A model generated the notes under the pieces. That model was given only the letters and a program-made list of their open reading frames with translations, did no database searches and was not told the DNA's origin. The position numbers and the translations under genes are program-made. From NCBI GenBank assembly GCA_030690945.1, contig JAUYFM010000062.1, positions 1-53,969 on the forward strand: a stretch of 53,969 bases of DNA, given 5' to 3'. Origin of the DNA: Smithellaceae bacterium. Its GTDB lineage: Bacteria > Desulfobacterota > Syntrophia > Syntrophales > Smithellaceae. Below are positions 1-53,969 of the stretch, piece by piece; the stretch's first letter is position 1, and each line of letters opens with the position of its first letter.

Positions 1-47
1 TCTAAAGATAAATCCGTCTCCTGTACTGTACTCTCTATACTGGTCAT
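1..47 (-). CDS. N-terminus of an unidentified protein, cut by the window edge
   Basis: Fifteen codons are visible, beginning MTSIESTVQE, read leftward from an ATG at 45-47. A strong ribosome binding site (AAAGGAGGTAGAG on the minus strand) lies immediately upstream, which is the main reason for believing the start. The product cannot be named from so short a piece. The 168 bases between it and radC hold an inverted repeat, CAGATA at 81-86 and TATCTG at 107-112, which could be an operator or a hairpin in the leader of this gene. A TTGACA on the minus strand overlaps its right arm, but I see no good -10 box at the correct distance. Confidence 0.5.
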   Translation of the reverse strand, partial: MTSIESTVQETDLSL

Positions 48-215
48 CTCTACCTCCTTTTCTTAATTCAATAAGAAAAACAGATAGATGATGACTAATA
101 TCTATTTATCTGTCAAACGTCAGTTTGGTACGTATAGCAGAAAGGAAGACTTCCGTTGCTTTTACATTTATTGTCAAAAATACTTCGTCTTCTGGCAAAG
201 ATTTTAATCTGCGCG

Positions 216-917
216 TCAGGCCATCAGCCCCTCATCCGCAAAGCTGAAGTAATTGCCGTCACCAATAATGATATGATCCAGAACCTTGATGCCCATGAGT
301 TTTCCGGCGGCATGCAGTTCACCGGTAAACCTTTTATCTTCCGGGCTGGGCGCGATATTGGCGCTGGGATGATTGTGCACGCAAATGATCGCCGCCGCGA
401 ATTTTTGCAGGGCGGCATGGATGATTTCCCGCACAATCGGCATGGCCTGATTGACCGTTCCTGTGGCGGCATCGCTGATTTCGATGATTCGATTGTTGCT
501 GTTGAGATAGACCACTTTGAATATCTCCGTCTTGAGATCGCGCATTTGCGGCATGATGACACCAATCACATCCCCGGCGGATGCGATCTTCTGCTTTAGC
601 GGAAGGACTTCGTCTTCACGGAAACGCCGCCCGATTTCGAGGGCCGCCTTGATTTGTGCGATTTTGGCCGGGCCCAGACCTTTAAATTCTTTCCACTCGC
701 GCAGATCCGTATGGCTCATATTGCGGAAGGTGCCAAACTTCTCAATAATCTGGCGCGCCAGATCAATGGCGCTGTTTCCCGCAACGCCCGTGCGCAAAAG
801 GATCGCCAGAAGCTCCGAATTACTCAGCGCCCCCGCGCCGCGCTTGAGCAGCCTCTCTCTGGGCCGGTCATCGGACGGCCAGCTTTTAATTCCGGTTGAT
901 TTATTTTTTTCAATCAT
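216..917 (-). CDS. radC: RadC family JAB-domain protein
   Basis: A 233-residue protein of normal RadC length. The N-terminal part (about residues 15-100) has the helix-hairpin-helix-like UPF0758 region with the typical phrases RPRERLL, LSNSELLAILLRTG and GLGPAKIAQ. The C-terminal half is a JAB/MPN metalloprotease-like fold with the metal-binding pattern VHNHPSANIAPSPED, in which the His-x-His, Ser and Asp positions of the family are all present; only the usual Gly after HNHPS is Ala. The family was named for DNA repair, but the molecular function remains unsettled and it is often linked to mobile DNA. The 77 bases upstream contain a short hairpin (AAGGGG at 948-953, CCCCTT at 958-963) that may separate it from the enoyl-CoA hydratase transcript. 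Confidence 0.93.
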   Translation of the reverse strand: MIEKNKSTGIKSWPSDDRPRERLLKRGAGALSNSELLAILLRTGVAGNSAIDLARQIIEKFGTFRNMSHTDLREWKEFKGLGPAKIAQIKAALEIGRRFREDEVLPLKQKIASAGDVIGVIMPQMRDLKTEIFKVVYLNSNNRIIEISDAATGTVNQAMPIVREIIHAALQKFAAAIICVHNHPSANIAPSPEDKRFTGELHAAGKLMGIKVLDHIIIGDGNYFSFADEGLMA

Positions 918-994
918 GTCCCGCTATCCCTTTCAGCCCCTTTGATTAAGGGGCATACCCCTTTAATAAAGAGCTGGGCGGTCCTTGGGAACGC

Positions 995-1789
995 TTATTC
1001 GCTCTTTTCTTCTTTTACCTTCTTCAGCAGTTTGCCGGCACCCTGTTGAAATTCCCGTAAGTATGCCTGTTGCGTGGATGACTCAAACAGGAGCCCCACG
1101 TCAGCAGGGTAATTCACGGCGATGTTAATCGATCTCTTGCAGCCTATCACAGGTGAACCATTATCCGATATTTCCTGCGCCATCTTCATGGCCTCTTCCA
1201 TCAACTGTGCCTTGGGGTAAACATGTTCCACCAGGCCGATCCGTAGCGCTTCCTGAGCATCAATTTTCCGTCCGGTGTAGATCAGCTCTTTGGCTTTTCC
1301 GACCCCCACGATTTTGGGAAGCCGTTGCGTCCCGCCTCCGTCAGGAATAATCCCAAGCTGAACCTCGGGGATTGAGAATAATGCCGTTTCATCTGCCAAT
1401 CGAATATCACAACCGAGAGCCAGTTCCAGACCTGCGCCAAAACAAAATCCATTAATGGCTGCAATAACCGGGACGGGAAGCTTCTCATAGGCTGTAAAAC
1501 AGTCTCTGTAGATCTGAATGTGTCCGAAACTGTCATGCCGCTTGGCTCCGCCTGTCATATCTTCCCCTGCAGAAATCATTTTCAGATCTATGCCGGCGCA
1601 AAAGGCCTGATCGCCTGCGCCGGTGAGGATCACCACATTGATTGACGGTTCGGTCAGGATATGGTTTGCGGCCTCATACAATCCCTGGAGGATTCCCCGG
1701 TTGAATGCATTTCTTGCCTTCGGGCGATTGAGCGTGACAATTGCTATTTTTTCCTTCATTTCCAATAAAACATCGTGAAAAGAAACCAT
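995..1789 (-). CDS. Enoyl-CoA hydratase (crotonase family)
   Basis: A crotonase-fold enzyme of about 264 residues. Both oxyanion-hole stretches are visible (CAGIDLK and NGFCFGAGLEL), and both glutamates used by true hydratases are kept: the Glu of GAGLEL and the Glu of IPEVQLG. This supports hydration of 2-enoyl-CoA in beta-oxidation or a related acyl-CoA pathway in the cytoplasm, rather than one of the crotonase homologues with other chemistry. The start MVSFHDVL at 1789 is preferred over the longer reading frame (to 1834) because AAGGAG stands eight bases before it. Substrate chain length cannot be read from the sequence. The CoA-binding protein, SDR and acyl-CoA synthetase in this window fit a fatty- or aromatic-acid degradation setting. 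Confidence 0.92.
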   Translation of the reverse strand: MVSFHDVLLEMKEKIAIVTLNRPKARNAFNRGILQGLYEAANHILTEPSINVVILTGAGDQAFCAGIDLKMISAGEDMTGGAKRHDSFGHIQIYRDCFTAYEKLPVPVIAAINGFCFGAGLELALGCDIRLADETALFSIPEVQLGIIPDGGGTQRLPKIVGVGKAKELIYTGRKIDAQEALRIGLVEHVYPKAQLMEEAMKMAQEISDNGSPVIGCKRSINIAVNYPADVGLLFESSTQQAYLREFQQGAGKLLKKVKEEKSE

Positions 1790-1892
1790 GAAAACAACTC
1801 CTTGTGACATATTGTTATTATCGATATAACACAAAACCTGTTAAGTAAAAAGGGGAGAGCTTCACCTCTCGCCCCTCTAATGGGTTATCTGT

Positions 1893-1977
1893 CGGCCTTC
1901 AGTCTTCGGTCTTTAACCTTTAACCTTCAACCTTCAACCTTCAACCTTCAGCCTTCGGTCTTCAACCTTCAGTCTTT
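1893..1977. repeat. Degenerate heptanucleotide tandem repeat (AACCTTC)
   Basis: About a dozen copies of a 7-base unit, AACCTTC and variants (GGCCTTC, GGTCTTC, AGTCTTT), run without a break. The array lies upstream of the enoyl-CoA hydratase start and reaches into the last codons of the CoA-binding protein. A similar 7-base array with a different unit is found at 27488-27535. It is not a CRISPR array: there are no spacers. Confidence 0.85.
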
Positions 1978-3407
1978 ACCCTTTCCGCGAAACGGCCATA
2001 ATATTTCTGAAAACTGGCAAGAGCGCCGATGGCCCTTTCAAAAGAAGGAAACGCGGGTATCCCCGCTTCACAAAAATGGCTCCGAAGCTGTGACCCTTTC
2101 CGGATGAGATCGGGATCGCCGCCGTCATAATCTATGGTAAAAACCGTTGGCTTCGCCTGCCTGTGCGTTTTTATGAAATCGACGATCTCGGAGACGGAAT
2201 CGGGAAGTTCCGGGCTGTGAAAAGCGATGCGTGGAATCAAGCGGTCAACGATAACCAGGTGAATGTTTGGATCCTCATAGGCTATGTCAAGAATTTCGAA
2301 AAGACGTTTCACATTAAGAAAAGCTTCCCAGAAATCAAGAGGGTTCCCGGCGATACTTCCGGCTATGGGAACGAAAGGACGGATTCTTGCCATGCTTTCT
2401 CTAGAGAGGGATGGAACGTCCAGGCCCGCCCTGATACACGAGTCGGAAAAAATCACACTGTTTCCGCCGCCGCCGCCGACAATGAATACCCCTTTCCCCT
2501 GTGTTTTCGGCAGGCAGGAAAATGTCAGGCAGGTATCGACCCATTCATTCATATTGGAAACGGGTACAACACCGGTCTGCTCAAAAAAGGCCCTCCACAT
2601 TTTCTGATCACCCGCCATCCTTCCCGTGTGAGACGCTACCGTGGCTGCTCCCTGTTCCGACTCGCCGCCTTTTAACATGATGATGGGTTTCCGGGGTGAC
2701 ACATCGCGGGCCAGCTCAAAGAAGCGCCGTCCGTCCCGGATGCTTTCCAGGTATATGGCGATGATACGGATAGCTTCATCGGCGGCCATGAACTCCAGAA
2801 AATCCGGGTTGTCCAGCACGGCGGCATTGCCGATACTGGCCGCTTTGCTCACCCCGACGCCAAGGGAACAAATGTATTCCGTGAACCGCTGTGTCACACC
2901 GCCGCTCTGAGAGATAATCCCCAGGTTCCCATCGCGTCCCGGAATGGCGCCCCAGGCCGTCAAGCGAACAGACGGGCAGTAAGGGCCCATGCAGTTCGGC
3001 CCCATGATCAGCAGATTGCGTTCTTCGGCAATGGCCGCAAGGCGCCTTTCCAGTTGCCTGCCCTCTTCCGTCCCGATCTCGCTGAAGCCTGCAGTAAGGA
3101 CATGAACATAACGAACACCCTGGCTCGCGCATTCCTCAAGCGCGGCGGGAACCAGGTCGGCCCGAACCGCAATCATAACCAGATCCGGCGCCTCCGGAAG
3201 GGACGAAAGCGATGGGTAGGCTTTCAAGCCCAGCACCTCTGAAGCTTTTGGATTGATCGGGTAAAGACGCCCGGAATATCCCGCCTGCAGGTAATGATGA
3301 AGAAAGCTGGTTCCTCCAAAGCTCATGGATCCCCGGGATACGCCGATAATGGCAATGCTTTCCGGTTTGAAAAACCCGTCTAATTCATGGGCGACACGAC
3401 GACTCAT
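1962..3407 (-). CDS. CoA-binding protein, alpha-type subunit of ADP-forming acyl-CoA synthetase
   Basis: 481 residues with the layout of the alpha part of NDP-forming acyl-CoA synthetases: a CoA-binding Rossmann domain at the N-terminus (PESIAIIGVSR, residues about 15-135), then a succinyl-CoA-ligase-like domain with IISQSGGVTQRF, then a second ligase-like domain with ASHTGRMAGD, the stretch that carries the phosphorylated histidine in acetate-CoA ligase (ADP-forming). The ATP-grasp (beta) domain that normally completes the enzyme is absent and is not encoded next door, so the partner must be elsewhere or the protein does something else with CoA thioesters. The stop lies in the heptamer repeat, and the C-terminus may have been reshaped by it. 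It starts 11 bases after the flavin reductase stop, so the two are probably cotranscribed. Confidence 0.82.
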   Translation of the reverse strand: MSRRVAHELDGFFKPESIAIIGVSRGSMSFGGTSFLHHYLQAGYSGRLYPINPKASEVLGLKAYPSLSSLPEAPDLVMIAVRADLVPAALEECASQGVRYVHVLTAGFSEIGTEEGRQLERRLAAIAEERNLLIMGPNCMGPYCPSVRLTAWGAIPGRDGNLGIISQSGGVTQRFTEYICSLGVGVSKAASIGNAAVLDNPDFLEFMAADEAIRIIAIYLESIRDGRRFFELARDVSPRKPIIMLKGGESEQGAATVASHTGRMAGDQKMWRAFFEQTGVVPVSNMNEWVDTCLTFSCLPKTQGKGVFIVGGGGGNSVIFSDSCIRAGLDVPSLSRESMARIRPFVPIAGSIAGNPLDFWEAFLNVKRLFEILDIAYEDPNIHLVIVDRLIPRIAFHSPELPDSVSEIVDFIKTHRQAKPTVFTIDYDGGDPDLIRKGSQLRSHFCEAGIPAFPSFERAIGALASFQKYYGRFAERVKTEG

Positions 3408-3418
3408 ATTCTTCGCCC

Positions 3419-3919
3419 CTATTCCGTTTCGTAACAGGCCAGTATCTCGCCAAAGTAAAGTGTGTGGTAATCTTTTTGCGGATACATGGCCTGATCATAA
3501 CTTTTATCCAGGAAAGCCGGATTCATGGCGGATTTGAAAACTATTTTGCATTCATAGTGAATCCCCGCGACTTTGATGATTGGTGATGCAACATTCCGCC
3601 CGTTGGCTGTTTCCAGATTGCACATCTTGAATTTATCAACATCCCGGCCCGATTTCGTTCCGCAAAAGGCGGTTGCTTTGCTCATATCGCCTGAAGGTAT
3701 GGTGACTGTAAAGTCGGAAGCCTTTTCTATGATACCAAATGTGTGACGGGAATCGCGAACCGCCACCATCATGATCGGCTTTTGCCAGATGAATCCGAAA
3801 GTAGCCCAGCCGATGGTCATGGTGTTGAGTGCGTCCGCGGCCTTAACGGTTAAGAAAGCTCCTTTTCTAATTTTGCTCATGGCATCCTCGGCAATGCTCA
3901 TATATTTTAAATCTTTCAT
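3419..3919 (-). CDS. Flavin reductase family protein
   Basis: A protein of about 166 residues of the flavin-reductase-like FMN-binding split-barrel family. Recognisable parts are the early FLTVKAADALNTMTIGWATFG strand-loop region, in which the Thr-Met-Thr-Gly/Ala-Trp pattern contacts FMN, and the later SASDFTV-like segment (KASDFTVTIP). In anaerobes these proteins often pass electrons between flavin, NAD(P)H and iron-sulfur proteins; the substrate is not evident here. The start at 3919 (MKDLKYMS) is chosen because AAGGAG sits seven to eight bases upstream; the in-frame ATG at 3925 would overlap that site. Confidence 0.82.
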   Translation of the reverse strand: MKDLKYMSIAEDAMSKIRKGAFLTVKAADALNTMTIGWATFGFIWQKPIMMVAVRDSRHTFGIIEKASDFTVTIPSGDMSKATAFCGTKSGRDVDKFKMCNLETANGRNVASPIIKVAGIHYECKIVFKSAMNPAFLDKSYDQAMYPQKDYHTLYFGEILACYETE

Positions 3920-3977
3920 GGTCATCTCCTTTTTAGTTTAATTACTTTTTACCACAGCACAGCCAGAACTGATAAGG

Positions 3978-4000
3978 AATTGAAATAGAACCGTCCCCTG
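3978..4000. repeat. REP-like dispersed repeat, copy 1
   Basis: AATTGAAATAGAACCGTCCCC, nearly the same as the sequence at 4493-4513. The TAGAACCGTCCCC core (GGGGACGGTTCTA on the other strand) is reminiscent of short repeats that surround REP-associated transposases in many deltaproteobacteria; I recognise it from memory only. The two copies bracket the Cys-rich gene and the TfoX-like remnant. Confidence 0.55.
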
Positions 4001-4084
4001 AAAATCGTTAACCGTTGTCCATAAACTGAATACTGATCCTCATCAGTCAAAGGAAGACTTGCCCCCTTCGACTTCTCAAGCCTG

Positions 4085-4279
4085 TTACTTCGGTGGCAGC
4101 GTTCGAACAAAAGATACGGCCCTCTGCACCCAATCGTTGAGTTCTTCGTCAGAGTCCAGCGCTTCGGATAAAACCATCACCCAGCCTTTCAACGGTTTAC
4201 CGGTGAGATCAAATTTTTTAGTATGGGGCATCTTCAGCATCGCTTCATATCTGTCAGCGCCGACCCGTACAATAGCGCT
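4085..4279 (-). pseudogene. C-terminal remnant of a TfoX N-terminal-domain family protein
   Basis: An open stretch of 64 codons with no start codon of its own. It reads IVRVGADRYEAMLKMPHTKK, then FDLTGKPLKGWVMV and ends WVQRAVSFVRTLPPK, which matches the second half of small TfoX-N/Sxy-like proteins (usually about 110 residues). The first half is missing. The remnant begins directly after, and in the same frame as, the TAA stop of the Cys-rich gene at 4280-4282, so a deletion seems to have brought the two together. It could be expressed only by read-through of that stop. Confidence 0.6.
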
Positions 4280-4474
4280 TTAAACTTCATGGGCCTTTTT
4301 CCCGTAAACCCTTTCATAAGCGGCGCAATAGGGGCATACGCCATTCTCGATATTCTTGACAAACCAATAAGCAAGCCCCCGCTGTTTTTTCCTGGCATGT
4401 TTGCATACCGGGCATTCGGCGCATCGCTGAGCCATTCGTTTATCTTTTTCGGAAGCAGCAGCAGTTGTGTTCAT
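4280..4474 (-). CDS. Small cysteine-rich (zinc-ribbon-like) protein
   Basis: 64 residues with two Cys pairs and extra Cys: RCAECPVCKHARKK and later CPYCAAYERVYG. The spacing (CxxC ... CxxC) suggests a single zinc-binding knuckle. I do not recognise a named family, and function is unknown. The conserved look of the aromatic middle (YWFVKNIENG) argues for a real protein rather than a chance frame. Its stop codon is the only thing separating it from the TfoX-like remnant downstream. Confidence 0.55.
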   Translation of the reverse strand: MNTTAAASEKDKRMAQRCAECPVCKHARKKQRGLAYWFVKNIENGVCPYCAAYERVYGKKAHEV

Positions 4475-4492
4475 TTACAGACCTTCAAATTT

Positions 4493-4513
4493 AATTGAAT
4501 AGAACCAGCCCCG
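4493..4513. repeat. REP-like dispersed repeat, copy 2
   Basis: AATTGAATAGAACCAGCCCC, in the same orientation as copy 1 at 3978-4000, with two substitutions and one missing base. It lies between the tail-specific protease stop and the Cys-rich gene. Confidence 0.5.
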
Positions 4514-4556
4514 TTTGTTTGTTTTCATAATGAGTATCCTTCGTTCTTATTTGGAT

Positions 4557-6653
4557 TTAGGGCAGAACTGCTCCCAACGTCACCATATCGCGCAGGATGT
4601 CGACGCTCTCGTTCACAAAAGGCGCGTACTGCTCCCGGATCTTTTGCCTCTGTTCGGAAAGCGTTTCATTCTCTTTGCCGCCGTTTTCCTTCTTCATCGT
4701 CTTGCGAAAATCATCAAGCTGGATGATGTCCTTCTTACCCGCCGCTTCTTTGTTGTCTTTGATGATTTTGGCAAACTTTGCGTCTGTCGTAATCCGGCCC
4801 TGCGACCTGGACATCAGCGTCGCGATCAGGGGCTTGTCCACAGGCTTCCATTGCGGCGCAGCATTCCCCCGCACGCCCAGGAAGGGCACGATGGCTTGGG
4901 CCGGCAGCGGATAGTCCAGTGCCGCCTCACCGATATCTTCAAGTAAAAACCATCCAGGCAGCCTCACGTCCGCTATCACACCCGTCTTCTGCGTCGATTT
5001 GCCGCCGGGCAGGAAGTACAACCCTGTGGTGACCTTCATGGCGCCAAGCTCCCAGGGCAACGGTATTATTGACTGTACGGAACCCTTGCCGAAGGTATGG
5101 TCCGACCCGACGATCACCGCGCGGCGGTAGTCTTGCAGGGCACCCGCGACGATCTCGCTGGCCGAGGCACTCAGCCGGCTCGTCAGAACGACGAGAGGGC
5201 CCATGTAGAGTGCCCGTGAATCCTCCACGGGAGCAGCAACAATGCTGCGCTTGTCATATTCCTTCACCGGGGCGGCTGAACCATTGGCAAGAATCGTCAC
5301 CTGCCCCCGGCTGTCCTTGACTGCTACTATGCCACCCTTACCAATGAAAAGGCCGGCAAGGCGCACCGCCTCCTCAAGCAGCCCACCGCCGTTGCGCGAC
5401 AGGTTCAGCACGATGCCGTCCACCTGCTGCCGCCTGGCCTCGGCAAGAATTTTTTTCACGTCTTCGTAACTGGACTTGCCGCCCTTCTCACCGCCATAGA
5501 AGGAAGGAAGATCGATTACGCCGAAGCGGTACTGCCTGCCACCCACTTTCCGAATCTCGTAGGTGATCTTCGCCTCCTGTTCCTTCACGTCGATCTGGTC
5601 GCGCATGATGGTGACGTTAAAGCGATCCTGACGATCCGCCTGCCGCAGGATCGTCAAGGTTACCCGTGTGCCTTTCTTGCCACGGATCATGCTAATGACG
5701 TCGCGCAGGTCCATGTCGATGACGTCAACCGGCATTTCCCTTTCCTGGGCCACGGCGATGATTTTGTCCTTTGGCTTCAGCAGACCCGTTTTCTCGGCGC
5801 CACCCCCGGGAATCAACTCTTCAATAACGGTAAAGCCGGTGTCGCTCGACAGAACGGCTCCGATTCCCTCCAGGGAAAGCTTCATCTGAATCTGGAGATC
5901 CTCGAGGTTTTTGGGGGTGAGGTAGCTGGTGTGCGGATCCAGGGCCCGGGCGAAAGCTTCGGCGGAGGTTGCAATGAGCTGTACGGGATTTTGCTCGACC
6001 ACCCGCATCGTCTGTAACTCATAGCGGTGTATCTGCTTCTTTTTGGCTGTAGCCAGGTCAATTCCTGCCGGCAGTGAATTTTCGATCTGGAATTGGATGA
6101 TTTTTTTCAGGAGCTCCTGCTTTTCCACCATCGTCTTCGGATAGGGGCGTTTGTCCACGTTGATATTCAGCGCCACCTTGTTATCAGATCGAAAGTCCGG
6201 CCCCAGAATCTTTTTGACGATGGCTTCGTTCTCCCGTGCTCGGGCAACGAGCAAGTCATAAACCAACTGGAGCGACGTGCAGTCGCCTTTTGCCGCGCTG
6301 GCAAAAACGTCCAGAAGGAGTGGTTTGAGCTTCTCCAAATCAGACTCGTACAGCAGCGTTTTAGAGGGATCAAGGCGCTTGATCATCTGGTCGACGGCGT
6401 GAATCCTGATCTCCGGGGTGATACTCTTCATTGCGTAGTGGTTTTCGTGAAATGCTTCCATCAGCTGGGGAAGACGGCTACAGTTAAGGTCTTTTGCTAC
6501 CACAGTGCAGGAGACAAGGATGATCATCATCAGAATCAACGGCAAAAGGACACAGAATCTGCCTTTCGGGACAAAGGCTGCTGTAAAGCTCCAGTGATTG
6601 TCCCGAGTGGTATTTTCAGAGATATTCTTCACTCTTTTGTTGTACACGTTCAT
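4557..6653 (-). CDS. prc: Tail-specific (carboxy-terminal processing) protease, S41 family
   Basis: About 698 residues, the size of Prc/Tsp rather than the shorter CtpA. Order of parts: a long basic N-terminus, a hydrophobic segment ending LVSC that fits a lipobox, an N-terminal Tsp domain with LDPSKTLLYESDLEKL, a PDZ domain (GIGAVLSSDTGFTVIEEL to about VTLTILR), the S41 peptidase core with the catalytic serine in LSASASEIVAGAL and the lysine in TFGKGSVQ, then a C-terminal helical extension. It would sit in the periplasm, probably membrane- or lipid-anchored, and degrade or trim proteins from the C-terminus. ATG at 6653 is preferred to the in-frame GTG at 6671, because the sequence between them supplies the purine-rich ribosome site. 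Confidence 0.93.
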   Translation of the reverse strand: MNVYNKRVKNISENTTRDNHWSFTAAFVPKGRFCVLLPLILMMIILVSCTVVAKDLNCSRLPQLMEAFHENHYAMKSITPEIRIHAVDQMIKRLDPSKTLLYESDLEKLKPLLLDVFASAAKGDCTSLQLVYDLLVARARENEAIVKKILGPDFRSDNKVALNINVDKRPYPKTMVEKQELLKKIIQFQIENSLPAGIDLATAKKKQIHRYELQTMRVVEQNPVQLIATSAEAFARALDPHTSYLTPKNLEDLQIQMKLSLEGIGAVLSSDTGFTVIEELIPGGGAEKTGLLKPKDKIIAVAQEREMPVDVIDMDLRDVISMIRGKKGTRVTLTILRQADRQDRFNVTIMRDQIDVKEQEAKITYEIRKVGGRQYRFGVIDLPSFYGGEKGGKSSYEDVKKILAEARRQQVDGIVLNLSRNGGGLLEEAVRLAGLFIGKGGIVAVKDSRGQVTILANGSAAPVKEYDKRSIVAAPVEDSRALYMGPLVVLTSRLSASASEIVAGALQDYRRAVIVGSDHTFGKGSVQSIIPLPWELGAMKVTTGLYFLPGGKSTQKTGVIADVRLPGWFLLEDIGEAALDYPLPAQAIVPFLGVRGNAAPQWKPVDKPLIATLMSRSQGRITTDAKFAKIIKDNKEAAGKKDIIQLDDFRKTMKKENGGKENETLSEQRQKIREQYAPFVNESVDILRDMVTLGAVLP

Positions 6654-6791
6654 GCTCCTGGTCCTTTCCACCGCACTGTGAACGGCGGTTTATGTTTTCG
6701 CTCTGCATGAGAAATCATGCGGTTGCGACGATAGAAGGCTCACGGGTTTCTGTCAAGAGAAAAGCAGTTCACCGTTGATGAAGATTCTGCC

Positions 6792-7700
6792 TCACACCAT
6801 TAAAGGATATGACAGAGCATACACTTCCGTGGCATTCGGGAAGGGACGGGCATTTTCCAGGCTTTTAATCTTCTCGAACTGTTCCATTACCTCTTCTGCG
6901 GCTATGTCCCGCTCGGTGTCACCGATACAGACACCCTCTCCTGAAACAACCGCCGTTCTTGCAAACCAGCCGGCGCTCATCGTGAAGATCATCCCCGTAT
7001 CCTGATTTTCTTCGGAACACAGATACACGGTCATGGGAACGTTGAATTTCGGTTTCAGCTTCTTGGCGATCTCTTCCGGAATAAGTCCCCGTGTCATCTG
7101 GGTATCGGCATTCGGTGCGACCGTGTTGACTTTGATGTTGTATTTTACCAGTTCCTGTTTGATGACGTTCATGAAGCCTACCTGTGCCATCTTGGCGGCG
7201 CCGTAATTCGCCTGGCCGAAGTTCCCGTAAATACCCGACGTGGAAGCGGTCAGGACAATCCGTCCGTAATTATTTTCCTTCATGACCAGAGCCGCCGGCT
7301 GGGTCACACAAAAGGCACCCCGCAGATGCACGGCAATGACCTGGTCCCAATCGGCTTCCGTCATTTTGAGGAAGCTCCGATCCCGTAAAATCCCCGCATT
7401 ATTGATGAGAATATCCACTTTCCCGAAATGATCCACGGCAGTTTTAACAATATTTTTACCGCCCTCCATGGTCGAGACGGAATCATAATTGGCCACGGCC
7501 TCACCGCCTGCCGCCTTGATTTCTGCTACGACTTTGTCCGCCGCTGATGAGCCGCCGCCGCTTCCGTCCAGCGTGCCGCCAAGATCGTTAACGACAACCT
7601 TCGCGCCTCGTTTTGCCAAATCAAGGGAATATTCCCTGCCCAGACCACCACCGGCGCCCGTGACAATAGCCACTCTTCCTTTAAAACTGATTCCTGACAT
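6792..7700 (-). CDS. Short-chain dehydrogenase, 3-hydroxyacyl-CoA dehydrogenase (MFE-2) type
   Basis: 302 residues, a classical SDR. Visible motifs are the cofactor loop TGAGGGLG, NNAG, the catalytic Ser in LTASTSG and the YxxxK pair in ANYGAAKMAQ. The opening GRVAIVTGAGGGLGREY followed by KRGAKVVVNDLGG is the hallmark of the (3R)-hydroxyacyl-CoA dehydrogenase unit of peroxisomal multifunctional enzyme 2 and its bacterial single-domain relatives. The C-terminal 50 residues extend beyond a minimal SDR, as in that subgroup. It probably oxidises a 3-hydroxyacyl-CoA with NAD. A clear AGGAGG lies eight bases before the start. The enoyl-CoA hydratase at 995-1789 is a plausible partner, although other genes separate them. 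Confidence 0.88.
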   Translation of the reverse strand: MSGISFKGRVAIVTGAGGGLGREYSLDLAKRGAKVVVNDLGGTLDGSGGGSSAADKVVAEIKAAGGEAVANYDSVSTMEGGKNIVKTAVDHFGKVDILINNAGILRDRSFLKMTEADWDQVIAVHLRGAFCVTQPAALVMKENNYGRIVLTASTSGIYGNFGQANYGAAKMAQVGFMNVIKQELVKYNIKVNTVAPNADTQMTRGLIPEEIAKKLKPKFNVPMTVYLCSEENQDTGMIFTMSAGWFARTAVVSGEGVCIGDTERDIAAEEVMEQFEKIKSLENARPFPNATEVYALSYPLMV

Positions 7701-7789
7701 TTAAAATCCTCCTTCAAAATTGTTTTTATGGATCGGTATAAAACCCCAAACACCAATCGGGGTAGTTCCGTGGTTGAAACACACCGGTT

Positions 7790-8356
7790 TCAGTCGAAGA
7801 GCTTCTTCACCATCCAGGAGATCTTTTGCCCCAGGGCCTGTGCGCTCTCTACACCTTCCTCATCTTTTTTTACATCTCCATTATCTCTGGCAACACTCAT
7901 GGCCCGACCTGCAATAATAAGCTCGTTACTGAAGAAAAAATGGTTCATGGTTTCGATTGCATGCAACCCTCCGGTACGACGAAAGCAGGACACAGAAGCC
8001 CCGACTTTGTTCTTGTACATCCTCCCATTTGCCAGTCCGACAAAACCCGCCCGGTCGATCAAAGCCTTCATTTCCGCTGTTACGGCCTGAAAATAAGAAG
8101 GAGATCCCAAAACGATACCCTGAGCCGTTGTCATCTTTTCGATATACTCATTCGCCGCATCATTCTTAACGGCGCATCGTCGGTCCTGATTCTCAAAACA
8201 TTTATAACATGCAATACACCCGTGAATCGCCTTTGCCGAGAGCTGAACGAGTTCCGTTTCAATACCCTCATTCTCGATCTCCCGTAAGAGATAGCCTATC
8301 AACGTGGTGGTGTTGCCATCTTTCCTTGGACTACCATTGAAAGCGATAACCTTCAT
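7790..8356 (-). CDS. Iron-sulfur flavoprotein / NADPH-dependent FMN reductase family
   Basis: About 188 residues with a flavodoxin-like fold. The N-terminus FNGSPRKDGNT is the FMN phosphate loop, and GSPSYFQAVTAEMKALIDR is the second conserved stretch. A compact cysteine group CIACYKC followed seven residues later by another Cys (DRRC) is the pattern of archaeal-type iron-sulfur flavoproteins, which carry one [4Fe-4S] cluster and FMN and move electrons from ferredoxin. Start ATG at 8356 (MKVIAFNG) is chosen for the AGGAGGAC just upstream; the longer frame to 8437 lacks such a site. Confidence 0.85.
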   Translation of the reverse strand: MKVIAFNGSPRKDGNTTTLIGYLLREIENEGIETELVQLSAKAIHGCIACYKCFENQDRRCAVKNDAANEYIEKMTTAQGIVLGSPSYFQAVTAEMKALIDRAGFVGLANGRMYKNKVGASVSCFRRTGGLHAIETMNHFFFSNELIIAGRAMSVARDNGDVKKDEEGVESAQALGQKISWMVKKLFD

Positions 8357-8465
8357 ATCTGTCCTCCTTTTCATCATGAGGTATTGTCGAAAGCTTCCTA
8401 AGGAGAGGGTGAGCTCCCCCCGATATTTGTACCACATGTTAAGTTAGATTTCAGCAGTCTTTTGA

Positions 8466-8522
8466 TTATCTCCGAATTGCTTCGGCGATCTTCTCCAAGG
8501 TCTTGATATTGTCATCATAGAT
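8466..8522 (-). pseudogene. Possible 3' end of a lost gene
   Basis: Reading leftward, one frame between two stops gives YDDNIKTLEKIAEAIRR and then TAA. This looks like the last helix of a PLP-dependent enzyme or similar protein, but 18 residues cannot settle it. The rest of the 269-base gap between the iron-sulfur flavoprotein and the next gene shows no other coding sign. Confidence 0.25.
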
Positions 8523-8549
8523 TTAGAAATGGTATTAATTAAATAAATC

Positions 8550-8579
8550 TTGACAGTAAAACTGATCCTGTGACAAAAT
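8550..8579 (+). promoter_or_regulatory. Candidate sigma-70 promoter for the 8626 membrane-protein gene
   Basis: TTGACA at 8550-8555, an 18-base spacer, then CAAAAT at 8574-8579 (four of six matches to the -10 consensus). It lies 46 bases before the start codon of the gene, in an AT-rich stretch. No other candidate is better placed. Confidence 0.4.
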
Positions 8580-8625
8580 TCTATCACCCATACGGTCTTT
8601 TAACTTTGACGGGGGGCGCCTCATC

Positions 8626-9255
8626 ATGAATCGAATTATTGCCGCTGTAAATTTCTGCATTTCAGGATATTTTATTGTTAATATCATCAAGCATATGATT
8701 CGTCCCGGGATGAATTCGGAATATACGCGCATGCTGATGTTTGCCTGCCTTGCAACCATTCCACTGGTTTTCATGCTGATGATGGTCGCGGGCAAAGAAC
8801 GCTGGTTGTTCCTTCTGGAGAGCGGCAAAGAAATGGCCGGAGGTGGCCCACTGATGGTTCTTCTTCTTGTGGGTTTGGTTATTCTGCTCATTTTGATGCC
8901 GCTCGGAATGCTTGCCGGCATCTGGTACGGCATGGGCTTTCAATTCGGTACGATGTTCATCCTTTATTTTGTTCCAATCATCTCCCGACTTATTTTCAAC
9001 ACCACTCAACAATCGATTGTAGCCGCAATCACGCAGGGACTTCTCTTTTTTGCTGCCTTTTTAATCGGTATATCCATTGTTGAAATCCTGGAACGCTTCA
9101 GCTCGGGCGCGCAGCTATATGACGCGCATCTGCAATTGGTTTGGCCCGACTATCGTGATGCGGCCAAAATGTTTTTCAGTGTCTGTGTTTTCGCACTGAT
9201 CAACCAGATAATCGCGGTTTATTATGAGGTCCAGTCCATGCTGGGCCGCACTTAA
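8626..9255 (+). CDS. Multi-pass membrane protein of unknown function
   Basis: 209 residues, mostly hydrophobic, with about five predicted membrane helices: around residues 5-22, 36-57, 74-100, 105-125, 130-150 and a last one near 185-203. I recognise no family. It starts with ATG after a G-rich ribosome site (GGGGGGCG). It is the first of three plus-strand genes with no recognisable relatives in the window, and the membrane character of the first two suggests a membrane-associated function. The run sits in an AT-richer patch that ends with an integrase remnant, so horizontal origin is likely. Confidence 0.7.
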   Translation: MNRIIAAVNFCISGYFIVNIIKHMIRPGMNSEYTRMLMFACLATIPLVFMLMMVAGKERWLFLLESGKEMAGGGPLMVLLLVGLVILLILMPLGMLAGIWYGMGFQFGTMFILYFVPIISRLIFNTTQQSIVAAITQGLLFFAAFLIGISIVEILERFSSGAQLYDAHLQLVWPDYRDAAKMFFSVCVFALINQIIAVYYEVQSMLGRT

Positions 9256-9307
9256 GGAAATAGAGGACATTCTTAATATTCTTCCACTATGGAGGATGTG
9301 TTAACAA

Positions 9308-10378
9308 ATGTTTGGTAAACTGCTAGCCTTCGTTTTTTCTTTCTTCGCGGTAATTGCGGCTGTGCCGCTTATTGTGGTGATTGCCGTATTCCTGTTTAAA
9401 TTCGACCTCCGTTCCTTTATGAATCTGCATCCCCTCGGGTCGGCAATCATTGCGGCCGGATATGCATTCATCTGGGTCATGGCATTTTTCGCCCTGCAGG
9501 ATTACTTTATTGTCTGGAAGCCGGATCCGAGGGTTGCTGCCATCGGCAAAACGGAATTGATAGATAAACTGGAACGCTCTTTTAAGAGGACCTTTGACGG
9601 GAAAGCCCTCTTTGATGTTTTTCGTTCGGATGATGACAGGGTCGCCATAACCTGGTCGTCCTCGATTAATTATTTTCAAATCGTATCAGGCGGTCAAATC
9701 GGCAAGAAGCGCGTAGTAGTTCTTACCTTTGATGAGAAAAAACACGACGTATACTTTCTGATGAAGGAAAAAGACTGGAGATGGTCTCTGTCGACAAACC
9801 GCTTCGATTTTTCCATGAATTATTCATCTGGTATTTCTGCCGAAATTTCGACCGACATCTTACCATCAGTGACAATGGACAAGGATGGCAACTTTGCAAT
9901 CGATGTAAAAAAACTGTCGTATGACTACAGAGAACTCTGGCTGCCGATAGAAAATACGCTGCTTGCAGGAGGATGGACCATAAGGGGTGGAATGCTTCCC
10001 AAATTAAGCCATCGGTTGGCACTGGCAATACCCTTAGCTCTTTTGATCTTTTTGATTTTCTGCATTCCTGCTGGAAACAATTTATCTTCAACCGCTCCAA
10101 CTAAAGCAAATATACCCCAACATGAGACCAAGGCGGTTGATCGTGAAACTTACGATAAAAATGAAGCAGCCCAGATAGCCGTATCGGGTAAGCTGATGGC
10201 TGCAAGTAATATTGAACCCATATTGGATGGTTTTATGAAATTGCCCAGGAAGTATTTTGGCGATTATAAAAGCGCATTCATTGCATACTCCAAGGTTTAT
10301 ATGGAAAAAACGGACAAGAATCCTGAATTCGTTGACAGGATAAATAAATTTGCGAAGGAAAACGAGATTGATTTATAA
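9308..10378 (+). CDS. Membrane-anchored protein of unknown function
   Basis: 356 residues. Two N-terminal membrane helices (about 5-30 and 42-66) are followed by a soluble region of about 170 residues rich in beta-forming sequence (FQIVSGGQIGKKRVVVLTF and similar), a third helix near 235-256 (ALAIPLALLIFLIF), and a charged C-terminal tail of about 100 residues. No motif of a known enzyme is seen. GGAGG stands about 12 bases before the ATG. It lies 52 bases downstream of the previous membrane protein and overlaps or abuts the next gene, so the three are probably one transcript. Confidence 0.68.
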   Translation: MFGKLLAFVFSFFAVIAAVPLIVVIAVFLFKFDLRSFMNLHPLGSAIIAAGYAFIWVMAFFALQDYFIVWKPDPRVAAIGKTELIDKLERSFKRTFDGKALFDVFRSDDDRVAITWSSSINYFQIVSGGQIGKKRVVVLTFDEKKHDVYFLMKEKDWRWSLSTNRFDFSMNYSSGISAEISTDILPSVTMDKDGNFAIDVKKLSYDYRELWLPIENTLLAGGWTIRGGMLPKLSHRLALAIPLALLIFLIFCIPAGNNLSSTAPTKANIPQHETKAVDRETYDKNEAAQIAVSGKLMAASNIEPILDGFMKLPRKYFGDYKSAFIAYSKVYMEKTDKNPEFVDRINKFAKENEIDL

Positions 10379-10412
10379 CTTCCTAGATCGCAAATCAGTA
10401 TTTAAATCGATT

Positions 10413-11363
10413 ATGCATATTAATATTATCATGTCTGTTTCAACTCTCCTGCTATTGAGCACATTTGCGGTGGCAGATACAAATGAGAAGACCCATGAAA
10501 CTCGTAGCTGGCAGGCCCGCTGCGAAGAGTTAAAAAAGAATCAAGATACAAATTTATCACTGAAGGTTACCTTTTCAGAAAAACCGAAAATAAACTCTGC
10601 TATTAATCATTGGTTGTTCTCCTGGAACGGTATCAATATTCCTTTGCCGCCTGTCGATTTTCATGAAGTATATCTCAAAAGTGGTTATCAAAATTATGAT
10701 GAAGTGATGATGATCGCCAAAGACGGGTTTATAATCAATGCACTGGTTTTTGAAAATAAACCATCCGGCGATGTGCTTGCAGAATCTCAAGCCGGGAAGG
10801 ATAGCAACGATGGCTGGACTGAAATCACAGCCGCAGCCGCCATAAAAGAAGGGAGCCCCGTCCGTGCCTCAGACAGCATATTGCTCGGTTATCACATTAC
10901 TCCGGGAGACCTGAGCTGCCTCGCAAGAAATCGAACGGAAGAAACGGCCAAAGTTGCTGCCTTGATCATGAAAGGAATAGGCCGGCCGGGCGAGTTGATC
11001 GCCGTTTATAAGGATGTCGGTGTTTACAGAGGATGGATAGAAGTAGAAAAATCTACTAAGCACATGACATATATTATTAATATCATATTAGAAAGTAACA
11101 TTGACGTATGGTATCAAATCAACTACAGGATGCCAAATAATTTCAGATATCATGGCCTGTCATTTCTGATTGGTAACAATCGACAAAAACATATCTCACC
11201 ATCACCTGATTGGCTTCTTGCGCTCAACTCCGCAATTATTTCAAAATCAAAGGATTCCTGGAAACGCTATGCTACCCTTGCCCGAAAAGCTGGTATTAGT
11301 GAAAAAAGCATAACACGAATAATGAAGAACCAGAATATTGAAATTGACGGGAGGGTGTATTGA
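10413..11363 (+). CDS. Exported protein of unknown function
   Basis: About 316 residues from the ATG at 10413. The N-terminus (MHINIIMSVSTLLLLSTFAVA) looks like a signal peptide cleaved after AVA, so the mature protein would be periplasmic or outer-membrane associated. An alternative TTG at 10350, overlapping the previous gene by 29 bases and preceded by AGGA, gives a longer N-terminus that suits a signal peptide less well. No family is recognised. The last codons overlap the integrase remnant, so the natural C-terminus may have been altered when that fragment was joined. Confidence 0.6.
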   Translation: MHINIIMSVSTLLLLSTFAVADTNEKTHETRSWQARCEELKKNQDTNLSLKVTFSEKPKINSAINHWLFSWNGINIPLPPVDFHEVYLKSGYQNYDEVMMIAKDGFIINALVFENKPSGDVLAESQAGKDSNDGWTEITAAAAIKEGSPVRASDSILLGYHITPGDLSCLARNRTEETAKVAALIMKGIGRPGELIAVYKDVGVYRGWIEVEKSTKHMTYIINIILESNIDVWYQINYRMPNNFRYHGLSFLIGNNRQKHISPSPDWLLALNSAIISKSKDSWKRYATLARKAGISEKSITRIMKNQNIEIDGRVY

Positions 11364-11892
11364 TACCGAACGCGACATTATAACCATTCTGGATGCGAAA
11401 TCCGGGCATGGCCGAGCGGCATTCATGACAGCGCAAATCAAAATAATATTTGATGGCATGAAGTGCGGGAAAAATGACGACTTTGCTTTTTTGAGAAAAG
11501 ATAAAAAACCTTATACCGAAATCCCTATCCTCTTTCGGGATATTATCACGAATTTAAAATTAAATGAGAACGTCAGCGACACCCGGCAACGATTGTGCTT
11601 TCACACACTGCGGCACACAATGGCAAGCTGGCACGCTGAGGGCGGAACTGATTTATACATTCTCAAGGAATTCTTAGGGCAGGGAAGCATTACACTGAAT
11701 GAGAGATCTAGCCATTTATCAAACGGCGCTTTACAAGAGGCAACGAGGGCTTTGAAAAGACGGTTAAGGCAGCAACGAAGCAAGCCGGGCAAGTTGTGGG
11801 CTTTAAGAAATAGAAATGGTTGCATTATACTATTTATTAGTATAGGACAAACTCATGAAATGGACGGTTACGGAAAAGCGAAGCCTGAATAA
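11338..11892 (+). pseudogene. Tyrosine recombinase (phage-type integrase), C-terminal fragment
   Basis: The frame encodes the second half of a tyrosine recombinase: DTERDIITILDAKSGHGR (the beta-sheet with the active-site Lys normally nearby), then CFHTLRHTMASWHAEGG, which holds the His-x-x-Arg pair, then LKEFLGQGSITLNERSSHLS. In active enzymes the last phrase reads ERYAHLS with the nucleophilic Tyr; here it is Ser. The whole N-terminal DNA-binding part and the first catalytic Arg are absent. Both facts make it inactive. It is a relic of an integrated element, and the tRNA-Leu gene 1 kb away, with its 3' end facing this fragment, is a plausible original attachment site. Confidence 0.8.
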
Positions 11893-12133
11893 ACGTATCA
11901 GAAAATTACCCGAGAATGTTCAAAACATTCTCATTGCCTTGAAAAAAGATATGGAAATAAATGGGCCTATCCGGGGTGATTGGCCGAATTTCAGCGCACT
12001 TTCCAACAACCGTTACCATTGCCACTTGAAAAAAGGCCATCCCACATATATGGCGATATGGGAAGTCATGGACAAAGAGATAAAAATAATTGAGGTGACA
12101 TATGCAGGTACACACGAAAAAGCACCATACTGA
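11855..12133 (+). CDS. RelE/HigB-like toxin
   Basis: 92 residues with the pattern of small RelE-superfamily ribonucleases: an N-terminal basic helix (KRSLNKRIRKLPENVQNIL), a central GDWPNFSALSNNRYHCHL strand and a closing strand (EIKIIEVTYAGTHEKAPY). Members of the family cut mRNA on the ribosome. It precedes and overlaps the antitoxin gene by 32 bases, the reverse of the RelBE order but the normal order for HigBA. It may keep the surrounding accessory DNA in place. Confidence 0.82.
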   Translation: MKWTVTEKRSLNKRIRKLPENVQNILIALKKDMEINGPIRGDWPNFSALSNNRYHCHLKKGHPTYMAIWEVMDKEIKIIEVTYAGTHEKAPY

Positions 12134-12455
12134 GACAATTGAGATTAAGTTCATCGGCCCTATCGTGAACATGGCGCGGGCCATTGAAAGCCTGAAGCCT
12201 TTAGGGTTTGTGGACACGTCCAATGCCGTCCCCTGGAGGGATGCTTACCCCGAATGTTCCGAGGAACAACTTACCGGCAGGGCTTTAGCCGGTGCACGAT
12301 CCCGTGAAGGATTGACGCAGGTTCAACTTTCTAAACTTACCGGAATCCCGCAGCGTCATATTTCCGAAATGGAACACGGCAAGCGCACCATTGGCAAGAA
12401 AAACGCCAAACTCTTTGCCGATGCGCTGAATACGGATTACCGGGTTTTTCTATAG
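12102..12455 (+). CDS. HigA-like antitoxin with XRE-type helix-turn-helix
   Basis: 117 residues. The N-terminal 50 or so residues (with SLKPLGFV and VPWRDAYPE) match the toxin-binding extension of HigA-type antitoxins; residues about 60-117 form an XRE helix-turn-helix (LAGARSREGLTQVQLSKL, then GIPQRHISEMEHGKRTIG) and end LNTDYRVFL. It should neutralise the toxin encoded just before it and repress the shared promoter. The start lies inside the toxin gene, so translation is probably coupled. Confidence 0.85.
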   Translation: MQVHTKKHHTETIEIKFIGPIVNMARAIESLKPLGFVDTSNAVPWRDAYPECSEEQLTGRALAGARSREGLTQVQLSKLTGIPQRHISEMEHGKRTIGKKNAKLFADALNTDYRVFL

Positions 12456-12533
12456 TACGTAGTGAAGGGATAGCGATTGCAACGCAACAAGCCGGGAACC
12501 CGCACTCAGATGCATGGGGGTGCCTTATGGCCG

Positions 12534-12559
12534 GGGCGGATGTAAATCATCCGCCCTTT
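12534..12559 (+). terminator. Probable terminator after the toxin-antitoxin pair
   Basis: Nine-base stem GGGCGGATG (12534-12542) and CATCCGCCC (12548-12556), loop TAAAT, followed by only three T. It lies about 80 bases past the antitoxin stop. Confidence 0.5.
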
Positions 12560-12610
12560 ACGCCTATTGCCTCATAAATAAATGTTACCGAAAGAAGATC
12601 GTGGATAGTA

Positions 12611-12630
12611 AACGGCTAATAACGGCTAAT
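12611..12630. repeat. Tandem pair of a 10-base unit
   Basis: AACGGCTAAT occurs twice back to back. Two copies are too few to call iterons. Confidence 0.5.
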
Positions 12631-12756
12631 AATGCCTTGACTTAAAAGACCGTTCTTCTTAATGTTCAAAGTTGGATAATTAAAGTGCTGGACGCTAATA
12701 ACCAGCATATCAGGTTTAAAGTTATTAAGGAATAATCTCCCCTTCCCTGTTCCACT

Positions 12757-12778
12757 AACCCGCTCCGGCGGGTTTTTT
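12757..12778 (+). terminator. Rho-independent terminator
   Basis: Stem AACCCGC (12757-12763) with GCGGGTT (12768-12774), loop TCCG, followed by TTTT. A textbook intrinsic terminator for rightward transcription, standing between the toxin-antitoxin pair and the oppositely oriented tRNA gene. Confidence 0.75.
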
Positions 12779-12903
12779 ATTATCTGTCAGGGTGTTAATT
12801 CATCCGCCTTTTTTTTTTTTTGGCTTCTGCTTACAATGTGCTTACACGGTCATTTCAAATAAAAAAGGCTTTCAACATAAATCGTCAAAAACCCTTTAAA
12901 TTC

Positions 12904-12991
12904 TGGTACCTGGGGCGAGAATTGAACTCGCACAACCACAGGGGTCGAGGGATTTTAAGTCCCTTGCGTCTACCAGTTCCGCCACCCAGGC
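12904..12991 (-). tRNA. tRNA-Leu (UAA anticodon)
   Basis: An 88-base gene that includes an encoded CCA end. The acceptor stem pairs GCCTGGG with CCCAGGT (a G-U pair at the end), the discriminator base is A, the T-arm carries GTTCAATTC, and the anticodon stem AGGGA/TCCCT encloses the loop CTTAAAA, giving anticodon TAA for codons UUA and UUG. The long variable arm expected of leucine tRNAs (class II) is present. The gene points toward the integrase remnant and toxin-antitoxin pair on its left. Confidence 0.95.
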
Positions 12992-13161
12992 CCAATGTTC
13001 AATCATGGAAGAAACTGTGCGGCTTATATTATTTTTAATTTGGCGTGTCAAGGATTTGATAACCTGGCTTTATTAGCGCTGAAAATAATATCCGTTTTTG
13101 TGTCTTGAAGCGCATCTCTGTTTTGTGCTAAGCATCAGCATCTTACCGAAGGGATAAACAC

Positions 13162-14517
13162 ATGCAAGACATTGATCTCATCATTTGCGGCGGAAAAACC
13201 CTGCTCATGGATAATAATAATACCTGCCTGGATAACGCCGCCGTCGCGATCAACGCATCTTCCATTCTGGACATTGGCAAAACCGAAGACCTTCTTTCAA
13301 AATATACCGCTAAAAAAACAATTAACGCCAAGGATTCCCTGATCATGCCGGGCTTTGTCAACTGCCATACGCACGCGGCGATGACCTGTTTTCGCGGACT
13401 AGCGGATGATATGGAACTAATGGACTGGCTTAATAACTACATTTTCCCGGCCGAAGCTAAAAATGTCGATCCCCATCTTGCCTACTGGGGGTCTCTGCTC
13501 GCTTGCGCGGAAATGATCAAATCCGGCACGACAACCTTCTGCGATATGTATATTTTCGAGGATGAAACGGCCCGGGCGGCAAAAGAAGCAGGCTTGCGCT
13601 GTCTGATTGGCGAAGTTCTTTTTGATTTTCCTTCCCCCAGTTGCAAAACCCCGGCTGAAGGCATTGCTTACACCAAAATGCTTGTCGATAAATGGAAGGA
13701 CGATCCTCTAGTCAATATAATTATTGAACCGCACGCACTTTATACCTGTTCCACACCTTTGCTGGAAGAGGTGAAAAAACTGGCCGAAGATTATCATTTA
13801 CCGATTGGACTTCATCTTCTGGAAAACGCTGCCGAGAAAAAACAACTTGAAAAAAAGTTAGGGAAAGGTGCCGTATCCTTTCTGAAAGACATCGGTTATC
13901 TTGATGAACATCTCATCGCTTTTCACTGTGTTAATTTTTCAGAAGACGACATAAAGCTGTTTGCAGATAATGGCTGTAAAGTTTCCCACAATCCGGCCAG
14001 TAACATGAAACTGGCTAGCGGAGTGGCTCCGATACCGGAAATGCTCAAGACCGGCATTACTGTGGGTTTGGGCACAGATGGCTGCGCCAGTAACAATACA
14101 CTTGATATGATCAGGGAAATGTCGACGGCGGCCAAACTTCATAAAGTCGCCAGGCTTGATCCGACCGTCATGGACGCGCAAACGGTAGTGCGCATGGCAA
14201 CAATCAGTGGCGCAAAGGCTCTGGGTATGGGCCATCTCACAGGCTCACTGGAAGTCGGCAAAAAAGCGGACATTATTATTTTAGGTCTGAATAAGCCTCA
14301 TTTGACGCCAATCTACAGCGAATACTCCCATCTGGTTTACGCGGCAAACGGCGCTGATGTCGATACGGTCATTATTAACGGCAAAGTGGTTATGGAAAAC
14401 CGTCAGTTGTTAACGATCAACGAAGGTGACGTCATGAATGAAGTTCGAAAAATTGCCGTCAAAATCAAAAAGAGCATGAATATGCAAAGGAGAGGACTAA
14501 GCTATGTTTCTCAATAA
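13162..14517 (+). CDS. mtaD: 5-methylthioadenosine / S-adenosylhomocysteine deaminase
   Basis: 451 residues, an amidohydrolase of the MtaD/SsnA type. The metal site is clear: NCHTHAAM near residue 70 gives the two first histidines, EPHALYTCS the third region, GLHLLENAAE the fourth and LGTDGCASNN the aspartate. SLIMPGFVNCH and the long second loop DDMELMDWLN are typical of nucleoside-type deaminases. It would deaminate MTA, SAH or adenosine in the cytoplasm, recycling products of SAM-dependent reactions. GAAGGGAT stands at a normal distance before the ATG. The gene overlaps the next by 14 bases, so a transcript with the DUF4139 protein and hrpA is likely. Confidence 0.9.
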   Translation: MQDIDLIICGGKTLLMDNNNTCLDNAAVAINASSILDIGKTEDLLSKYTAKKTINAKDSLIMPGFVNCHTHAAMTCFRGLADDMELMDWLNNYIFPAEAKNVDPHLAYWGSLLACAEMIKSGTTTFCDMYIFEDETARAAKEAGLRCLIGEVLFDFPSPSCKTPAEGIAYTKMLVDKWKDDPLVNIIIEPHALYTCSTPLLEEVKKLAEDYHLPIGLHLLENAAEKKQLEKKLGKGAVSFLKDIGYLDEHLIAFHCVNFSEDDIKLFADNGCKVSHNPASNMKLASGVAPIPEMLKTGITVGLGTDGCASNNTLDMIREMSTAAKLHKVARLDPTVMDAQTVVRMATISGAKALGMGHLTGSLEVGKKADIIILGLNKPHLTPIYSEYSHLVYAANGADVDTVIINGKVVMENRQLLTINEGDVMNEVRKIAVKIKKSMNMQRRGLSYVSQ

Positions 14518-16075
14518 ACAGAAGCGTTTATGCGTAATGGCGTTGTCGTTTATTTTCATTTGTTTATTGATCGTGCCCCGTGTGTCATTGGCCACGGTAA
14601 AAGAGGTAACTCTATTCCCTAACTCAGCCAAAGTTGAAGAAACGGTAAAAGTCAATCAACAAGCCGCAAACGCAAACAAAAATCAGGTGATTGTTATTTT
14701 ACCCCCTCAGGCCGACCCGGAATCCCTGGTTGTTTCCCCGCCTTCAGCAACCCGGGTGAGAGTGGATGACCTACAGATAAAACCCGTAACGCGTGTCGAT
14801 GAAAACAGAATCGCTGGGCTGCGCGCCCAATTAACAAAATCCCAGAACGAAAAAAAGGAAATGCAGGCCAGATTAAAGGCCTTGGATGTTCAGCTTCAGT
14901 TCTGGCAGGCTCAGACCAAAGCAAAAACCAAAACGCTTGCCGAAGCCGATTTACTGGCTTCGGCTATCGGCAGAAACAGCCGCAAAATCTATTCTGAAAA
15001 AAATGCCATTGAGACAGAGCTGGAAAAAATCGACAAACAAATCAAAGAGCTTCAGGATAACTTAAACCAGGCTGCCGGAAAAATTGAAAAAGCGTGGGAG
15101 GTCACTATCACCCTATCCGGCCTCATACAGAATGATTCAGTCCTTAACTATAGCTATACGTTGGGCGGTTGCGGTTGGAAACCTCTGTACCGCCTGGAAG
15201 CCGTGCCTTCCTCAAACAGTATTATTTTTTCCTGGGACGCGGAAATCTGGCAATCCACGGGAGAAGACTGGAAACTGGCCCAGATCAATCTGGCTACTCT
15301 GCAGCCGGTCCGAACTATCGCGCCTCAGAAACTGCCCCAGTGGATCATCAAGCCGAAAACGGCCGTAATCTACAAAGCATCGCGCAAGGCAAGGTCCGCG
15401 CTGGCTGCGCTCGAAACAGCGGAAGCAGACGAGGCTTCCGTGGAATCAGCGCCAATGGAAACAATCAATACCACTTATTCGGTCTGGTCGCTGGGGAGAA
15501 AAACCATGATGGCGGGTAGCCGACAGCGTTTTAAAATCAAAGAGGAAACCTGGCCTGCCCAATTCCTTTTTCTGGCTCGTCCCAGCCTTTCACCGCAAAC
15601 CTTTCTTCAGGCGCAGATTAAACTACCCAAGCCCGTTGAAATACCCTCCGGGCAGGCGACTTTTGTCATTGACGGCGCGATGATCGGCAAACGTGAATTC
15701 GCCCTCGCCGGAACGGAGTCGGATATTTATTTCGGCAACAGTCCTTTCATTACCGTCAGCATGTCAACAACAGCCGATAAATCGGGTGTCGCCATAATTT
15801 TTCAAAACAAACAAACGCGTCAATGGCAATGGCTGATCGAAGCCAAAAATGCAGGCAATACACCCATCAAATTGCGCATCGAAGAACCTGTTCCCGAGCC
15901 CCGTGACGAGAGAATAAAACTGACCTTCAAACACAATCCGGAACCGTCGGAAAAAGATACCACTAAATTTGTCTGGCTTGTGGATTTACCCGCTTTGCAA
16001 AAGAAAAGCATCGAAACCGGCGTCGAGCTTACGGCGCCGAAAGACATGGATATTGACTTCGGCTGGCGTCGTTAG
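14504..16075 (+). CDS. DUF4139 / mucoidy-inhibitor-like (MuiA family) exported protein
   Basis: 523 residues. A signal peptide (LSFIFICLLIVPRVSLA) is followed by the family opening VKEVTLFPNSAKVEETVKV (DUF4140 region), a long charged coiled coil at about residues 105-195, and a beta-rich C-terminal DUF4139 domain beginning near LNYSYTLGGCGWKPLYRLEA and ending at ELTAPKDMDIDFGWRR. The family is named after MuiA, a suppressor of mucoid colonies, but its biochemical role is unknown. It would act in the periplasm or at the outer membrane. AGGAG precedes the ATG, and the start lies within the end of mtaD. The stop TAG shares one base with the GTG start of hrpA. Confidence 0.85.
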   Translation: MFLNKQKRLCVMALSFIFICLLIVPRVSLATVKEVTLFPNSAKVEETVKVNQQAANANKNQVIVILPPQADPESLVVSPPSATRVRVDDLQIKPVTRVDENRIAGLRAQLTKSQNEKKEMQARLKALDVQLQFWQAQTKAKTKTLAEADLLASAIGRNSRKIYSEKNAIETELEKIDKQIKELQDNLNQAAGKIEKAWEVTITLSGLIQNDSVLNYSYTLGGCGWKPLYRLEAVPSSNSIIFSWDAEIWQSTGEDWKLAQINLATLQPVRTIAPQKLPQWIIKPKTAVIYKASRKARSALAALETAEADEASVESAPMETINTTYSVWSLGRKTMMAGSRQRFKIKEETWPAQFLFLARPSLSPQTFLQAQIKLPKPVEIPSGQATFVIDGAMIGKREFALAGTESDIYFGNSPFITVSMSTTADKSGVAIIFQNKQTRQWQWLIEAKNAGNTPIKLRIEEPVPEPRDERIKLTFKHNPEPSEKDTTKFVWLVDLPALQKKSIETGVELTAPKDMDIDFGWRR

Positions 16076-19000
16076 TGAGCAATACGTTGCCCCAAGATCA
16101 TTCCTATAGCCGGCTGGGACGGCATATTGAGCATCACGCAGATGCTATCATGATTGCTGATTATCACCATCTTCTGCAGGCGCTCAAAACCACGAACGTC
16201 CGGAGTTCCAGACGACCGGATCTGACGCAAAATATTTTATCCAGACTGCAACATAGATTTGACGTCTCGTGCCAGCGTGTGCAGAATCGCAAACGATGCG
16301 TTCCCGCTTTTGGATTTTCTCCCGAACTGCCCATCGCAGCCAAAAAACAGCTTATTATCGATACCATCAGGAAAGATCAGGTCGTCGTCATTACAGGTGA
16401 AACAGGTTCGGGCAAGACGACACAGATACCCAAAATGTGTCTGGAAGCGGGTCTTGGCCTGCGCGGCATGATTGGACTGACTCAGCCCCGGCGGATTGCC
16501 GCCGTCAGCATCGCCTCGCGTATCGCCTCGGAACTGGGTCAGCTCTGCGGGGAATCCGTGGCTTACAAAATCCGCTTTGAAGAAAAAACATCAGCCGAAC
16601 CCCTGATCAAAGTCATGACCGACGGCATGCTGCTTGCCGAAACAGTCCAGGACCGCGATTTGCTGGCCTACGATACGATCATTGTGGATGAAGCTCATGA
16701 GCGCAGTCTCAATATTGATTTTATTTTAGGCTATCTGCGAACTCTGCTTTTGAAAAGAAAAGACCTGAAGCTGATTATCACCTCCGCTACGATTGACACG
16801 GCCAAATTTGCTCAAGCCTTTGATAAGGCCCCGGTGATTGAAGTATCCGGGCGGATGTATCCCGTCGAAGTGCGCTACTCGCCGATTGATCCCGTCCAGG
16901 AAGAAAAAGGAGAGACGACGTATGTTGATGAAGTTGTAACCTGCGTAGAAAATTTACAAAGAGAAAGACGTTTTGAAGATATTCTGATTTTTCTGCCCAC
17001 GGAGCAGGACATTCGTGAAACATGTGAGCGTCTGGCCAAAAGATGTTCAGGTCTTGTCCTGCCTTTATTTGCCAGGCTTTCTGCAGGAAATCAGAGGCTT
17101 GTTTTTTCCCCCGCGCATGAGCAGAAAATTATTGTGGCAACGAATATCGCGGAGACATCCCTGACCATCCCCGGAATCAAATATGTGATTGACGCAGGGC
17201 TCGCACGCATTCTGGAGTATAATCCCCGCAGTCAGACCACCGGACTGCCGATCAAACCCATTTCGAAGAGCAGCGCCGAGCAAAGGAAAGGACGCTGCGG
17301 CCGCGTTCAGGACGGTATCTGCATCCGCCTCTATTCCCGGGAAGACTTTGCCGACAGGCCTCTTTATACGACGCCGGAGATCCTGCGCTCCAATCTGGCC
17401 GGCGTGATTCTGCGTATGCTTTCTCTGAATCTGGGGTTGGTCACGTCCTTTCCTTTCATTGACCGGCCTCATCCTAAAAATATCCGCGACGGCATCGAAA
17501 CACTGCGCGACCTGGGAGCGCTCACCCGCGACGAGAGCGAGACGGAGGCGGAACTATACAAACTAACCCAAATCGGTCAGACCATGGCTCAATTTCCTCT
17601 GGACCCCAGAGTGTCACGAATGATCATTGAAGCGAAGAAAGAAGGCTGTGTCAACGAAATAGCCGTGATCGCCGCGGCGCTGAGCATTCAGGACCCGCGT
17701 GAACGCCCCTATGATAAAACCGATCAGGCGGCGACCGCGCATGCTCAATTCCAGCATCCGGAATCGGATTTTCTCACCTACCTTCAAATCTGGAACCGCT
17801 ACTCCGATATCCTGGAAAAAATGCAATCGCAGAGCAAGTTGAGAAAATTCTGCCGCGATCATTTTCTTTCCTACAGGCGCATGATGGAATGGCGGGACAT
17901 TTATCATCAGATCCTGGATATTATCAGCGGCAAAAATATTGCGCAGAAAAATCGAAAACCCGTGAAGATTGAAATAGACCAGGCGATTTCCGATAAGATT
18001 CACCGCTCAATTCTCAGCGGCTATCTTTCCAACATCGCGCTGAAAAAAGAAAAGAATTTTTATACGGCTGCCAAAAGCCGGGAGGTGATGCTTTATCCGG
18101 GCTCCGGCCTTTTTAACCGGGGCGGGAAATGGATAGTGGCAGCGGAAATCAGTCTGACGTCCAGGGTTTTTGCCCGCAATGCGGCCAATATCGCAAGCGA
18201 ATGGCTGGAAGAACTGGGCAGGGATCATTGCCGTTATACCTATTGGGCGGCTCATTGGGAAAAGAATCGCGGCCAGGTTGCGGCGCTGGAAAAAGTGATT
18301 TTATTCGGATTGACCATTGTTGAGCAAAGAACGGTTGCCTACGAACGGATCAACCCGGAGGAAGCCAAACAGATATTCATCCGCGAAGCGCTGGTGACGG
18401 GCGAAGTTGGACGCAAGCTTCCCTTTCTCACGCACAATCTGTCTTTGTGGGAGAAGACAAAGACGATGGAAGATAAGCTGCGTAAACGCGGTATCGCGGT
18501 TGATGAAGAAGCCATCGCCAGGCTTTACGAGCAGAGATTGCCGCTGATTTCGGACATCCGGTCATTGCAGAAGCTGATCAAAGACAAGGGAAGTGATGAT
18601 TTTCTTCGTTTCCGGGAAGAAGACTTTATCGCTGAAGATCCCGACCCGCAGGAGTTGAAGCAATATCCCGATCAAATTAAAATCGGCAACGCCGCGCTGG
18701 CCTGCCGTTACCGCTTTGAACCAGGCCGTGCGGGTGATGGCGTGACGGTCAAGGTGCCTCTGGGGCTGGTTTCCAAAGCCGCCTCGGAAAATATTGAAAG
18801 GCATCTGCCTTCTCTGTTACAGGAAAAGGTTTTTTATATGCTGAAATCTCTGCCCAAAAACGTCAGACAAAAGCTGCCACCTGTGGTTCAGATTGCCCGA
18901 ACATTCAGCGAGCGGGCAGCGATTGCAGAAAACTCTTTGCCCCTGGCTTTAAGCAAGTTTTTGTTTCATGAATACAAATTGACGGTGCCGGTCGATTCAT

Positions 19001-20049
19001 GGGCCCTGGATAAATTGCCGCCGCATTTGAATGTCCGCTACAGTGTGATTGACGACCAGGGCAGCGAAGTTAGGAGCAGCCGGGACATCGGAGAACTGCA
19101 AAAAGAGCTGGCCCAACAGGTCCATCGGACCTCCCTTACGGCCTATCGCCGGCAATGGGAAAAGGATGCCGTCACCAGTTGGAATTTTGGCCGGTTACCC
19201 GAGAACATTGAGCTTGTGGGAAAACACGGTTTGACAGGTTATGTCTATCTTGCCCTGCAAGTAACGGACGGCGTCATCAATCTCCGTCTTTTCCCCAATC
19301 CACAGGAAGCCGCCGTAAGTCACCTTCAGGGTGTTGCCGCGCTTTATGATATTTTTTTCGCGGATAAGCTCAAACAACTTAAAAAAAACATCACGCTGGC
19401 CGGCGACTTAATAAAATGGGCCGCCAACATCGGTAATCCCAAACATCTGGAACAGTCCATCATGGATTGTGTTAAAAAAGATTTGTTTTACCAACCCTGG
19501 CGCACGTCCGAAGAGTTTACCAACCACGCCAATGCCGTCAATACAAAAATCCTGCAATATGGACAGCAAATCGTTGACGCCATCACACCGGTTCTCAGGA
19601 GTTTTACGGATACTTATGATTTGCTGCAAAAGCTGATGCAAAAAAACCGCGTAAATAATCCCGTGCTCAAATTTCTAAAAACAACTCTGGCTGAGTTGCA
19701 TGGCCTTGTTCCCGTAAATTTTCCGGCGCTACACGCCTTTGATCGTCTGCGCAACCTATCACGCTATATAAAAGCTCTGTCGATACGGGCTGAACGCGGC
19801 AGTCTGAATCTGGCGGCCACGGAAGTCAAATTACAGGATGTCACAATTTATGCAAAACATCTTCAGGAAATCCGCAACAATATGGCCTCCACTGCGTCGG
19901 CGGAAAAAAAGGATAAAGCGGATGAACTTTACTGGATGATCGAAGAATACAAAGTTTCACTTTTCGCTCAGGAGCTCAAAACCCCCTACCCTGTTTCATC
20001 CAAAAGGCTTCAGCAACTGATCCGGGAAATCGAAAATATCATTTATTGA
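16075..20049 (+). CDS. hrpA: ATP-dependent RNA helicase HrpA (DEAH family)
   Basis: 1324 residues, the full length of bacterial HrpA. Helicase motifs are all present in the first 450 residues: Walker A GETGSGKTTQIP, TQPRRIAAVS, the box VDEAHERS, the SAT motif ITSATIDTAKF, TNIAETSLTIPG and the motif VI region QRKGRCGRV. The helicase-associated (HA2) and OB-fold regions follow, and the last 600 residues are the HrpA-specific DUF3418 extension. HrpA enzymes act on RNA and have been tied to mRNA processing and rescue of stalled or collided ribosomes. Start: GTG at 16075, fused to the stop of the previous gene, which means translational coupling; the ribosome site itself is weak. Confidence 0.96.
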   Translation: MSNTLPQDHSYSRLGRHIEHHADAIMIADYHHLLQALKTTNVRSSRRPDLTQNILSRLQHRFDVSCQRVQNRKRCVPAFGFSPELPIAAKKQLIIDTIRKDQVVVITGETGSGKTTQIPKMCLEAGLGLRGMIGLTQPRRIAAVSIASRIASELGQLCGESVAYKIRFEEKTSAEPLIKVMTDGMLLAETVQDRDLLAYDTIIVDEAHERSLNIDFILGYLRTLLLKRKDLKLIITSATIDTAKFAQAFDKAPVIEVSGRMYPVEVRYSPIDPVQEEKGETTYVDEVVTCVENLQRERRFEDILIFLPTEQDIRETCERLAKRCSGLVLPLFARLSAGNQRLVFSPAHEQKIIVATNIAETSLTIPGIKYVIDAGLARILEYNPRSQTTGLPIKPISKSSAEQRKGRCGRVQDGICIRLYSREDFADRPLYTTPEILRSNLAGVILRMLSLNLGLVTSFPFIDRPHPKNIRDGIETLRDLGALTRDESETEAELYKLTQIGQTMAQFPLDPRVSRMIIEAKKEGCVNEIAVIAAALSIQDPRERPYDKTDQAATAHAQFQHPESDFLTYLQIWNRYSDILEKMQSQSKLRKFCRDHFLSYRRMMEWRDIYHQILDIISGKNIAQKNRKPVKIEIDQAISDKIHRSILSGYLSNIALKKEKNFYTAAKSREVMLYPGSGLFNRGGKWIVAAEISLTSRVFARNAANIASEWLEELGRDHCRYTYWAAHWEKNRGQVAALEKVILFGLTIVEQRTVAYERINPEEAKQIFIREALVTGEVGRKLPFLTHNLSLWEKTKTMEDKLRKRGIAVDEEAIARLYEQRLPLISDIRSLQKLIKDKGSDDFLRFREEDFIAEDPDPQELKQYPDQIKIGNAALACRYRFEPGRAGDGVTVKVPLGLVSKAASENIERHLPSLLQEKVFYMLKSLPKNVRQKLPPVVQIARTFSERAAIAENSLPLALSKFLFHEYKLTVPVDSWALDKLPPHLNVRYSVIDDQGSEVRSSRDIGELQKELAQQVHRTSLTAYRRQWEKDAVTSWNFGRLPENIELVGKHGLTGYVYLALQVTDGVINLRLFPNPQEAAVSHLQGVAALYDIFFADKLKQLKKNITLAGDLIKWAANIGNPKHLEQSIMDCVKKDLFYQPWRTSEEFTNHANAVNTKILQYGQQIVDAITPVLRSFTDTYDLLQKLMQKNRVNNPVLKFLKTTLAELHGLVPVNFPALHAFDRLRNLSRYIKALSIRAERGSLNLAATEVKLQDVTIYAKHLQEIRNNMASTASAEKKDKADELYWMIEEYKVSLFAQELKTPYPVSSKRLQQLIREIENIIY

Positions 20050-20077
20050 TTCATTGCATAGGCATATTTCAATGCCG

Positions 20078-21259
20078 TTATTGGTATTCTTTGATGACTG
20101 CGGCAAATCCATCCATGGAATTAAGGATGGTCGGATCATCGACGCAGAAGGCAATACGGAAGTATCCGGGACAGCCGAAACCGCTGCCGGGGACAACCAG
20201 AATATTTTTCTTCAAAAGCAACTGGACAAATTCCACGTCATCGCGAATCGGACTTTTTACAAATAAATAGAAAGCGCCTTGCGGTTTGGTAAATTTGTAA
20301 CCGGCTTTGGCTAAGCCCTTACACAGCAAATCACGTTTTTTCTGATAAACCTTCACATCAACCGTTACGTGCTGAAGTCTGGCCACAATCCGCTGCATCA
20401 GCGCCGGCGCATTCACGAAACCTGAGATTCGAGTGCATAAAATAAGCGCGTTCATTAAATCGCCTGCTTCATGAATCTTCGGATTCACGGCAATGTAACC
20501 GATTCTTTCTCCCGGGAGAGACAGCGTTTTGGAATAGGAATAAGCAATGATACTGTTGGGGTAAGCTTTTAATATACTGGGCATCTCAACGCCATCAAAT
20601 ACAATTTCCGCATAGGGTTCATCCGCGATCAAATAGATAGGTTTGTTGCGTAAACTGCCCTTTTCTTTCAATAACCTGGCGAGATCGGCTATATTTTTTT
20701 TGCTGTAAACCTTGCCGGTCGGGTTGTTGGGCGAGTTGATGATAATGGCTTTTGTCTTTCGTGTTATCGCCTTGGAAATAGCGGCAATATCCAAAGAAAA
20801 ATCAGATTTGGTTGGCACATATTTCACAACACCATTATAATTTTCAATGTAAAAAGGATATTCAACAAAGAACGGTTTGAGGATGATGACCTCATCTCCC
20901 GGATCAAGGAGCGACTTCAAAATAACGTTCAGCGCACCGCCTGCCCCGCAGGACATCACGACATGATCGGCCGTTATCTTCAATCCGGTCGCGTTGCATA
21001 TTTTTTGCGCAATAACCTGCCTTGTTTCCAGATATCCTGCATTAGGCGTGTAGCCGTGCTTGAGCGCAATCTCCTGATTGGCAGCATGAATGAGTTCTCT
21101 TTTAAACTCCTGGGGATGATCCACATTGGGATTGCCCAGGCTAAAATCATAGACCTTATCCGCACCATGTATCTTTTTCAGGGCAATCCCTGCCTCAAAC
21201 ATTTTGCGGATCATGGACGATTGTGAAATGGATGCTTTAATTTTTTTTGATATACTCAT
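20078..21259 (-). CDS. PLP-dependent aminotransferase, class I/II (aspartate-aminotransferase-like)
   Basis: About 393 residues from the ATG at 21259, chosen because AAGGAAT lies just upstream; the frame extends to 21301 without a ribosome site. Fold-type I features are visible: the substrate loop DFSLGNPNVDHP, the cofactor aspartate in ADEPYAEI, the Schiff-base lysine in SYSKTLSLPGERIGY and the C-terminal arginine in GYFRIAFC. The subgroup resembles aspartate/aromatic aminotransferases of anaerobes, but the amino acid used cannot be fixed. It stands alone between hrpA (convergent) and a possible small remnant. Confidence 0.88.
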   Translation of the reverse strand: MSISKKIKASISQSSMIRKMFEAGIALKKIHGADKVYDFSLGNPNVDHPQEFKRELIHAANQEIALKHGYTPNAGYLETRQVIAQKICNATGLKITADHVVMSCGAGGALNVILKSLLDPGDEVIILKPFFVEYPFYIENYNGVVKYVPTKSDFSLDIAAISKAITRKTKAIIINSPNNPTGKVYSKKNIADLARLLKEKGSLRNKPIYLIADEPYAEIVFDGVEMPSILKAYPNSIIAYSYSKTLSLPGERIGYIAVNPKIHEAGDLMNALILCTRISGFVNAPALMQRIVARLQHVTVDVKVYQKKRDLLCKGLAKAGYKFTKPQGAFYLFVKSPIRDDVEFVQLLLKKNILVVPGSGFGCPGYFRIAFCVDDPTILNSMDGFAAVIKEYQ

Positions 21260-21304
21260 AACAAAATTCCTTGTCGACAAATTAAAAGGTTTGAATGCCA
21301 CCCA

Positions 21305-21469
21305 TCAAAAATTGTTTTTCAGATATTCATGAATCGCGCTGAAGTCGTGAAACGGCTGATAAGGCGTTGTTCCCTCTTCCTCGCACTTCTTTAAAAGCAC
21401 TCCTTTGGCAAAAACCAGGTCCGCGCATCGAGACGGGCAGATATCTGAATGATAAAATAATTTTCTTAT
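21305..21469 (-). pseudogene. Small protein-like frame without a normal start
   Basis: Reading leftward, a 52-codon stretch gives KLFYHSDICPSRCADLVF, then AKGVLLKKCEEEGTTPYQPF and ends HEYLKNNF before TGA. The composition and three cysteines look like a real protein. No ATG, GTG or TTG opens the frame; only ATA and ATT codons precede it before an upstream stop. It is either a 3' remnant, a gene using a rare start, or has a frameshift near 21465-21490. The family is not recognised. Confidence 0.35.
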
Positions 21470-21485
21470 GCCGACGATTTTGTCA

Positions 21486-21797
21486 TTAATGCCTGCGGCG
21501 TTTTAATATCACAATGATACCCAGCAAAACCAGGACTGCTGGCAATATATATTGAGAATATTTGTGCAGGTCGAATCCATAGAATTCTATAATTAGAAAA
21601 ATTACCCCCACCGTGGCTATAATCCAGCCTTCGATAGCCCGGAATTTTTGAATCAGTGTTCCGATGCCAATGACGATGAGCAGTATCGGCCAAGTCTGAC
21701 CAAAACTATAACTTGTTGTCTTGCCAATAAAAATTAATACACCTAAAGTAATTAGAATGAGTCCACCGGTAAGAATGTTGCGTTTTTCACTTGGCAT
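21486..21797 (-). CDS. Small membrane protein (LiaF/DUF5668-like transmembrane region)
   Basis: 103 residues from the ATG at 21797, which follows GGGGGGAGAA. Four hydrophobic segments are seen: GGLILITLGVLIFIG, TWPILLIVIGIGTLI, GWIIATVGVIFLIIEF and ILPAVLVLLGIIVIL, and the C-terminus is KRRRH. The first two helices, separated by a short loop containing Trp-Pro, resemble the LiaF-type transmembrane domain found in envelope stress proteins. No soluble LiaF domain is attached, so only the membrane unit remains. It is separated from slipin by a strong hairpin. Confidence 0.72.
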   Translation of the reverse strand: MPSEKRNILTGGLILITLGVLIFIGKTTSYSFGQTWPILLIVIGIGTLIQKFRAIEGWIIATVGVIFLIIEFYGFDLHKYSQYILPAVLVLLGIIVILKRRRH

Positions 21798-21831
21798 ATA
21801 TAGTTCTCCCCCCAACAATCATTTTATATCT

Positions 21832-21860
21832 TGCGGCAGGAGTTTACAACTCCTGCCGCA
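21832..21860 (-). terminator. Perfect 13-bp hairpin between slipin and the small membrane gene
   Basis: TGCGGCAGGAGTT (21832-21844) and AACTCCTGCCGCA (21848-21860) form a perfect 13-bp stem with a 3-base loop, seven bases past the slipin stop. There is no long T run on either side, so it may be a terminator, an mRNA 3'-end stabiliser or both. Confidence 0.6.
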
Positions 21861-21866
21861 TATCTT

Positions 21867-22631
21867 TTATGCTTTTTCCGCCAGCTTTAAAAAAGGTTTA
21901 ACCAAATCGATCGGGATGGGGAATAAGATTGTAGAATTATTTTCGGCTGCAATCTGGTTCAAAGTCTGCAAATAGCGCAGTTGCAGGGACATAGGCTGTG
22001 TCTCCATCAAGGCGGCGGCATCTATCAGCTTCTGTGCGGCCTGAAATTCGCCTTCCGCATTGATGATCTTCGCCCTTCTTTCTCTTTCGGCTTCCGCTTG
22101 CTTCGCCATCGCGCGCTTCATCTCTTCGGGCAGATCGATATGCTTTACTTCAACTAATGATATTTTGATTCCCCAAGGCTCCGTGCTGCGATCCAAAATC
22201 GCCTGCAGGTGCATATTGATCTTTTCGCGCTCGGAGAGAATCTCGTCCAGCTCCATCTGGCCGCAAACACTGCGTAAAGTCGTCTGGGCCAGCTGTGAAG
22301 TGGCGTACAAGTAATTTTCGACATTGACGAGCGCCGCGTTCGCATTCGTAACACGGAAATACACAACGGCGCTGACCTTGATGGACACGTTATCTTTCGT
22401 GATGACGTCCTGGGGAGGAACATCCAGGGTAATCGTCCGCATATCTACTTTGACAATCTTATCGACCATCGGAATGATAATAATCAAACCCGGGCCTTTG
22501 ACGTCCCGAATGCGGCCTAGACGAAAAATAACCGCCCTTTCATACTCATTTAAAATACGAATTGCTGACGCCAGAAACATAACCACCAGCGCTATCCCAA
22601 CAATCAACGGAACCGGTAATGTACCAATCAT
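21867..22631 (-). CDS. Slipin (stomatin/prohibitin-like SPFH membrane protein)
   Basis: 254 residues. One N-terminal membrane helix ([18 protein letters not shown]) is followed by the SPFH domain: [59 protein letters not shown] and [15 protein letters not shown] charged helical C-terminal region ([19 protein letters not shown]) would form the oligomer. Slipins build membrane microdomain scaffolds. Together with the NfeD protease encoded just upstream it forms the well-known stomatin-NfeD operon pair, in which NfeD can cut the stomatin C-terminus. Confidence 0.94.
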
Positions 22632-22651
22632 TTAATCTTCCTCCTTAAGTA

Positions 22652-23965
22652 TTATTTTTGATTAATTATTTTTATCTCTTCAACAGTCAGCTTAAGCCCT
22701 TCCACTTTCTTGATCAGGACTTTTGCTCCCTTTGGTATCAGATAATTGCTCTGGGCTGCCCAGTATTCGCCTTGAAACAAAACCTGTCCTTTAGCGTCAA
22801 TGTCTGTCACTGCTTCACCTTGTGCTTCGATCATCGTTTCTGTTCCGGAATAATGTTTCCTCGTCTGCGCCTTGATCGCCAGCCAAATCACCAGGGCAAA
22901 GAAAGCGGAAGCTACGACAACAGTCGGGATCAATACCTGCAAGGAAACCCTCAACGCCGGTTCCGGTGTATCAAAAAGAAAAAGTGACCCCAGTGACAGG
23001 GATATCACACCGCCAACAGTTAACATACCGTAACTCATAATTTTTATCTCCGCAATAAATAAAACGATGCTGAATAGAATCAGCAATATTCCCGTGTAAT
23101 TCACCGGCAGGGTGGAAAGGCCGAAAAACGCTAAAAGCAGGGATATCCCGCCGATGACGCCGGGCAAAATCGCACCCGGTGTGGAAAACTCGAAATACAG
23201 CCCCGCCAGACCGATCAGTAAAAGAATATAGGCGATATTGGGATTGGAAATCGCCGCCAGAATCCCTTGCCGCGTGCCAATCTTTTTTGTATCCAAAACA
23301 GCATTGGCGGTGAATAGCTTCCTTTTACTTCCGGCAACGGTTACTTCCTTCTGATCAATCGCCGCCAATAGCTTTTCAATATCCACGGCCACAACATCAA
23401 TGACCTTCAATTTCAAAGCCTCATCCGCCGTGATTGATTCACTCTTTCGTACCGCTTTTTCCACCCATTCTTCGCTGCGGCCTCGAGTTTTGGCTATGCT
23501 GCGGGCGTAAGCCGCCGCGTCATTCTCTATTTTTTGGGACATGGTTTTGTCCATTTCGCCGCTGCCCCCGATGCCGATCGCCACAGGATGGGCGGCGCCA
23601 ATGTTGGTTCCGGGCGCCATGGCGGCAACATGCGCGGCCTGCGCGATAATCACTCCCGCCGAAGCGGCTCGCGCGCCTGACGGATAGACATAAACGATGA
23701 CCGGCAGCGGCGCGTTGAGAATGCTTTTGGCAATATCCCGCATGGCAGTGTCCAAGCCCCCGGGCGTGTCGAGTAAAATGATCATACCGTCCGCACCTGC
23801 TTTTTGCGCTTCTTCCAGGCTTTCAGCGACATATTTTGCCGAGGGTGAGGTAATGACGCCTTCCAGATTGATCACATGAAAGATAGGTTTCTTATCCTGC
23901 GCATGGAGAACACCGGCTGTCACGATGAGGATCAGCAGTAATACGAAGGATAATCTTTTTAACAT
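22652..23965 (-). CDS. nfeD: NfeD-like membrane-bound serine protease (ClpP class)
   Basis: About 437 residues from the ATG at 23965, preceded by GAAGAGG; the longer frame to 24040 would run into udg. A signal peptide (LSFVLLLILIVTAGVLHA) leads into a ClpP-type protease domain with LLDTPGGLDTAMRDI and the nucleophile Ser in GARAASAGVIIAQAAH, then four or five membrane helices around residues 235-370, and finally the small beta-barrel NfeD domain (QGEAVTDIDAKGQVLFQGEYW). It acts in or at the inner membrane, with the protease facing the periplasm. Its stop lies 20 bases from slipin. Confidence 0.94.
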   Translation of the reverse strand: MLKRLSFVLLLILIVTAGVLHAQDKKPIFHVINLEGVITSPSAKYVAESLEEAQKAGADGMIILLDTPGGLDTAMRDIAKSILNAPLPVIVYVYPSGARAASAGVIIAQAAHVAAMAPGTNIGAAHPVAIGIGGSGEMDKTMSQKIENDAAAYARSIAKTRGRSEEWVEKAVRKSESITADEALKLKVIDVVAVDIEKLLAAIDQKEVTVAGSKRKLFTANAVLDTKKIGTRQGILAAISNPNIAYILLLIGLAGLYFEFSTPGAILPGVIGGISLLLAFFGLSTLPVNYTGILLILFSIVLFIAEIKIMSYGMLTVGGVISLSLGSLFLFDTPEPALRVSLQVLIPTVVVASAFFALVIWLAIKAQTRKHYSGTETMIEAQGEAVTDIDAKGQVLFQGEYWAAQSNYLIPKGAKVLIKKVEGLKLTVEEIKIINQK

Positions 23966-23997
23966 GATTGCACCTCTTCCTGACTTTATGATCCTTC

Positions 23998-24717
23998 TCA
24001 CAGTTCTATTTCTTTCATGATCAACTGGACATCTTCCCAAACCTGCTTTTTAGCCGACGGATTCCGTAAAAGATAGGCCGGATGATACGTTGGCATTAGC
24101 TTGATCCCTTCATAGGTTTGAAAACGGCCGCGTAATGCGGTAATAGGTGTTTCGGTTTTCAAAAGGGTCTTTGCGGCAAACGATCCCAGCGCGCAAATGA
24201 TTTGTGGCGAGATCAGTTGCAGTTGCTGTTTCAAAAAAGGCTCGCACAACCGAATTTCGTCGGGCAGGGGGTTGCGGTTTCCAGGCGGGCGGCATTTGAG
24301 GATATTACAGATATAAACATCTTTTCGCGCAAGTCCCATAGCCTTTATAATGTTTGTTAAGAGCTGCCCCGCCCGACCCACAAAGGGCAAGCCCTGCTCG
24401 TCTTCATCCGCGCCCGGCGCTTCTCCCACAAAGACAATTTTTGCCGATACGTTGCCGTCGCCGAAAACGATGTTTTTCCTGGTCTTGGCTAATGAACATC
24501 GCTGGCAACCAAGAACTTCGCGGCCGAGATCATTTAATGGTTCTTCGTTATTTTCTGTTACTGCCTTATTATTTTTCTGCGCCGGCAAGGGCTTTTTCCA
24601 TTCCAATTCAACATACAAATTTTTAGAATTCAAGACTTGTCCTTTGACGGATTTCACCAACGACAGCAAGTCTTTTCGTATCTGATCCGATGATGATGTC
24701 GATAAAGATTCCGTCAT
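23998..24717 (-). CDS. udg: Uracil-DNA glycosylase, family 4 (iron-sulfur type)
   Basis: 239 residues: an extended N-terminal region of about 65 residues and a family 4/5-type glycosylase core. Four cysteines that would bind [4Fe-4S] are visible (CQRCSLAKTR, NILKCRPPG and IICALGSF). Active-site stretches are GEAPGADEDEQGLPFVG (motif 1) and YHPAYLLRN (motif 2 with the histidine). The enzyme removes uracil from DNA at the start of base-excision repair. Its ATG overlaps the coaBC stop (ATGA), so it is translationally coupled to coaBC. Confidence 0.94.
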   Translation of the reverse strand: MTESLSTSSSDQIRKDLLSLVKSVKGQVLNSKNLYVELEWKKPLPAQKNNKAVTENNEEPLNDLGREVLGCQRCSLAKTRKNIVFGDGNVSAKIVFVGEAPGADEDEQGLPFVGRAGQLLTNIIKAMGLARKDVYICNILKCRPPGNRNPLPDEIRLCEPFLKQQLQLISPQIICALGSFAAKTLLKTETPITALRGRFQTYEGIKLMPTYHPAYLLRNPSAKKQVWEDVQLIMKEIEL

Positions 24718-25928
24718 TGTTTTTTGCTGGGGCCTTTCTTTTTGCTTAATGTCCTGATGTGATCGAGAATCCGATGCGCGGCATTCCTTTTGGTCATTTT
24801 GTCCAAGGCAACCGTTTTCCCGTTTCTATCGATGATCGTAATGATATTGGTATCCGTCTGAAAACCGGCGCCCGCTTCCCGCAAACTGTTGGCGACAATC
24901 ATGTCCATATTTTTTTTGAGAAGTTTCTGCCGGGCATTGGCAAGCAGATCCTGCGTCTCCATGGCGAACCCCACCAGAATACCTTTTTTCTTTTTGGCGC
25001 CGATCTCGGCGATAATGTCCGGATTGCGGGTCAGTTCAATACCGGTCAGTCCCTTATCTTTTTTGATTTTTTCCGAGGCCAACGATATGGGCCGGTAGTC
25101 GGCCACTGCCGCGGCTTTGATAATCACCGTCGCTTTTGAATAATGATCCATCACGGCGTGATACATCTCCAGGGCGGTGCGCACAAAAATTATTTCTTTG
25201 ACCGGCGGTGGAGATAATTTAGTCGGTCCGCTGATCAACGTCACTTGCGCGCCACGCTGATGAGCGGCAAGAGCCAGCGCGTAACCCATTTTGCCCGATG
25301 AAAGATTGGTGATGAAACGCACCGGATCGAGAGGTTCTTCCGTGGGACCGGCTGTGATCAGCACTCTTTCACCGGCAAAATCCTTGGGCGTCAAAATTGA
25401 TGCAACCGCTTCCACAATCTCCGGAATTTCGGGCAGACGGCCTGACCCCGATGTTTTACAGGCCAGTTCTCCCACGCCGCTTTCCATCACGGTATAACCG
25501 AATTGCCTGAGCTTCCGTATGTTGTCCTGCACAACCGGATTGGCCAGCATCTTGTCATTCATAGCGGGACATATTAATGTCGGCTTGTTCTGCGCCATAA
25601 TGGCTGTGGTCAACAGATCATCGGCAATGCCGGATGCAATTTTTCCGATTACGTTTCCTGTCGCCGGCGCAACGACAAAGGCGTCGGCAAAATCCGCCAG
25701 GGCGATATGCGCCATATCATATTGATCCGTCGAGGCAAACATTTCCGTATAAACCTGTCCCTGTGAAAGGGTTTGCAGGGTTAAAGGCGTAATGAACTGC
25801 ATGGCGCTCTTTGTCATGACCACCCGAACCTCTGCGCCGGCCTTAATCAGAGCGCGGGTCAGCTCCGCCGCTTTATAAGCGGCAATACCGCCGGTAATCC
25901 CCAGAACAATTTTTTTATTTTCCAGCAT
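24714..25928 (-). CDS. coaBC: Bifunctional phosphopantothenoylcysteine decarboxylase / phosphopantothenate-cysteine ligase
   Basis: 404 residues, standard for CoaBC. The N-terminal flavoprotein half (CoaC) shows GITGGIAAYKAAEL, the catalytic His region in YDMAHIALAD, the PAMNDKM clamp and the Cys of GELACKTSGSGRLPE. The C-terminal CoaB half begins near RVLITAGPTEEPLDPVRF and contains NLSSGKMGYALA, the AAVADYRP loop and KIKKDKG. It carries out two steps of coenzyme A synthesis from phosphopantothenate, using CTP. It leads a small operon with udg. The 170 bases upstream are shared with the divergent M23 peptidase gene. Confidence 0.96.
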   Translation of the reverse strand: MLENKKIVLGITGGIAAYKAAELTRALIKAGAEVRVVMTKSAMQFITPLTLQTLSQGQVYTEMFASTDQYDMAHIALADFADAFVVAPATGNVIGKIASGIADDLLTTAIMAQNKPTLICPAMNDKMLANPVVQDNIRKLRQFGYTVMESGVGELACKTSGSGRLPEIPEIVEAVASILTPKDFAGERVLITAGPTEEPLDPVRFITNLSSGKMGYALALAAHQRGAQVTLISGPTKLSPPPVKEIIFVRTALEMYHAVMDHYSKATVIIKAAAVADYRPISLASEKIKKDKGLTGIELTRNPDIIAEIGAKKKKGILVGFAMETQDLLANARQKLLKKNMDMIVANSLREAGAGFQTDTNIITIIDRNGKTVALDKMTKRNAAHRILDHIRTLSKKKGPSKKQ

Positions 25929-26098
25929 GGAGTTATCCCTTTGTTATTTTTTGAGAATATAACAGCGTTTAACGGCAAGATCAAGGCATAAAGTCTTTTG
26001 GCTCCATACAAACCAAAGGATATTTCTCTTGCAAACAACAGCAAAAGTCATTATGAAAGCCGCGGTATAATTCATGTCATAAATCGAGGAGCTTCGCA

Positions 26099-27424
26099 AT
26101 GAAAAGGACAGGCGCTTATGCAGCGATTGCCGTAATTGTTTTATTAGCCGGCGTGGTAGGCTGGCTTTATTTTGCCGATTATCTTGATCGGGAAAAACCG
26201 GTTATTAAATTGAGTCAGGATATCATCGCCATCGGCAAGAAAAAAGACATCGGCATTACTTTTTCCGATGCTCAAAGCGGTTTGTCCCGTCTGAAGGTGG
26301 AAATTGTTCAGGATAATAAGCCGCACATTTTAGTCCAGGAGACTTTCCCTTCCAGAGCCAACAGACAGAAGAGTATCCAACTGATCATTAATACCGAAGA
26401 ACTCAAACTGAAGAACGGCCCGGCATTCATTCATATCACCGCTGCCGACTGTTCTCTTTTTAAGAATGAAAGCGTACTGGCCGTGCAAGTCAGGATTGAC
26501 ACCGTGCCACCGCAAATTGCCGTGCTTAATCCGGTCAATTACATCAACCAGGGCGGCACCGGATTCATCACCTACAGAACATCCAAGCCAACCGTATCAA
26601 CCGGCGTCTATGTGGACGATCGATTCTCTCCGGGATACACGATTTTGGTTAATAACAGGCCCACGTCGGTCACTTACTTTGCCCTTCCGACGGATGCCGC
26701 CCATACAAAAACAAGAATCACCATCTTCGCCCGCGACGACGCCGGCAATGAAGCCAGAGTTTCCATGCCATACACCATCAAGCCGAAGAAATTCCGCGCT
26801 GATAAAGTGAATTTAAGCGATACCTTTCTCCAGAAGATAATGCCGGAGTTTCAAGCATCGACCCCCCAGCTACAGGGAAAGACGCCCGTTGATGTATTTG
26901 GTTATGTGAATACAACCCTGCGCGAAGACAACACAAAAACCATTCAAAACATCTGCAGCAAATCCATCGATAAAAAACTATGGGAAGGCACATTTCTTAG
27001 AATGCGCAACGCCTCGCCTATGGCTCTATTTGGAGATCAGCGGACTTATGTGGTTGAAGGTAAACCATTTGGTAATTCCATCCACCTTGGGGTTGATCTT
27101 GCCTCGACCGCTCACGCGCCTATTGAAGCAGCCAATAATGGAATAGTCGTCTTTGCCGGCCCCTTGGGCATCTATGGCAGCGCTGTCATCATTGATCATG
27201 GTTTGGGATTGTTCAGTTTGTACGGACATCTCTCCTCTATTGACACGACCGTTGGTAAAAATGTTAAAAAAGAGGAAAAAATCGGTCTTTCCGGCTTAAC
27301 CGGTCTTGCCGGCGGCGACCACTTGCATTTCAGCATCCTTGTCGGTGGACAATTTGTCAATCCTCAGGAATGGTGGGATCCGCACTGGATTGAAGACAAC
27401 GTCATGAAGAAAATGGCAATCTGA
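26099..27424 (+). CDS. M23-family peptidoglycan endopeptidase, membrane-anchored
   Basis: 441 residues. One N-terminal membrane helix (AIAVIVLLAGVVGWLYF) is followed by about 280 residues of beta-rich, Ig-like sequence (DTVPPQIAVLNP, RDDAGNEARVSM), then a C-terminal LytM/M23 domain. The zinc ligands are present: HLGVDLAS (His and Asp), and HLHFSI with a preceding conserved His in YGHLSS. It should therefore be an active endopeptidase that cuts peptide cross-links in the periplasm. GAGGAG stands before the ATG. A TATAAT at 26066-26071 could be its -10 box, though I see no matching -35. Confidence 0.9.
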   Translation: MKRTGAYAAIAVIVLLAGVVGWLYFADYLDREKPVIKLSQDIIAIGKKKDIGITFSDAQSGLSRLKVEIVQDNKPHILVQETFPSRANRQKSIQLIINTEELKLKNGPAFIHITAADCSLFKNESVLAVQVRIDTVPPQIAVLNPVNYINQGGTGFITYRTSKPTVSTGVYVDDRFSPGYTILVNNRPTSVTYFALPTDAAHTKTRITIFARDDAGNEARVSMPYTIKPKKFRADKVNLSDTFLQKIMPEFQASTPQLQGKTPVDVFGYVNTTLREDNTKTIQNICSKSIDKKLWEGTFLRMRNASPMALFGDQRTYVVEGKPFGNSIHLGVDLASTAHAPIEAANNGIVVFAGPLGIYGSAVIIDHGLGLFSLYGHLSSIDTTVGKNVKKEEKIGLSGLTGLAGGDHLHFSILVGGQFVNPQEWWDPHWIEDNVMKKMAI

Positions 27425-27487
27425 AAGCATCTCCTGAATCGTCTTGCCACCTTTAGGTGGTATCTCGTGAAGCGAACAAGATAGTTT

Positions 27488-27535
27488 ACACGCTTCACGC
27501 TTCACGCTTCACTCTTCACTCTTAACGTTTCACGT
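27488..27535. repeat. Degenerate heptanucleotide tandem repeat (ACGCTTC)
   Basis: Five or six near-perfect copies of a 7-base unit (ACGCTTC, with ACTCTTC variants) fill the gap between the convergent M23 and rapZ genes, ending five bases before the rapZ stop. A weak hairpin (CCACC/GGTGG, 27447-27460) precedes it. The unit length equals that of the array at 1893-1977. Confidence 0.82.
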
Positions 27536-27539
27536 AAAG

Positions 27540-28406
27540 TCAGCTTTTATTGATATCCCGGTGAGAGGTATGAACAATATATTTCATCGCCTGGAAATGT
27601 GAGCTGATCTGATTGGCCATCACAACGGATCGATGATGACCGCCGGTGCATCCCAAAGCAATGTTAAGGCGGACTTTTCCTTCTTTTTCATAAAGAGGAA
27701 TGAGGAAATCCATCATGTCGATTGATTTCCTCAAAAATTCCCGGCCTTCCGCGTTATCCAAAACATACGCTTCCACGGCGCACTGATGACCGTCAAATTT
27801 TTTCAACGATTCCACATAATAGGGATTGGGTAAGAATCGTACATCAATCACCAGATCCGCGTCCGCCGGCAACCCGTACCGGTAACCAAAAGAAGTTACG
27901 TTAATGATCATTTTTCTCTGTTCGGACGCCGGAAGAAAATGTCTCTGCACGACATCCTTGAGTTGATGAATATTGGTCTCCGTCGTATCAACTATTTTAT
28001 CCGCCATTTGCCTTAAAGGAGACAACTTCTCTATTTCCAGATCGATGCCATCCTGAATCGAACCTTGCGCGGACAGTGGATGACTGCGCCTTGTTTCATT
28101 AAAACGGCGCAACAGCGAATCTTCATTGGCTTCCAGAAACAGAATTTCAATTCTGTATCCCTTTTCCTTCAGCTGTTCAAAGATACGCTGGTATTTTTCG
28201 ATAAATCTTCTTTCCCGTAAATCCATGACCATCGCCACCTGTTTGATCTCCGGCGAGGACTGGAGGGTAATGGAAATGAATTTCGGCAGCAAAACGACGG
28301 GGAGATTATCCACACAAAAGAAACCGATGTCTTCCATGGCCCGAAGCGCGGTGCTTTTGCCGGAACCGGATAATCCCGTGATAATAACAATATGGATATT
28401 TTTCAA
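27540..28406 (-). CDS. rapZ: RapZ-like nucleotide-binding RNase adapter
   Basis: 288 residues. The N-terminal P-loop is [11 protein letters not shown], followed by [11 protein letters not shown] and the Walker-B-like MDLRERRF; the C-terminal half includes [25 protein letters not shown] and the invariant [10 protein letters not shown]. RapZ proteins bind nucleotides and, in enterobacteria, guide RNase E to the glmZ small RNA in response to glucosamine-6-phosphate; outside that group the RNA target is unknown. The start is TTG at 28406, immediately after the hprK stop, with GAGG in the end of hprK as ribosome site. The hprK-rapZ neighbourhood is common in bacteria. Confidence 0.95.
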
Positions 28407-29252
28407 TTATCCAACCTCTTGCAATTTTTGTGTGGCTTGTCTTAGCAAATTTTTGTCCAAATAGCCAGTGCGGGGGATCCCGATTTGCAGGCACGGCAGC
28501 CTGGTTTCCAGAATATCCTTTTCGATGAACTGAGAGAAAACATCGTCCACCTCGGTTCTGATCACATCAATGACTGCGGTAAGCGTCATCTTGGCCTTGA
28601 TTTGTGCCGCATTCAAAATACGGTCAACCGCCACGATCCCAATCTGCTCGGTATGAACATAATTTTTAATTTCCCTGTGGCCGGAAACAATAAGCTGGCC
28701 GCTTTTATTTTTTTTAATCACGGCCCGATCATCGGCTATCCAAACATAACCTTCGGACATGACCTGAAGCGCTGCAGTCGTCTTACCTATTCCGCTGGCG
28801 CCGGTAATCAGAATTCCCCGGCCCTGAATCTCCAGGGCGACACCATGAACGGTGACACATTTTTTGATTTTTTCTTGAATGATCGCCTTGATCCGGCTTT
28901 CCAGAAGATTTTCATGAAGGGAGGAAATCGCAGCCGGCAGGTGATGCCGTTTGAGTAGTTTTTTCAGGGGAGTCCGCCATGCAATGCATTGAGCGAAAAT
29001 CAGCAAAGGCGTTTTGAAGGTAAGATTGGCTAAAAATTTCTGACGTAACGGATCGGTAAGCGCCATGAGCTTTTCTTGCGCCCCGGATGAAAGAATAATA
29101 ATCGCGCCTTCTTGACGATGAGCGGCCACGATCCTCCGGCAGTTTTTAATGTAAGGCCTGGACAACGGCTTCTTCAAGCCCTGCGGCGTCAATATTTCCC
29201 GGATGCCCAATGAAGGCAGACGATCCCGAAAAATAGTTTCCAGAGTGACCAT
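28407..29252 (-). CDS. hprK: HPr kinase/phosphorylase, divergent
   Basis: About 281 residues from the ATG at 29252 (MVTLETIF); upstream in-frame starts lie inside ptsN. The N-terminal domain has DRLPSLGIREILTPQGLKK and IVAAHRQEGAIIILSS; the kinase core has the P-loop GASGIGKTTAA, the preceding VHGVALEIQGRGILI with the usual His, and VWIADDRAVIKK. However, the HPrK signature that normally reads like IRGLGI-V/I is replaced by TEQIGIVAVD, and the C-terminal end is short. The kinase part may still work, while phosphorylase or HPr recognition could be changed. No HPr gene is seen in the window. Confidence 0.9.
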   Translation of the reverse strand: MVTLETIFRDRLPSLGIREILTPQGLKKPLSRPYIKNCRRIVAAHRQEGAIIILSSGAQEKLMALTDPLRQKFLANLTFKTPLLIFAQCIAWRTPLKKLLKRHHLPAAISSLHENLLESRIKAIIQEKIKKCVTVHGVALEIQGRGILITGASGIGKTTAALQVMSEGYVWIADDRAVIKKNKSGQLIVSGHREIKNYVHTEQIGIVAVDRILNAAQIKAKMTLTAVIDVIRTEVDDVFSQFIEKDILETRLPCLQIGIPRTGYLDKNLLRQATQKLQEVG

Positions 29253-29271
29253 CTTATTTTGCGAACTTTTC

Positions 29272-29739
29272 TTACACAGGACAAGACTCATTTTGCTCAA
29301 TGATCGCTTTGTATAAATCACTTGTTGTTCTTGCGTCGATAAGTTTCTTACGGAAGTTAGGCGTTTTTAACATTTTGGAAATCTTAGCCAAGGCTTTTAG
29401 ATGTTGGCCGGTTGAATTCTCCGGAGCCAGCAGCAGAAAAAAAAGATGCACCGGTTTTCCGTCAATCGCATCAAATGCAATCCCCTTCTTGCTACGCCCA
29501 AAAGCGACAATAAGTTCATGCAGATCCGAGACTTTGCCGTGAGGAATGGCAACGCCGTCACCAATGCCTGTTGACCCCAATTTTTCTCTTTGTTGCAACA
29601 CATCGATGGCCTTGGCTCTGTCAATCTTCAGACCACTATTAATCAGAATACTAGTCAACTCTGCCAGCACGTCTATTTTGGTGTTGGACGTGAGATTTTC
29701 ATTAAGAAATTCGATTTTAAAAATTTGATCCAGTCGCAT
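29272..29739 (-). CDS. ptsN: PTS IIA-like nitrogen-regulatory protein
   Basis: 155 residues, one PTS EIIA type-2 domain. The phosphorylated histidine lies in GVAIPHGKVSDL, and EKLGSTGIGDG precedes it, as is typical. In proteobacteria PtsN takes phosphate from NPr rather than transporting sugar, and modulates potassium and nitrogen physiology. Its place between hpf and hprK in an rpoN cluster supports this regulatory form. Confidence 0.94.
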   Translation of the reverse strand: MRLDQIFKIEFLNENLTSNTKIDVLAELTSILINSGLKIDRAKAIDVLQQREKLGSTGIGDGVAIPHGKVSDLHELIVAFGRSKKGIAFDAIDGKPVHLFFLLLAPENSTGQHLKALAKISKMLKTPNFRKKLIDARTTSDLYKAIIEQNESCPV

Positions 29740-29851
29740 GTGTTACACCTGATCTTGAAATATACGCTTCCGTTTACCCCATACACCTCATCATCCTGAC
29801 GGGCAACAGGCATTTTAATACCATGTATCTGAGATACATTTATTACATGGG

Positions 29852-30385
29852 CTAGCTGTTCGTTTCGATATGAGCAAAGTTACCATCATCAAGTCGATAG
29901 ACCAGACTGACTTTTTCCGAAGCGGTGTCCCGATATATCAGAAAACGGGCTTTACCGCCTTCCAGCTCCAGAACCGCTTCTTCCAGCGACATGGGTTTTA
30001 AGACGATCTTGCGGGTCTCCACCACTTTTGCCATTGCATATTCGTCCTCTTCAAGGCCTTCCGTCGTCTTCTCGTCCGCATGGCGGATGCTTTGGGGCTT
30101 ATGCTCTCTGGTTTTTTCTCTTTGCTTTTTAAGTTGCCTTTCAATTTTATCAATGCAGCTGTCCACGGCCAGATGCATATCCTTGGCTTCTTCTTTAGCG
30201 TTTACATTCCAGCCATTAGCACTCAGATTTATTTCCACAACATTACGAAACTTTTCCGTTGAAAGGATAATATGGGCTTCGGCAGGCACATCGAGATATT
30301 TCTTCAGTTTAACGATTCTTTCCTCAACATAGGTTTTTTGCCAGCTTTCACCTTCGCTTGTTCTGAAAGTTACCGAAATGTTCAT
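29852..30385 (-). CDS. hpf: Ribosome hibernation promoting factor, long form
   Basis: 177 residues with two domains. Residues 1-100 are the HPF/YfiA domain that binds the 30S decoding region (SVTFRTSEGE, RIVKLKKYLDVPAEAHIIL). After a charged linker, residues about 120-177 form the dimerisation domain (VETRKIVLKPMSLEEAVLEL and GNFAHIETNS). The long form lets ribosomes pair into 100S particles during starvation. It is encoded directly after rpoN, as in many proteobacteria. Confidence 0.94.
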   Translation of the reverse strand: MNISVTFRTSEGESWQKTYVEERIVKLKKYLDVPAEAHIILSTEKFRNVVEINLSANGWNVNAKEEAKDMHLAVDSCIDKIERQLKKQREKTREHKPQSIRHADEKTTEGLEEDEYAMAKVVETRKIVLKPMSLEEAVLELEGGKARFLIYRDTASEKVSLVYRLDDGNFAHIETNS

Positions 30386-30541
30386 TATTTTTCCTCCCTG
30401 ATTAAATTAGGCAGCCAAACTACTCTAAAAGGCACCCTCACTACCAACAACAAAGGTCAGTCCTATAGTGGCGACTAAAACAAAAGTCAACCGGAATTTT
30501 ACCACCTGCACTTCTTACATCGCCATTTTAAAGCGTTAACT

Positions 30542-32014
30542 TTAAAAATATTTCTTCCTTTTGGACGACGGCAATATTCCAATCATTTCACGATACTTGG
30601 CAACCGTACGCCGCGCGATATCGATTCCCTTGGCCTTGAGTAAAGCAACGATTTCGCAATCACTGTGGGGCTTTTTAGGGTCTTCCTTTGCGACCAGATG
30701 CTTTATTTCCTCTTTAACACTTTTCGAGGCAATATTTTCACCGGACGTTCTCTGGATGGAACTGCCGAAAAAATATTTCATTTCAAATATACCGCGATGA
30801 GAATGCATATATTTATTCGTCACAACACGGCTGATGGTTGATTCATGCATTTCCACATCATCGGCGATATTTCTTAAAACCAGCGGTTTTAAATAATCAA
30901 TACCGCGATCAAAGAAATCTCTTTGATGCTTAACGATGCTTTCGGCGACTTTATAGATTGTTTTCTGCCGCTGCTGAATGCTTTTAATCAGCCAGGTGGC
31001 CGACTGCACCTTGTCGCGGATGTATTTTTTGCCGTTTTCTTCTTCCGCATGATCCCGTCCGCCAACGCCGCCCATCAGTTCACGATAAAAATTACTGATC
31101 CGCAGACGCGGCAAACCATCATCGTTGAGAATAATCTTATAGTCATCTCCCGATTTCACGACATAAACATCGGGAATGATCGATTGAACTTTCTCTTCCG
31201 AATACATGGCCCCCGGCCTGGGATCCATTTTACTGATCAACAGAACGGCGATTTCCACTTCCCGAAGCGGTACTTTTAGTTTTCGGGCAATATGAACATA
31301 ATTTTTCAGTTCGAGATCTTTGAGGTGCTCTCGTATAATGATTTTCAGAAGAGGATTTTCTTTTGTTAACATCCTGGCTTGAATGAGCAGGCATTCCTGG
31401 AGATTGCGGGCTGCCACGCCTGGCGGATCAAATTCCTGAACCTTTTTTAAAACACTTTCCACATTGTCTTCACTGACATTTTCAAGTCCGGCAATCTCTG
31501 GCACAGTTGCGCACAGGTAACCGTTGGGATCGAGGTTGCCGACGATTTGAGAACCGACACGCACTTCTTCTTCCGTAAAGGGCGACAGTTTCATCTGCCA
31601 CATCAGGTGTTCGACAAGCGACGGACTTTCCGTCAAAACATTATCCATCGTTGGAACATCCGTATCAGGCCTGTCATAAGAAACGCCAACAGGTCCGTAA
31701 TCTTCCAGATAATTATTCCAGTCAAACTCCTCGCGGCCGTCGCCTTCGCCGGTCAGTTCTTGCGTGCGCTCGACGGCCTTACTGTCTTCCTTTTCAATGG
31801 ACTGAACATCGTCTTCGACACCGGCGCGCACTTCCTCGGCGCTGGCCTCGTCCGGCGCAACTTCTTCCAGCAGCGGGTTTTCTTCCATTTCCTGGTTGAT
31901 CGTATCCACCAGTTCCTGGCGGGACAATATCAGAAGCTTGATCGCCTGCTGCAGCTGCGGCGTCATAATCAGTTGCTGGGATAGCCTTAAGTTCTGTTTT
32001 AATTCGAAAGCCAT
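30542..32014 (-). CDS. rpoN: RNA polymerase sigma-54 factor
   Basis: 490 residues. Region I is rich in glutamine and leucine (LKQNLRLSQQLIMTPQLQQA, then IKLLILSRQELVDTINQEME), which answers to enhancer-binding activators. An acidic region II follows, then the core-binding region, the helix-turn-helix and the RpoN box ARRTVAKYREMIGILPS near the C-terminus that reads the -24 element. It directs transcription from -24/-12 promoters. It belongs to the lptA-lptB-rpoN-hpf-ptsN-hprK-rapZ cluster. Confidence 0.97.
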   Translation of the reverse strand: MAFELKQNLRLSQQLIMTPQLQQAIKLLILSRQELVDTINQEMEENPLLEEVAPDEASAEEVRAGVEDDVQSIEKEDSKAVERTQELTGEGDGREEFDWNNYLEDYGPVGVSYDRPDTDVPTMDNVLTESPSLVEHLMWQMKLSPFTEEEVRVGSQIVGNLDPNGYLCATVPEIAGLENVSEDNVESVLKKVQEFDPPGVAARNLQECLLIQARMLTKENPLLKIIIREHLKDLELKNYVHIARKLKVPLREVEIAVLLISKMDPRPGAMYSEEKVQSIIPDVYVVKSGDDYKIILNDDGLPRLRISNFYRELMGGVGGRDHAEEENGKKYIRDKVQSATWLIKSIQQRQKTIYKVAESIVKHQRDFFDRGIDYLKPLVLRNIADDVEMHESTISRVVTNKYMHSHRGIFEMKYFFGSSIQRTSGENIASKSVKEEIKHLVAKEDPKKPHSDCEIVALLKAKGIDIARRTVAKYREMIGILPSSKRKKYF

Positions 32015-32041
32015 AATCGACTGTCACATATCCGTCCGGTT

Positions 32042-32764
32042 CTATAAACAGAAATCTTCGCCAAAATAAAATTTTCTGGCCAGTTCACTTTGCGCGATAA
32101 CCTCCGGTTCTCCATGAACAAGAATCGCTCCCTCATTCACAATGTAAGCCCGGTCGCAACAGCAAAGTGTTTCACGAACATTATGATCGGATATGATAAT
32201 TCCAATCCCTTTATTTTTTAATTTTTCTATAATCTTCTGAATATCGGCCACCGCCAGCGGATCAATGCCCGCAAAAGGCTCATCCAGTAGGATATATTTC
32301 GGTGAAGTCACCAGCGCACGCGTTATTTCCACTCTTCTTCTTTCGCCGCCGGACAAAGAATAAGCATGGTTTTTCGCCAGGGCCGTGAGGTCCAGTTCGC
32401 CCAGGAGTTCTTTCAGCCTCTCTTGTCTTTCATCGTCGTTTATATCAAGGGTTTCCAGAATAGCCAATATATTTTCCTCGACGGTCAGCTTGCGAAAAAT
32501 AGACGGCTCCTGAGGCAGATAATTCAACCCTTTTCGCGCTCGTTTGTACATCGGATATTTGCTGATATCCTCGCCGTCCAGAAATATTTCTCCCCCATCC
32601 GGCTTGATCAGTCCGACAATCATATAAAAAGTGGTCGTCTTTCCGGCGCCGTTCGGGCCCAACAGACCGACCACTTCGCCCGGCGCAATCGTGAGATCAA
32701 TCCGATTGACCACTTTTCTTTTATTATAAATTTTAAGCAGTCCTTTTGCCGATAAATGACTCAT
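32042..32764 (-). CDS. lptB: LPS export ABC transporter, ATPase LptB
   Basis: 240 residues, one ABC ATPase domain: Walker A GPNGAGKTTTFYM, signature LSGGERRRVEI, Walker B YILLDEPFAGIDPLAV and the switch His in IISDHNVRE. LptB dimers with LptF and LptG extract lipopolysaccharide from the inner membrane. The lptFG genes are not in the window. A hairpin (TCCCGC/GCGGGA, 32799-32814) lies between lptA and lptB. Confidence 0.96.
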   Translation of the reverse strand: MSHLSAKGLLKIYNKRKVVNRIDLTIAPGEVVGLLGPNGAGKTTTFYMIVGLIKPDGGEIFLDGEDISKYPMYKRARKGLNYLPQEPSIFRKLTVEENILAILETLDINDDERQERLKELLGELDLTALAKNHAYSLSGGERRRVEITRALVTSPKYILLDEPFAGIDPLAVADIQKIIEKLKNKGIGIIISDHNVRETLCCCDRAYIVNEGAILVHGEPEVIAQSELARKFYFGEDFCL

Positions 32765-32859
32765 TTTACATCCGAAGGCTTTAAGCCTGTCCGTTTAATC
32801 CCGCTGTTGCGGGACGAGCGTTAATTCTCCGCAGCGAGCTCGCGAGGTGGTTGATGCGT

Positions 32860-33414
32860 TTATTTTTTATCCTGCGGGTGGATGATCGCCGTAACCCTTT
32901 CTGAATTTTCCGCGTCACACTGTTCCACTTTACCCCGGTTTTCATCAATAAAAATAATAACTCTGCACCCTTTGATCACATTCTTGCCTTGCCTTAATAC
33001 GGGATTTCCCGTCATGATGAATTGCGCGCTTTCCTGATAATAAACAGCTTCATCTCCAGAAGCTGAAAGATCTTTTTGCGTTATATTAACATTACCTTTC
33101 ATCTCGATTTTATCAAGATCCCCTGCCATTTCCACTTCCTGCTTGCCGATTTTTTCTTTCTTTTCATTCGACTTTTTATAGTAAATAGACAGGCGATCCG
33201 TTTTCATTTTAATATCGCCTTGCTGAGCTACGGCATTACCGGAAAAAACAATCATCTTTTTTTCTTGAAAAGCTTCCATTTTGTCGGAGACAATCTCAAT
33301 CGGTCCGGTTTTACGCAACATGTCTTTCTTATCGAAACCGGTCTGTGCCCACACACAAGTATTCATTGTAAATAGGATAAAAAAAACGGCAAGATATATA
33401 TTTTTTACACTCAT
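32860..33414 (-). CDS. lptA: LPS transport periplasmic protein LptA
   Basis: 184 residues with a signal peptide (VFFILFTMNTCVWA) and an OstA-like beta-jellyroll domain: GPIEIVSDKMEAFQEKKMIV then FSGNAVAQQGDIKMKTDRL. The protein forms the periplasmic bridge that carries lipopolysaccharide to the outer membrane. It starts 12 bases after the lptC stop. Confidence 0.92.
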   Translation of the reverse strand: MSVKNIYLAVFFILFTMNTCVWAQTGFDKKDMLRKTGPIEIVSDKMEAFQEKKMIVFSGNAVAQQGDIKMKTDRLSIYYKKSNEKKEKIGKQEVEMAGDLDKIEMKGNVNITQKDLSASGDEAVYYQESAQFIMTGNPVLRQGKNVIKGCRVIIFIDENRGKVEQCDAENSERVTAIIHPQDKK

Positions 33415-33426
33415 GAATTTTCCTAA

Positions 33427-33981
33427 TCAGTTGATTTTGGCTTTGACTCCGGAAGAAAGCGTCAGCTCTCCTTTGTTTATAAAAATAGACAGGCCAACTC
33501 CATGTATTTTCATCCGTTTACTTTCCATCATGATCGGGGCGTTGGTAGTGATTTTTTTTTGGGCATCGCTGTAACGAAGATAATCGGTCGTAAATTTGTC
33601 TCCCGTATCGGAGATGATCACCACATGACCTTTTATTTCAACATCTTTTTTATCCGTTAGCATCTCGCCTTTATCGCCCGTCATGGTAAATACTTTGCCT
33701 TCCTTCGTGGTCAATTTTATCTGAACTTGATCGAACAAGGCAAGATTCTGTTTCTTTTGATATTGCGCGCTTTTGGCTTTCACTTCCCACCGGATATTAT
33801 CCTGGCCGACTTCCGTATAAACAAAATCCTGAATACGGACATCCGCTTCATTCGGCAATATTTTTATTATATTCGCCTTTTTTTCGCCAATCAGCCGCAC
33901 CATGGTAAAAATGGCCGCCGCAACAAACACAACAATAATCAGTGTTGCCGCGATAATTTTTACTTTTTTATTTAATCTCAT
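33427..33981 (-). CDS. lptC: LPS export protein LptC
   Basis: 184 residues: one N-terminal membrane helix (IIAATLIIVVFVAAAIFTM) and a periplasmic beta-jellyroll domain with VRWEVKAKSAQY-like phrases (DNIRWEVKAKSAQYQK) and MTGDKGEML. It receives lipopolysaccharide from LptBFG and hands it to LptA. In many relatives kdsC directly precedes lptC; here the SMR gene intervenes. Confidence 0.9.
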   Translation of the reverse strand: MRLNKKVKIIAATLIIVVFVAAAIFTMVRLIGEKKANIIKILPNEADVRIQDFVYTEVGQDNIRWEVKAKSAQYQKKQNLALFDQVQIKLTTKEGKVFTMTGDKGEMLTDKKDVEIKGHVVIISDTGDKFTTDYLRYSDAQKKITTNAPIMMESKRMKIHGVGLSIFINKGELTLSSGVKAKIN

Positions 33982-34079
33982 GATTCTTTATATCACTCGC
34001 CATCGTCCGTGTAAAGCTATTCGGACACTTCAAATCCTTGAGGTTGATTAAGGCAATAACGAAATCCGGATGGCTTTAA

Positions 34080-34403
34080 TCAGGCAGATATCTTTAAACC
34101 AACCACGCCCATCACAATCAGCAAAAAAGACAAAATCCGCATCATCGATGTGGGATCATGAAAGACGATCAGACCGATGAGAAACGTGCCGGCTGCACCG
34201 ATTCCCGTCCAAACCGCGTAAGCCGTTCCAATCGGAATATCTCTTTGCGCCAGCCACAAAAAAAATCCGCTGAGTCCCATGCACACCACGGCCATCAGGA
34301 TATAGACAACTCTGTATGACGTGGTCTGAGACAATTTGAAACCCAGCGGCCAGCCGATTTCCAGCAGACCGGCTATGATCAGATAAATCCACGCAAGCGT
34401 CAT
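34080..34403 (-). CDS. Small multidrug resistance (SMR) transporter, Gdx/SugE type
   Basis: 107 residues from the ATG at 34403 (the frame is open farther upstream, into kdsC). Four membrane helices are seen. The first, TLAWIYLIIAGLLEIGWPLG, holds the membrane-embedded glutamate; GTAYAVWTGIGAAGTF is the family signature of helix 3. The sequence around the glutamate and the Trp of helix 1 resembles the guanidinium-exporter (Gdx, formerly SugE) subgroup more than the EmrE polyaromatic-drug subgroup. I see no guanidine riboswitch: only 37 bases separate it from kdsC. It has been placed inside a lipopolysaccharide gene cluster. Confidence 0.87.
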   Translation of the reverse strand: MTLAWIYLIIAGLLEIGWPLGFKLSQTTSYRVVYILMAVVCMGLSGFFLWLAQRDIPIGTAYAVWTGIGAAGTFLIGLIVFHDPTSMMRILSFLLIVMGVVGLKISA

Positions 34404-34440
34404 TTCCTGTCCTAAGATTAATAGTCCGTGTTTGTTTTCT

Positions 34441-34986
34441 TCATTGAATAAGTTCTGCAAAATCGTAGCGGGCTGCGACTTCAGGCCAATGGCCCTGAGC
34501 CATAAGCAACATTTCACAAATCTCTCTGACCGCGCCCTGCCCACCTCTGTTGACCGTTACATAATCAACTGTTTTTTTCACCAGTTCCAGCGCATCGGCC
34601 ACAGCCACGGAAAAGCCGACCATTTTCAATACGGGGATATCAACAATATCGTCACCCATATAAGCTATCGTTTCCGGCGTCAGATTGTTTTTTTTAAGAA
34701 TCTGCGCGAAGATTTCCTTCTTATTCAATGCCCCCTGATAGACTTCCGTTATTTTTAAATCACGCGCCCGATGATCAACCACGGCCGATGTTCGGCCGGT
34801 GAGAATGGCAACCTGCATGCCATGGCGCTGAATCATGACCAGACCATGACCATCCCTGACATTAAAATTTTTCATCTCCCGTCCGTCGCTGTCCATGATA
34901 ATACTGCCGTCCGTCATCACGCCGTCTACATCCAGTACCAGCATCTTTATCTTTTTAAGTTTTCCCTGAATCTCTTTTTTCAACAT
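34441..34986 (-). CDS. kdsC: 3-deoxy-D-manno-octulosonate 8-phosphate phosphatase
   Basis: 181 residues, a HAD-superfamily C0 phosphatase. LVLDVDGVMTDGSII gives the nucleophile aspartate, AILTGRTSAVV the second motif and YMGDDIVDIPVL the metal-binding aspartates. It removes phosphate from Kdo-8-phosphate in the making of the lipopolysaccharide inner core. The ATG overlaps the last codons of kdsA. Confidence 0.94.
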   Translation of the reverse strand: MLKKEIQGKLKKIKMLVLDVDGVMTDGSIIMDSDGREMKNFNVRDGHGLVMIQRHGMQVAILTGRTSAVVDHRARDLKITEVYQGALNKKEIFAQILKKNNLTPETIAYMGDDIVDIPVLKMVGFSVAVADALELVKKTVDYVTVNRGGQGAVREICEMLLMAQGHWPEVAARYDFAELIQ

Positions 34987-35822
34987 ACCCTTATCCTTCT
35001 GTCTTCTGTCTTTGTTATTTCATCAATCTTCTTCAACGTCGTCAGTAACTCTTCGAGCGAATTCAGATAAAGCGAATTAGCTCCGTCGCAGAGCGCTTTT
35101 TCCGGATCGGGATGGACTTCCATGAAGACACCATCCACGCCCGCGGCTACAGCCGCCCGTGCCAGATAGGGCACCATGTCCCGTTGACCGCTTGAGGCCG
35201 TTCCCGCCCCGCCCGGCAACTGTACCGAATGCGTGGCGTCAAAAATCACCGGATAACCCATCGCCCGCATAATCGGCAGGGCGCGCACATCAAAGACAAG
35301 ATTGTTATAGCCGAAAGACACACCGCGTTCGGTAATCAGAATATTCTCATTCCCGGCCGCTTTGATCTTTTCAATGACATTGGCAACATCCCAGGGCGCC
35401 AGAAACTGCCCTTTTTTAACGTTGACGATATGGGCTTTTTTCGCGATCTCCACAACAAAGTCCGTCTGACGGCAAAGAAAGGCCGGCACCTGCATAATAT
35501 CCAGAACATCGGCCGCCGCTTCAATTTCTTCAAAGCGGTGCACATCGGAGAGAATCGGCACACCAATTTTTTCTTTAATGTTCTTTAATATTTTCAAGCC
35601 ATCCTGCATACCCGGTCCGCGGTAAGCCTTGATCGATGTCCGGTTGGCTTTGTCGTATGAGGCTTTAAAGATGAAAGGAATCTGTAACTTGAACGTCAGT
35701 TGCTTCAAATAGGAGGCAATCTCCATGGCCGCCGTTTCATTTTCAAGAACACAGGGACCCGCAATGAAAACAAATCCGGTCTGATCGCCAATTGTAAAAT
35801 TATTTAGTTGCACCTGCTTCAT
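34980..35822 (-). CDS. kdsA: Kdo-8-phosphate synthase
   Basis: 280 residues, normal length. Visible parts include FIAGPCVLENETAA, FKASYDKANRTS, YRGPGMQDGL, FLCRQTDFV, VNVKKGQFLAPWD and DATHSVQLPGG. It joins phosphoenolpyruvate with arabinose-5-phosphate. The Cys in GPCVLE marks the metal-dependent class (enzymes of the E. coli type have Asn there). The C-terminal 10 residues are poorly conserved and run into kdsC. The arabinose-5-phosphate isomerase gene (kdsD) often found beside kdsA is not in the window. Confidence 0.95.
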   Translation of the reverse strand: MKQVQLNNFTIGDQTGFVFIAGPCVLENETAAMEIASYLKQLTFKLQIPFIFKASYDKANRTSIKAYRGPGMQDGLKILKNIKEKIGVPILSDVHRFEEIEAAADVLDIMQVPAFLCRQTDFVVEIAKKAHIVNVKKGQFLAPWDVANVIEKIKAAGNENILITERGVSFGYNNLVFDVRALPIMRAMGYPVIFDATHSVQLPGGAGTASSGQRDMVPYLARAAVAAGVDGVFMEVHPDPEKALCDGANSLYLNSLEELLTTLKKIDEITKTEDRRIRVC

Positions 35823-35839
35823 GATGTACCCCTGTTTTT

Positions 35840-37822
35840 TTAATCTTTTTCCTGTAAAAGCTGAATGCGCATCTTCGGAATTCTTCCACCTACTTTTGTT
35901 TCAGGATTAATTTCGTAGGCGTGTGTATAAGCTTTTAACGCTTCGGGGTAAAGCCCTTTCTTTTCGTAGGCATCGCCCAGATGCGCGTATATTTCATCAT
36001 CTTCTTGGTCGTATTTCAGGGCTGTTAAATAATTCCCAATAGCCTTATCCCAATCTTTGCTCAAGGCATAGGCATATCCCAGGCTGAAATAAGATGAAGC
36101 TTTTTTGGGCTCAAGCTTCACAATTCTCTGATAATATCCAATCGCCTGCACAAAGTTCTTATTCTTAAGGTAATAGTTGGCAATCACCCCCAAAGTTTGT
36201 CTGGTCTGAGGCGATATCTTTTCATAATAGACCACGGCTTCCTTTTCCTTGCCCAATTTGGTGTAGGCATAAGCCAGATTATAATACACGGTTTGATCCT
36301 TCGCGCCCAACTTAATCGCTTTTTCATAATTTTCAGCCGATGGGGCATATTGCTTTATTTCACCATAGGCAAATCCCATGTTGATAAACAGGGCCGTTTT
36401 CTGCGGATATTTCCTGGCTAATTTTTCGTAATAATGAACAGTCTGATCATATTTCTTGCTTTGAAAAGTAAGGTCCGCCAGGCGCTCCAGGGCATCGGTA
36501 TCCTCCGGATTCTTTTTCAAAACAACCAAGTATTCCTTGACGGCTTCGTCCGTCTTTTTTCTTCTTTCATAAGCCGCCGCCAGATTAAAGCGAATAACAG
36601 GTTCATCCGGTGATAGTGCGACGGCCTTTTGTAAATTTTGCATTTCTTCGTTTAATTTACCCTGCCCGGCATAGGCCATGGCCAGATTGGCATAAGCCGC
36701 GGCGTCTTTCGGTCTGTTTTGTATGACTTGCGTGTAGCTCTTGATCGCATTGTTATAGTCCTTTTTTCTGAGGTAAATATTCCCCAGTGCGCTCCACGCC
36801 GGGGCAGCATCCTGCGAATGTCCGGTGAGGTACTGATATTGCTCCACAGCCGCGTTTGTTTTGCCCGCCTTTTCATAAGCCTCCGCCAGCAGTAATCTCA
36901 CCGCATGATTATCCGGCTCCATTTTGATCGACTGACCGTAACATTCAGCCGCTTTGTCCCATAAATTTTTACGGCCGTATGTCAGACCCAGCATGGCGAA
37001 AACTTCGGCATCCTGTGATTGTATTTTTACAAGACGAGATAAAATTTCAATAGCCTGACTATCCTGATTCCTTTTAATATAACAGCGCGCCAAGTCTTTC
37101 ATGGCCACGGTATCATCAGGTTTAATTCGTAAAATATCCGCATAAAGCGAAGCGGCCTCATCCGTCCGGTTTTGCTTGATATAGATGCCCGCAAGAATCT
37201 TGCGCACGCCGACATCATCGCTGTTTTGGGAGATAGCTTTCTTCAAGTATTCAATCTGCACGCCGACGTTGCTGGAATCTTTCGCATACCTCAGCCAGTC
37301 CTGAGGCATGATGACAACCAGCATCGGCACCACGGCTATTTTTTCTTTTTGATAATAAACGGCGATTTTATAAACATTGACCGCTTGCGCGCCTTTAGCC
37401 ATCGCGCCACCCTGCATGATGTTATTGACTAAATCAATACCGCGCAACAGCACGCCGATCTGATTCCCTTCCTTGCCTGTCCCGTCAATCGTTGCCGTTG
37501 TATATTTTCCGCTCAAATCGTCACTGGCCACGGATTTAACAACAAATTCATCACGATAATTAATCTCTAATGTGTCACCGGCGCCCACACGAATATCTTT
37601 GCCGTTTTTTTCCACTAGCAGATAATAAAAAAGCGGTTTGTTCCGCAATACATAATAGGAGAAAGTATTTTTTGCTCTGAGCGCGTAAGAAAAGCCTGTC
37701 GGGAAAAAGCGGGGACCCATCAATATGAAAGACGCAAGAAGGAGCATAACCATTGCAAAGGTCACAACTCCCACAATGGCCTTCCTGCTTAATCCCTTTT
37801 TATCCCTTAGAAATTTCAACAT
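35840..37822 (-). CDS. Large TPR-repeat protein, membrane-anchored
   Basis: 660 residues. An N-terminal membrane helix (VGVVTFAMVMLLLASFILM) is followed by about 130 residues of beta-rich sequence with GAGDTLEINYRDEFVVKSV, resembling a small jellyroll or PEGA-like region, and then about 13 or 14 tetratricopeptide repeats from residue 190 to the end (for example AWSALGNIYLRKKDYNNAI). Such a protein would serve as a scaffold in the periplasm. The family is not identified. It lies between xerD and kdsA with gaps of only 4 and 17 bases, so it is probably transcribed with them. Confidence 0.85.
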   Translation of the reverse strand: MLKFLRDKKGLSRKAIVGVVTFAMVMLLLASFILMGPRFFPTGFSYALRAKNTFSYYVLRNKPLFYYLLVEKNGKDIRVGAGDTLEINYRDEFVVKSVASDDLSGKYTTATIDGTGKEGNQIGVLLRGIDLVNNIMQGGAMAKGAQAVNVYKIAVYYQKEKIAVVPMLVVIMPQDWLRYAKDSSNVGVQIEYLKKAISQNSDDVGVRKILAGIYIKQNRTDEAASLYADILRIKPDDTVAMKDLARCYIKRNQDSQAIEILSRLVKIQSQDAEVFAMLGLTYGRKNLWDKAAECYGQSIKMEPDNHAVRLLLAEAYEKAGKTNAAVEQYQYLTGHSQDAAPAWSALGNIYLRKKDYNNAIKSYTQVIQNRPKDAAAYANLAMAYAGQGKLNEEMQNLQKAVALSPDEPVIRFNLAAAYERRKKTDEAVKEYLVVLKKNPEDTDALERLADLTFQSKKYDQTVHYYEKLARKYPQKTALFINMGFAYGEIKQYAPSAENYEKAIKLGAKDQTVYYNLAYAYTKLGKEKEAVVYYEKISPQTRQTLGVIANYYLKNKNFVQAIGYYQRIVKLEPKKASSYFSLGYAYALSKDWDKAIGNYLTALKYDQEDDEIYAHLGDAYEKKGLYPEALKAYTHAYEINPETKVGGRIPKMRIQLLQEKD

Positions 37823-37826
37823 GCTT

Positions 37827-38714
37827 CTAACCTCTTGGATGATATTTCCGATGAATCTCTTTTAAACGGTCTTTGGTGACATGGGTATAAATTTGTGTTG
37901 TCGAAATATCCGCGTGCCCCAGCATCACCTGCACCGCGCGCAAATCAGCCCCTCCCTCCAACAGATGAGATGCGAAGGAATGACGGAATGTATGCGGATG
38001 CACATTTTTTTGCAAGCCCGCTTTTTGGGTGTAATGAATAATAATTTTCCAGAGCCCCTGCCGGGTAAATGCCCCGCCGAATCGGTTCAGGAATAAAACA
38101 TCCGTCGTTTTTGATTTCAATAATCTGGGTCTGGCCTCATCCACATAACGCCGCGCACAGTCATAAGCCGTTTTGCCGATAGGCACGACCCGTTCCTTAC
38201 TGCCCTTCCCCATGACAATCAAAAAACCGACCTGCCAGTTGATGCTGTTCATCGTCAGAGAAATTAATTCCGAAACGCGCAGCCCCGTCGCATAGAGGAG
38301 CTCCAACATCGCGCTGTCGCGTAACGCGGACGGCGTTTGATCACCCGGCTGGGACAAAATCAAATTCATCTCTTCGCGGCTCACCGTATCGGGCAGACGC
38401 ATCCAGACTTTGGCCAGTTCAATATTGGCGAGCGGCGATTCGTCCAGCACTTTTTCCTGCAATAAAAACTTATAAAACCCCCTCAGCGCCGCAAGCGACC
38501 GGTTCATCGAATTGGCCGATAACCCTTCCGACTTGATTTGCACAAGAAAATCGATCACGGTTTTGGGGATAACAGACCGCGCATCCGACAACCCTCTCTG
38601 CTCGAGAAAGGAAATATAGCGTTTCAGATCGCGTCCATAGGCCTCCAGCGTATTGCCGGCCACTCCTTTTTCGATCAGGAGATGATTGAGGTATTGATTT
38701 AACAAGTTCCGCAT
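37827..38714 (-). CDS. xerD: Site-specific tyrosine recombinase XerD
   Basis: About 295 residues from the ATG at 38714 (MRNLLNQYLNHL). The SAM-like N-terminal domain has NTLEAYGRDLKRYISFLE; the catalytic domain retains Arg (LLYATGLRVSEL), Lys (MGKGSKERVVPIG), His-x-x-Arg (HPHTFRHSFASHLL), the second His (MLGHADISTTQIYTHV) and the Tyr in IYTHV. It resolves chromosome dimers with XerC at dif. The longer frame to 38825 overlaps rpiB and has no support. Confidence 0.94.
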   Translation of the reverse strand: MRNLLNQYLNHLLIEKGVAGNTLEAYGRDLKRYISFLEQRGLSDARSVIPKTVIDFLVQIKSEGLSANSMNRSLAALRGFYKFLLQEKVLDESPLANIELAKVWMRLPDTVSREEMNLILSQPGDQTPSALRDSAMLELLYATGLRVSELISLTMNSINWQVGFLIVMGKGSKERVVPIGKTAYDCARRYVDEARPRLLKSKTTDVLFLNRFGGAFTRQGLWKIIIHYTQKAGLQKNVHPHTFRHSFASHLLEGGADLRAVQVMLGHADISTTQIYTHVTKDRLKEIHRKYHPRG

Positions 38715-38842
38715 GGTCGTTTTTACGCAAATATGCCGCTTATGTAAAGTTTTTTTGTTGACATCAGGGGGAGACTTCCGGCAAGCTATCACTGAAGCAA
38801 TAAATGAAATGGAATTGCACCTCAAGACCCGGAGAATTAAAA

Positions 38843-39289
38843 ATGAAAAGAATCGTCATAGCCTCCGATCATGGAGCGGTTGAACTGAAAACCCAAATCG
38901 TTGCCTTTTTAAAAAAGAAGAATTTTGAGGTCACAGACCTGGGAACCCATGGCAGCGCCGCCGTCGATTACCCGGATATGGCGCTGGCCGCCTGCAATGA
39001 ATTCAAAAAAGGCGGTTATGAATTCGGCATCCTGCTTTGCGGCACAGGCATCGGCGTTTCGATTGCCGCCAACAAAGTCAAAGGCATCCGCTGCGCTCTT
39101 CCATTCGACCTGTTCAGCGCCGAAATGGCTAAAGCCCACAACAACGCCAACTTCATCGCCTTCGGCGGCAGGATAAAATACAGTTTGCCGGTATTTGACA
39201 TGATCGAGAAATTTCTAAACACAAAATTCACCGGCGACCGCCACGAACGAAGAATCGCTAAGATAATGGCCATTGAAGACGAGTGCTGA
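38843..39289 (+). CDS. rpiB: Ribose-5-phosphate isomerase B
   Basis: 148 residues from the ATG at 38843, preceded by GGAG. It begins RIVIASDHGAVELK, continues with DLGTHGSAAVDYPDMA and has the catalytic Cys in GILLCGTGIGVSIAANK. It interconverts ribose-5-phosphate and ribulose-5-phosphate. It is divergent from xerD and 111 bases before the acyl-CoA synthetase gene. Confidence 0.95.
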   Translation: MKRIVIASDHGAVELKTQIVAFLKKKNFEVTDLGTHGSAAVDYPDMALAACNEFKKGGYEFGILLCGTGIGVSIAANKVKGIRCALPFDLFSAEMAKAHNNANFIAFGGRIKYSLPVFDMIEKFLNTKFTGDRHERRIAKIMAIEDEC

Positions 39290-39400
39290 AGTAAAATTGG
39301 ATATGTGTCTCGTCAGTATTTCATTGACATATCAAATTGTTCTGCTTATACTCCTGTCCGTCAAAAGCACTATCTTATCAAATTTTTTAGGAGGAAACTG

Positions 39401-41194
39401 ATGTACAAATTGATGAAGCCGGATAATATAGTGGGGATATTAGAACAAACCGTTTCTAAATTTCCACAAAGACCTTTTCTTGGAATAAAAAACAAACAGT
39501 TAAAGCAATATGACTGGATATCCTATGCTGATTTTGGAAAGCGTGTGGATAACGTCAGAAGCGGTTTAAGTCAGCTGGGTATTCAAAAAGATGATGCCGT
39601 CGGTATCATCTCGAATAACAGCACAGACTGGGCTGCATGCTTTTTTGCCACTAGCGGCCTGGATGCGCGGTTTGTACCCATGTATGAAGCTGAGTTGGTC
39701 CAGGTATGGAAATACATCATAAGCGACGCTCAGATTAAAGTGCTTTTTATCAGCAAAAAAGAGATATATGCCAAAATAAAGGATGTCATTAATTCAATAC
39801 CGACGTTAAAAAAAGTTATCGTGATGGAAGGCGATGGGCCGGATACATTGGCAGCTCTGGAAAAGAAAGGCGCAGCCCAGAAAATAAAAAGCATACAGCC
39901 GGAATATTCATCTATTTGCATCCTGATTTATACATCAGGAACAACCGGCGATCCGAAGGGAGTGCTTCTTTCTCAGGCCAACATTACGTCTAACGCTCAC
40001 GCCGCTATCGATTGCTTCCCTGAACTGAATGAAAACGACATATCATTATCTATTTTGCCTTGGGCGCATGTTTTCGGACTCGGGGAACTTGTCATTTACT
40101 GTTTCTTGGGCGGATCCATCGGCATTGCGGAAAGCGCCGCAACCATCGGCGAAGATTTAGGTCTTGTTAAACCGACATTCCTGACCGCCGTTCCCAGAGT
40201 CTTTAACAAAGTGTATGACGGATTATGGACGAAGATGAACGAAGAAGGCGGACTGGCCAAGACGTTATTTGTCATGGGAGTGGAAAGCAGCAAGAAAAAA
40301 CGGGAGCTGGCGGCACAGGGCCAGTCAAGCTTCGTGACAAACCTGAAATTTAAGATTGCCGATGCTATAGTTTTCAAGAAAATCAGGGCAAAACTTGGCG
40401 GCAGATTAAGAGGCTCCATGACAGGAAGCGCCATGATGAATCCGGAAATTTCTCATTTTTTCTGGGATATGGGAGTCCCGCTTTATGACGCCTACGGATT
40501 AACCGAGACGTCGCCCGGCGCAACCATGAATCGCCCAACGAAATACAAGATAGGCAGCGTGGGTCCCGCCATGGGCCTGGGCAAAATCGTGATTGACAAG
40601 TCGGTTGTCGGACCGGAGGCGACAGACGGGGAGATCATCATTTACGGACCGAACGTTATGCAGGGATATCATAACAAACCCGAAGCCACAAAGGCCGTTA
40701 TGACTCCTGACGGCGGATTTCGGACAGGCGACCGCGGACGTATTGACAAGGATGGCTTCCTGTTTATCACCGGACGACTCAAAGAGCAGTTCAAACTCGA
40801 AAATGGCAAATATGTATTCCCGGTATCCATTGAAGAAGATATCAAGCTGAACCATTACATTGAAAATGCCATGATCTACGGGGAAGGCCGTGAGTTTAAT
40901 GTTTGCATAATCATCCCGGACTTTGCAGCCCTGAATAAGTGGGCCGAAAAAAATAATTTGCCCAAGGACCCTGTCGAATTGCTGAAGAAGGAAGAGACAA
41001 AGAAATTCCTCGGGAATGAAATTGTCAATCAATTGAAGGCTAATTACGGAAACTATGAGATCCCGAGAAAATTCATATTTGTTGCCGAACCTTTTTCACT
41101 CGAGAACGGCATGCTGACCCAGACCATGAAACTCAAAAGGCGCGTTGTATTTGAAAAATATAAAGATCAGATTGATAAATTATACGCCAGATAG
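39401..41194 (+). CDS. Long-chain acyl-CoA synthetase (AMP-forming)
   Basis: 597 residues from the ATG at 39401, chosen for the textbook TAGGAGGAAACTG before it. The AMP-binding enzyme core shows the P-loop-like ILIYTSGTTGDPKGVLLS, YDAYGLTETSPGATM and the linker FRTGDRGRIDKDGFLFITGR with the Asp and Arg that bind ATP and the C-terminal lysine region LENGKYVFP. It activates fatty acids with ATP and CoA, the first step for beta-oxidation or lipid reuse. Closest in layout to FadD15-like (FAA1) enzymes. A strong terminator follows it. Confidence 0.93.
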   Translation: MYKLMKPDNIVGILEQTVSKFPQRPFLGIKNKQLKQYDWISYADFGKRVDNVRSGLSQLGIQKDDAVGIISNNSTDWAACFFATSGLDARFVPMYEAELVQVWKYIISDAQIKVLFISKKEIYAKIKDVINSIPTLKKVIVMEGDGPDTLAALEKKGAAQKIKSIQPEYSSICILIYTSGTTGDPKGVLLSQANITSNAHAAIDCFPELNENDISLSILPWAHVFGLGELVIYCFLGGSIGIAESAATIGEDLGLVKPTFLTAVPRVFNKVYDGLWTKMNEEGGLAKTLFVMGVESSKKKRELAAQGQSSFVTNLKFKIADAIVFKKIRAKLGGRLRGSMTGSAMMNPEISHFFWDMGVPLYDAYGLTETSPGATMNRPTKYKIGSVGPAMGLGKIVIDKSVVGPEATDGEIIIYGPNVMQGYHNKPEATKAVMTPDGGFRTGDRGRIDKDGFLFITGRLKEQFKLENGKYVFPVSIEEDIKLNHYIENAMIYGEGREFNVCIIIPDFAALNKWAEKNNLPKDPVELLKKEETKKFLGNEIVNQLKANYGNYEIPRKFIFVAEPFSLENGMLTQTMKLKRRVVFEKYKDQIDKLYAR

Positions 41195-41210
41195 AATTTA
41201 ATAAGAATTT

Positions 41211-41251
41211 GGCAGCACTTCCTTATTGTTTGGGAAGTGCTGCCTTTTTTT
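41211..41251. terminator. Strong terminator between acyl-CoA synthetase and hcp
   Basis: Twelve-base perfect stem GGCAGCACTTCC (41211-41222) and GGAAGTGCTGCC (41233-41244), followed by seven T. It ends rightward transcription of the acyl-CoA synthetase. On the opposite strand, where hcp ends at 41250, there is no equal T run, but the hairpin may still help. Confidence 0.9.
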
Positions 41252-42893
41252 ACCCCAGAATCGTTTTCAGATCCTCATCCGGCGTGGTGATCGGTTTGAT
41301 CGCAAAGTTCTCCACCAGCACGTTTAACACGTTGGGCGTAATGAAAGCCGGCAGCGACGGACCCAGGCGGATGTCTTTGATGCCCAGGTAAAGCAGCGTC
41401 AATAAGATTGCTACCGCCTTCTGCTCATACCACGATAAGATCATGGACAGGGGCAGATCATTGACGCCGCAATTAAACGCCTTGGATAACGCTATGGCAA
41501 TCTGAATGGCCGAATACGCGTCGTTGCATTGGCCGATATCCAGCAGGCGGGGGATACCGCCGATATCGCCCAGTTCCTGGTCGAAGAAGCGGAATTTGCC
41601 GCAGGCCAACGTCAGCACGACCGTGTCTTTCGGCGCTTTTTCCACAAACTCCGTGTAGTAATTCCGGCCGGGCTTGGCGCCATCGCATCCGGCCACCAGG
41701 AAGAAGTGACGAATGGCCTTGCCTTTAACCGCTTCGATGATTTTATCGGCTACGCCCAGAACCGCATTGCGGGCAAATCCCACCATAACTGATTTGCCTT
41801 CCGTGTCCGAGGCAAACCCGGGCAGTTCGAGCGCTTTTTTGATCACCGGCTCGAAGTTGGTATCAGCGATATGAGCGACGCCCGGCCAACCCACCAGACC
41901 ACAAGTGAAAATATTTGCCGCATAAGCGTCGCGAGGCCTCTGAATGCAGTTGGTGGTCATCAGAATTGCGCCGGGGAATTCGGCAAATTCCTTGGCCTGA
42001 TTCTGCCAGGCGGTTCCATAATGACCGTAGAAGTGCGAATACTTCTTCAGTTCCGGGTAGCCATGCGCCGGAAGCATTTCGCCGTGCGTGTAGATATTAA
42101 TTCCCTTGCCTTCTGTTTGTTTCAGCAACGCGGATAAGTCCTTCAGGTCATGGCCGGAAATGAGAATAGCCTTGCCTTTTTTGGCGTAAAGCGGCACGGA
42201 TGTGGGAACGGGATGACCAAAAGCTCCGGTATTGCCTGCATCCAGCAGCTCCATGGTGCGCAGGTTAATTTCACCGCATTTTAAGACCAGACCGATCCAG
42301 CCGTTCAAATCCAGTTCTTCTCGCAGGATCGCTGCCAGCGCTTCCTGAACAAAAGCGTAAATCTTGTCGTCTTCCTGTCCCAGAATCTGCGCGTGATCCG
42401 CATAGGCGGCCACACCCTTGATGCCGAAAAGCAGGATGTGCTGAAGGGACTGAATATCGGGATTAATGGTTGTGTCCGCTTTTAGAGACGCGACTTTGGC
42501 CTGTCCAACCAGTCCGAGAACCGTTGTTTCCGCCTTGAATGTTACAGCGGCATATTTCTCATCCACGTTGGCCCCTGCTTTTTTGGCTTTGTCTTTGATT
42601 GCATCCCGCAGACTTGTGCATTGGCCGATCAGTTCCACAAAACGCGCCGCATCGAAATCCACATTGGTCAGGGTTGAAAAAAGAGCCTTAACCGTAAACA
42701 CATCAACAGCATGATCGACAATACCCGCTTTTCGGGCGTCCACCGCTGCCGCCGACAATCCTTTAAGCGCGTAAACCAGAACATCCTGAAGGGCGGCAAC
42801 TTCCGGGTCCTTGCCGCACACCCCTGACTTATTACATCCCTCACCCTTTGCTGTCTGCTCGCACTGGTAACAAAACATTGCTGAATTTTCCAT
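41250..42893 (-). CDS. hcp: Hybrid cluster protein (hydroxylamine / NO reductase)
   Basis: 547 residues. The N-terminal CYQCEQTAKGEGC followed by a Cys five residues on (GVCG) binds the [4Fe-4S] cluster with the spacing of the class found in strict anaerobes. Hybrid cluster ligands are visible as HGEMLPAHGYPEL, TTNCIQRP, VAGCDGAKPGRNYY, LACGKFRF and QCNDAYSA. Hcp reduces nitric oxide or hydroxylamine and protects from nitrosative stress. AAAGGAGATAG precedes the ATG. The promoter and operator region shared with hcpR lies upstream. Confidence 0.96.
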   Translation of the reverse strand: MENSAMFCYQCEQTAKGEGCNKSGVCGKDPEVAALQDVLVYALKGLSAAAVDARKAGIVDHAVDVFTVKALFSTLTNVDFDAARFVELIGQCTSLRDAIKDKAKKAGANVDEKYAAVTFKAETTVLGLVGQAKVASLKADTTINPDIQSLQHILLFGIKGVAAYADHAQILGQEDDKIYAFVQEALAAILREELDLNGWIGLVLKCGEINLRTMELLDAGNTGAFGHPVPTSVPLYAKKGKAILISGHDLKDLSALLKQTEGKGINIYTHGEMLPAHGYPELKKYSHFYGHYGTAWQNQAKEFAEFPGAILMTTNCIQRPRDAYAANIFTCGLVGWPGVAHIADTNFEPVIKKALELPGFASDTEGKSVMVGFARNAVLGVADKIIEAVKGKAIRHFFLVAGCDGAKPGRNYYTEFVEKAPKDTVVLTLACGKFRFFDQELGDIGGIPRLLDIGQCNDAYSAIQIAIALSKAFNCGVNDLPLSMILSWYEQKAVAILLTLLYLGIKDIRLGPSLPAFITPNVLNVLVENFAIKPITTPDEDLKTILG

Positions 42894-42942
42894 GGGCTAT
42901 CTCCTTTTTATCTTTAGTTTTTTGTAGCTTTATTTTAAAGGC

Positions 42943-42984
42943 AATATAATCGAAGATAAACAGTTGCACCTTGACTTAAGTCAA
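42943..42984 (-). promoter_or_regulatory. hcp promoter with Crp/Fnr-type (HcpR-like) operator
   Basis: The perfect palindrome TTGACTTAAGTCAA occupies 42971-42984 in the gap between hcp and its divergent regulator gene. On the minus strand a TATATT (42943-42948) would be the -10 box of hcp. Counting from it, the start of transcription falls near 42936 and the palindrome is centred at -41.5, the class II activator position of the Crp/Fnr family. The palindrome resembles the TTGAC...GTCAA sites I associate with HcpR. Confidence 0.72.
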
Positions 42985-43018
42985 ACATCAGTGATATTTT
43001 TCATTGAAAGGAAAAACT

Positions 43019-43705
43019 ATGGACATAACATCAATCATCGCCTGCATTCCTTTGTTTGAAGGCTTGTCGCCACAGCAATGCACCGCATTGGGGGCCATCG
43101 CCGTGCGGAAATACTACTCACGGGGACAAAACTTTTTTGCGGAAGGCGACGAGGGCATTGGTTTTTATGTCATTCTTTCCGGCAAAGTAAAAGTTTTCAA
43201 ACTCTCGCCTGAAGGCAAGGAACAAATTTTTCATATTCTTGAGACGCCCGAACCTTTCGCGGAAGCGGCTGTCTTTACCGGACAACATTATCCGGCCTCC
43301 GCCCAGGCGCTTGCCGAAACCATAGTACTGTTCTTCCCGAGACAGAAGTTTTTGGAACTGATCAGCCTGCAACCCTCTCTTGCGCTTTCCATGCTGGCGC
43401 TTTTGTCCCAGCGCCTGCGCAAGCTCACGATACTTGTCGAAAACCTCTCCCTTAAAGAAGTGCCGGGGAGACTGGCTGCCTATCTGCTTTATCTCTACGA
43501 ACATAACGACGATTCCGCCACCGTCAAGTTGGACATCTCCAAAAATCAAATGGCCGGCCTTCTGGGCACAATCCCTGAAACACTTTCCCGAATTTTAAAA
43601 CGCATGAATGAAGAAAAATTAATTAACGTAAGCACCCGTTCGATTTCGATTCTGGATAAAAAAGGACTGACCGATTTAGCGGAGGGCGCAAGAAAACTAG
43701 CCTGA
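43019..43705 (+). CDS. hcpR: Crp/Fnr-family regulator, HcpR-like
   Basis: 228 residues from the ATG at 43019; the earlier ATG (43004) lies in the ribosome site AAAGGA. Residues about 1-130 are the cyclic-nucleotide-binding-type sensor barrel (IGFYVILSGKVKVFKLSPEG and VFTGQHYPASAQA); the C-terminal winged helix has KNQMAGLLGTIPETLSRILKRM as recognition helix. No Fnr-type N-terminal cysteine cluster is present, so sensing would be by another cofactor (haem has been reported for HcpR relatives). Divergence from hcp and the shared palindrome indicate that it controls hcp and perhaps itself. Confidence 0.82.
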   Translation: MDITSIIACIPLFEGLSPQQCTALGAIAVRKYYSRGQNFFAEGDEGIGFYVILSGKVKVFKLSPEGKEQIFHILETPEPFAEAAVFTGQHYPASAQALAETIVLFFPRQKFLELISLQPSLALSMLALLSQRLRKLTILVENLSLKEVPGRLAAYLLYLYEHNDDSATVKLDISKNQMAGLLGTIPETLSRILKRMNEEKLINVSTRSISILDKKGLTDLAEGARKLA

Positions 43706-43777
43706 CATCCCGTAACCGCATAGCATTAAGGTCTGCGGAGAAACTATAACACTTTACCAGGAAAGTGTACAAACAAC

Positions 43778-44638
43778 ATGAGTGATTTCCCCGATAAAAT
43801 AAAAATCCGTCAAGCCTACCAGGATGTGCAAAAACATCAGCACATCGAAGCCCTCATCCGGCGTTTTTCCTCCAATAAAAACGACATCCGCCAGACCGCC
43901 CTGGCCTCGGTGGATCTGTCAGCCTGCCTCACGGTTCTGGAGATGGGCTGCGCTTTCGGATCATTTACCGAAGCGCTGGAAGGACGGCTTCATCCGCAGG
44001 CGCGTATTACCGGTCTGGATATTATCACTGAATATGAACCACTATTTTTGCAGGCCTGTAAACGGGCAGGCTACGAAGGAACATTTAAGGAAGGCGGCGT
44101 TGGCCGGATTCAGTCTGATCCCGCCTCCTCCTGTGACTTGATTATTTGCTCCTTTGCCTTATATTTCTTTGTCGAAATGCTCCCGGACATTACCCGCATT
44201 CTCAAACCGGGCGGTCTGTTTATCGCCATCACACATTCCCGCCGGAACATGCGCGAGTTGATCGATCTAATCCGGTCGATCCTGAACCGCCAAAAACAAC
44301 TCCGGGACAATCAACTCCTGCCCATTGAAATGATTCTGGATCGGTTCTCCTCTGAAAACGGAACCGATCTTCTCAAGACGTATTTCAGAGAAACCCGACA
44401 GATTGATTTCCCCAACACACTGGTCTTTGAACCGCCCGACATGGAGGCTTTTGTTGAATACTACCGGTTTAAAGAACCTTTCTTCCTGACAGGCAAAGCT
44501 CCGGCCCCGGCCGGGATTTTGACGGATGTCACGCGGGCGCTCGCCGACATGGCCACAAAAGGTCAGGCGGCCACCATGTGCAAGGACGACAGCATCTTCA
44601 TCTGCACACACCCTCTAACCCCAGGAGCGTCATCATGA
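43778..44638 (+). CDS. Class I SAM-dependent methyltransferase
   Basis: 286 residues. Motif I is LTVLEMGCAFGSFTEAL, with the acidic residue of motif II in TGLDII; motif IV is SCDLIICSFALYFF and motif post-I/V KPGGLFIAITHSRRN. The fold is clear, but no substrate is recognisable. The 3' end overlaps the Nudix gene start (ATGA), so the two are translationally coupled. A gap of 72 bases follows hcpR. An rRNA or small-molecule target is possible. Confidence 0.78.
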   Translation: MSDFPDKIKIRQAYQDVQKHQHIEALIRRFSSNKNDIRQTALASVDLSACLTVLEMGCAFGSFTEALEGRLHPQARITGLDIITEYEPLFLQACKRAGYEGTFKEGGVGRIQSDPASSCDLIICSFALYFFVEMLPDITRILKPGGLFIAITHSRRNMRELIDLIRSILNRQKQLRDNQLLPIEMILDRFSSENGTDLLKTYFRETRQIDFPNTLVFEPPDMEAFVEYYRFKEPFFLTGKAPAPAGILTDVTRALADMATKGQAATMCKDDSIFICTHPLTPGASS

Positions 44639-45630
44639 AAAAACAGCGTAAGTTCTGCCTCTACTGCGGCGGCCCAATTATCAAAAAAACAGAGGATCAG
44701 GTTTTGAGGGATTGCTGCTCCATCTGCCACTGTTATTTTTATAACAATCCTTTACCGGTCGTCTCGACAATTGTGGATGACTCACGGCAAATTCTACTGG
44801 TCAAACGTGACCGGGCTCCCTTTAAAGGACACTGGTGCCTCCCGACCGGTTTCGCGGAAACGGGTGAAAGTATTGAAGCCGCCGCCTTGCGCGAGTTAAA
44901 GGAAGAAACAGGTCTCAAAGGCCGGATCACCCGTCTGCTCGATGTTGATTCCTACAAAAGCCGGTTTTACGGTGATCTGCTTTTTCTGACATTTGTCGCG
45001 GAAAAAACGGGCGGAAAACTCTCGGCAGGTGATGACAGCGCCCAGGCAAGGTTCTGGCCGATTGACGAGATTCCGCCTCTGGCTTTCCGCTCCAACCGAC
45101 GGGCGCTTTCAGCCTATATTAAAAGCATGAAGGACTACTGGGCCATTCTGGACGCCATAGAACATCGGGATGACAAAACGCTCCCCACACATAAAGCCGC
45201 CAATGCAATGACGCGACGCCTGCTTAACGTTATCCTGAAAAACAAGGAAAAAATGATTGATCAGTGGATAGAAGAAATGACGACCAATCCTTCCACCGCT
45301 GAATATCGCAACGCAGAAAGGCGGATGCTTTATAATATCTGTGATAAAATCATTTCACAGATTACGCTCTGGCTCGGTAATGCCTATGACATCGCCCATA
45401 TCAAGAATTTTTATATAAAGCTGGGCGTGGAAAGAAAGAAAAGCGGCGCCAAAATCAGCGGCGTGCTGAGTGCGCTGAGCCTGATCCGCAAGCATATATG
45501 GGATGTCGCCCTTGCCCAAGGCGCATTACAAAAGAACCTCGATCTTTACATGACCTTTGAATTGCAAAGGCGCATGACTATTTTTTTCGATCTGGCTACT
45601 TTTTATATTACGCGCGGCTATGAAAAATAA
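44635..45630 (+). CDS. Nudix hydrolase with zinc ribbon and RsbR-N-like helical domain
   Basis: 331 residues in three parts. First, a zinc ribbon (FCLYCGG near residue 7 and CCSICHC near residue 25). Second, a Nudix domain at about residues 35-165 with the box ending RELKEETGL, preceded by GFAETGESIEAAA, all catalytic glutamates in place; the zinc ribbon-Nudix pair resembles the NudC/ADP-ribose-pyrophosphatase type. Third, about 145 helical residues (MTRRLLNVILKNKEKMIDQW onward) that resemble the N-terminal globin-like domain of RsbR/RsbRD stressosome proteins. I have not seen this combination described. The start ATG at 44635 overlaps the methyltransferase stop. Confidence 0.75.
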   Translation: MKKQRKFCLYCGGPIIKKTEDQVLRDCCSICHCYFYNNPLPVVSTIVDDSRQILLVKRDRAPFKGHWCLPTGFAETGESIEAAALRELKEETGLKGRITRLLDVDSYKSRFYGDLLFLTFVAEKTGGKLSAGDDSAQARFWPIDEIPPLAFRSNRRALSAYIKSMKDYWAILDAIEHRDDKTLPTHKAANAMTRRLLNVILKNKEKMIDQWIEEMTTNPSTAEYRNAERRMLYNICDKIISQITLWLGNAYDIAHIKNFYIKLGVERKKSGAKISGVLSALSLIRKHIWDVALAQGALQKNLDLYMTFELQRRMTIFFDLATFYITRGYEK

Positions 45631-45727
45631 TAAGATCGAACTTTCGATCAGTCCGCTGGTATTTTTAACCGCTTCCGCCGAACGCATCGCCAGAGTGCAC
45701 ACGTCACTCCCCGACAAATTATGTTGA
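45620..45727 (+). CDS. Possible 35-residue small protein after the Nudix gene
   Basis: An ATG within the last codons of the Nudix gene opens a frame reading MKNNKIELSISPLVFLTASA and then ERIARVHTSLPDKLC before TGA. The sequence looks protein-like rather than random, but it is short, lacks a clear ribosome site and ends in the -35 box of the hydrogenase promoter. It might be the beginning of a gene that has lost its remainder. Confidence 0.25.
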   Translation: MKNNKIELSISPLVFLTASAERIARVHTSLPDKLC

Positions 45728-45775
45728 CATGCAGGATTGCTTTACTTATACTGATTCCCGGTACTGACGGTCAGT
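45724..45775 (+). promoter_or_regulatory. Consensus promoter and palindrome before the hydrogenase operon
   Basis: TTGACA (45724-45729), a 17-base spacer, and TATACT (45747-45752) make a near-perfect sigma-70-type promoter. Starting from it, transcription would begin near 45759 and give a leader of about 143 bases. A palindrome ACTGAC-G-GTCAGT occupies 45763-45775, right where a repressor would block the start of transcription. The remaining leader up to the ATG at 45902 is AT-rich with the ribosome site GGAAGGA. Confidence 0.68.
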
Positions 45776-45901
45776 GGAAAAGAAATTTCTGATCAGGTGT
45801 TTACGATAACTGATAATATTTTTTTATTTCATTCTGAGGACAAAGGAATCCGTTATAATTTCGGATAAAACAATACTAAGGAAACGGAAGGATAGATATT
45901 A

Positions 45902-48900
45902 ATGATCACAGTAAATATTGACGGAAAAGACTGTGTGACAGTCACCGGTTTAACGATTATCGACGCTGCCCGTTCTCACGGAATCGATATTCCCTCGCTG
46001 GGATATGACCCGCGTGTGAGTCCCCCGAGTAATTTCGAAGCCGCGTTTGTAGAGGTGACCGACGGCAGCAAGACCCGATTTGCATCCGCGACGTCCACGC
46101 CGGTTGAAGACGGCATGGTCATCCGGACCCAATCCGAAGCTCTCCACATCTATCGGAAGATTTATCTTCAGGCTCTCCTGCGCAACCATTACGGTGACTG
46201 TGTTGCGCCCTGCGTTTTACGCTGCCCGGCGCATATTGACATTCAGAAATATATTTACCATGTCGATTCCGGCAATTTTCCGGAGGCGCTCGCAGTCATC
46301 AAAGACAGCAATCCACTCCCCGCTGTCTGCGGACGCGTCTGCCCCCATCCCTGCGAAACGGATTGCCGCCGCAACGCCCTGGACGGCGCGGTCAACATCA
46401 ACGGCATCAAGCGCTTTGTCGCCGACTGGGACACCTTCCAATTGGAGCCTTATAAACCCGTGTGCCTGCCGGATACAGACCACAAGTTCGCCATCATCGG
46501 AGCGGGGCCGGCGGGGCTTTCCGCCGCCTGGTTTTTGCGCCGTCTGGGTCATGCGGTCACTATCTTTGAAATGCAGGAAGCGGCAGGCGGCATGCTGCGC
46601 TGGGGCATCCCCTACTACCGCCTGCCCGAAAAAGATCTGGATGCTGAAATTAAATCCATTCTCGATCTGGGTGTCAATATCTCTTACAATAAGAAACTGG
46701 GACGGGATTTTACGCTGGAATCGCTCAAAAGAGACGGCTTTGAAGCTATTTTTCTGGGACTGGGCGCTCAAAAAGCGACCGCCATCGGCGCAAAAGGCGA
46801 AGATACCCAAGGTGTTATGACCGGTCTCGATTTTCTCGCCAAACTCGCGCGAGGCGAAAAACCTGAGCTGGGCCATCGTGTTATTGTGATCGGCGGCGGG
46901 AACACCGCCATGGATGCTGCGCGTAGCGCCATACGACTGGGCGTCAAAGAGGTGATCGTCGCCTATCGCCGTACCCGTCAGGAAATGCCCGCCCAGGATA
47001 TCGAAATTGAAGAAGCCATTGAGGAAAGCGTCAGCATGCAGTTTCTCACTGCCCCTGTTTCCATCGCGCCAGCGGGTGAAGCTCTGCAGATGACTTGCGT
47101 GAGAATGGCTCTGGGCGAGCCGGACAAAAGCGGCAGGCGGCGTCCCGTGCCTCAGGAAGGTTCCGAATTTACACTCACCGCCTCAACAATTATCTCCGCC
47201 ATCGGCCAGGCGGTGGACGGCTTTTGTATCGGTGATAAGACCTTAATTGATAAATGGGGCAACGTGGTCGTGAACCCGCAAACCCTGCAAACAGCCCTGC
47301 CCTGGGTTTTCTCCGGCGGCGACTGCGTCACCGGCCCGGACATCGCCATTGCCGCCATCGGCTCAGGTAAGCGCGCCGCAGAAGCGATGGATGAATTTGT
47401 GCGCACAGGCGCAGTCACAACAAAGGACGATCCCTACACCTGCACCAAAGGCAAATGGAAAGATCTACCACCGGAAACATTCAGGGGGATCAAGCCGGCT
47501 GAGCGCAGGGAAGTGCCGGTTCTGGAGCCCGAAGCCCGGAAAACAAATTTCAGCGAATCATCCACAACCTGGGATCAGGAAGCCGCCATGGCGGAGGCGT
47601 CCCGCTGCCTTGCCTGTGGCTGTACGGAACGATATGACTGCGAGCTACGCAACTATGCCAGCGATTACGGCGTCGAGCACGATCAAACGCAACCGGCCAA
47701 GCCTCTACCCATTGACGAAAACCATCCCACAATTACACGGGATCCCGGCAAATGTATTTTGTGCGGCCTGTGCCTGAAAGTCTGCCGCGAAATGGAGGGT
47801 GTCTCGGCGCTGAGTTTCTACGAAACCAATGATGTTTTAACCATCGGCCCCAACGACCATCGGCCGCTGGATATGACCGTTTGCGTAGCCTGCGGCCACT
47901 GTGCCATGGTCTGCCCCACCGGAGCGCTCACGCTGAAACCCGCACTGCCCGATGTTTATCGCGCATTGAAAGATTCCCAGTTGACCGTTGTCGCTCAGAT
48001 CGCTCCTGCCGTGCGCGCCGCTTTCGGTGAACAATACGGCATCCAGGGCAGCGATGTCATGCCGGTTTTAAGCGCCTGTTTGAAGCAACTGGGGTTTAAT
48101 TTTGTGTTTGATACCTGCTGGGCGGCCGATCTGACCATTATGGAAGAAGGAACGGAATTTCTGTCGCGCCTGGCCGAAGGCGGCATTTTGCCACAAATTA
48201 CCTCCTGCTGTCCGGCCTGGGTCAATTACTGCGAAAAAATGGCGCCGGATATTTTGCCGCATCTGTCGTCCTGCAAATCGCCGCAGCAGATGTTCGGCGC
48301 GGTGATTAAACAATATTTCGCCAGAGAACTCAAGGTGCGGCCGGAGCTTTTGTACTTTGTCTCCATCATGCCCTGCAACGCCAAAAAATATGAGGCCATG
48401 CGCCCCGAATTCAAAACAGATAATCTTCCGGAGGTCGATCGCGTGCTGACCACCTGGGATGTGATGACCATGCTTGCGGAAAAAAATATCGATCCGCGCA
48501 AGGTTAAGCCGATGCCGGTGGATGCTTTCTTCGGAAAGGTGTCCGGCGCGGGGATTATTTTCGGCGCCAGCGGAGGCGTGGCCGAAGCTGCGCTCCGTCT
48601 CGCCGCGGAACGCGTCATGGGCAAACGAATGGAAAGCTTCAACTATGAAGGCGTCCGCGGACTTCAGGGCGTCAAAGAAACAAACATTGCCCTGGGCGAC
48701 TCCCAGGTAAGACTGGCCGTGGTAAGTGGTTTGCAGAATGCACAAAAACTGATCGACCGGATGAGAGCGGGTGACGCCCCGTATGACTTGATTGAAGTGA
48801 TGGCCTGTCCCGGAGGCTGCATCAACGGATCAGGCAACCCCGCGCCGCTTTTGAAGAGCGACACGGAACAGCGCCTGGAAGTCCTCTATCGCCTGGATCA

Positions 48901-49339
48901 GGAATCTTCAATCCGCACCAGTCAGGATAATCCTTCCGTTCAGGATATTTATACGAACTGGCTGGGCGAACCGGACAGCGAAACGTCGCATCATGCCCTG
49001 CATACAACCTACAAGCGCCGGTCCATGCGTCTGCAGGACATTAAGGAAGAAGAAGCACAACAAGATCTGCCCGTGGTGGATGTCGGTGTGTGTATCGGCA
49101 CCAATTGTTACATCAAGGGTTCCTGGAAACTGCTGGAAGGATTGTCCGCCGAATTAAGACGACGGGGACTGGCGGACCGGTTCCGCGTTAAGGCTCGTTT
49201 CTGTACGGGACAGTGCGAAGGCGGACCCAATGTGGCTATCGGCAATAAAATCATTTCCGTTGATCATCTGGATCAGGCAGGGGCTTTCATCGATGTCCAT
49301 CTGATGCCGCTGATCGGAGCGGAAGAAGCGGGAAAATAA
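45902..49339 (+). CDS. hydA: [FeFe]-hydrogenase fused to a GltD-like NAD(P)H oxidoreductase unit
   Basis: 1145 residues; order of domains: (1) ferredoxin-like fold, residues 1-80, whose cluster cysteines are replaced (Gly34, Phe45, Ala48, Ala63); (2) a GltD-type iron-sulfur region, about 95-185, with CVAPCVLRCPAHIDI and CGRVCPHPCETDC; (3) FAD site GAGPAGLSAA near 197 and NAD(P)H site GGGNTAMDAAR near 330; (4) an extra Cys group CLACGCTERYDC near 569; (5) two [4Fe-4S] clusters near 617 and 662 (CILCGLCLKVC, CVACGHCAMVC); (6) the H-cluster domain with all motifs, TSCCPAW near 766, MPCNAKKYE near 822, MACPGGCINGSGNP near 966; (7) small-subunit-type and thioredoxin-like [2Fe-2S] domain at the end (CIGTNC, CTGQC). 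It should couple NAD(P)H with H2 in the cytoplasm, possibly by electron bifurcation. Maturation genes hydEFG are not here. Confidence 0.93.
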   Translation: MITVNIDGKDCVTVTGLTIIDAARSHGIDIPSLGYDPRVSPPSNFEAAFVEVTDGSKTRFASATSTPVEDGMVIRTQSEALHIYRKIYLQALLRNHYGDCVAPCVLRCPAHIDIQKYIYHVDSGNFPEALAVIKDSNPLPAVCGRVCPHPCETDCRRNALDGAVNINGIKRFVADWDTFQLEPYKPVCLPDTDHKFAIIGAGPAGLSAAWFLRRLGHAVTIFEMQEAAGGMLRWGIPYYRLPEKDLDAEIKSILDLGVNISYNKKLGRDFTLESLKRDGFEAIFLGLGAQKATAIGAKGEDTQGVMTGLDFLAKLARGEKPELGHRVIVIGGGNTAMDAARSAIRLGVKEVIVAYRRTRQEMPAQDIEIEEAIEESVSMQFLTAPVSIAPAGEALQMTCVRMALGEPDKSGRRRPVPQEGSEFTLTASTIISAIGQAVDGFCIGDKTLIDKWGNVVVNPQTLQTALPWVFSGGDCVTGPDIAIAAIGSGKRAAEAMDEFVRTGAVTTKDDPYTCTKGKWKDLPPETFRGIKPAERREVPVLEPEARKTNFSESSTTWDQEAAMAEASRCLACGCTERYDCELRNYASDYGVEHDQTQPAKPLPIDENHPTITRDPGKCILCGLCLKVCREMEGVSALSFYETNDVLTIGPNDHRPLDMTVCVACGHCAMVCPTGALTLKPALPDVYRALKDSQLTVVAQIAPAVRAAFGEQYGIQGSDVMPVLSACLKQLGFNFVFDTCWAADLTIMEEGTEFLSRLAEGGILPQITSCCPAWVNYCEKMAPDILPHLSSCKSPQQMFGAVIKQYFARELKVRPELLYFVSIMPCNAKKYEAMRPEFKTDNLPEVDRVLTTWDVMTMLAEKNIDPRKVKPMPVDAFFGKVSGAGIIFGASGGVAEAALRLAAERVMGKRMESFNYEGVRGLQGVKETNIALGDSQVRLAVVSGLQNAQKLIDRMRAGDAPYDLIEVMACPGGCINGSGNPAPLLKSDTEQRLEVLYRLDQESSIRTSQDNPSVQDIYTNWLGEPDSETSHHALHTTYKRRSMRLQDIKEEEAQQDLPVVDVGVCIGTNCYIKGSWKLLEGLSAELRRRGLADRFRVKARFCTGQCEGGPNVAIGNKIISVDHLDQAGAFIDVHLMPLIGAEEAGK

Positions 49340-49340
49340 A

Positions 49341-49661
49341 ATGCTTTTAATAACGATTTGTGTCGGCAGTTCATGCAGCTTGCGAGGCTCCGATGAATTA
49401 GCCTCGGGATTATTCCGGCTGATCGAAAAGGAAAAACTCGAAGGATTGGTCGATATTGTCGGCGCTTTCTGCATGGACGCCTGCTCCAAAGGCATTTCCG
49501 TGCGCGTGGGCGATCAGGAATTCAGCGGCATCCACCCTGAACAGGCGGAAGCCTTTTTCTACAGGGAAGTTGTTCCCCGGATTAAAACCAAACTCATGCC
49601 GCGCAACAACAATGATTCCCCGGCCACTCCGATTACGGAAAGGAAAGTTCATGATGAATGA
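49341..49661 (+). CDS. Thioredoxin-like [2Fe-2S] ferredoxin (NuoE/HydC-like)
   Basis: 106 residues. CVGSSC near the N-terminus and CMDAC about 35 residues later match the CX4C ... CX3C pattern of thioredoxin-fold [2Fe-2S] proteins. The protein lacks the N-terminal helical bundle of NuoE and is thus the minimal form. It starts two bases after the hydrogenase stop and overlaps the next gene start, so it belongs to the same operon and may be an electron link between the fusion hydrogenase and the sensory protein. The C-terminal 20 residues are probably disordered. Confidence 0.85.
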   Translation: MLLITICVGSSCSLRGSDELASGLFRLIEKEKLEGLVDIVGAFCMDACSKGISVRVGDQEFSGIHPEQAEAFFYREVVPRIKTKLMPRNNNDSPATPITERKVHDE

Positions 49662-51378
49662 ACCCGTCATTATCACCAACCCGGCCCGCTGCCGCGACTG
49701 TTACCGTTGCGTGCGCCATTGCGACGTCAAAGCCATTCGCGTTCACGACGGCCAGGCCCAGGTCGTTCCCGAGTTGTGCATCGTTTGCGGGACCTGCATC
49801 CGCACCTGCCCGCAAAAAGCCAAGGACGTTCACAGTGCAACCCCGGATGTAAAACAAGCGTTAGAAGAAGGACGGAAAGTCATCGCATCGGTTGCGCCGT
49901 CCGCACCCGCCTATTTCGGCTTCCATCATTTTTCTGAAATGGAAACGGCGCTCAAGCAATTGGGCTTTTATGCGGTAGAAGAAACCGCCGCCGGAGCCGA
50001 AATTGTCGGCCTCGCTCATCGCGATTATATGGAGCAAATGCCGGATCGATGGCCTGTGATTGTATCCGCCTGCCCGGTGATCATTAATATCGTTGAGAAG
50101 TATTATCCTGATTTAATCCCTCATTTGGCGCCCATTGTCTCGCCGATGATCGCGCACGGCCGCCTGCTTGCCCAAAAATATGGGTACGGGGCTACCCCGT
50201 ATATCGTTTTCATCGGTCCCTGTATTGCCAAGAAGATGGAAATACTCGACGCGTCGGAAACAGGCGCGGTTTCGGTGGCCATTACCTTTCGCGGTCTTGC
50301 CAACTGGTTTCAGGAAGCAGGTATCGTCTTTGAAAAAGCCGCAAACAGCACAGAACCATCATCCGCGGTAGATGCACGGCTGTTTCCTGTGGAAGGAGGC
50401 CTCATCGGTACGGCAGGCTTGAGCACGGATATGCTCAACAACTCTCTGATCGTCGCCAGTGGTCTGGAAACCTGCCAGAATATTCTGAGCGATATCCGCG
50501 CCGGTCAGCTGAATGCATCGCTGGTGGAATTGATGGCATGTACCGGCGGCTGCATCAACGGTCCGGCCATGGCCGATTTGGAAGGCGGCATCTATGCGGC
50601 ACGACAGAAAATCATCGATTATCATCGTCATCGCCCCGCCTATACCGTAACACCCCGCGAAAACTGGCCGGATATCACACGCACTTATACCGATAAAAAA
50701 GAACCTATTCCTGAATTCAGCGAAGAACAAATCAGGGATGTGCTGAGACGCGTCAACAAATACACGCCGGATGACGAGCTTAACTGCGGCGCCTGTGGTT
50801 ATTCCAGCTGTCGTGAAAAAGCCATCGCCACGCTCAGAGGCATGGCGGAAGTCACCATGTGCATTCCGTATATGCGCAGCCGTTCCGAATCGCTGCGTCA
50901 AGTCGTCATGGATGTGTCTCCAAATTCCATTCTTATTGTTGATAATCACCTGAGCATTCAGGACCTGTCTCCCTCGGCCGAACACCTCTTTGGCTGTCTG
51001 CTTGCGGACGTCAAGGGCAAACACCTCTCCCGGCTGATTCCGGTCTATGACGACTTCATCGCCGTACGGGACACGAGACAGCCCCTCATCGGAAAAATCA
51101 GACGTCTCAGCGATCATCTTGTCGTAGAGCAAAACATTGTCCGTGTAGAAGGGCAATCGCTCCTGATCGCCATTATGCGCGACATTACCGAGCATGAAAC
51201 GGAAAAAAAGAAATTCCATCAACTGCGGGCGCAAACACTCGAACAAACACGGGAAGTGGTGCGAAAACAAATGCGGGTGGCCCATGAGATCGCCCATCTT
51301 TTGGGCGAAACCACAGCGGAAAGTAAAATGATTGTCACGCATCTGGCAAAGATTCTGGAAGAGGAAGAATCAAAGTGA
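49651..51378 (+). CDS. hydS: Sensory-type [FeFe]-hydrogenase homologue with PAS domain
   Basis: 575 residues from the ATG at 49651 (GGAAAGG precedes it; a longer frame from 49456 is not supported). Two [4Fe-4S] clusters lie at residues 13-24 and 43-54 (CRDCYRCVRHC, CIVCGTCIRTC). The H-cluster domain keeps its ligand cysteines (SACPVI near 140, GPCIAKK near 190, MACTGGC near 297), but the proton-transfer cysteine of TSCCP is Ala. A further cluster motif (CGACGYSSC near 380, plus a Cys in VTMCIP) is followed by a PAS domain (about 417-517) and a terminal coiled coil. There is no kinase domain. This matches group C sensory hydrogenases such as HydS. It should bind H2 and change conformation rather than turn it over. 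Confidence 0.88.
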   Translation: MMNEPVIITNPARCRDCYRCVRHCDVKAIRVHDGQAQVVPELCIVCGTCIRTCPQKAKDVHSATPDVKQALEEGRKVIASVAPSAPAYFGFHHFSEMETALKQLGFYAVEETAAGAEIVGLAHRDYMEQMPDRWPVIVSACPVIINIVEKYYPDLIPHLAPIVSPMIAHGRLLAQKYGYGATPYIVFIGPCIAKKMEILDASETGAVSVAITFRGLANWFQEAGIVFEKAANSTEPSSAVDARLFPVEGGLIGTAGLSTDMLNNSLIVASGLETCQNILSDIRAGQLNASLVELMACTGGCINGPAMADLEGGIYAARQKIIDYHRHRPAYTVTPRENWPDITRTYTDKKEPIPEFSEEQIRDVLRRVNKYTPDDELNCGACGYSSCREKAIATLRGMAEVTMCIPYMRSRSESLRQVVMDVSPNSILIVDNHLSIQDLSPSAEHLFGCLLADVKGKHLSRLIPVYDDFIAVRDTRQPLIGKIRRLSDHLVVEQNIVRVEGQSLLIAIMRDITEHETEKKKFHQLRAQTLEQTREVVRKQMRVAHEIAHLLGETTAESKMIVTHLAKILEEEESK

Positions 51379-52550
51379 GACAGCTTGTAGAGTCTAACTG
51401 GACCAGTCTGAATAAAGCCGGTGAGGAACTCTGCGGCGACTCAGTCATGATCCGCACGAAACCGGATTCGTTTGTGGCGGTCTTATCCGACGGTCTGGGC
51501 AGCGGCGTTAAAGCCAGCATTCTATCGTCACTCACCGCTGAAATCGCCGCGCGGATGTTTGAAGCGGATGGAACGGTGGAAGACGTCATGCAGACGCTGG
51601 TCGAGACCCTTCCGGAATGCTCTGTCCGCAAGCTGGCCTATGCCACTTTTGCCGTTTTAATTGTTTATCATGGACGCGACGCTCATCTCGTCCTCTTTGA
51701 TTCCCCGCCTTTGATTCTCATTCGCGACAACGCAATCTTCACTCTGCCGCTCGAAGAACGTCAGGTTAAAGACAGAATCATCATGGAAGCGCATTTCGAA
51801 TTGATGGAAAACGATTACATGGTTTTAATCAGCGACGGCTATACGCATGCTGGACTGGGCGGCATCTACCGCATGGGCTGGGGATGGAAAAATGTGGCCA
51901 CCGCCGTGCAACGTTTCGTGCAAACCGGCGTGGATACCGTGAAACTGACCGAAGCGCTGTCTAAAACCTGCATGAAGCTTTACAGTGACAAACCGGGGGA
52001 TGATTCCACCGTCATCTGCATGAAAGTGCGTCCCGCGATTTCCGTTTGCGTGCTGACCGGGCCGCCCACCAACAAGGACATGGACGAATTTGCGGTTTCC
52101 CGCCTGATGGCCGCCGAAGGGGATAAAATTATCTGCGGCGGCAGCACGGCTCAGATGGCGGCCCGCGTCCTTAACGAGAAACTGGATGTGGAATGGGTTC
52201 CCCCTTGGAAGCGCACCAGTGAAGAGCCCAAGAAAAAAGGTTCTCCACCTACGGCCTCCTTAAAAGGCATTAACCTGGTGACGGAAGGCATATTAACCAT
52301 TGGCCAGGCCCTCGAGATTATGCGCGGCGCCAAGACCATTCATGATCTGCCCAAAGACAACGACGCCGCAACAAGACTGGCCCGCTACTTTATGGCGGCG
52401 GATGATATTCACCTGATTGTAGGAACGGCCATTAACCCTAATCAGGTTGCCGATCTCATCCGGGGCGAACCGATGAGAATGGTTTATATCCGGGAACTGG
52501 TATCCGACCTCAACGCCAGAAACAAGATTGTGACGGTGGAGAGGGTTTGA
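51375..52550 (+). CDS. SpoIIE/PP2C-type phosphatase with unassigned C-terminal domain
   Basis: 391 residues, GTG start overlapping the sensory hydrogenase stop (GTGA). The PP2C-like SpoIIE domain covers residues about 1-215: LSDGLGSGVKASIL, VLISDGYTHAGL and KPGDDSTVICM hold the metal-binding aspartates. Residues about 216-391 are a separate domain (ICGGSTAQMAARVLNEKLDV, LVTEGILTIGQALEIM, IHLIVGTAINPNQVADLIRG) that I cannot name. Phosphatases of this kind are reported next to group C3 sensory hydrogenases and are taken to be their output. Its substrate phosphoprotein is not seen in the window. Confidence 0.85.
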   Translation: MRQLVESNWTSLNKAGEELCGDSVMIRTKPDSFVAVLSDGLGSGVKASILSSLTAEIAARMFEADGTVEDVMQTLVETLPECSVRKLAYATFAVLIVYHGRDAHLVLFDSPPLILIRDNAIFTLPLEERQVKDRIIMEAHFELMENDYMVLISDGYTHAGLGGIYRMGWGWKNVATAVQRFVQTGVDTVKLTEALSKTCMKLYSDKPGDDSTVICMKVRPAISVCVLTGPPTNKDMDEFAVSRLMAAEGDKIICGGSTAQMAARVLNEKLDVEWVPPWKRTSEEPKKKGSPPTASLKGINLVTEGILTIGQALEIMRGAKTIHDLPKDNDAATRLARYFMAADDIHLIVGTAINPNQVADLIRGEPMRMVYIRELVSDLNARNKIVTVERV

Positions 52551-52877
52551 AAAAGGCTGTAGGTCTACAAAATAGACCTAACATTTGTGTTAACGTACTT
52601 AACTTGACAGCAGGTGTCCCCTCCCACCAAAGTATTCCCCTCAGCATATTGAAGCTCCACTAAATATTGAGGGCTAACGAATCATTTCACTTTTTCTCAT
52701 CTCCTCTCAATTCAATCTAACAACCTGTTATTAAATGATAAACCCCTATTCTTGTTTTTCGTCGGTTCTCGGCAGACAAATTGCATTATGCTGAATGCTT
52801 AGTTCTTTTAGTTATGCCGAGGGATTCCCGGCAGTCAACCAGAGGCGGTCGGGATCATCCGGCAAGGAGAGAAGACT
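52551..52877. other. Gap between the hydrogenase operon and the sensor gene
   Basis: 327 bases without a gene. A hairpin, TAGGTCTA (52560-52567) with TAGACCTA (52573-52580), lies ten bases after the phosphatase stop and probably ends the operon, although no T run follows. The remaining sequence is AT-rich and has no promoter I would trust; AAGGAGAGA at about 52863 is the ribosome site of the next gene. Confidence 0.6.
52560..52580 (+). terminator. Hairpin at the end of the hydrogenase operon
   Basis: Perfect 8-bp stem TAGGTCTA/TAGACCTA with loop CAAAA. It lacks a T tract, so termination strength is uncertain. Confidence 0.45.
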
Positions 52878-53969
52878 ATGAAAATCAGAAGGCGGCTGGG
52901 AGTAAATATATGGATCTCGGTGGTTGCGATTGTGCTCATGATAGTCACCCTGGCCTGGACATTCCGGGAGGGCTACCGGGCAGATCAGAATTTGCGTCTC
53001 ACTGATGAAATACGGAAAGTTGTCTCTGAGAGGGTCTTAGTTAGGGACGAGTATCTCCTGAATCCAAGCGAACAGGCGAAAAACAAGTGGTATGAATGAT
53101 CTGAAACCCTCCTCGCATTACTGGAATCAGCCTCTGAAAGGTTTACGGGCACAGAGGACAGAGCACTCCTGCAAGAAGCCCGCAAGAGCCTTGATTTAGG
53201 GGTCTCTTCATTCTCAGTATTGGAGAAAGATCAGCAAAAGGAGTATGTTGATAGAAAGAAATTTGCTTTTAGTGACGCAGAGTCGAAGCTGATCAGTCAG
53301 GTATTTCTGAACGCCAAGAACTTGAACAACAACATCGTCAGACTGCACGAATTAACGACCAGGGCAGCGACAACCACGAGGAACAGAGGTATTATTTTAA
53401 TTATCCTCTTCATTGTGGGCAGTACCATTGCGATAGCCACCAATTCAATCATCATCAGTAGAATCGTTGAGAGGCGATTAACAGCGCTTTATAAAGGGCT
53501 CAAGATCATTGGGGGCGGCAATCTGGATTATCACATCGACGCAGGGGGCGATGATGAACTTTCGGACCTGGCCCATGCAAGCAACGAAATGGTTATGAAA
53601 CTGAAGGAATCCCAGGAATTCGCTGAGAGCGTCATCAACACGGTGCGTGAACCTTTAATTTCTTTGAACCAGGATTTAAGAGTAGTCTCCGTCAGCCGCT
53701 CCTTCTGTGAATTCTTCAAGGTAAAACCTGAAGACACCGTGGGGCAGCTTATCTATGACCTGGGCAATAAACAATGGGATATCCCCAAGCTGCGGGAACT
53801 GCTGGAAAACATCCTGCCCAAAAAAGTAACCTTTGACAACTACGAGGTTGAACACGACTTTACCGGCGTTGGCAGGCGCATCATGCTTTTGAATGCCCGG
53901 CAGATTGAACGAGCGTCGGGAAAAGAACGGATCATCCTGCTGGCTATCGAGGACATCACCGAACGTAAG
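52878..53969 (+). pseudogene. Membrane sensor protein (HAMP-PAS), interrupted by one in-frame TGA; runs off the window
   Basis: From ATG at 52878 (AGGAGAG upstream) the frame gives a membrane helix (VNIWISVVAIVLMIVTLAW), 50 residues of periplasmic sequence, then TGA at codon 74 (53097-53099). The same frame continues without another stop to the window end: the rest of a helical periplasmic domain, a second helix (GIILIILFIVGSTIAIA) near codon 175, a HAMP domain (ERRLTALYKGLKIIGGGNLD and DELSDLAHASNEMV) and a PAS domain that ends ILLAIEDITERK, the usual link to a histidine kinase or a further PAS module. A single C-to-T change of an Arg codon (CGA to TGA) would account for the stop; sequencing error is also possible. 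Confidence 0.75.

Follow-up and report, generated by a model that had tools for sequence, protein, structure and literature searches.

A question about sensory [FeFe]-hydrogenases is how their signal is relayed. In the stretch of DNA analysed here (the window; 53,969 nucleotides from a Smithellaceae bacterium), one operon joins a putative sensory hydrogenase, HydS, to a phosphatase. The kind of module is already known, both as group C3 of the HydDB classification and as the sensory portion of hfs in Thermoanaerobacterium. On balance, we favour the reading that a group C3 H2-sensing module (thioredoxin-like ferredoxin, HydS and PPM phosphatase) shares its operon here with a group A hydrogenase fused to an NfnA-like module, and that the HydS helices act in trans on the phosphatase to control gene expression. 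The HydS-phosphatase unit, the helix of phosphatase-type HydS and a phosphatase domain without a name are its testable parts. They are relevant to syntrophs with H2-dependent metabolism and to ethanol-producing thermophiles, whose hfs genes have already been engineered.

Four genes and their products

Anatomy, phylogeny, gene linkage and catalytic residues are direct results of the analysis. The region 45902-52550 holds four forward-strand open reading frames, none with an internal stop, and their coordinates bear out the predicted cluster of genes that overlap or lie one base apart.

45724-45752, + strand: promoter-like site TTGACA-17-TATACT upstream of gene 1 (11/12 matches), a lead only, since the region has five sites of this quality where chance predicts 5.9
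45902-49339, + strand: gene 1, 1145 aa, catalytic-type group A [FeFe]-hydrogenase with an N-terminal NfnA/GltD-like FAD-NAD(P) module in one chain (domains, TIGR02512, tree)
49341-49661, + strand: gene 2, 106 aa, one base after gene 1, thioredoxin-like (Trx) [2Fe-2S] protein, homologue of the hfsA-position gene of Thermoanaerobacterium (nuoE_fam; homologues in loci L058 and L059)
49651-51378, + strand: gene 3, HydS, 575 aa, overlapping gene 2 by 11 bases (8 if the second ATG is the start), with two [4Fe-4S] sites, H-cluster domain, Cx2Cx4Cx16C FeS domain, PAS and C-terminal helices (profiles, residues, model, tree)
51184-51375, + strand: C-terminal helices of HydS (residues 513-551 and 556-573) with QMRVAHEIAHLLGETTAESK
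51375-52550, + strand: gene 4, 391 aa, GTG start, overlapping HydS by 4 bases, SpoIIE/PPM-type serine/threonine phosphatase (Pfam, structure matches, residues)
52035-52550, + strand: C-terminal part of gene 4, starting near residue 221, conserved alpha/beta domain without a family name (invariant residues)

Gene 1 had been described as a complete bifunctional hydrogenase. The hydrogenase domains are indeed present (Pfam Fer2, Fer4_20, Pyr_redox_2, Fer4, Fe_hyd_lg_C at 301 bits and Fe_hyd_SSU), but in all 20 rows examined the N-terminal Fer2 domain has no Cys where the cluster ligands should be. The match to a C-terminal thioredoxin-like [2Fe-2S] domain is weak (23.2 bits, just below the Pfam cut-off of 24.8). 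TIGR02512 places the enzyme in group A (461 bits, above the cut-off of 406), its H-cluster domain falls in a clade of NfnA-fused enzymes (support 99, starred), and homology indicates that it is NAD(P)-linked. We also considered the glutamate-synthase-linked group A2. According to the HydDB rule, as given in the excerpted source, the GltD-type domain belongs to a protein encoded downstream of the hydrogenase (PMC5037454). Here the GltD-like module is fused in-chain and the downstream protein is the Trx protein, not a GltD-type one, which excludes that label.

As for gene 2, it matched no Pfam family and is weakly NuoE-like in NCBIfam (nuoE_fam 19.8 bits; cut-off 142). Its residues C7, C12, C44 and C48 are conserved in 51/51 aligned rows, in agreement with the predicted thioredoxin-like ferredoxin. 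Domains of this type are electron-transfer parts.

The description of gene 3 as an H-cluster protein with a PAS domain and no kinase agrees with the domain searches. Pfam finds Fer4, Fe_hyd_lg_C (180 bits) and FeS (PF04060), and neither Pfam nor NCBIfam domain searches find a kinase family. The PAS domain, at about residues 426-511, where the structure model has strands and helices, scores 20.5 bits in Pfam (cut-off 22.6) and passes the NCBIfam sensory_box cut-off (26.8 against 22.9). All H-cluster ligands are kept, as expected from the prediction (C141, C191, C297, C301), with Ala140 at the proton-relay position, and C379, C382, C387 and C404 of the C-terminal FeS domain lie upstream of PAS. 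The sensory enzymes TmHydS and TamHydS likewise have lost the proton-relay Cys, carry a C-terminal Cx2Cx4Cx16C motif and have Met353 replaced. That position is Gly189 here and Gly in TmHydS, whereas the Met497 position is kept as Met295 and is Ser in TmHydS. HydS is probably a sensor of hydrogen.

In our tree, the H-cluster domain of HydS lies apart from groups A, B, C1, C2 and D and groups with phosphatase-linked relatives, not among the group A enzymes. The C3 side has an SH-aLRT of 88 (unstarred) in a quick tree of 79 hand-chosen domains out of 210 plus the two window domains, built without the HydDB reference set. Membership of group D was rejected, as HydS has a PAS domain, unlike the group D sensor TamHydS, and the two Thermoanaerobacterium group D rows were placed elsewhere. 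The predicted C3 label is thus supported by our own tree and the phosphatase neighbourhood, rather than by the HydDB classifier or reference set. HydS shares with C3 the combination of a putative sensory [FeFe]-hydrogenase and an adjacent Ser/Thr phosphatase; the excerpted HydDB description, which calls the role of C3 enzymes putatively sensory and undetermined, contains neither the Trx gene nor the C-terminal domain of the phosphatase (PMC5037454).

Gene 4 also proved to be what had been proposed, a SpoIIE-type phosphatase (50.6 bits in Pfam), and its PPM residues G21, D22, D39, G40, D154, G155, D209 and D210 are intact in 65/65 rows. Its model matches 3pu9 (VIA Z 23.6, rmsd 3.1, 218 aligned) and SpoIIE 5ucg (VIA Z 23.4, rmsd 2.8, 214 aligned). 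The PPM fold opens at once, with its first strand at residue 3, and the chain has no N-terminal sensor or linker.

The HydS-phosphatase unit across genomes

The gene linkage extends well beyond this operon. Among 73 phosphatase-type hydS loci, a homologous phosphatase adjoins in 66 (65 detected by script, L054 by hand) and lies within 3.3 kb in three more; two loci are cut by a contig end, and two (L049, L051) have none. No phosphatase was found beside hydS in the seven kinase-fused loci. Neither result named beforehand as refuting the proposal, a group A placement of HydS or a phosphatase gene not conserved next to it, was obtained. Phosphatase-type HydS, the phosphatase and its C-terminal domain occur in one and the same set of 16 genomes among 119 related ones, and in the genus of the window, HydS and phosphatase occur together in 8 of 20 genomes and are both missing from the other 12. 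Over 54 loci, HydS distances follow phosphatase distances with r = 0.97, whereas the highest value in 2000 permutations was 0.25; for distant pairs r is 0.73. Shared descent alone would also be expected to produce this.

The other genes of the operon are less constant. A Trx-like gene lies at most 500 bases upstream of HydS in 45/73 loci, including directly upstream in L058 and L059, and none was found in 15 Mogibacterium-type loci, where HydS and phosphatase are kept. In 36/73 loci, some of them on short contigs, the surrounding 7 kb or so yielded no hydrogenase, which makes the neighbouring enzyme, the originally proposed phosphatase target, unlikely as a general one. Of the genomes of ten triad loci examined, mostly Chloroflexi, 2 have an NfnA-fused hydrogenase elsewhere, which argues against a general pairing with the triad. 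The conserved unit is HydS and its phosphatase, in many loci together with the Trx protein, while the hydrogenase that accompanies them is exchanged, being of group A in the window and of group B in hfs.

The C-terminal domain of the phosphatase is conserved, has no name in the databases searched and in relatives is seen only next to HydS. It matched no credible Pfam or NCBIfam family and no PDB sequence at E 10, and in the 119 genomes it occurs only in HydS-adjacent phosphatases and one fragment.

A possible path from H2 to the phosphatase

We infer how H2 might be sensed, the helix coupled to the phosphatase, a substrate and an output reached, and the neighbouring hydrogenase affected. H2 would reduce a slow H-cluster in HydS, and the signal would run from the C-terminal FeS domain through PAS to the C-terminal helices. 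The C-terminal cluster of TamHydS is reportedly not reduced by H2, according to part of the published account (PMC13104023), which counts against such an FeS relay. The helices, probably a detached RsbU/RsbP-type linker, would act in trans on the phosphatase, which would dephosphorylate some Ser/Thr phosphoprotein and thereby set the expression of hydrogenase and fermentation genes. HydS and the Trx protein might hold the phosphatase back until H2 releases it. Such a sign would fit the published single-gene hfs deletions; one published result opposes it.

The helices themselves are a feature of phosphatase-type HydS, in which QMRVAHEIAHLLGETTAESK or a variant is kept, whereas kinase-fused HydS has HisKA and HATPase instead. 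They weakly resemble RsbU linkers: none of 300 column shuffles and one of 300 heptad-keeping shuffles reach the likeness, which was sought after first being noticed, with linkers chosen by motif (21/28 proteins). The hhalign P value is 0.0047 against linkers, and 0.13 and 0.61 against kinase helices. A kinase-derived origin of the HydS tail was discarded, as its likeness to DHp helices of kinases falls short of significance. A search with the HydS-helix HMM gave two linker phosphatases as the top non-HydS proteins (E 3.5 and 3.8); the reverse search reached its best HydS at E 5.3, after three unrelated proteins. In the HydS model, pLDDT drops below 50 at the hinge.

RsbU relies on a coiled-coil linker, and the same is predicted for RsbP, as part of a published report describes (PMC12143880). 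A sensor and a PPM phosphatase are functional parts common to those systems and ours, and the HydS helix would be the counterpart of their helical linker. Here, in contrast, sensor and helix are on one chain and the phosphatase on another, with its additional C-terminal domain; no fusion of the two occurs among the ORFs listed at the hydS loci. The weak likeness of the HydS helix to RsbU linkers, together with a phosphatase that has none of its own, suggests a split RsbP-like switch. It is tempting to go further and speculate that an H2-sensing H-cluster replaces the usual stress sensor and that the phosphatase reads a second signal, or its substrate, through its C-terminal domain, which would then be a novel ligand or docking domain peculiar to this system, but this combined proposal is tentative.

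No substrate of the phosphatase was found. RsbV/RsbW was considered as a dedicated target: the RsbV of contig C15 occurs at E 1e-20 in 10 of the 16 genomes that carry the module and in 22 of the 103 that lack it. That contig has no SpoIIE match in this genome, and RsbV lies near another SpoIIE gene in three genomes (G006, G022, G034). Given this distribution and these neighbours, there is little sign that RsbV is a specific partner, and the candidate was rejected.

Genetics of related operons and other readings

The hfsABCD operon of Thermoanaerobacterium (PMC5707799, PMC11837493, PMC12288451) has homologues of the Trx protein, HydS and the phosphatase. In L058 and L059, the order is Trx-HydS-phosphatase-hydrogenase, and the hydrogenase, upstream here, is thus downstream. 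The enzyme at the hfsD position belongs to group B (L145, TIGR04105 625 bits), unlike the NfnA-fused group A enzyme of the window. According to part of one report (PMC5707799), deleting hfsA or hfsB raised the adhE transcript and deleting hfsC or hfsD did not, hfsA deletion also lowered hfsB-D expression, and the effects reported concern the adhE transcript and hydrogenase and alcohol dehydrogenase activities, not direct phospho-control of hydrogenase. T. thermosaccharolyticum without hfsABCD and with hfsD restored made much ethanol without hfsC, as stated in part of another report (PMC11837493), a poor fit with a required phosphatase.

Part of this evidence could be read differently. The module might sense intracellular redox, with ferredoxin or NAD(P)H acting through the Trx ferredoxin and the H-cluster as a redox buffer, rather than H2 itself. 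The frequent Trx-like gene with its invariant Cys residues, the NAD(P)-linked partner presumed from homology and the similar phenotypes of hfsA and hfsB deletions, the former affected by lowered hfsB-D expression (PMC5707799, in part), are in its favour. The Mogibacterium-type loci do without a Trx gene, however, and the retained H-cluster ligands would be superfluous for a pure redox switch; we regard this reading as unlikely. Slightly less probable still is that the main role of HydS is slow catalysis or electron transfer, as a subunit partnered by the Trx ferredoxin, the phosphatase being co-transcribed but independent. HydS retains its cluster ligands, Trx-like domains have an electron-transfer role, and H2 turnover persists in sensory-type enzymes that have been characterised, as passages of two studies report (PMC8163306, PMC10055695). 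A mere subunit would nevertheless leave unaccounted for the PAS domain and conserved helix, the phosphatase linkage over several phyla, the joint presence or absence within one genus and the regulatory phenotypes of hfsB mutants (PMC5707799, in part). That the phosphatase acts directly on the operon hydrogenase or HydABC subunits and not on a regulator is improbable given the loci, some contig-cut, without a nearby hydrogenase and the transcript changes among the published hfs effects (PMC5707799, in part), even though phosphatase and hydrogenase share one operon here and a possible opposing kinase, an ATPase with an RsbW-type HATPase_c_2 match, is encoded in the HydABC region both here and in Thermoanaerobacterium.

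A module that senses H2 and acts on gene expression, the reading we prefer, has a further counterpart in Ruminococcus albus, where, as part of the published description has it, a PAS-bearing sensory hydrogenase of group C and a putative phosphatase stand beside a ferredoxin hydrogenase (PMC6776011). That cluster also has a bifunctional alcohol/aldehyde dehydrogenase, which the window operon lacks, and the same source reports it to be down 111-fold in co-culture.

The HydS-phosphatase core and its partners

As the original prediction had it, four genes spaced by 1 base or overlapping make up the cluster at 45902-52550. They encode an NfnA-fused [FeFe]-hydrogenase (gene 1), a 106-aa Trx-like [2Fe-2S] protein, the putative H2 sensor HydS, which has a PAS domain without a kinase, and a SpoIIE/PPM phosphatase. 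A gap of 271 bases separates the cluster from the preceding gene. A promoter-like site is present 5' of it at 45724, such sites being no commoner in the region than by chance.

Our neighbourhood scan took in the best 80 of 123 HydS relatives, each a named locus. Its search patterns come from the FeS and H-cluster regions of HydS, so the scan does not select for the phosphatase. Seven of these loci have a kinase-fused HydS, none of them with the phosphatase. The predicted linkage was recovered in most of the others: the phosphatase adjoins hydS in 66 of the 73 non-kinase loci (65 by script, and L054, whose ORF merely extended upstream, by hand), counts that are not independent because 15 loci are close Mogibacterium-type relatives. 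It is 3.2-3.3 kb away in three loci (L068, L072 and L077) and absent beside hydS in two (L049 and L051), and the contig end cuts two others (L064 and L105). The 65 script-adjacent loci are labelled Bacillota (37), Chloroflexota (7), Myxococcota (6, 'Deltaproteobacteria' MAGs), Thermodesulfobacteriota (5), Spirochaetota (2), Planctomycetota, Cloacimonadota and Fibrobacterota (1 each), with five unlabelled. Among 119 related genomes, 20 have a HydS match at E 1e-40; in four (G035, G042, G104 and G114) the matches are only distant and end before the PAS domain, and the remaining 16 are exactly those that have the phosphatase and its C-terminal domain.

A Trx gene is found within 500 bases upstream of hydS in 45 of the 73 loci and in none of the 15 Mogibacterium-type loci; only ORFs of at least 60 aa were searched, and some Trx genes may be missed. 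Within about 7 kb of hydS, the hydrogenase is an NfnA-fused group A enzyme in 17 loci, a plain group A enzyme in 8, group B-like in 10 and of ambiguous type in 2, and 36 loci, some of them short contigs, show no match. Three of the 17 have an additional gene 1 match, that of L041 lacking an H-domain score. From these neighbourhood counts, HydS and the phosphatase, usually with the Trx protein, form a conserved core whose hydrogenase partner is exchanged.

According to the record names, L049 and L051 come from the MAGs that hold the complete operons L034 and L037, respectively, and are therefore second HydS copies. Both have neither a phosphatase nor a Trx gene adjoining and retain the C-terminal motif of HydS; two sensors may thus share one phosphatase in genomes with second copies. 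These two copies and a third, L025, are about 60% identical to the window HydS. The genome of L025 (G007) has a single phosphatase, next to its other HydS copy.

In Clostridium aestuarii (L067:9869-14904), two HydS genes flank one Trx gene and are followed by one phosphatase. The HydS copy of G068 (L016) contains an in-frame TAG, and the phosphatase match of that genome is free of stops.

Hydrogenase domains of HydS and gene 1

The window HydS retains its accessory cysteines and, as predicted, those of the H-cluster, and likewise has the predicted Ala (Ala140) at the proton-relay position. Gly189 and Met295 occupy the positions of CpI Met353 and Met497 (residue roles from excerpts of PMC8163306). 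Ala is frequent at the relay position of sensory enzymes, at about 43% (excerpts of PMC10055695). In our H-domain tree, HydS groups with phosphatase-linked relatives, apart from A, B, C1 (fused to histidine kinases), C2 (fused to MCPs) and D, in agreement with its expected placement outside the catalytic enzymes. The tree comprises 81 rows (the two window domains and 79 hand-picked from 210 found) and was built by a quick method with SH-aLRT support only (88 for the C3 side, not starred); groups B, C1, C2 and D were labelled from NCBIfam, Pfam and domain composition, and the group A rows from their score against gene 1, rather than from the HydDB reference set. The nearest named HydS relatives, among the best 80 of 123, are from uncultured Deltaproteobacteria, Syntrophaceae and Smithella, which suggests that the window comes from a Smithella-like organism. 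A MAG labelled Spirochaetes (L040) has the whole four-gene operon and nests among Syntrophaceae-type rows, which suggests transfer or a binning error.

The same tree puts gene 1 in group A, as does NCBIfam (TIGR02512, 461 bits, cut-off 406), and its place in the tree is within a clade of NfnA-fused enzymes; against the A6 model it scores 615 bits, below the cut-off of 765. Its residues 1-600 resemble NfnA-like modules (9bov_A, 555 bits; 8oh5_C, 499 bits; NfnA 9n5u_A, 474 bits), and its H domain matches the bifurcating HydA1 8a6t_A with 389 bits. The cluster-position Cys of the Fer2 domain (window 45902-46130) is absent in all 20 NfnA-fused hydrogenases aligned (window, 17 loci and two Chloroflexi) and present in 9bov_A.

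HydDB introduced C3 in 2016, with its role undetermined (excerpts of PMC5037454), and C3 genes adjoining A3 genes have been reported in Hydrogenedentota (excerpts of PMC11406978). The window cluster belongs to this already known kind, to which our analysis adds useful new leads.

C-terminal regions and a possible signal route

From about residue 221, the phosphatase (65 members) has no credible Pfam match, the best E-value being 0.02 with SpoIIE and PP2C_2 aside, among the 25 of 36 families listed. NCBIfam gave nothing better than E 0.0074, in two of 38 members, and no PDB sequence matched at E 10. Invariant residues of this domain are G229, D237, G255, G256, P291, P292, E304, G305, T308, G350, N354 and K384. 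In the 119 genomes it is confined to HydS-linked phosphatases, bar a short fragment in G004. Search listings and excerpts of the open-licence literature yielded no account of it or of a HydS linker, the domain being nameless and so not searchable by name.

Phosphatase-type HydS proteins end in a conserved helix pair, of which Mogibacterium-type members carry a variant motif, whereas HisKA and HATPase domains replace it in kinase-type relatives. Over 27 columns, the first helix of the pair forms an ungapped alignment with the linker directly preceding the PPM domain of RsbU-like phosphatases. This was a post hoc comparison prompted by a noticed likeness, and a motif was used to choose the linkers, taking 21 of 28 proteins drawn from 30 loci. 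None of 300 column shuffles and one of 300 heptad-keeping shuffles reached the alignment score. With hhalign, P was 0.0047 against the linkers versus 0.13 and 0.61 against two sets of kinase helices, of which the one giving 0.61 had no more than two members. HMM searches were not significant in either direction: the two best non-HydS proteins found with the helix were linker phosphatases (E 3.5 and 3.8), and the best HydS found with the linkers (E 5.3) came after three others. The predicted phosphatase model (pLDDT 88.4) begins at the PPM fold, and the protein thus has no linker of its own. It is tempting to regard the HydS helix as a candidate equivalent of the RsbU-like linker, a lead drawn from sequence likeness.

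The hfs operon and the genomic surroundings

The order in Thermoanaerobacterium saccharolyticum NTOU1 (L058) and T. butyriciformans (L059) is Trx, HydS, phosphatase, hydrogenase, and the Trx-like protein is the hfsA-position homologue in the window. The hfsD-position gene of the NTOU1 record is split across two frames (L058:3546 onwards). According to excerpts of PMC5707799, both adhE transcript and ethanol increase when hfsA or hfsB is deleted singly, but not when hfsC or hfsD is. By analogy, HydS and the Trx protein acting as a brake on the phosphatase would fit these phenotypes. Nevertheless, partial accounts also indicate that hfsA deletion lowers hfsB-D expression, that hfsC deletion slightly lowers hfsD, and that hfsD alone restored to an hfsABCD deletion gives high ethanol (PMC11837493), which makes the sign of the effect ambiguous.

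The 3.15-Mb genome to which the window belongs, as contig C19, has three Fe_hyd_lg_C genes. Two are those of the cluster, and the third, on contig C16, is part of a HydABC set that has HydF near it. That region (L127, G000:C16:3000-20000), whose HydB is NfnA-fused, also encodes two HATPases, one of them an RsbW-like ATPase (907-1410), and a weakly DRTGG-like protein; a similar gene set is present in the hyd region of Thermoanaerobacterium (L158). Downstream of the operon, a sensor-type gene (52878-53969; HAMP, PAS) has an in-frame TGA at 53097 and may be broken or reflect a sequence error. At 41250-43705, a hydroxylamine reductase (hybrid-cluster protein) gene lies opposite a Crp/Fnr-type regulator gene, a layout known for HcpR-hcp.
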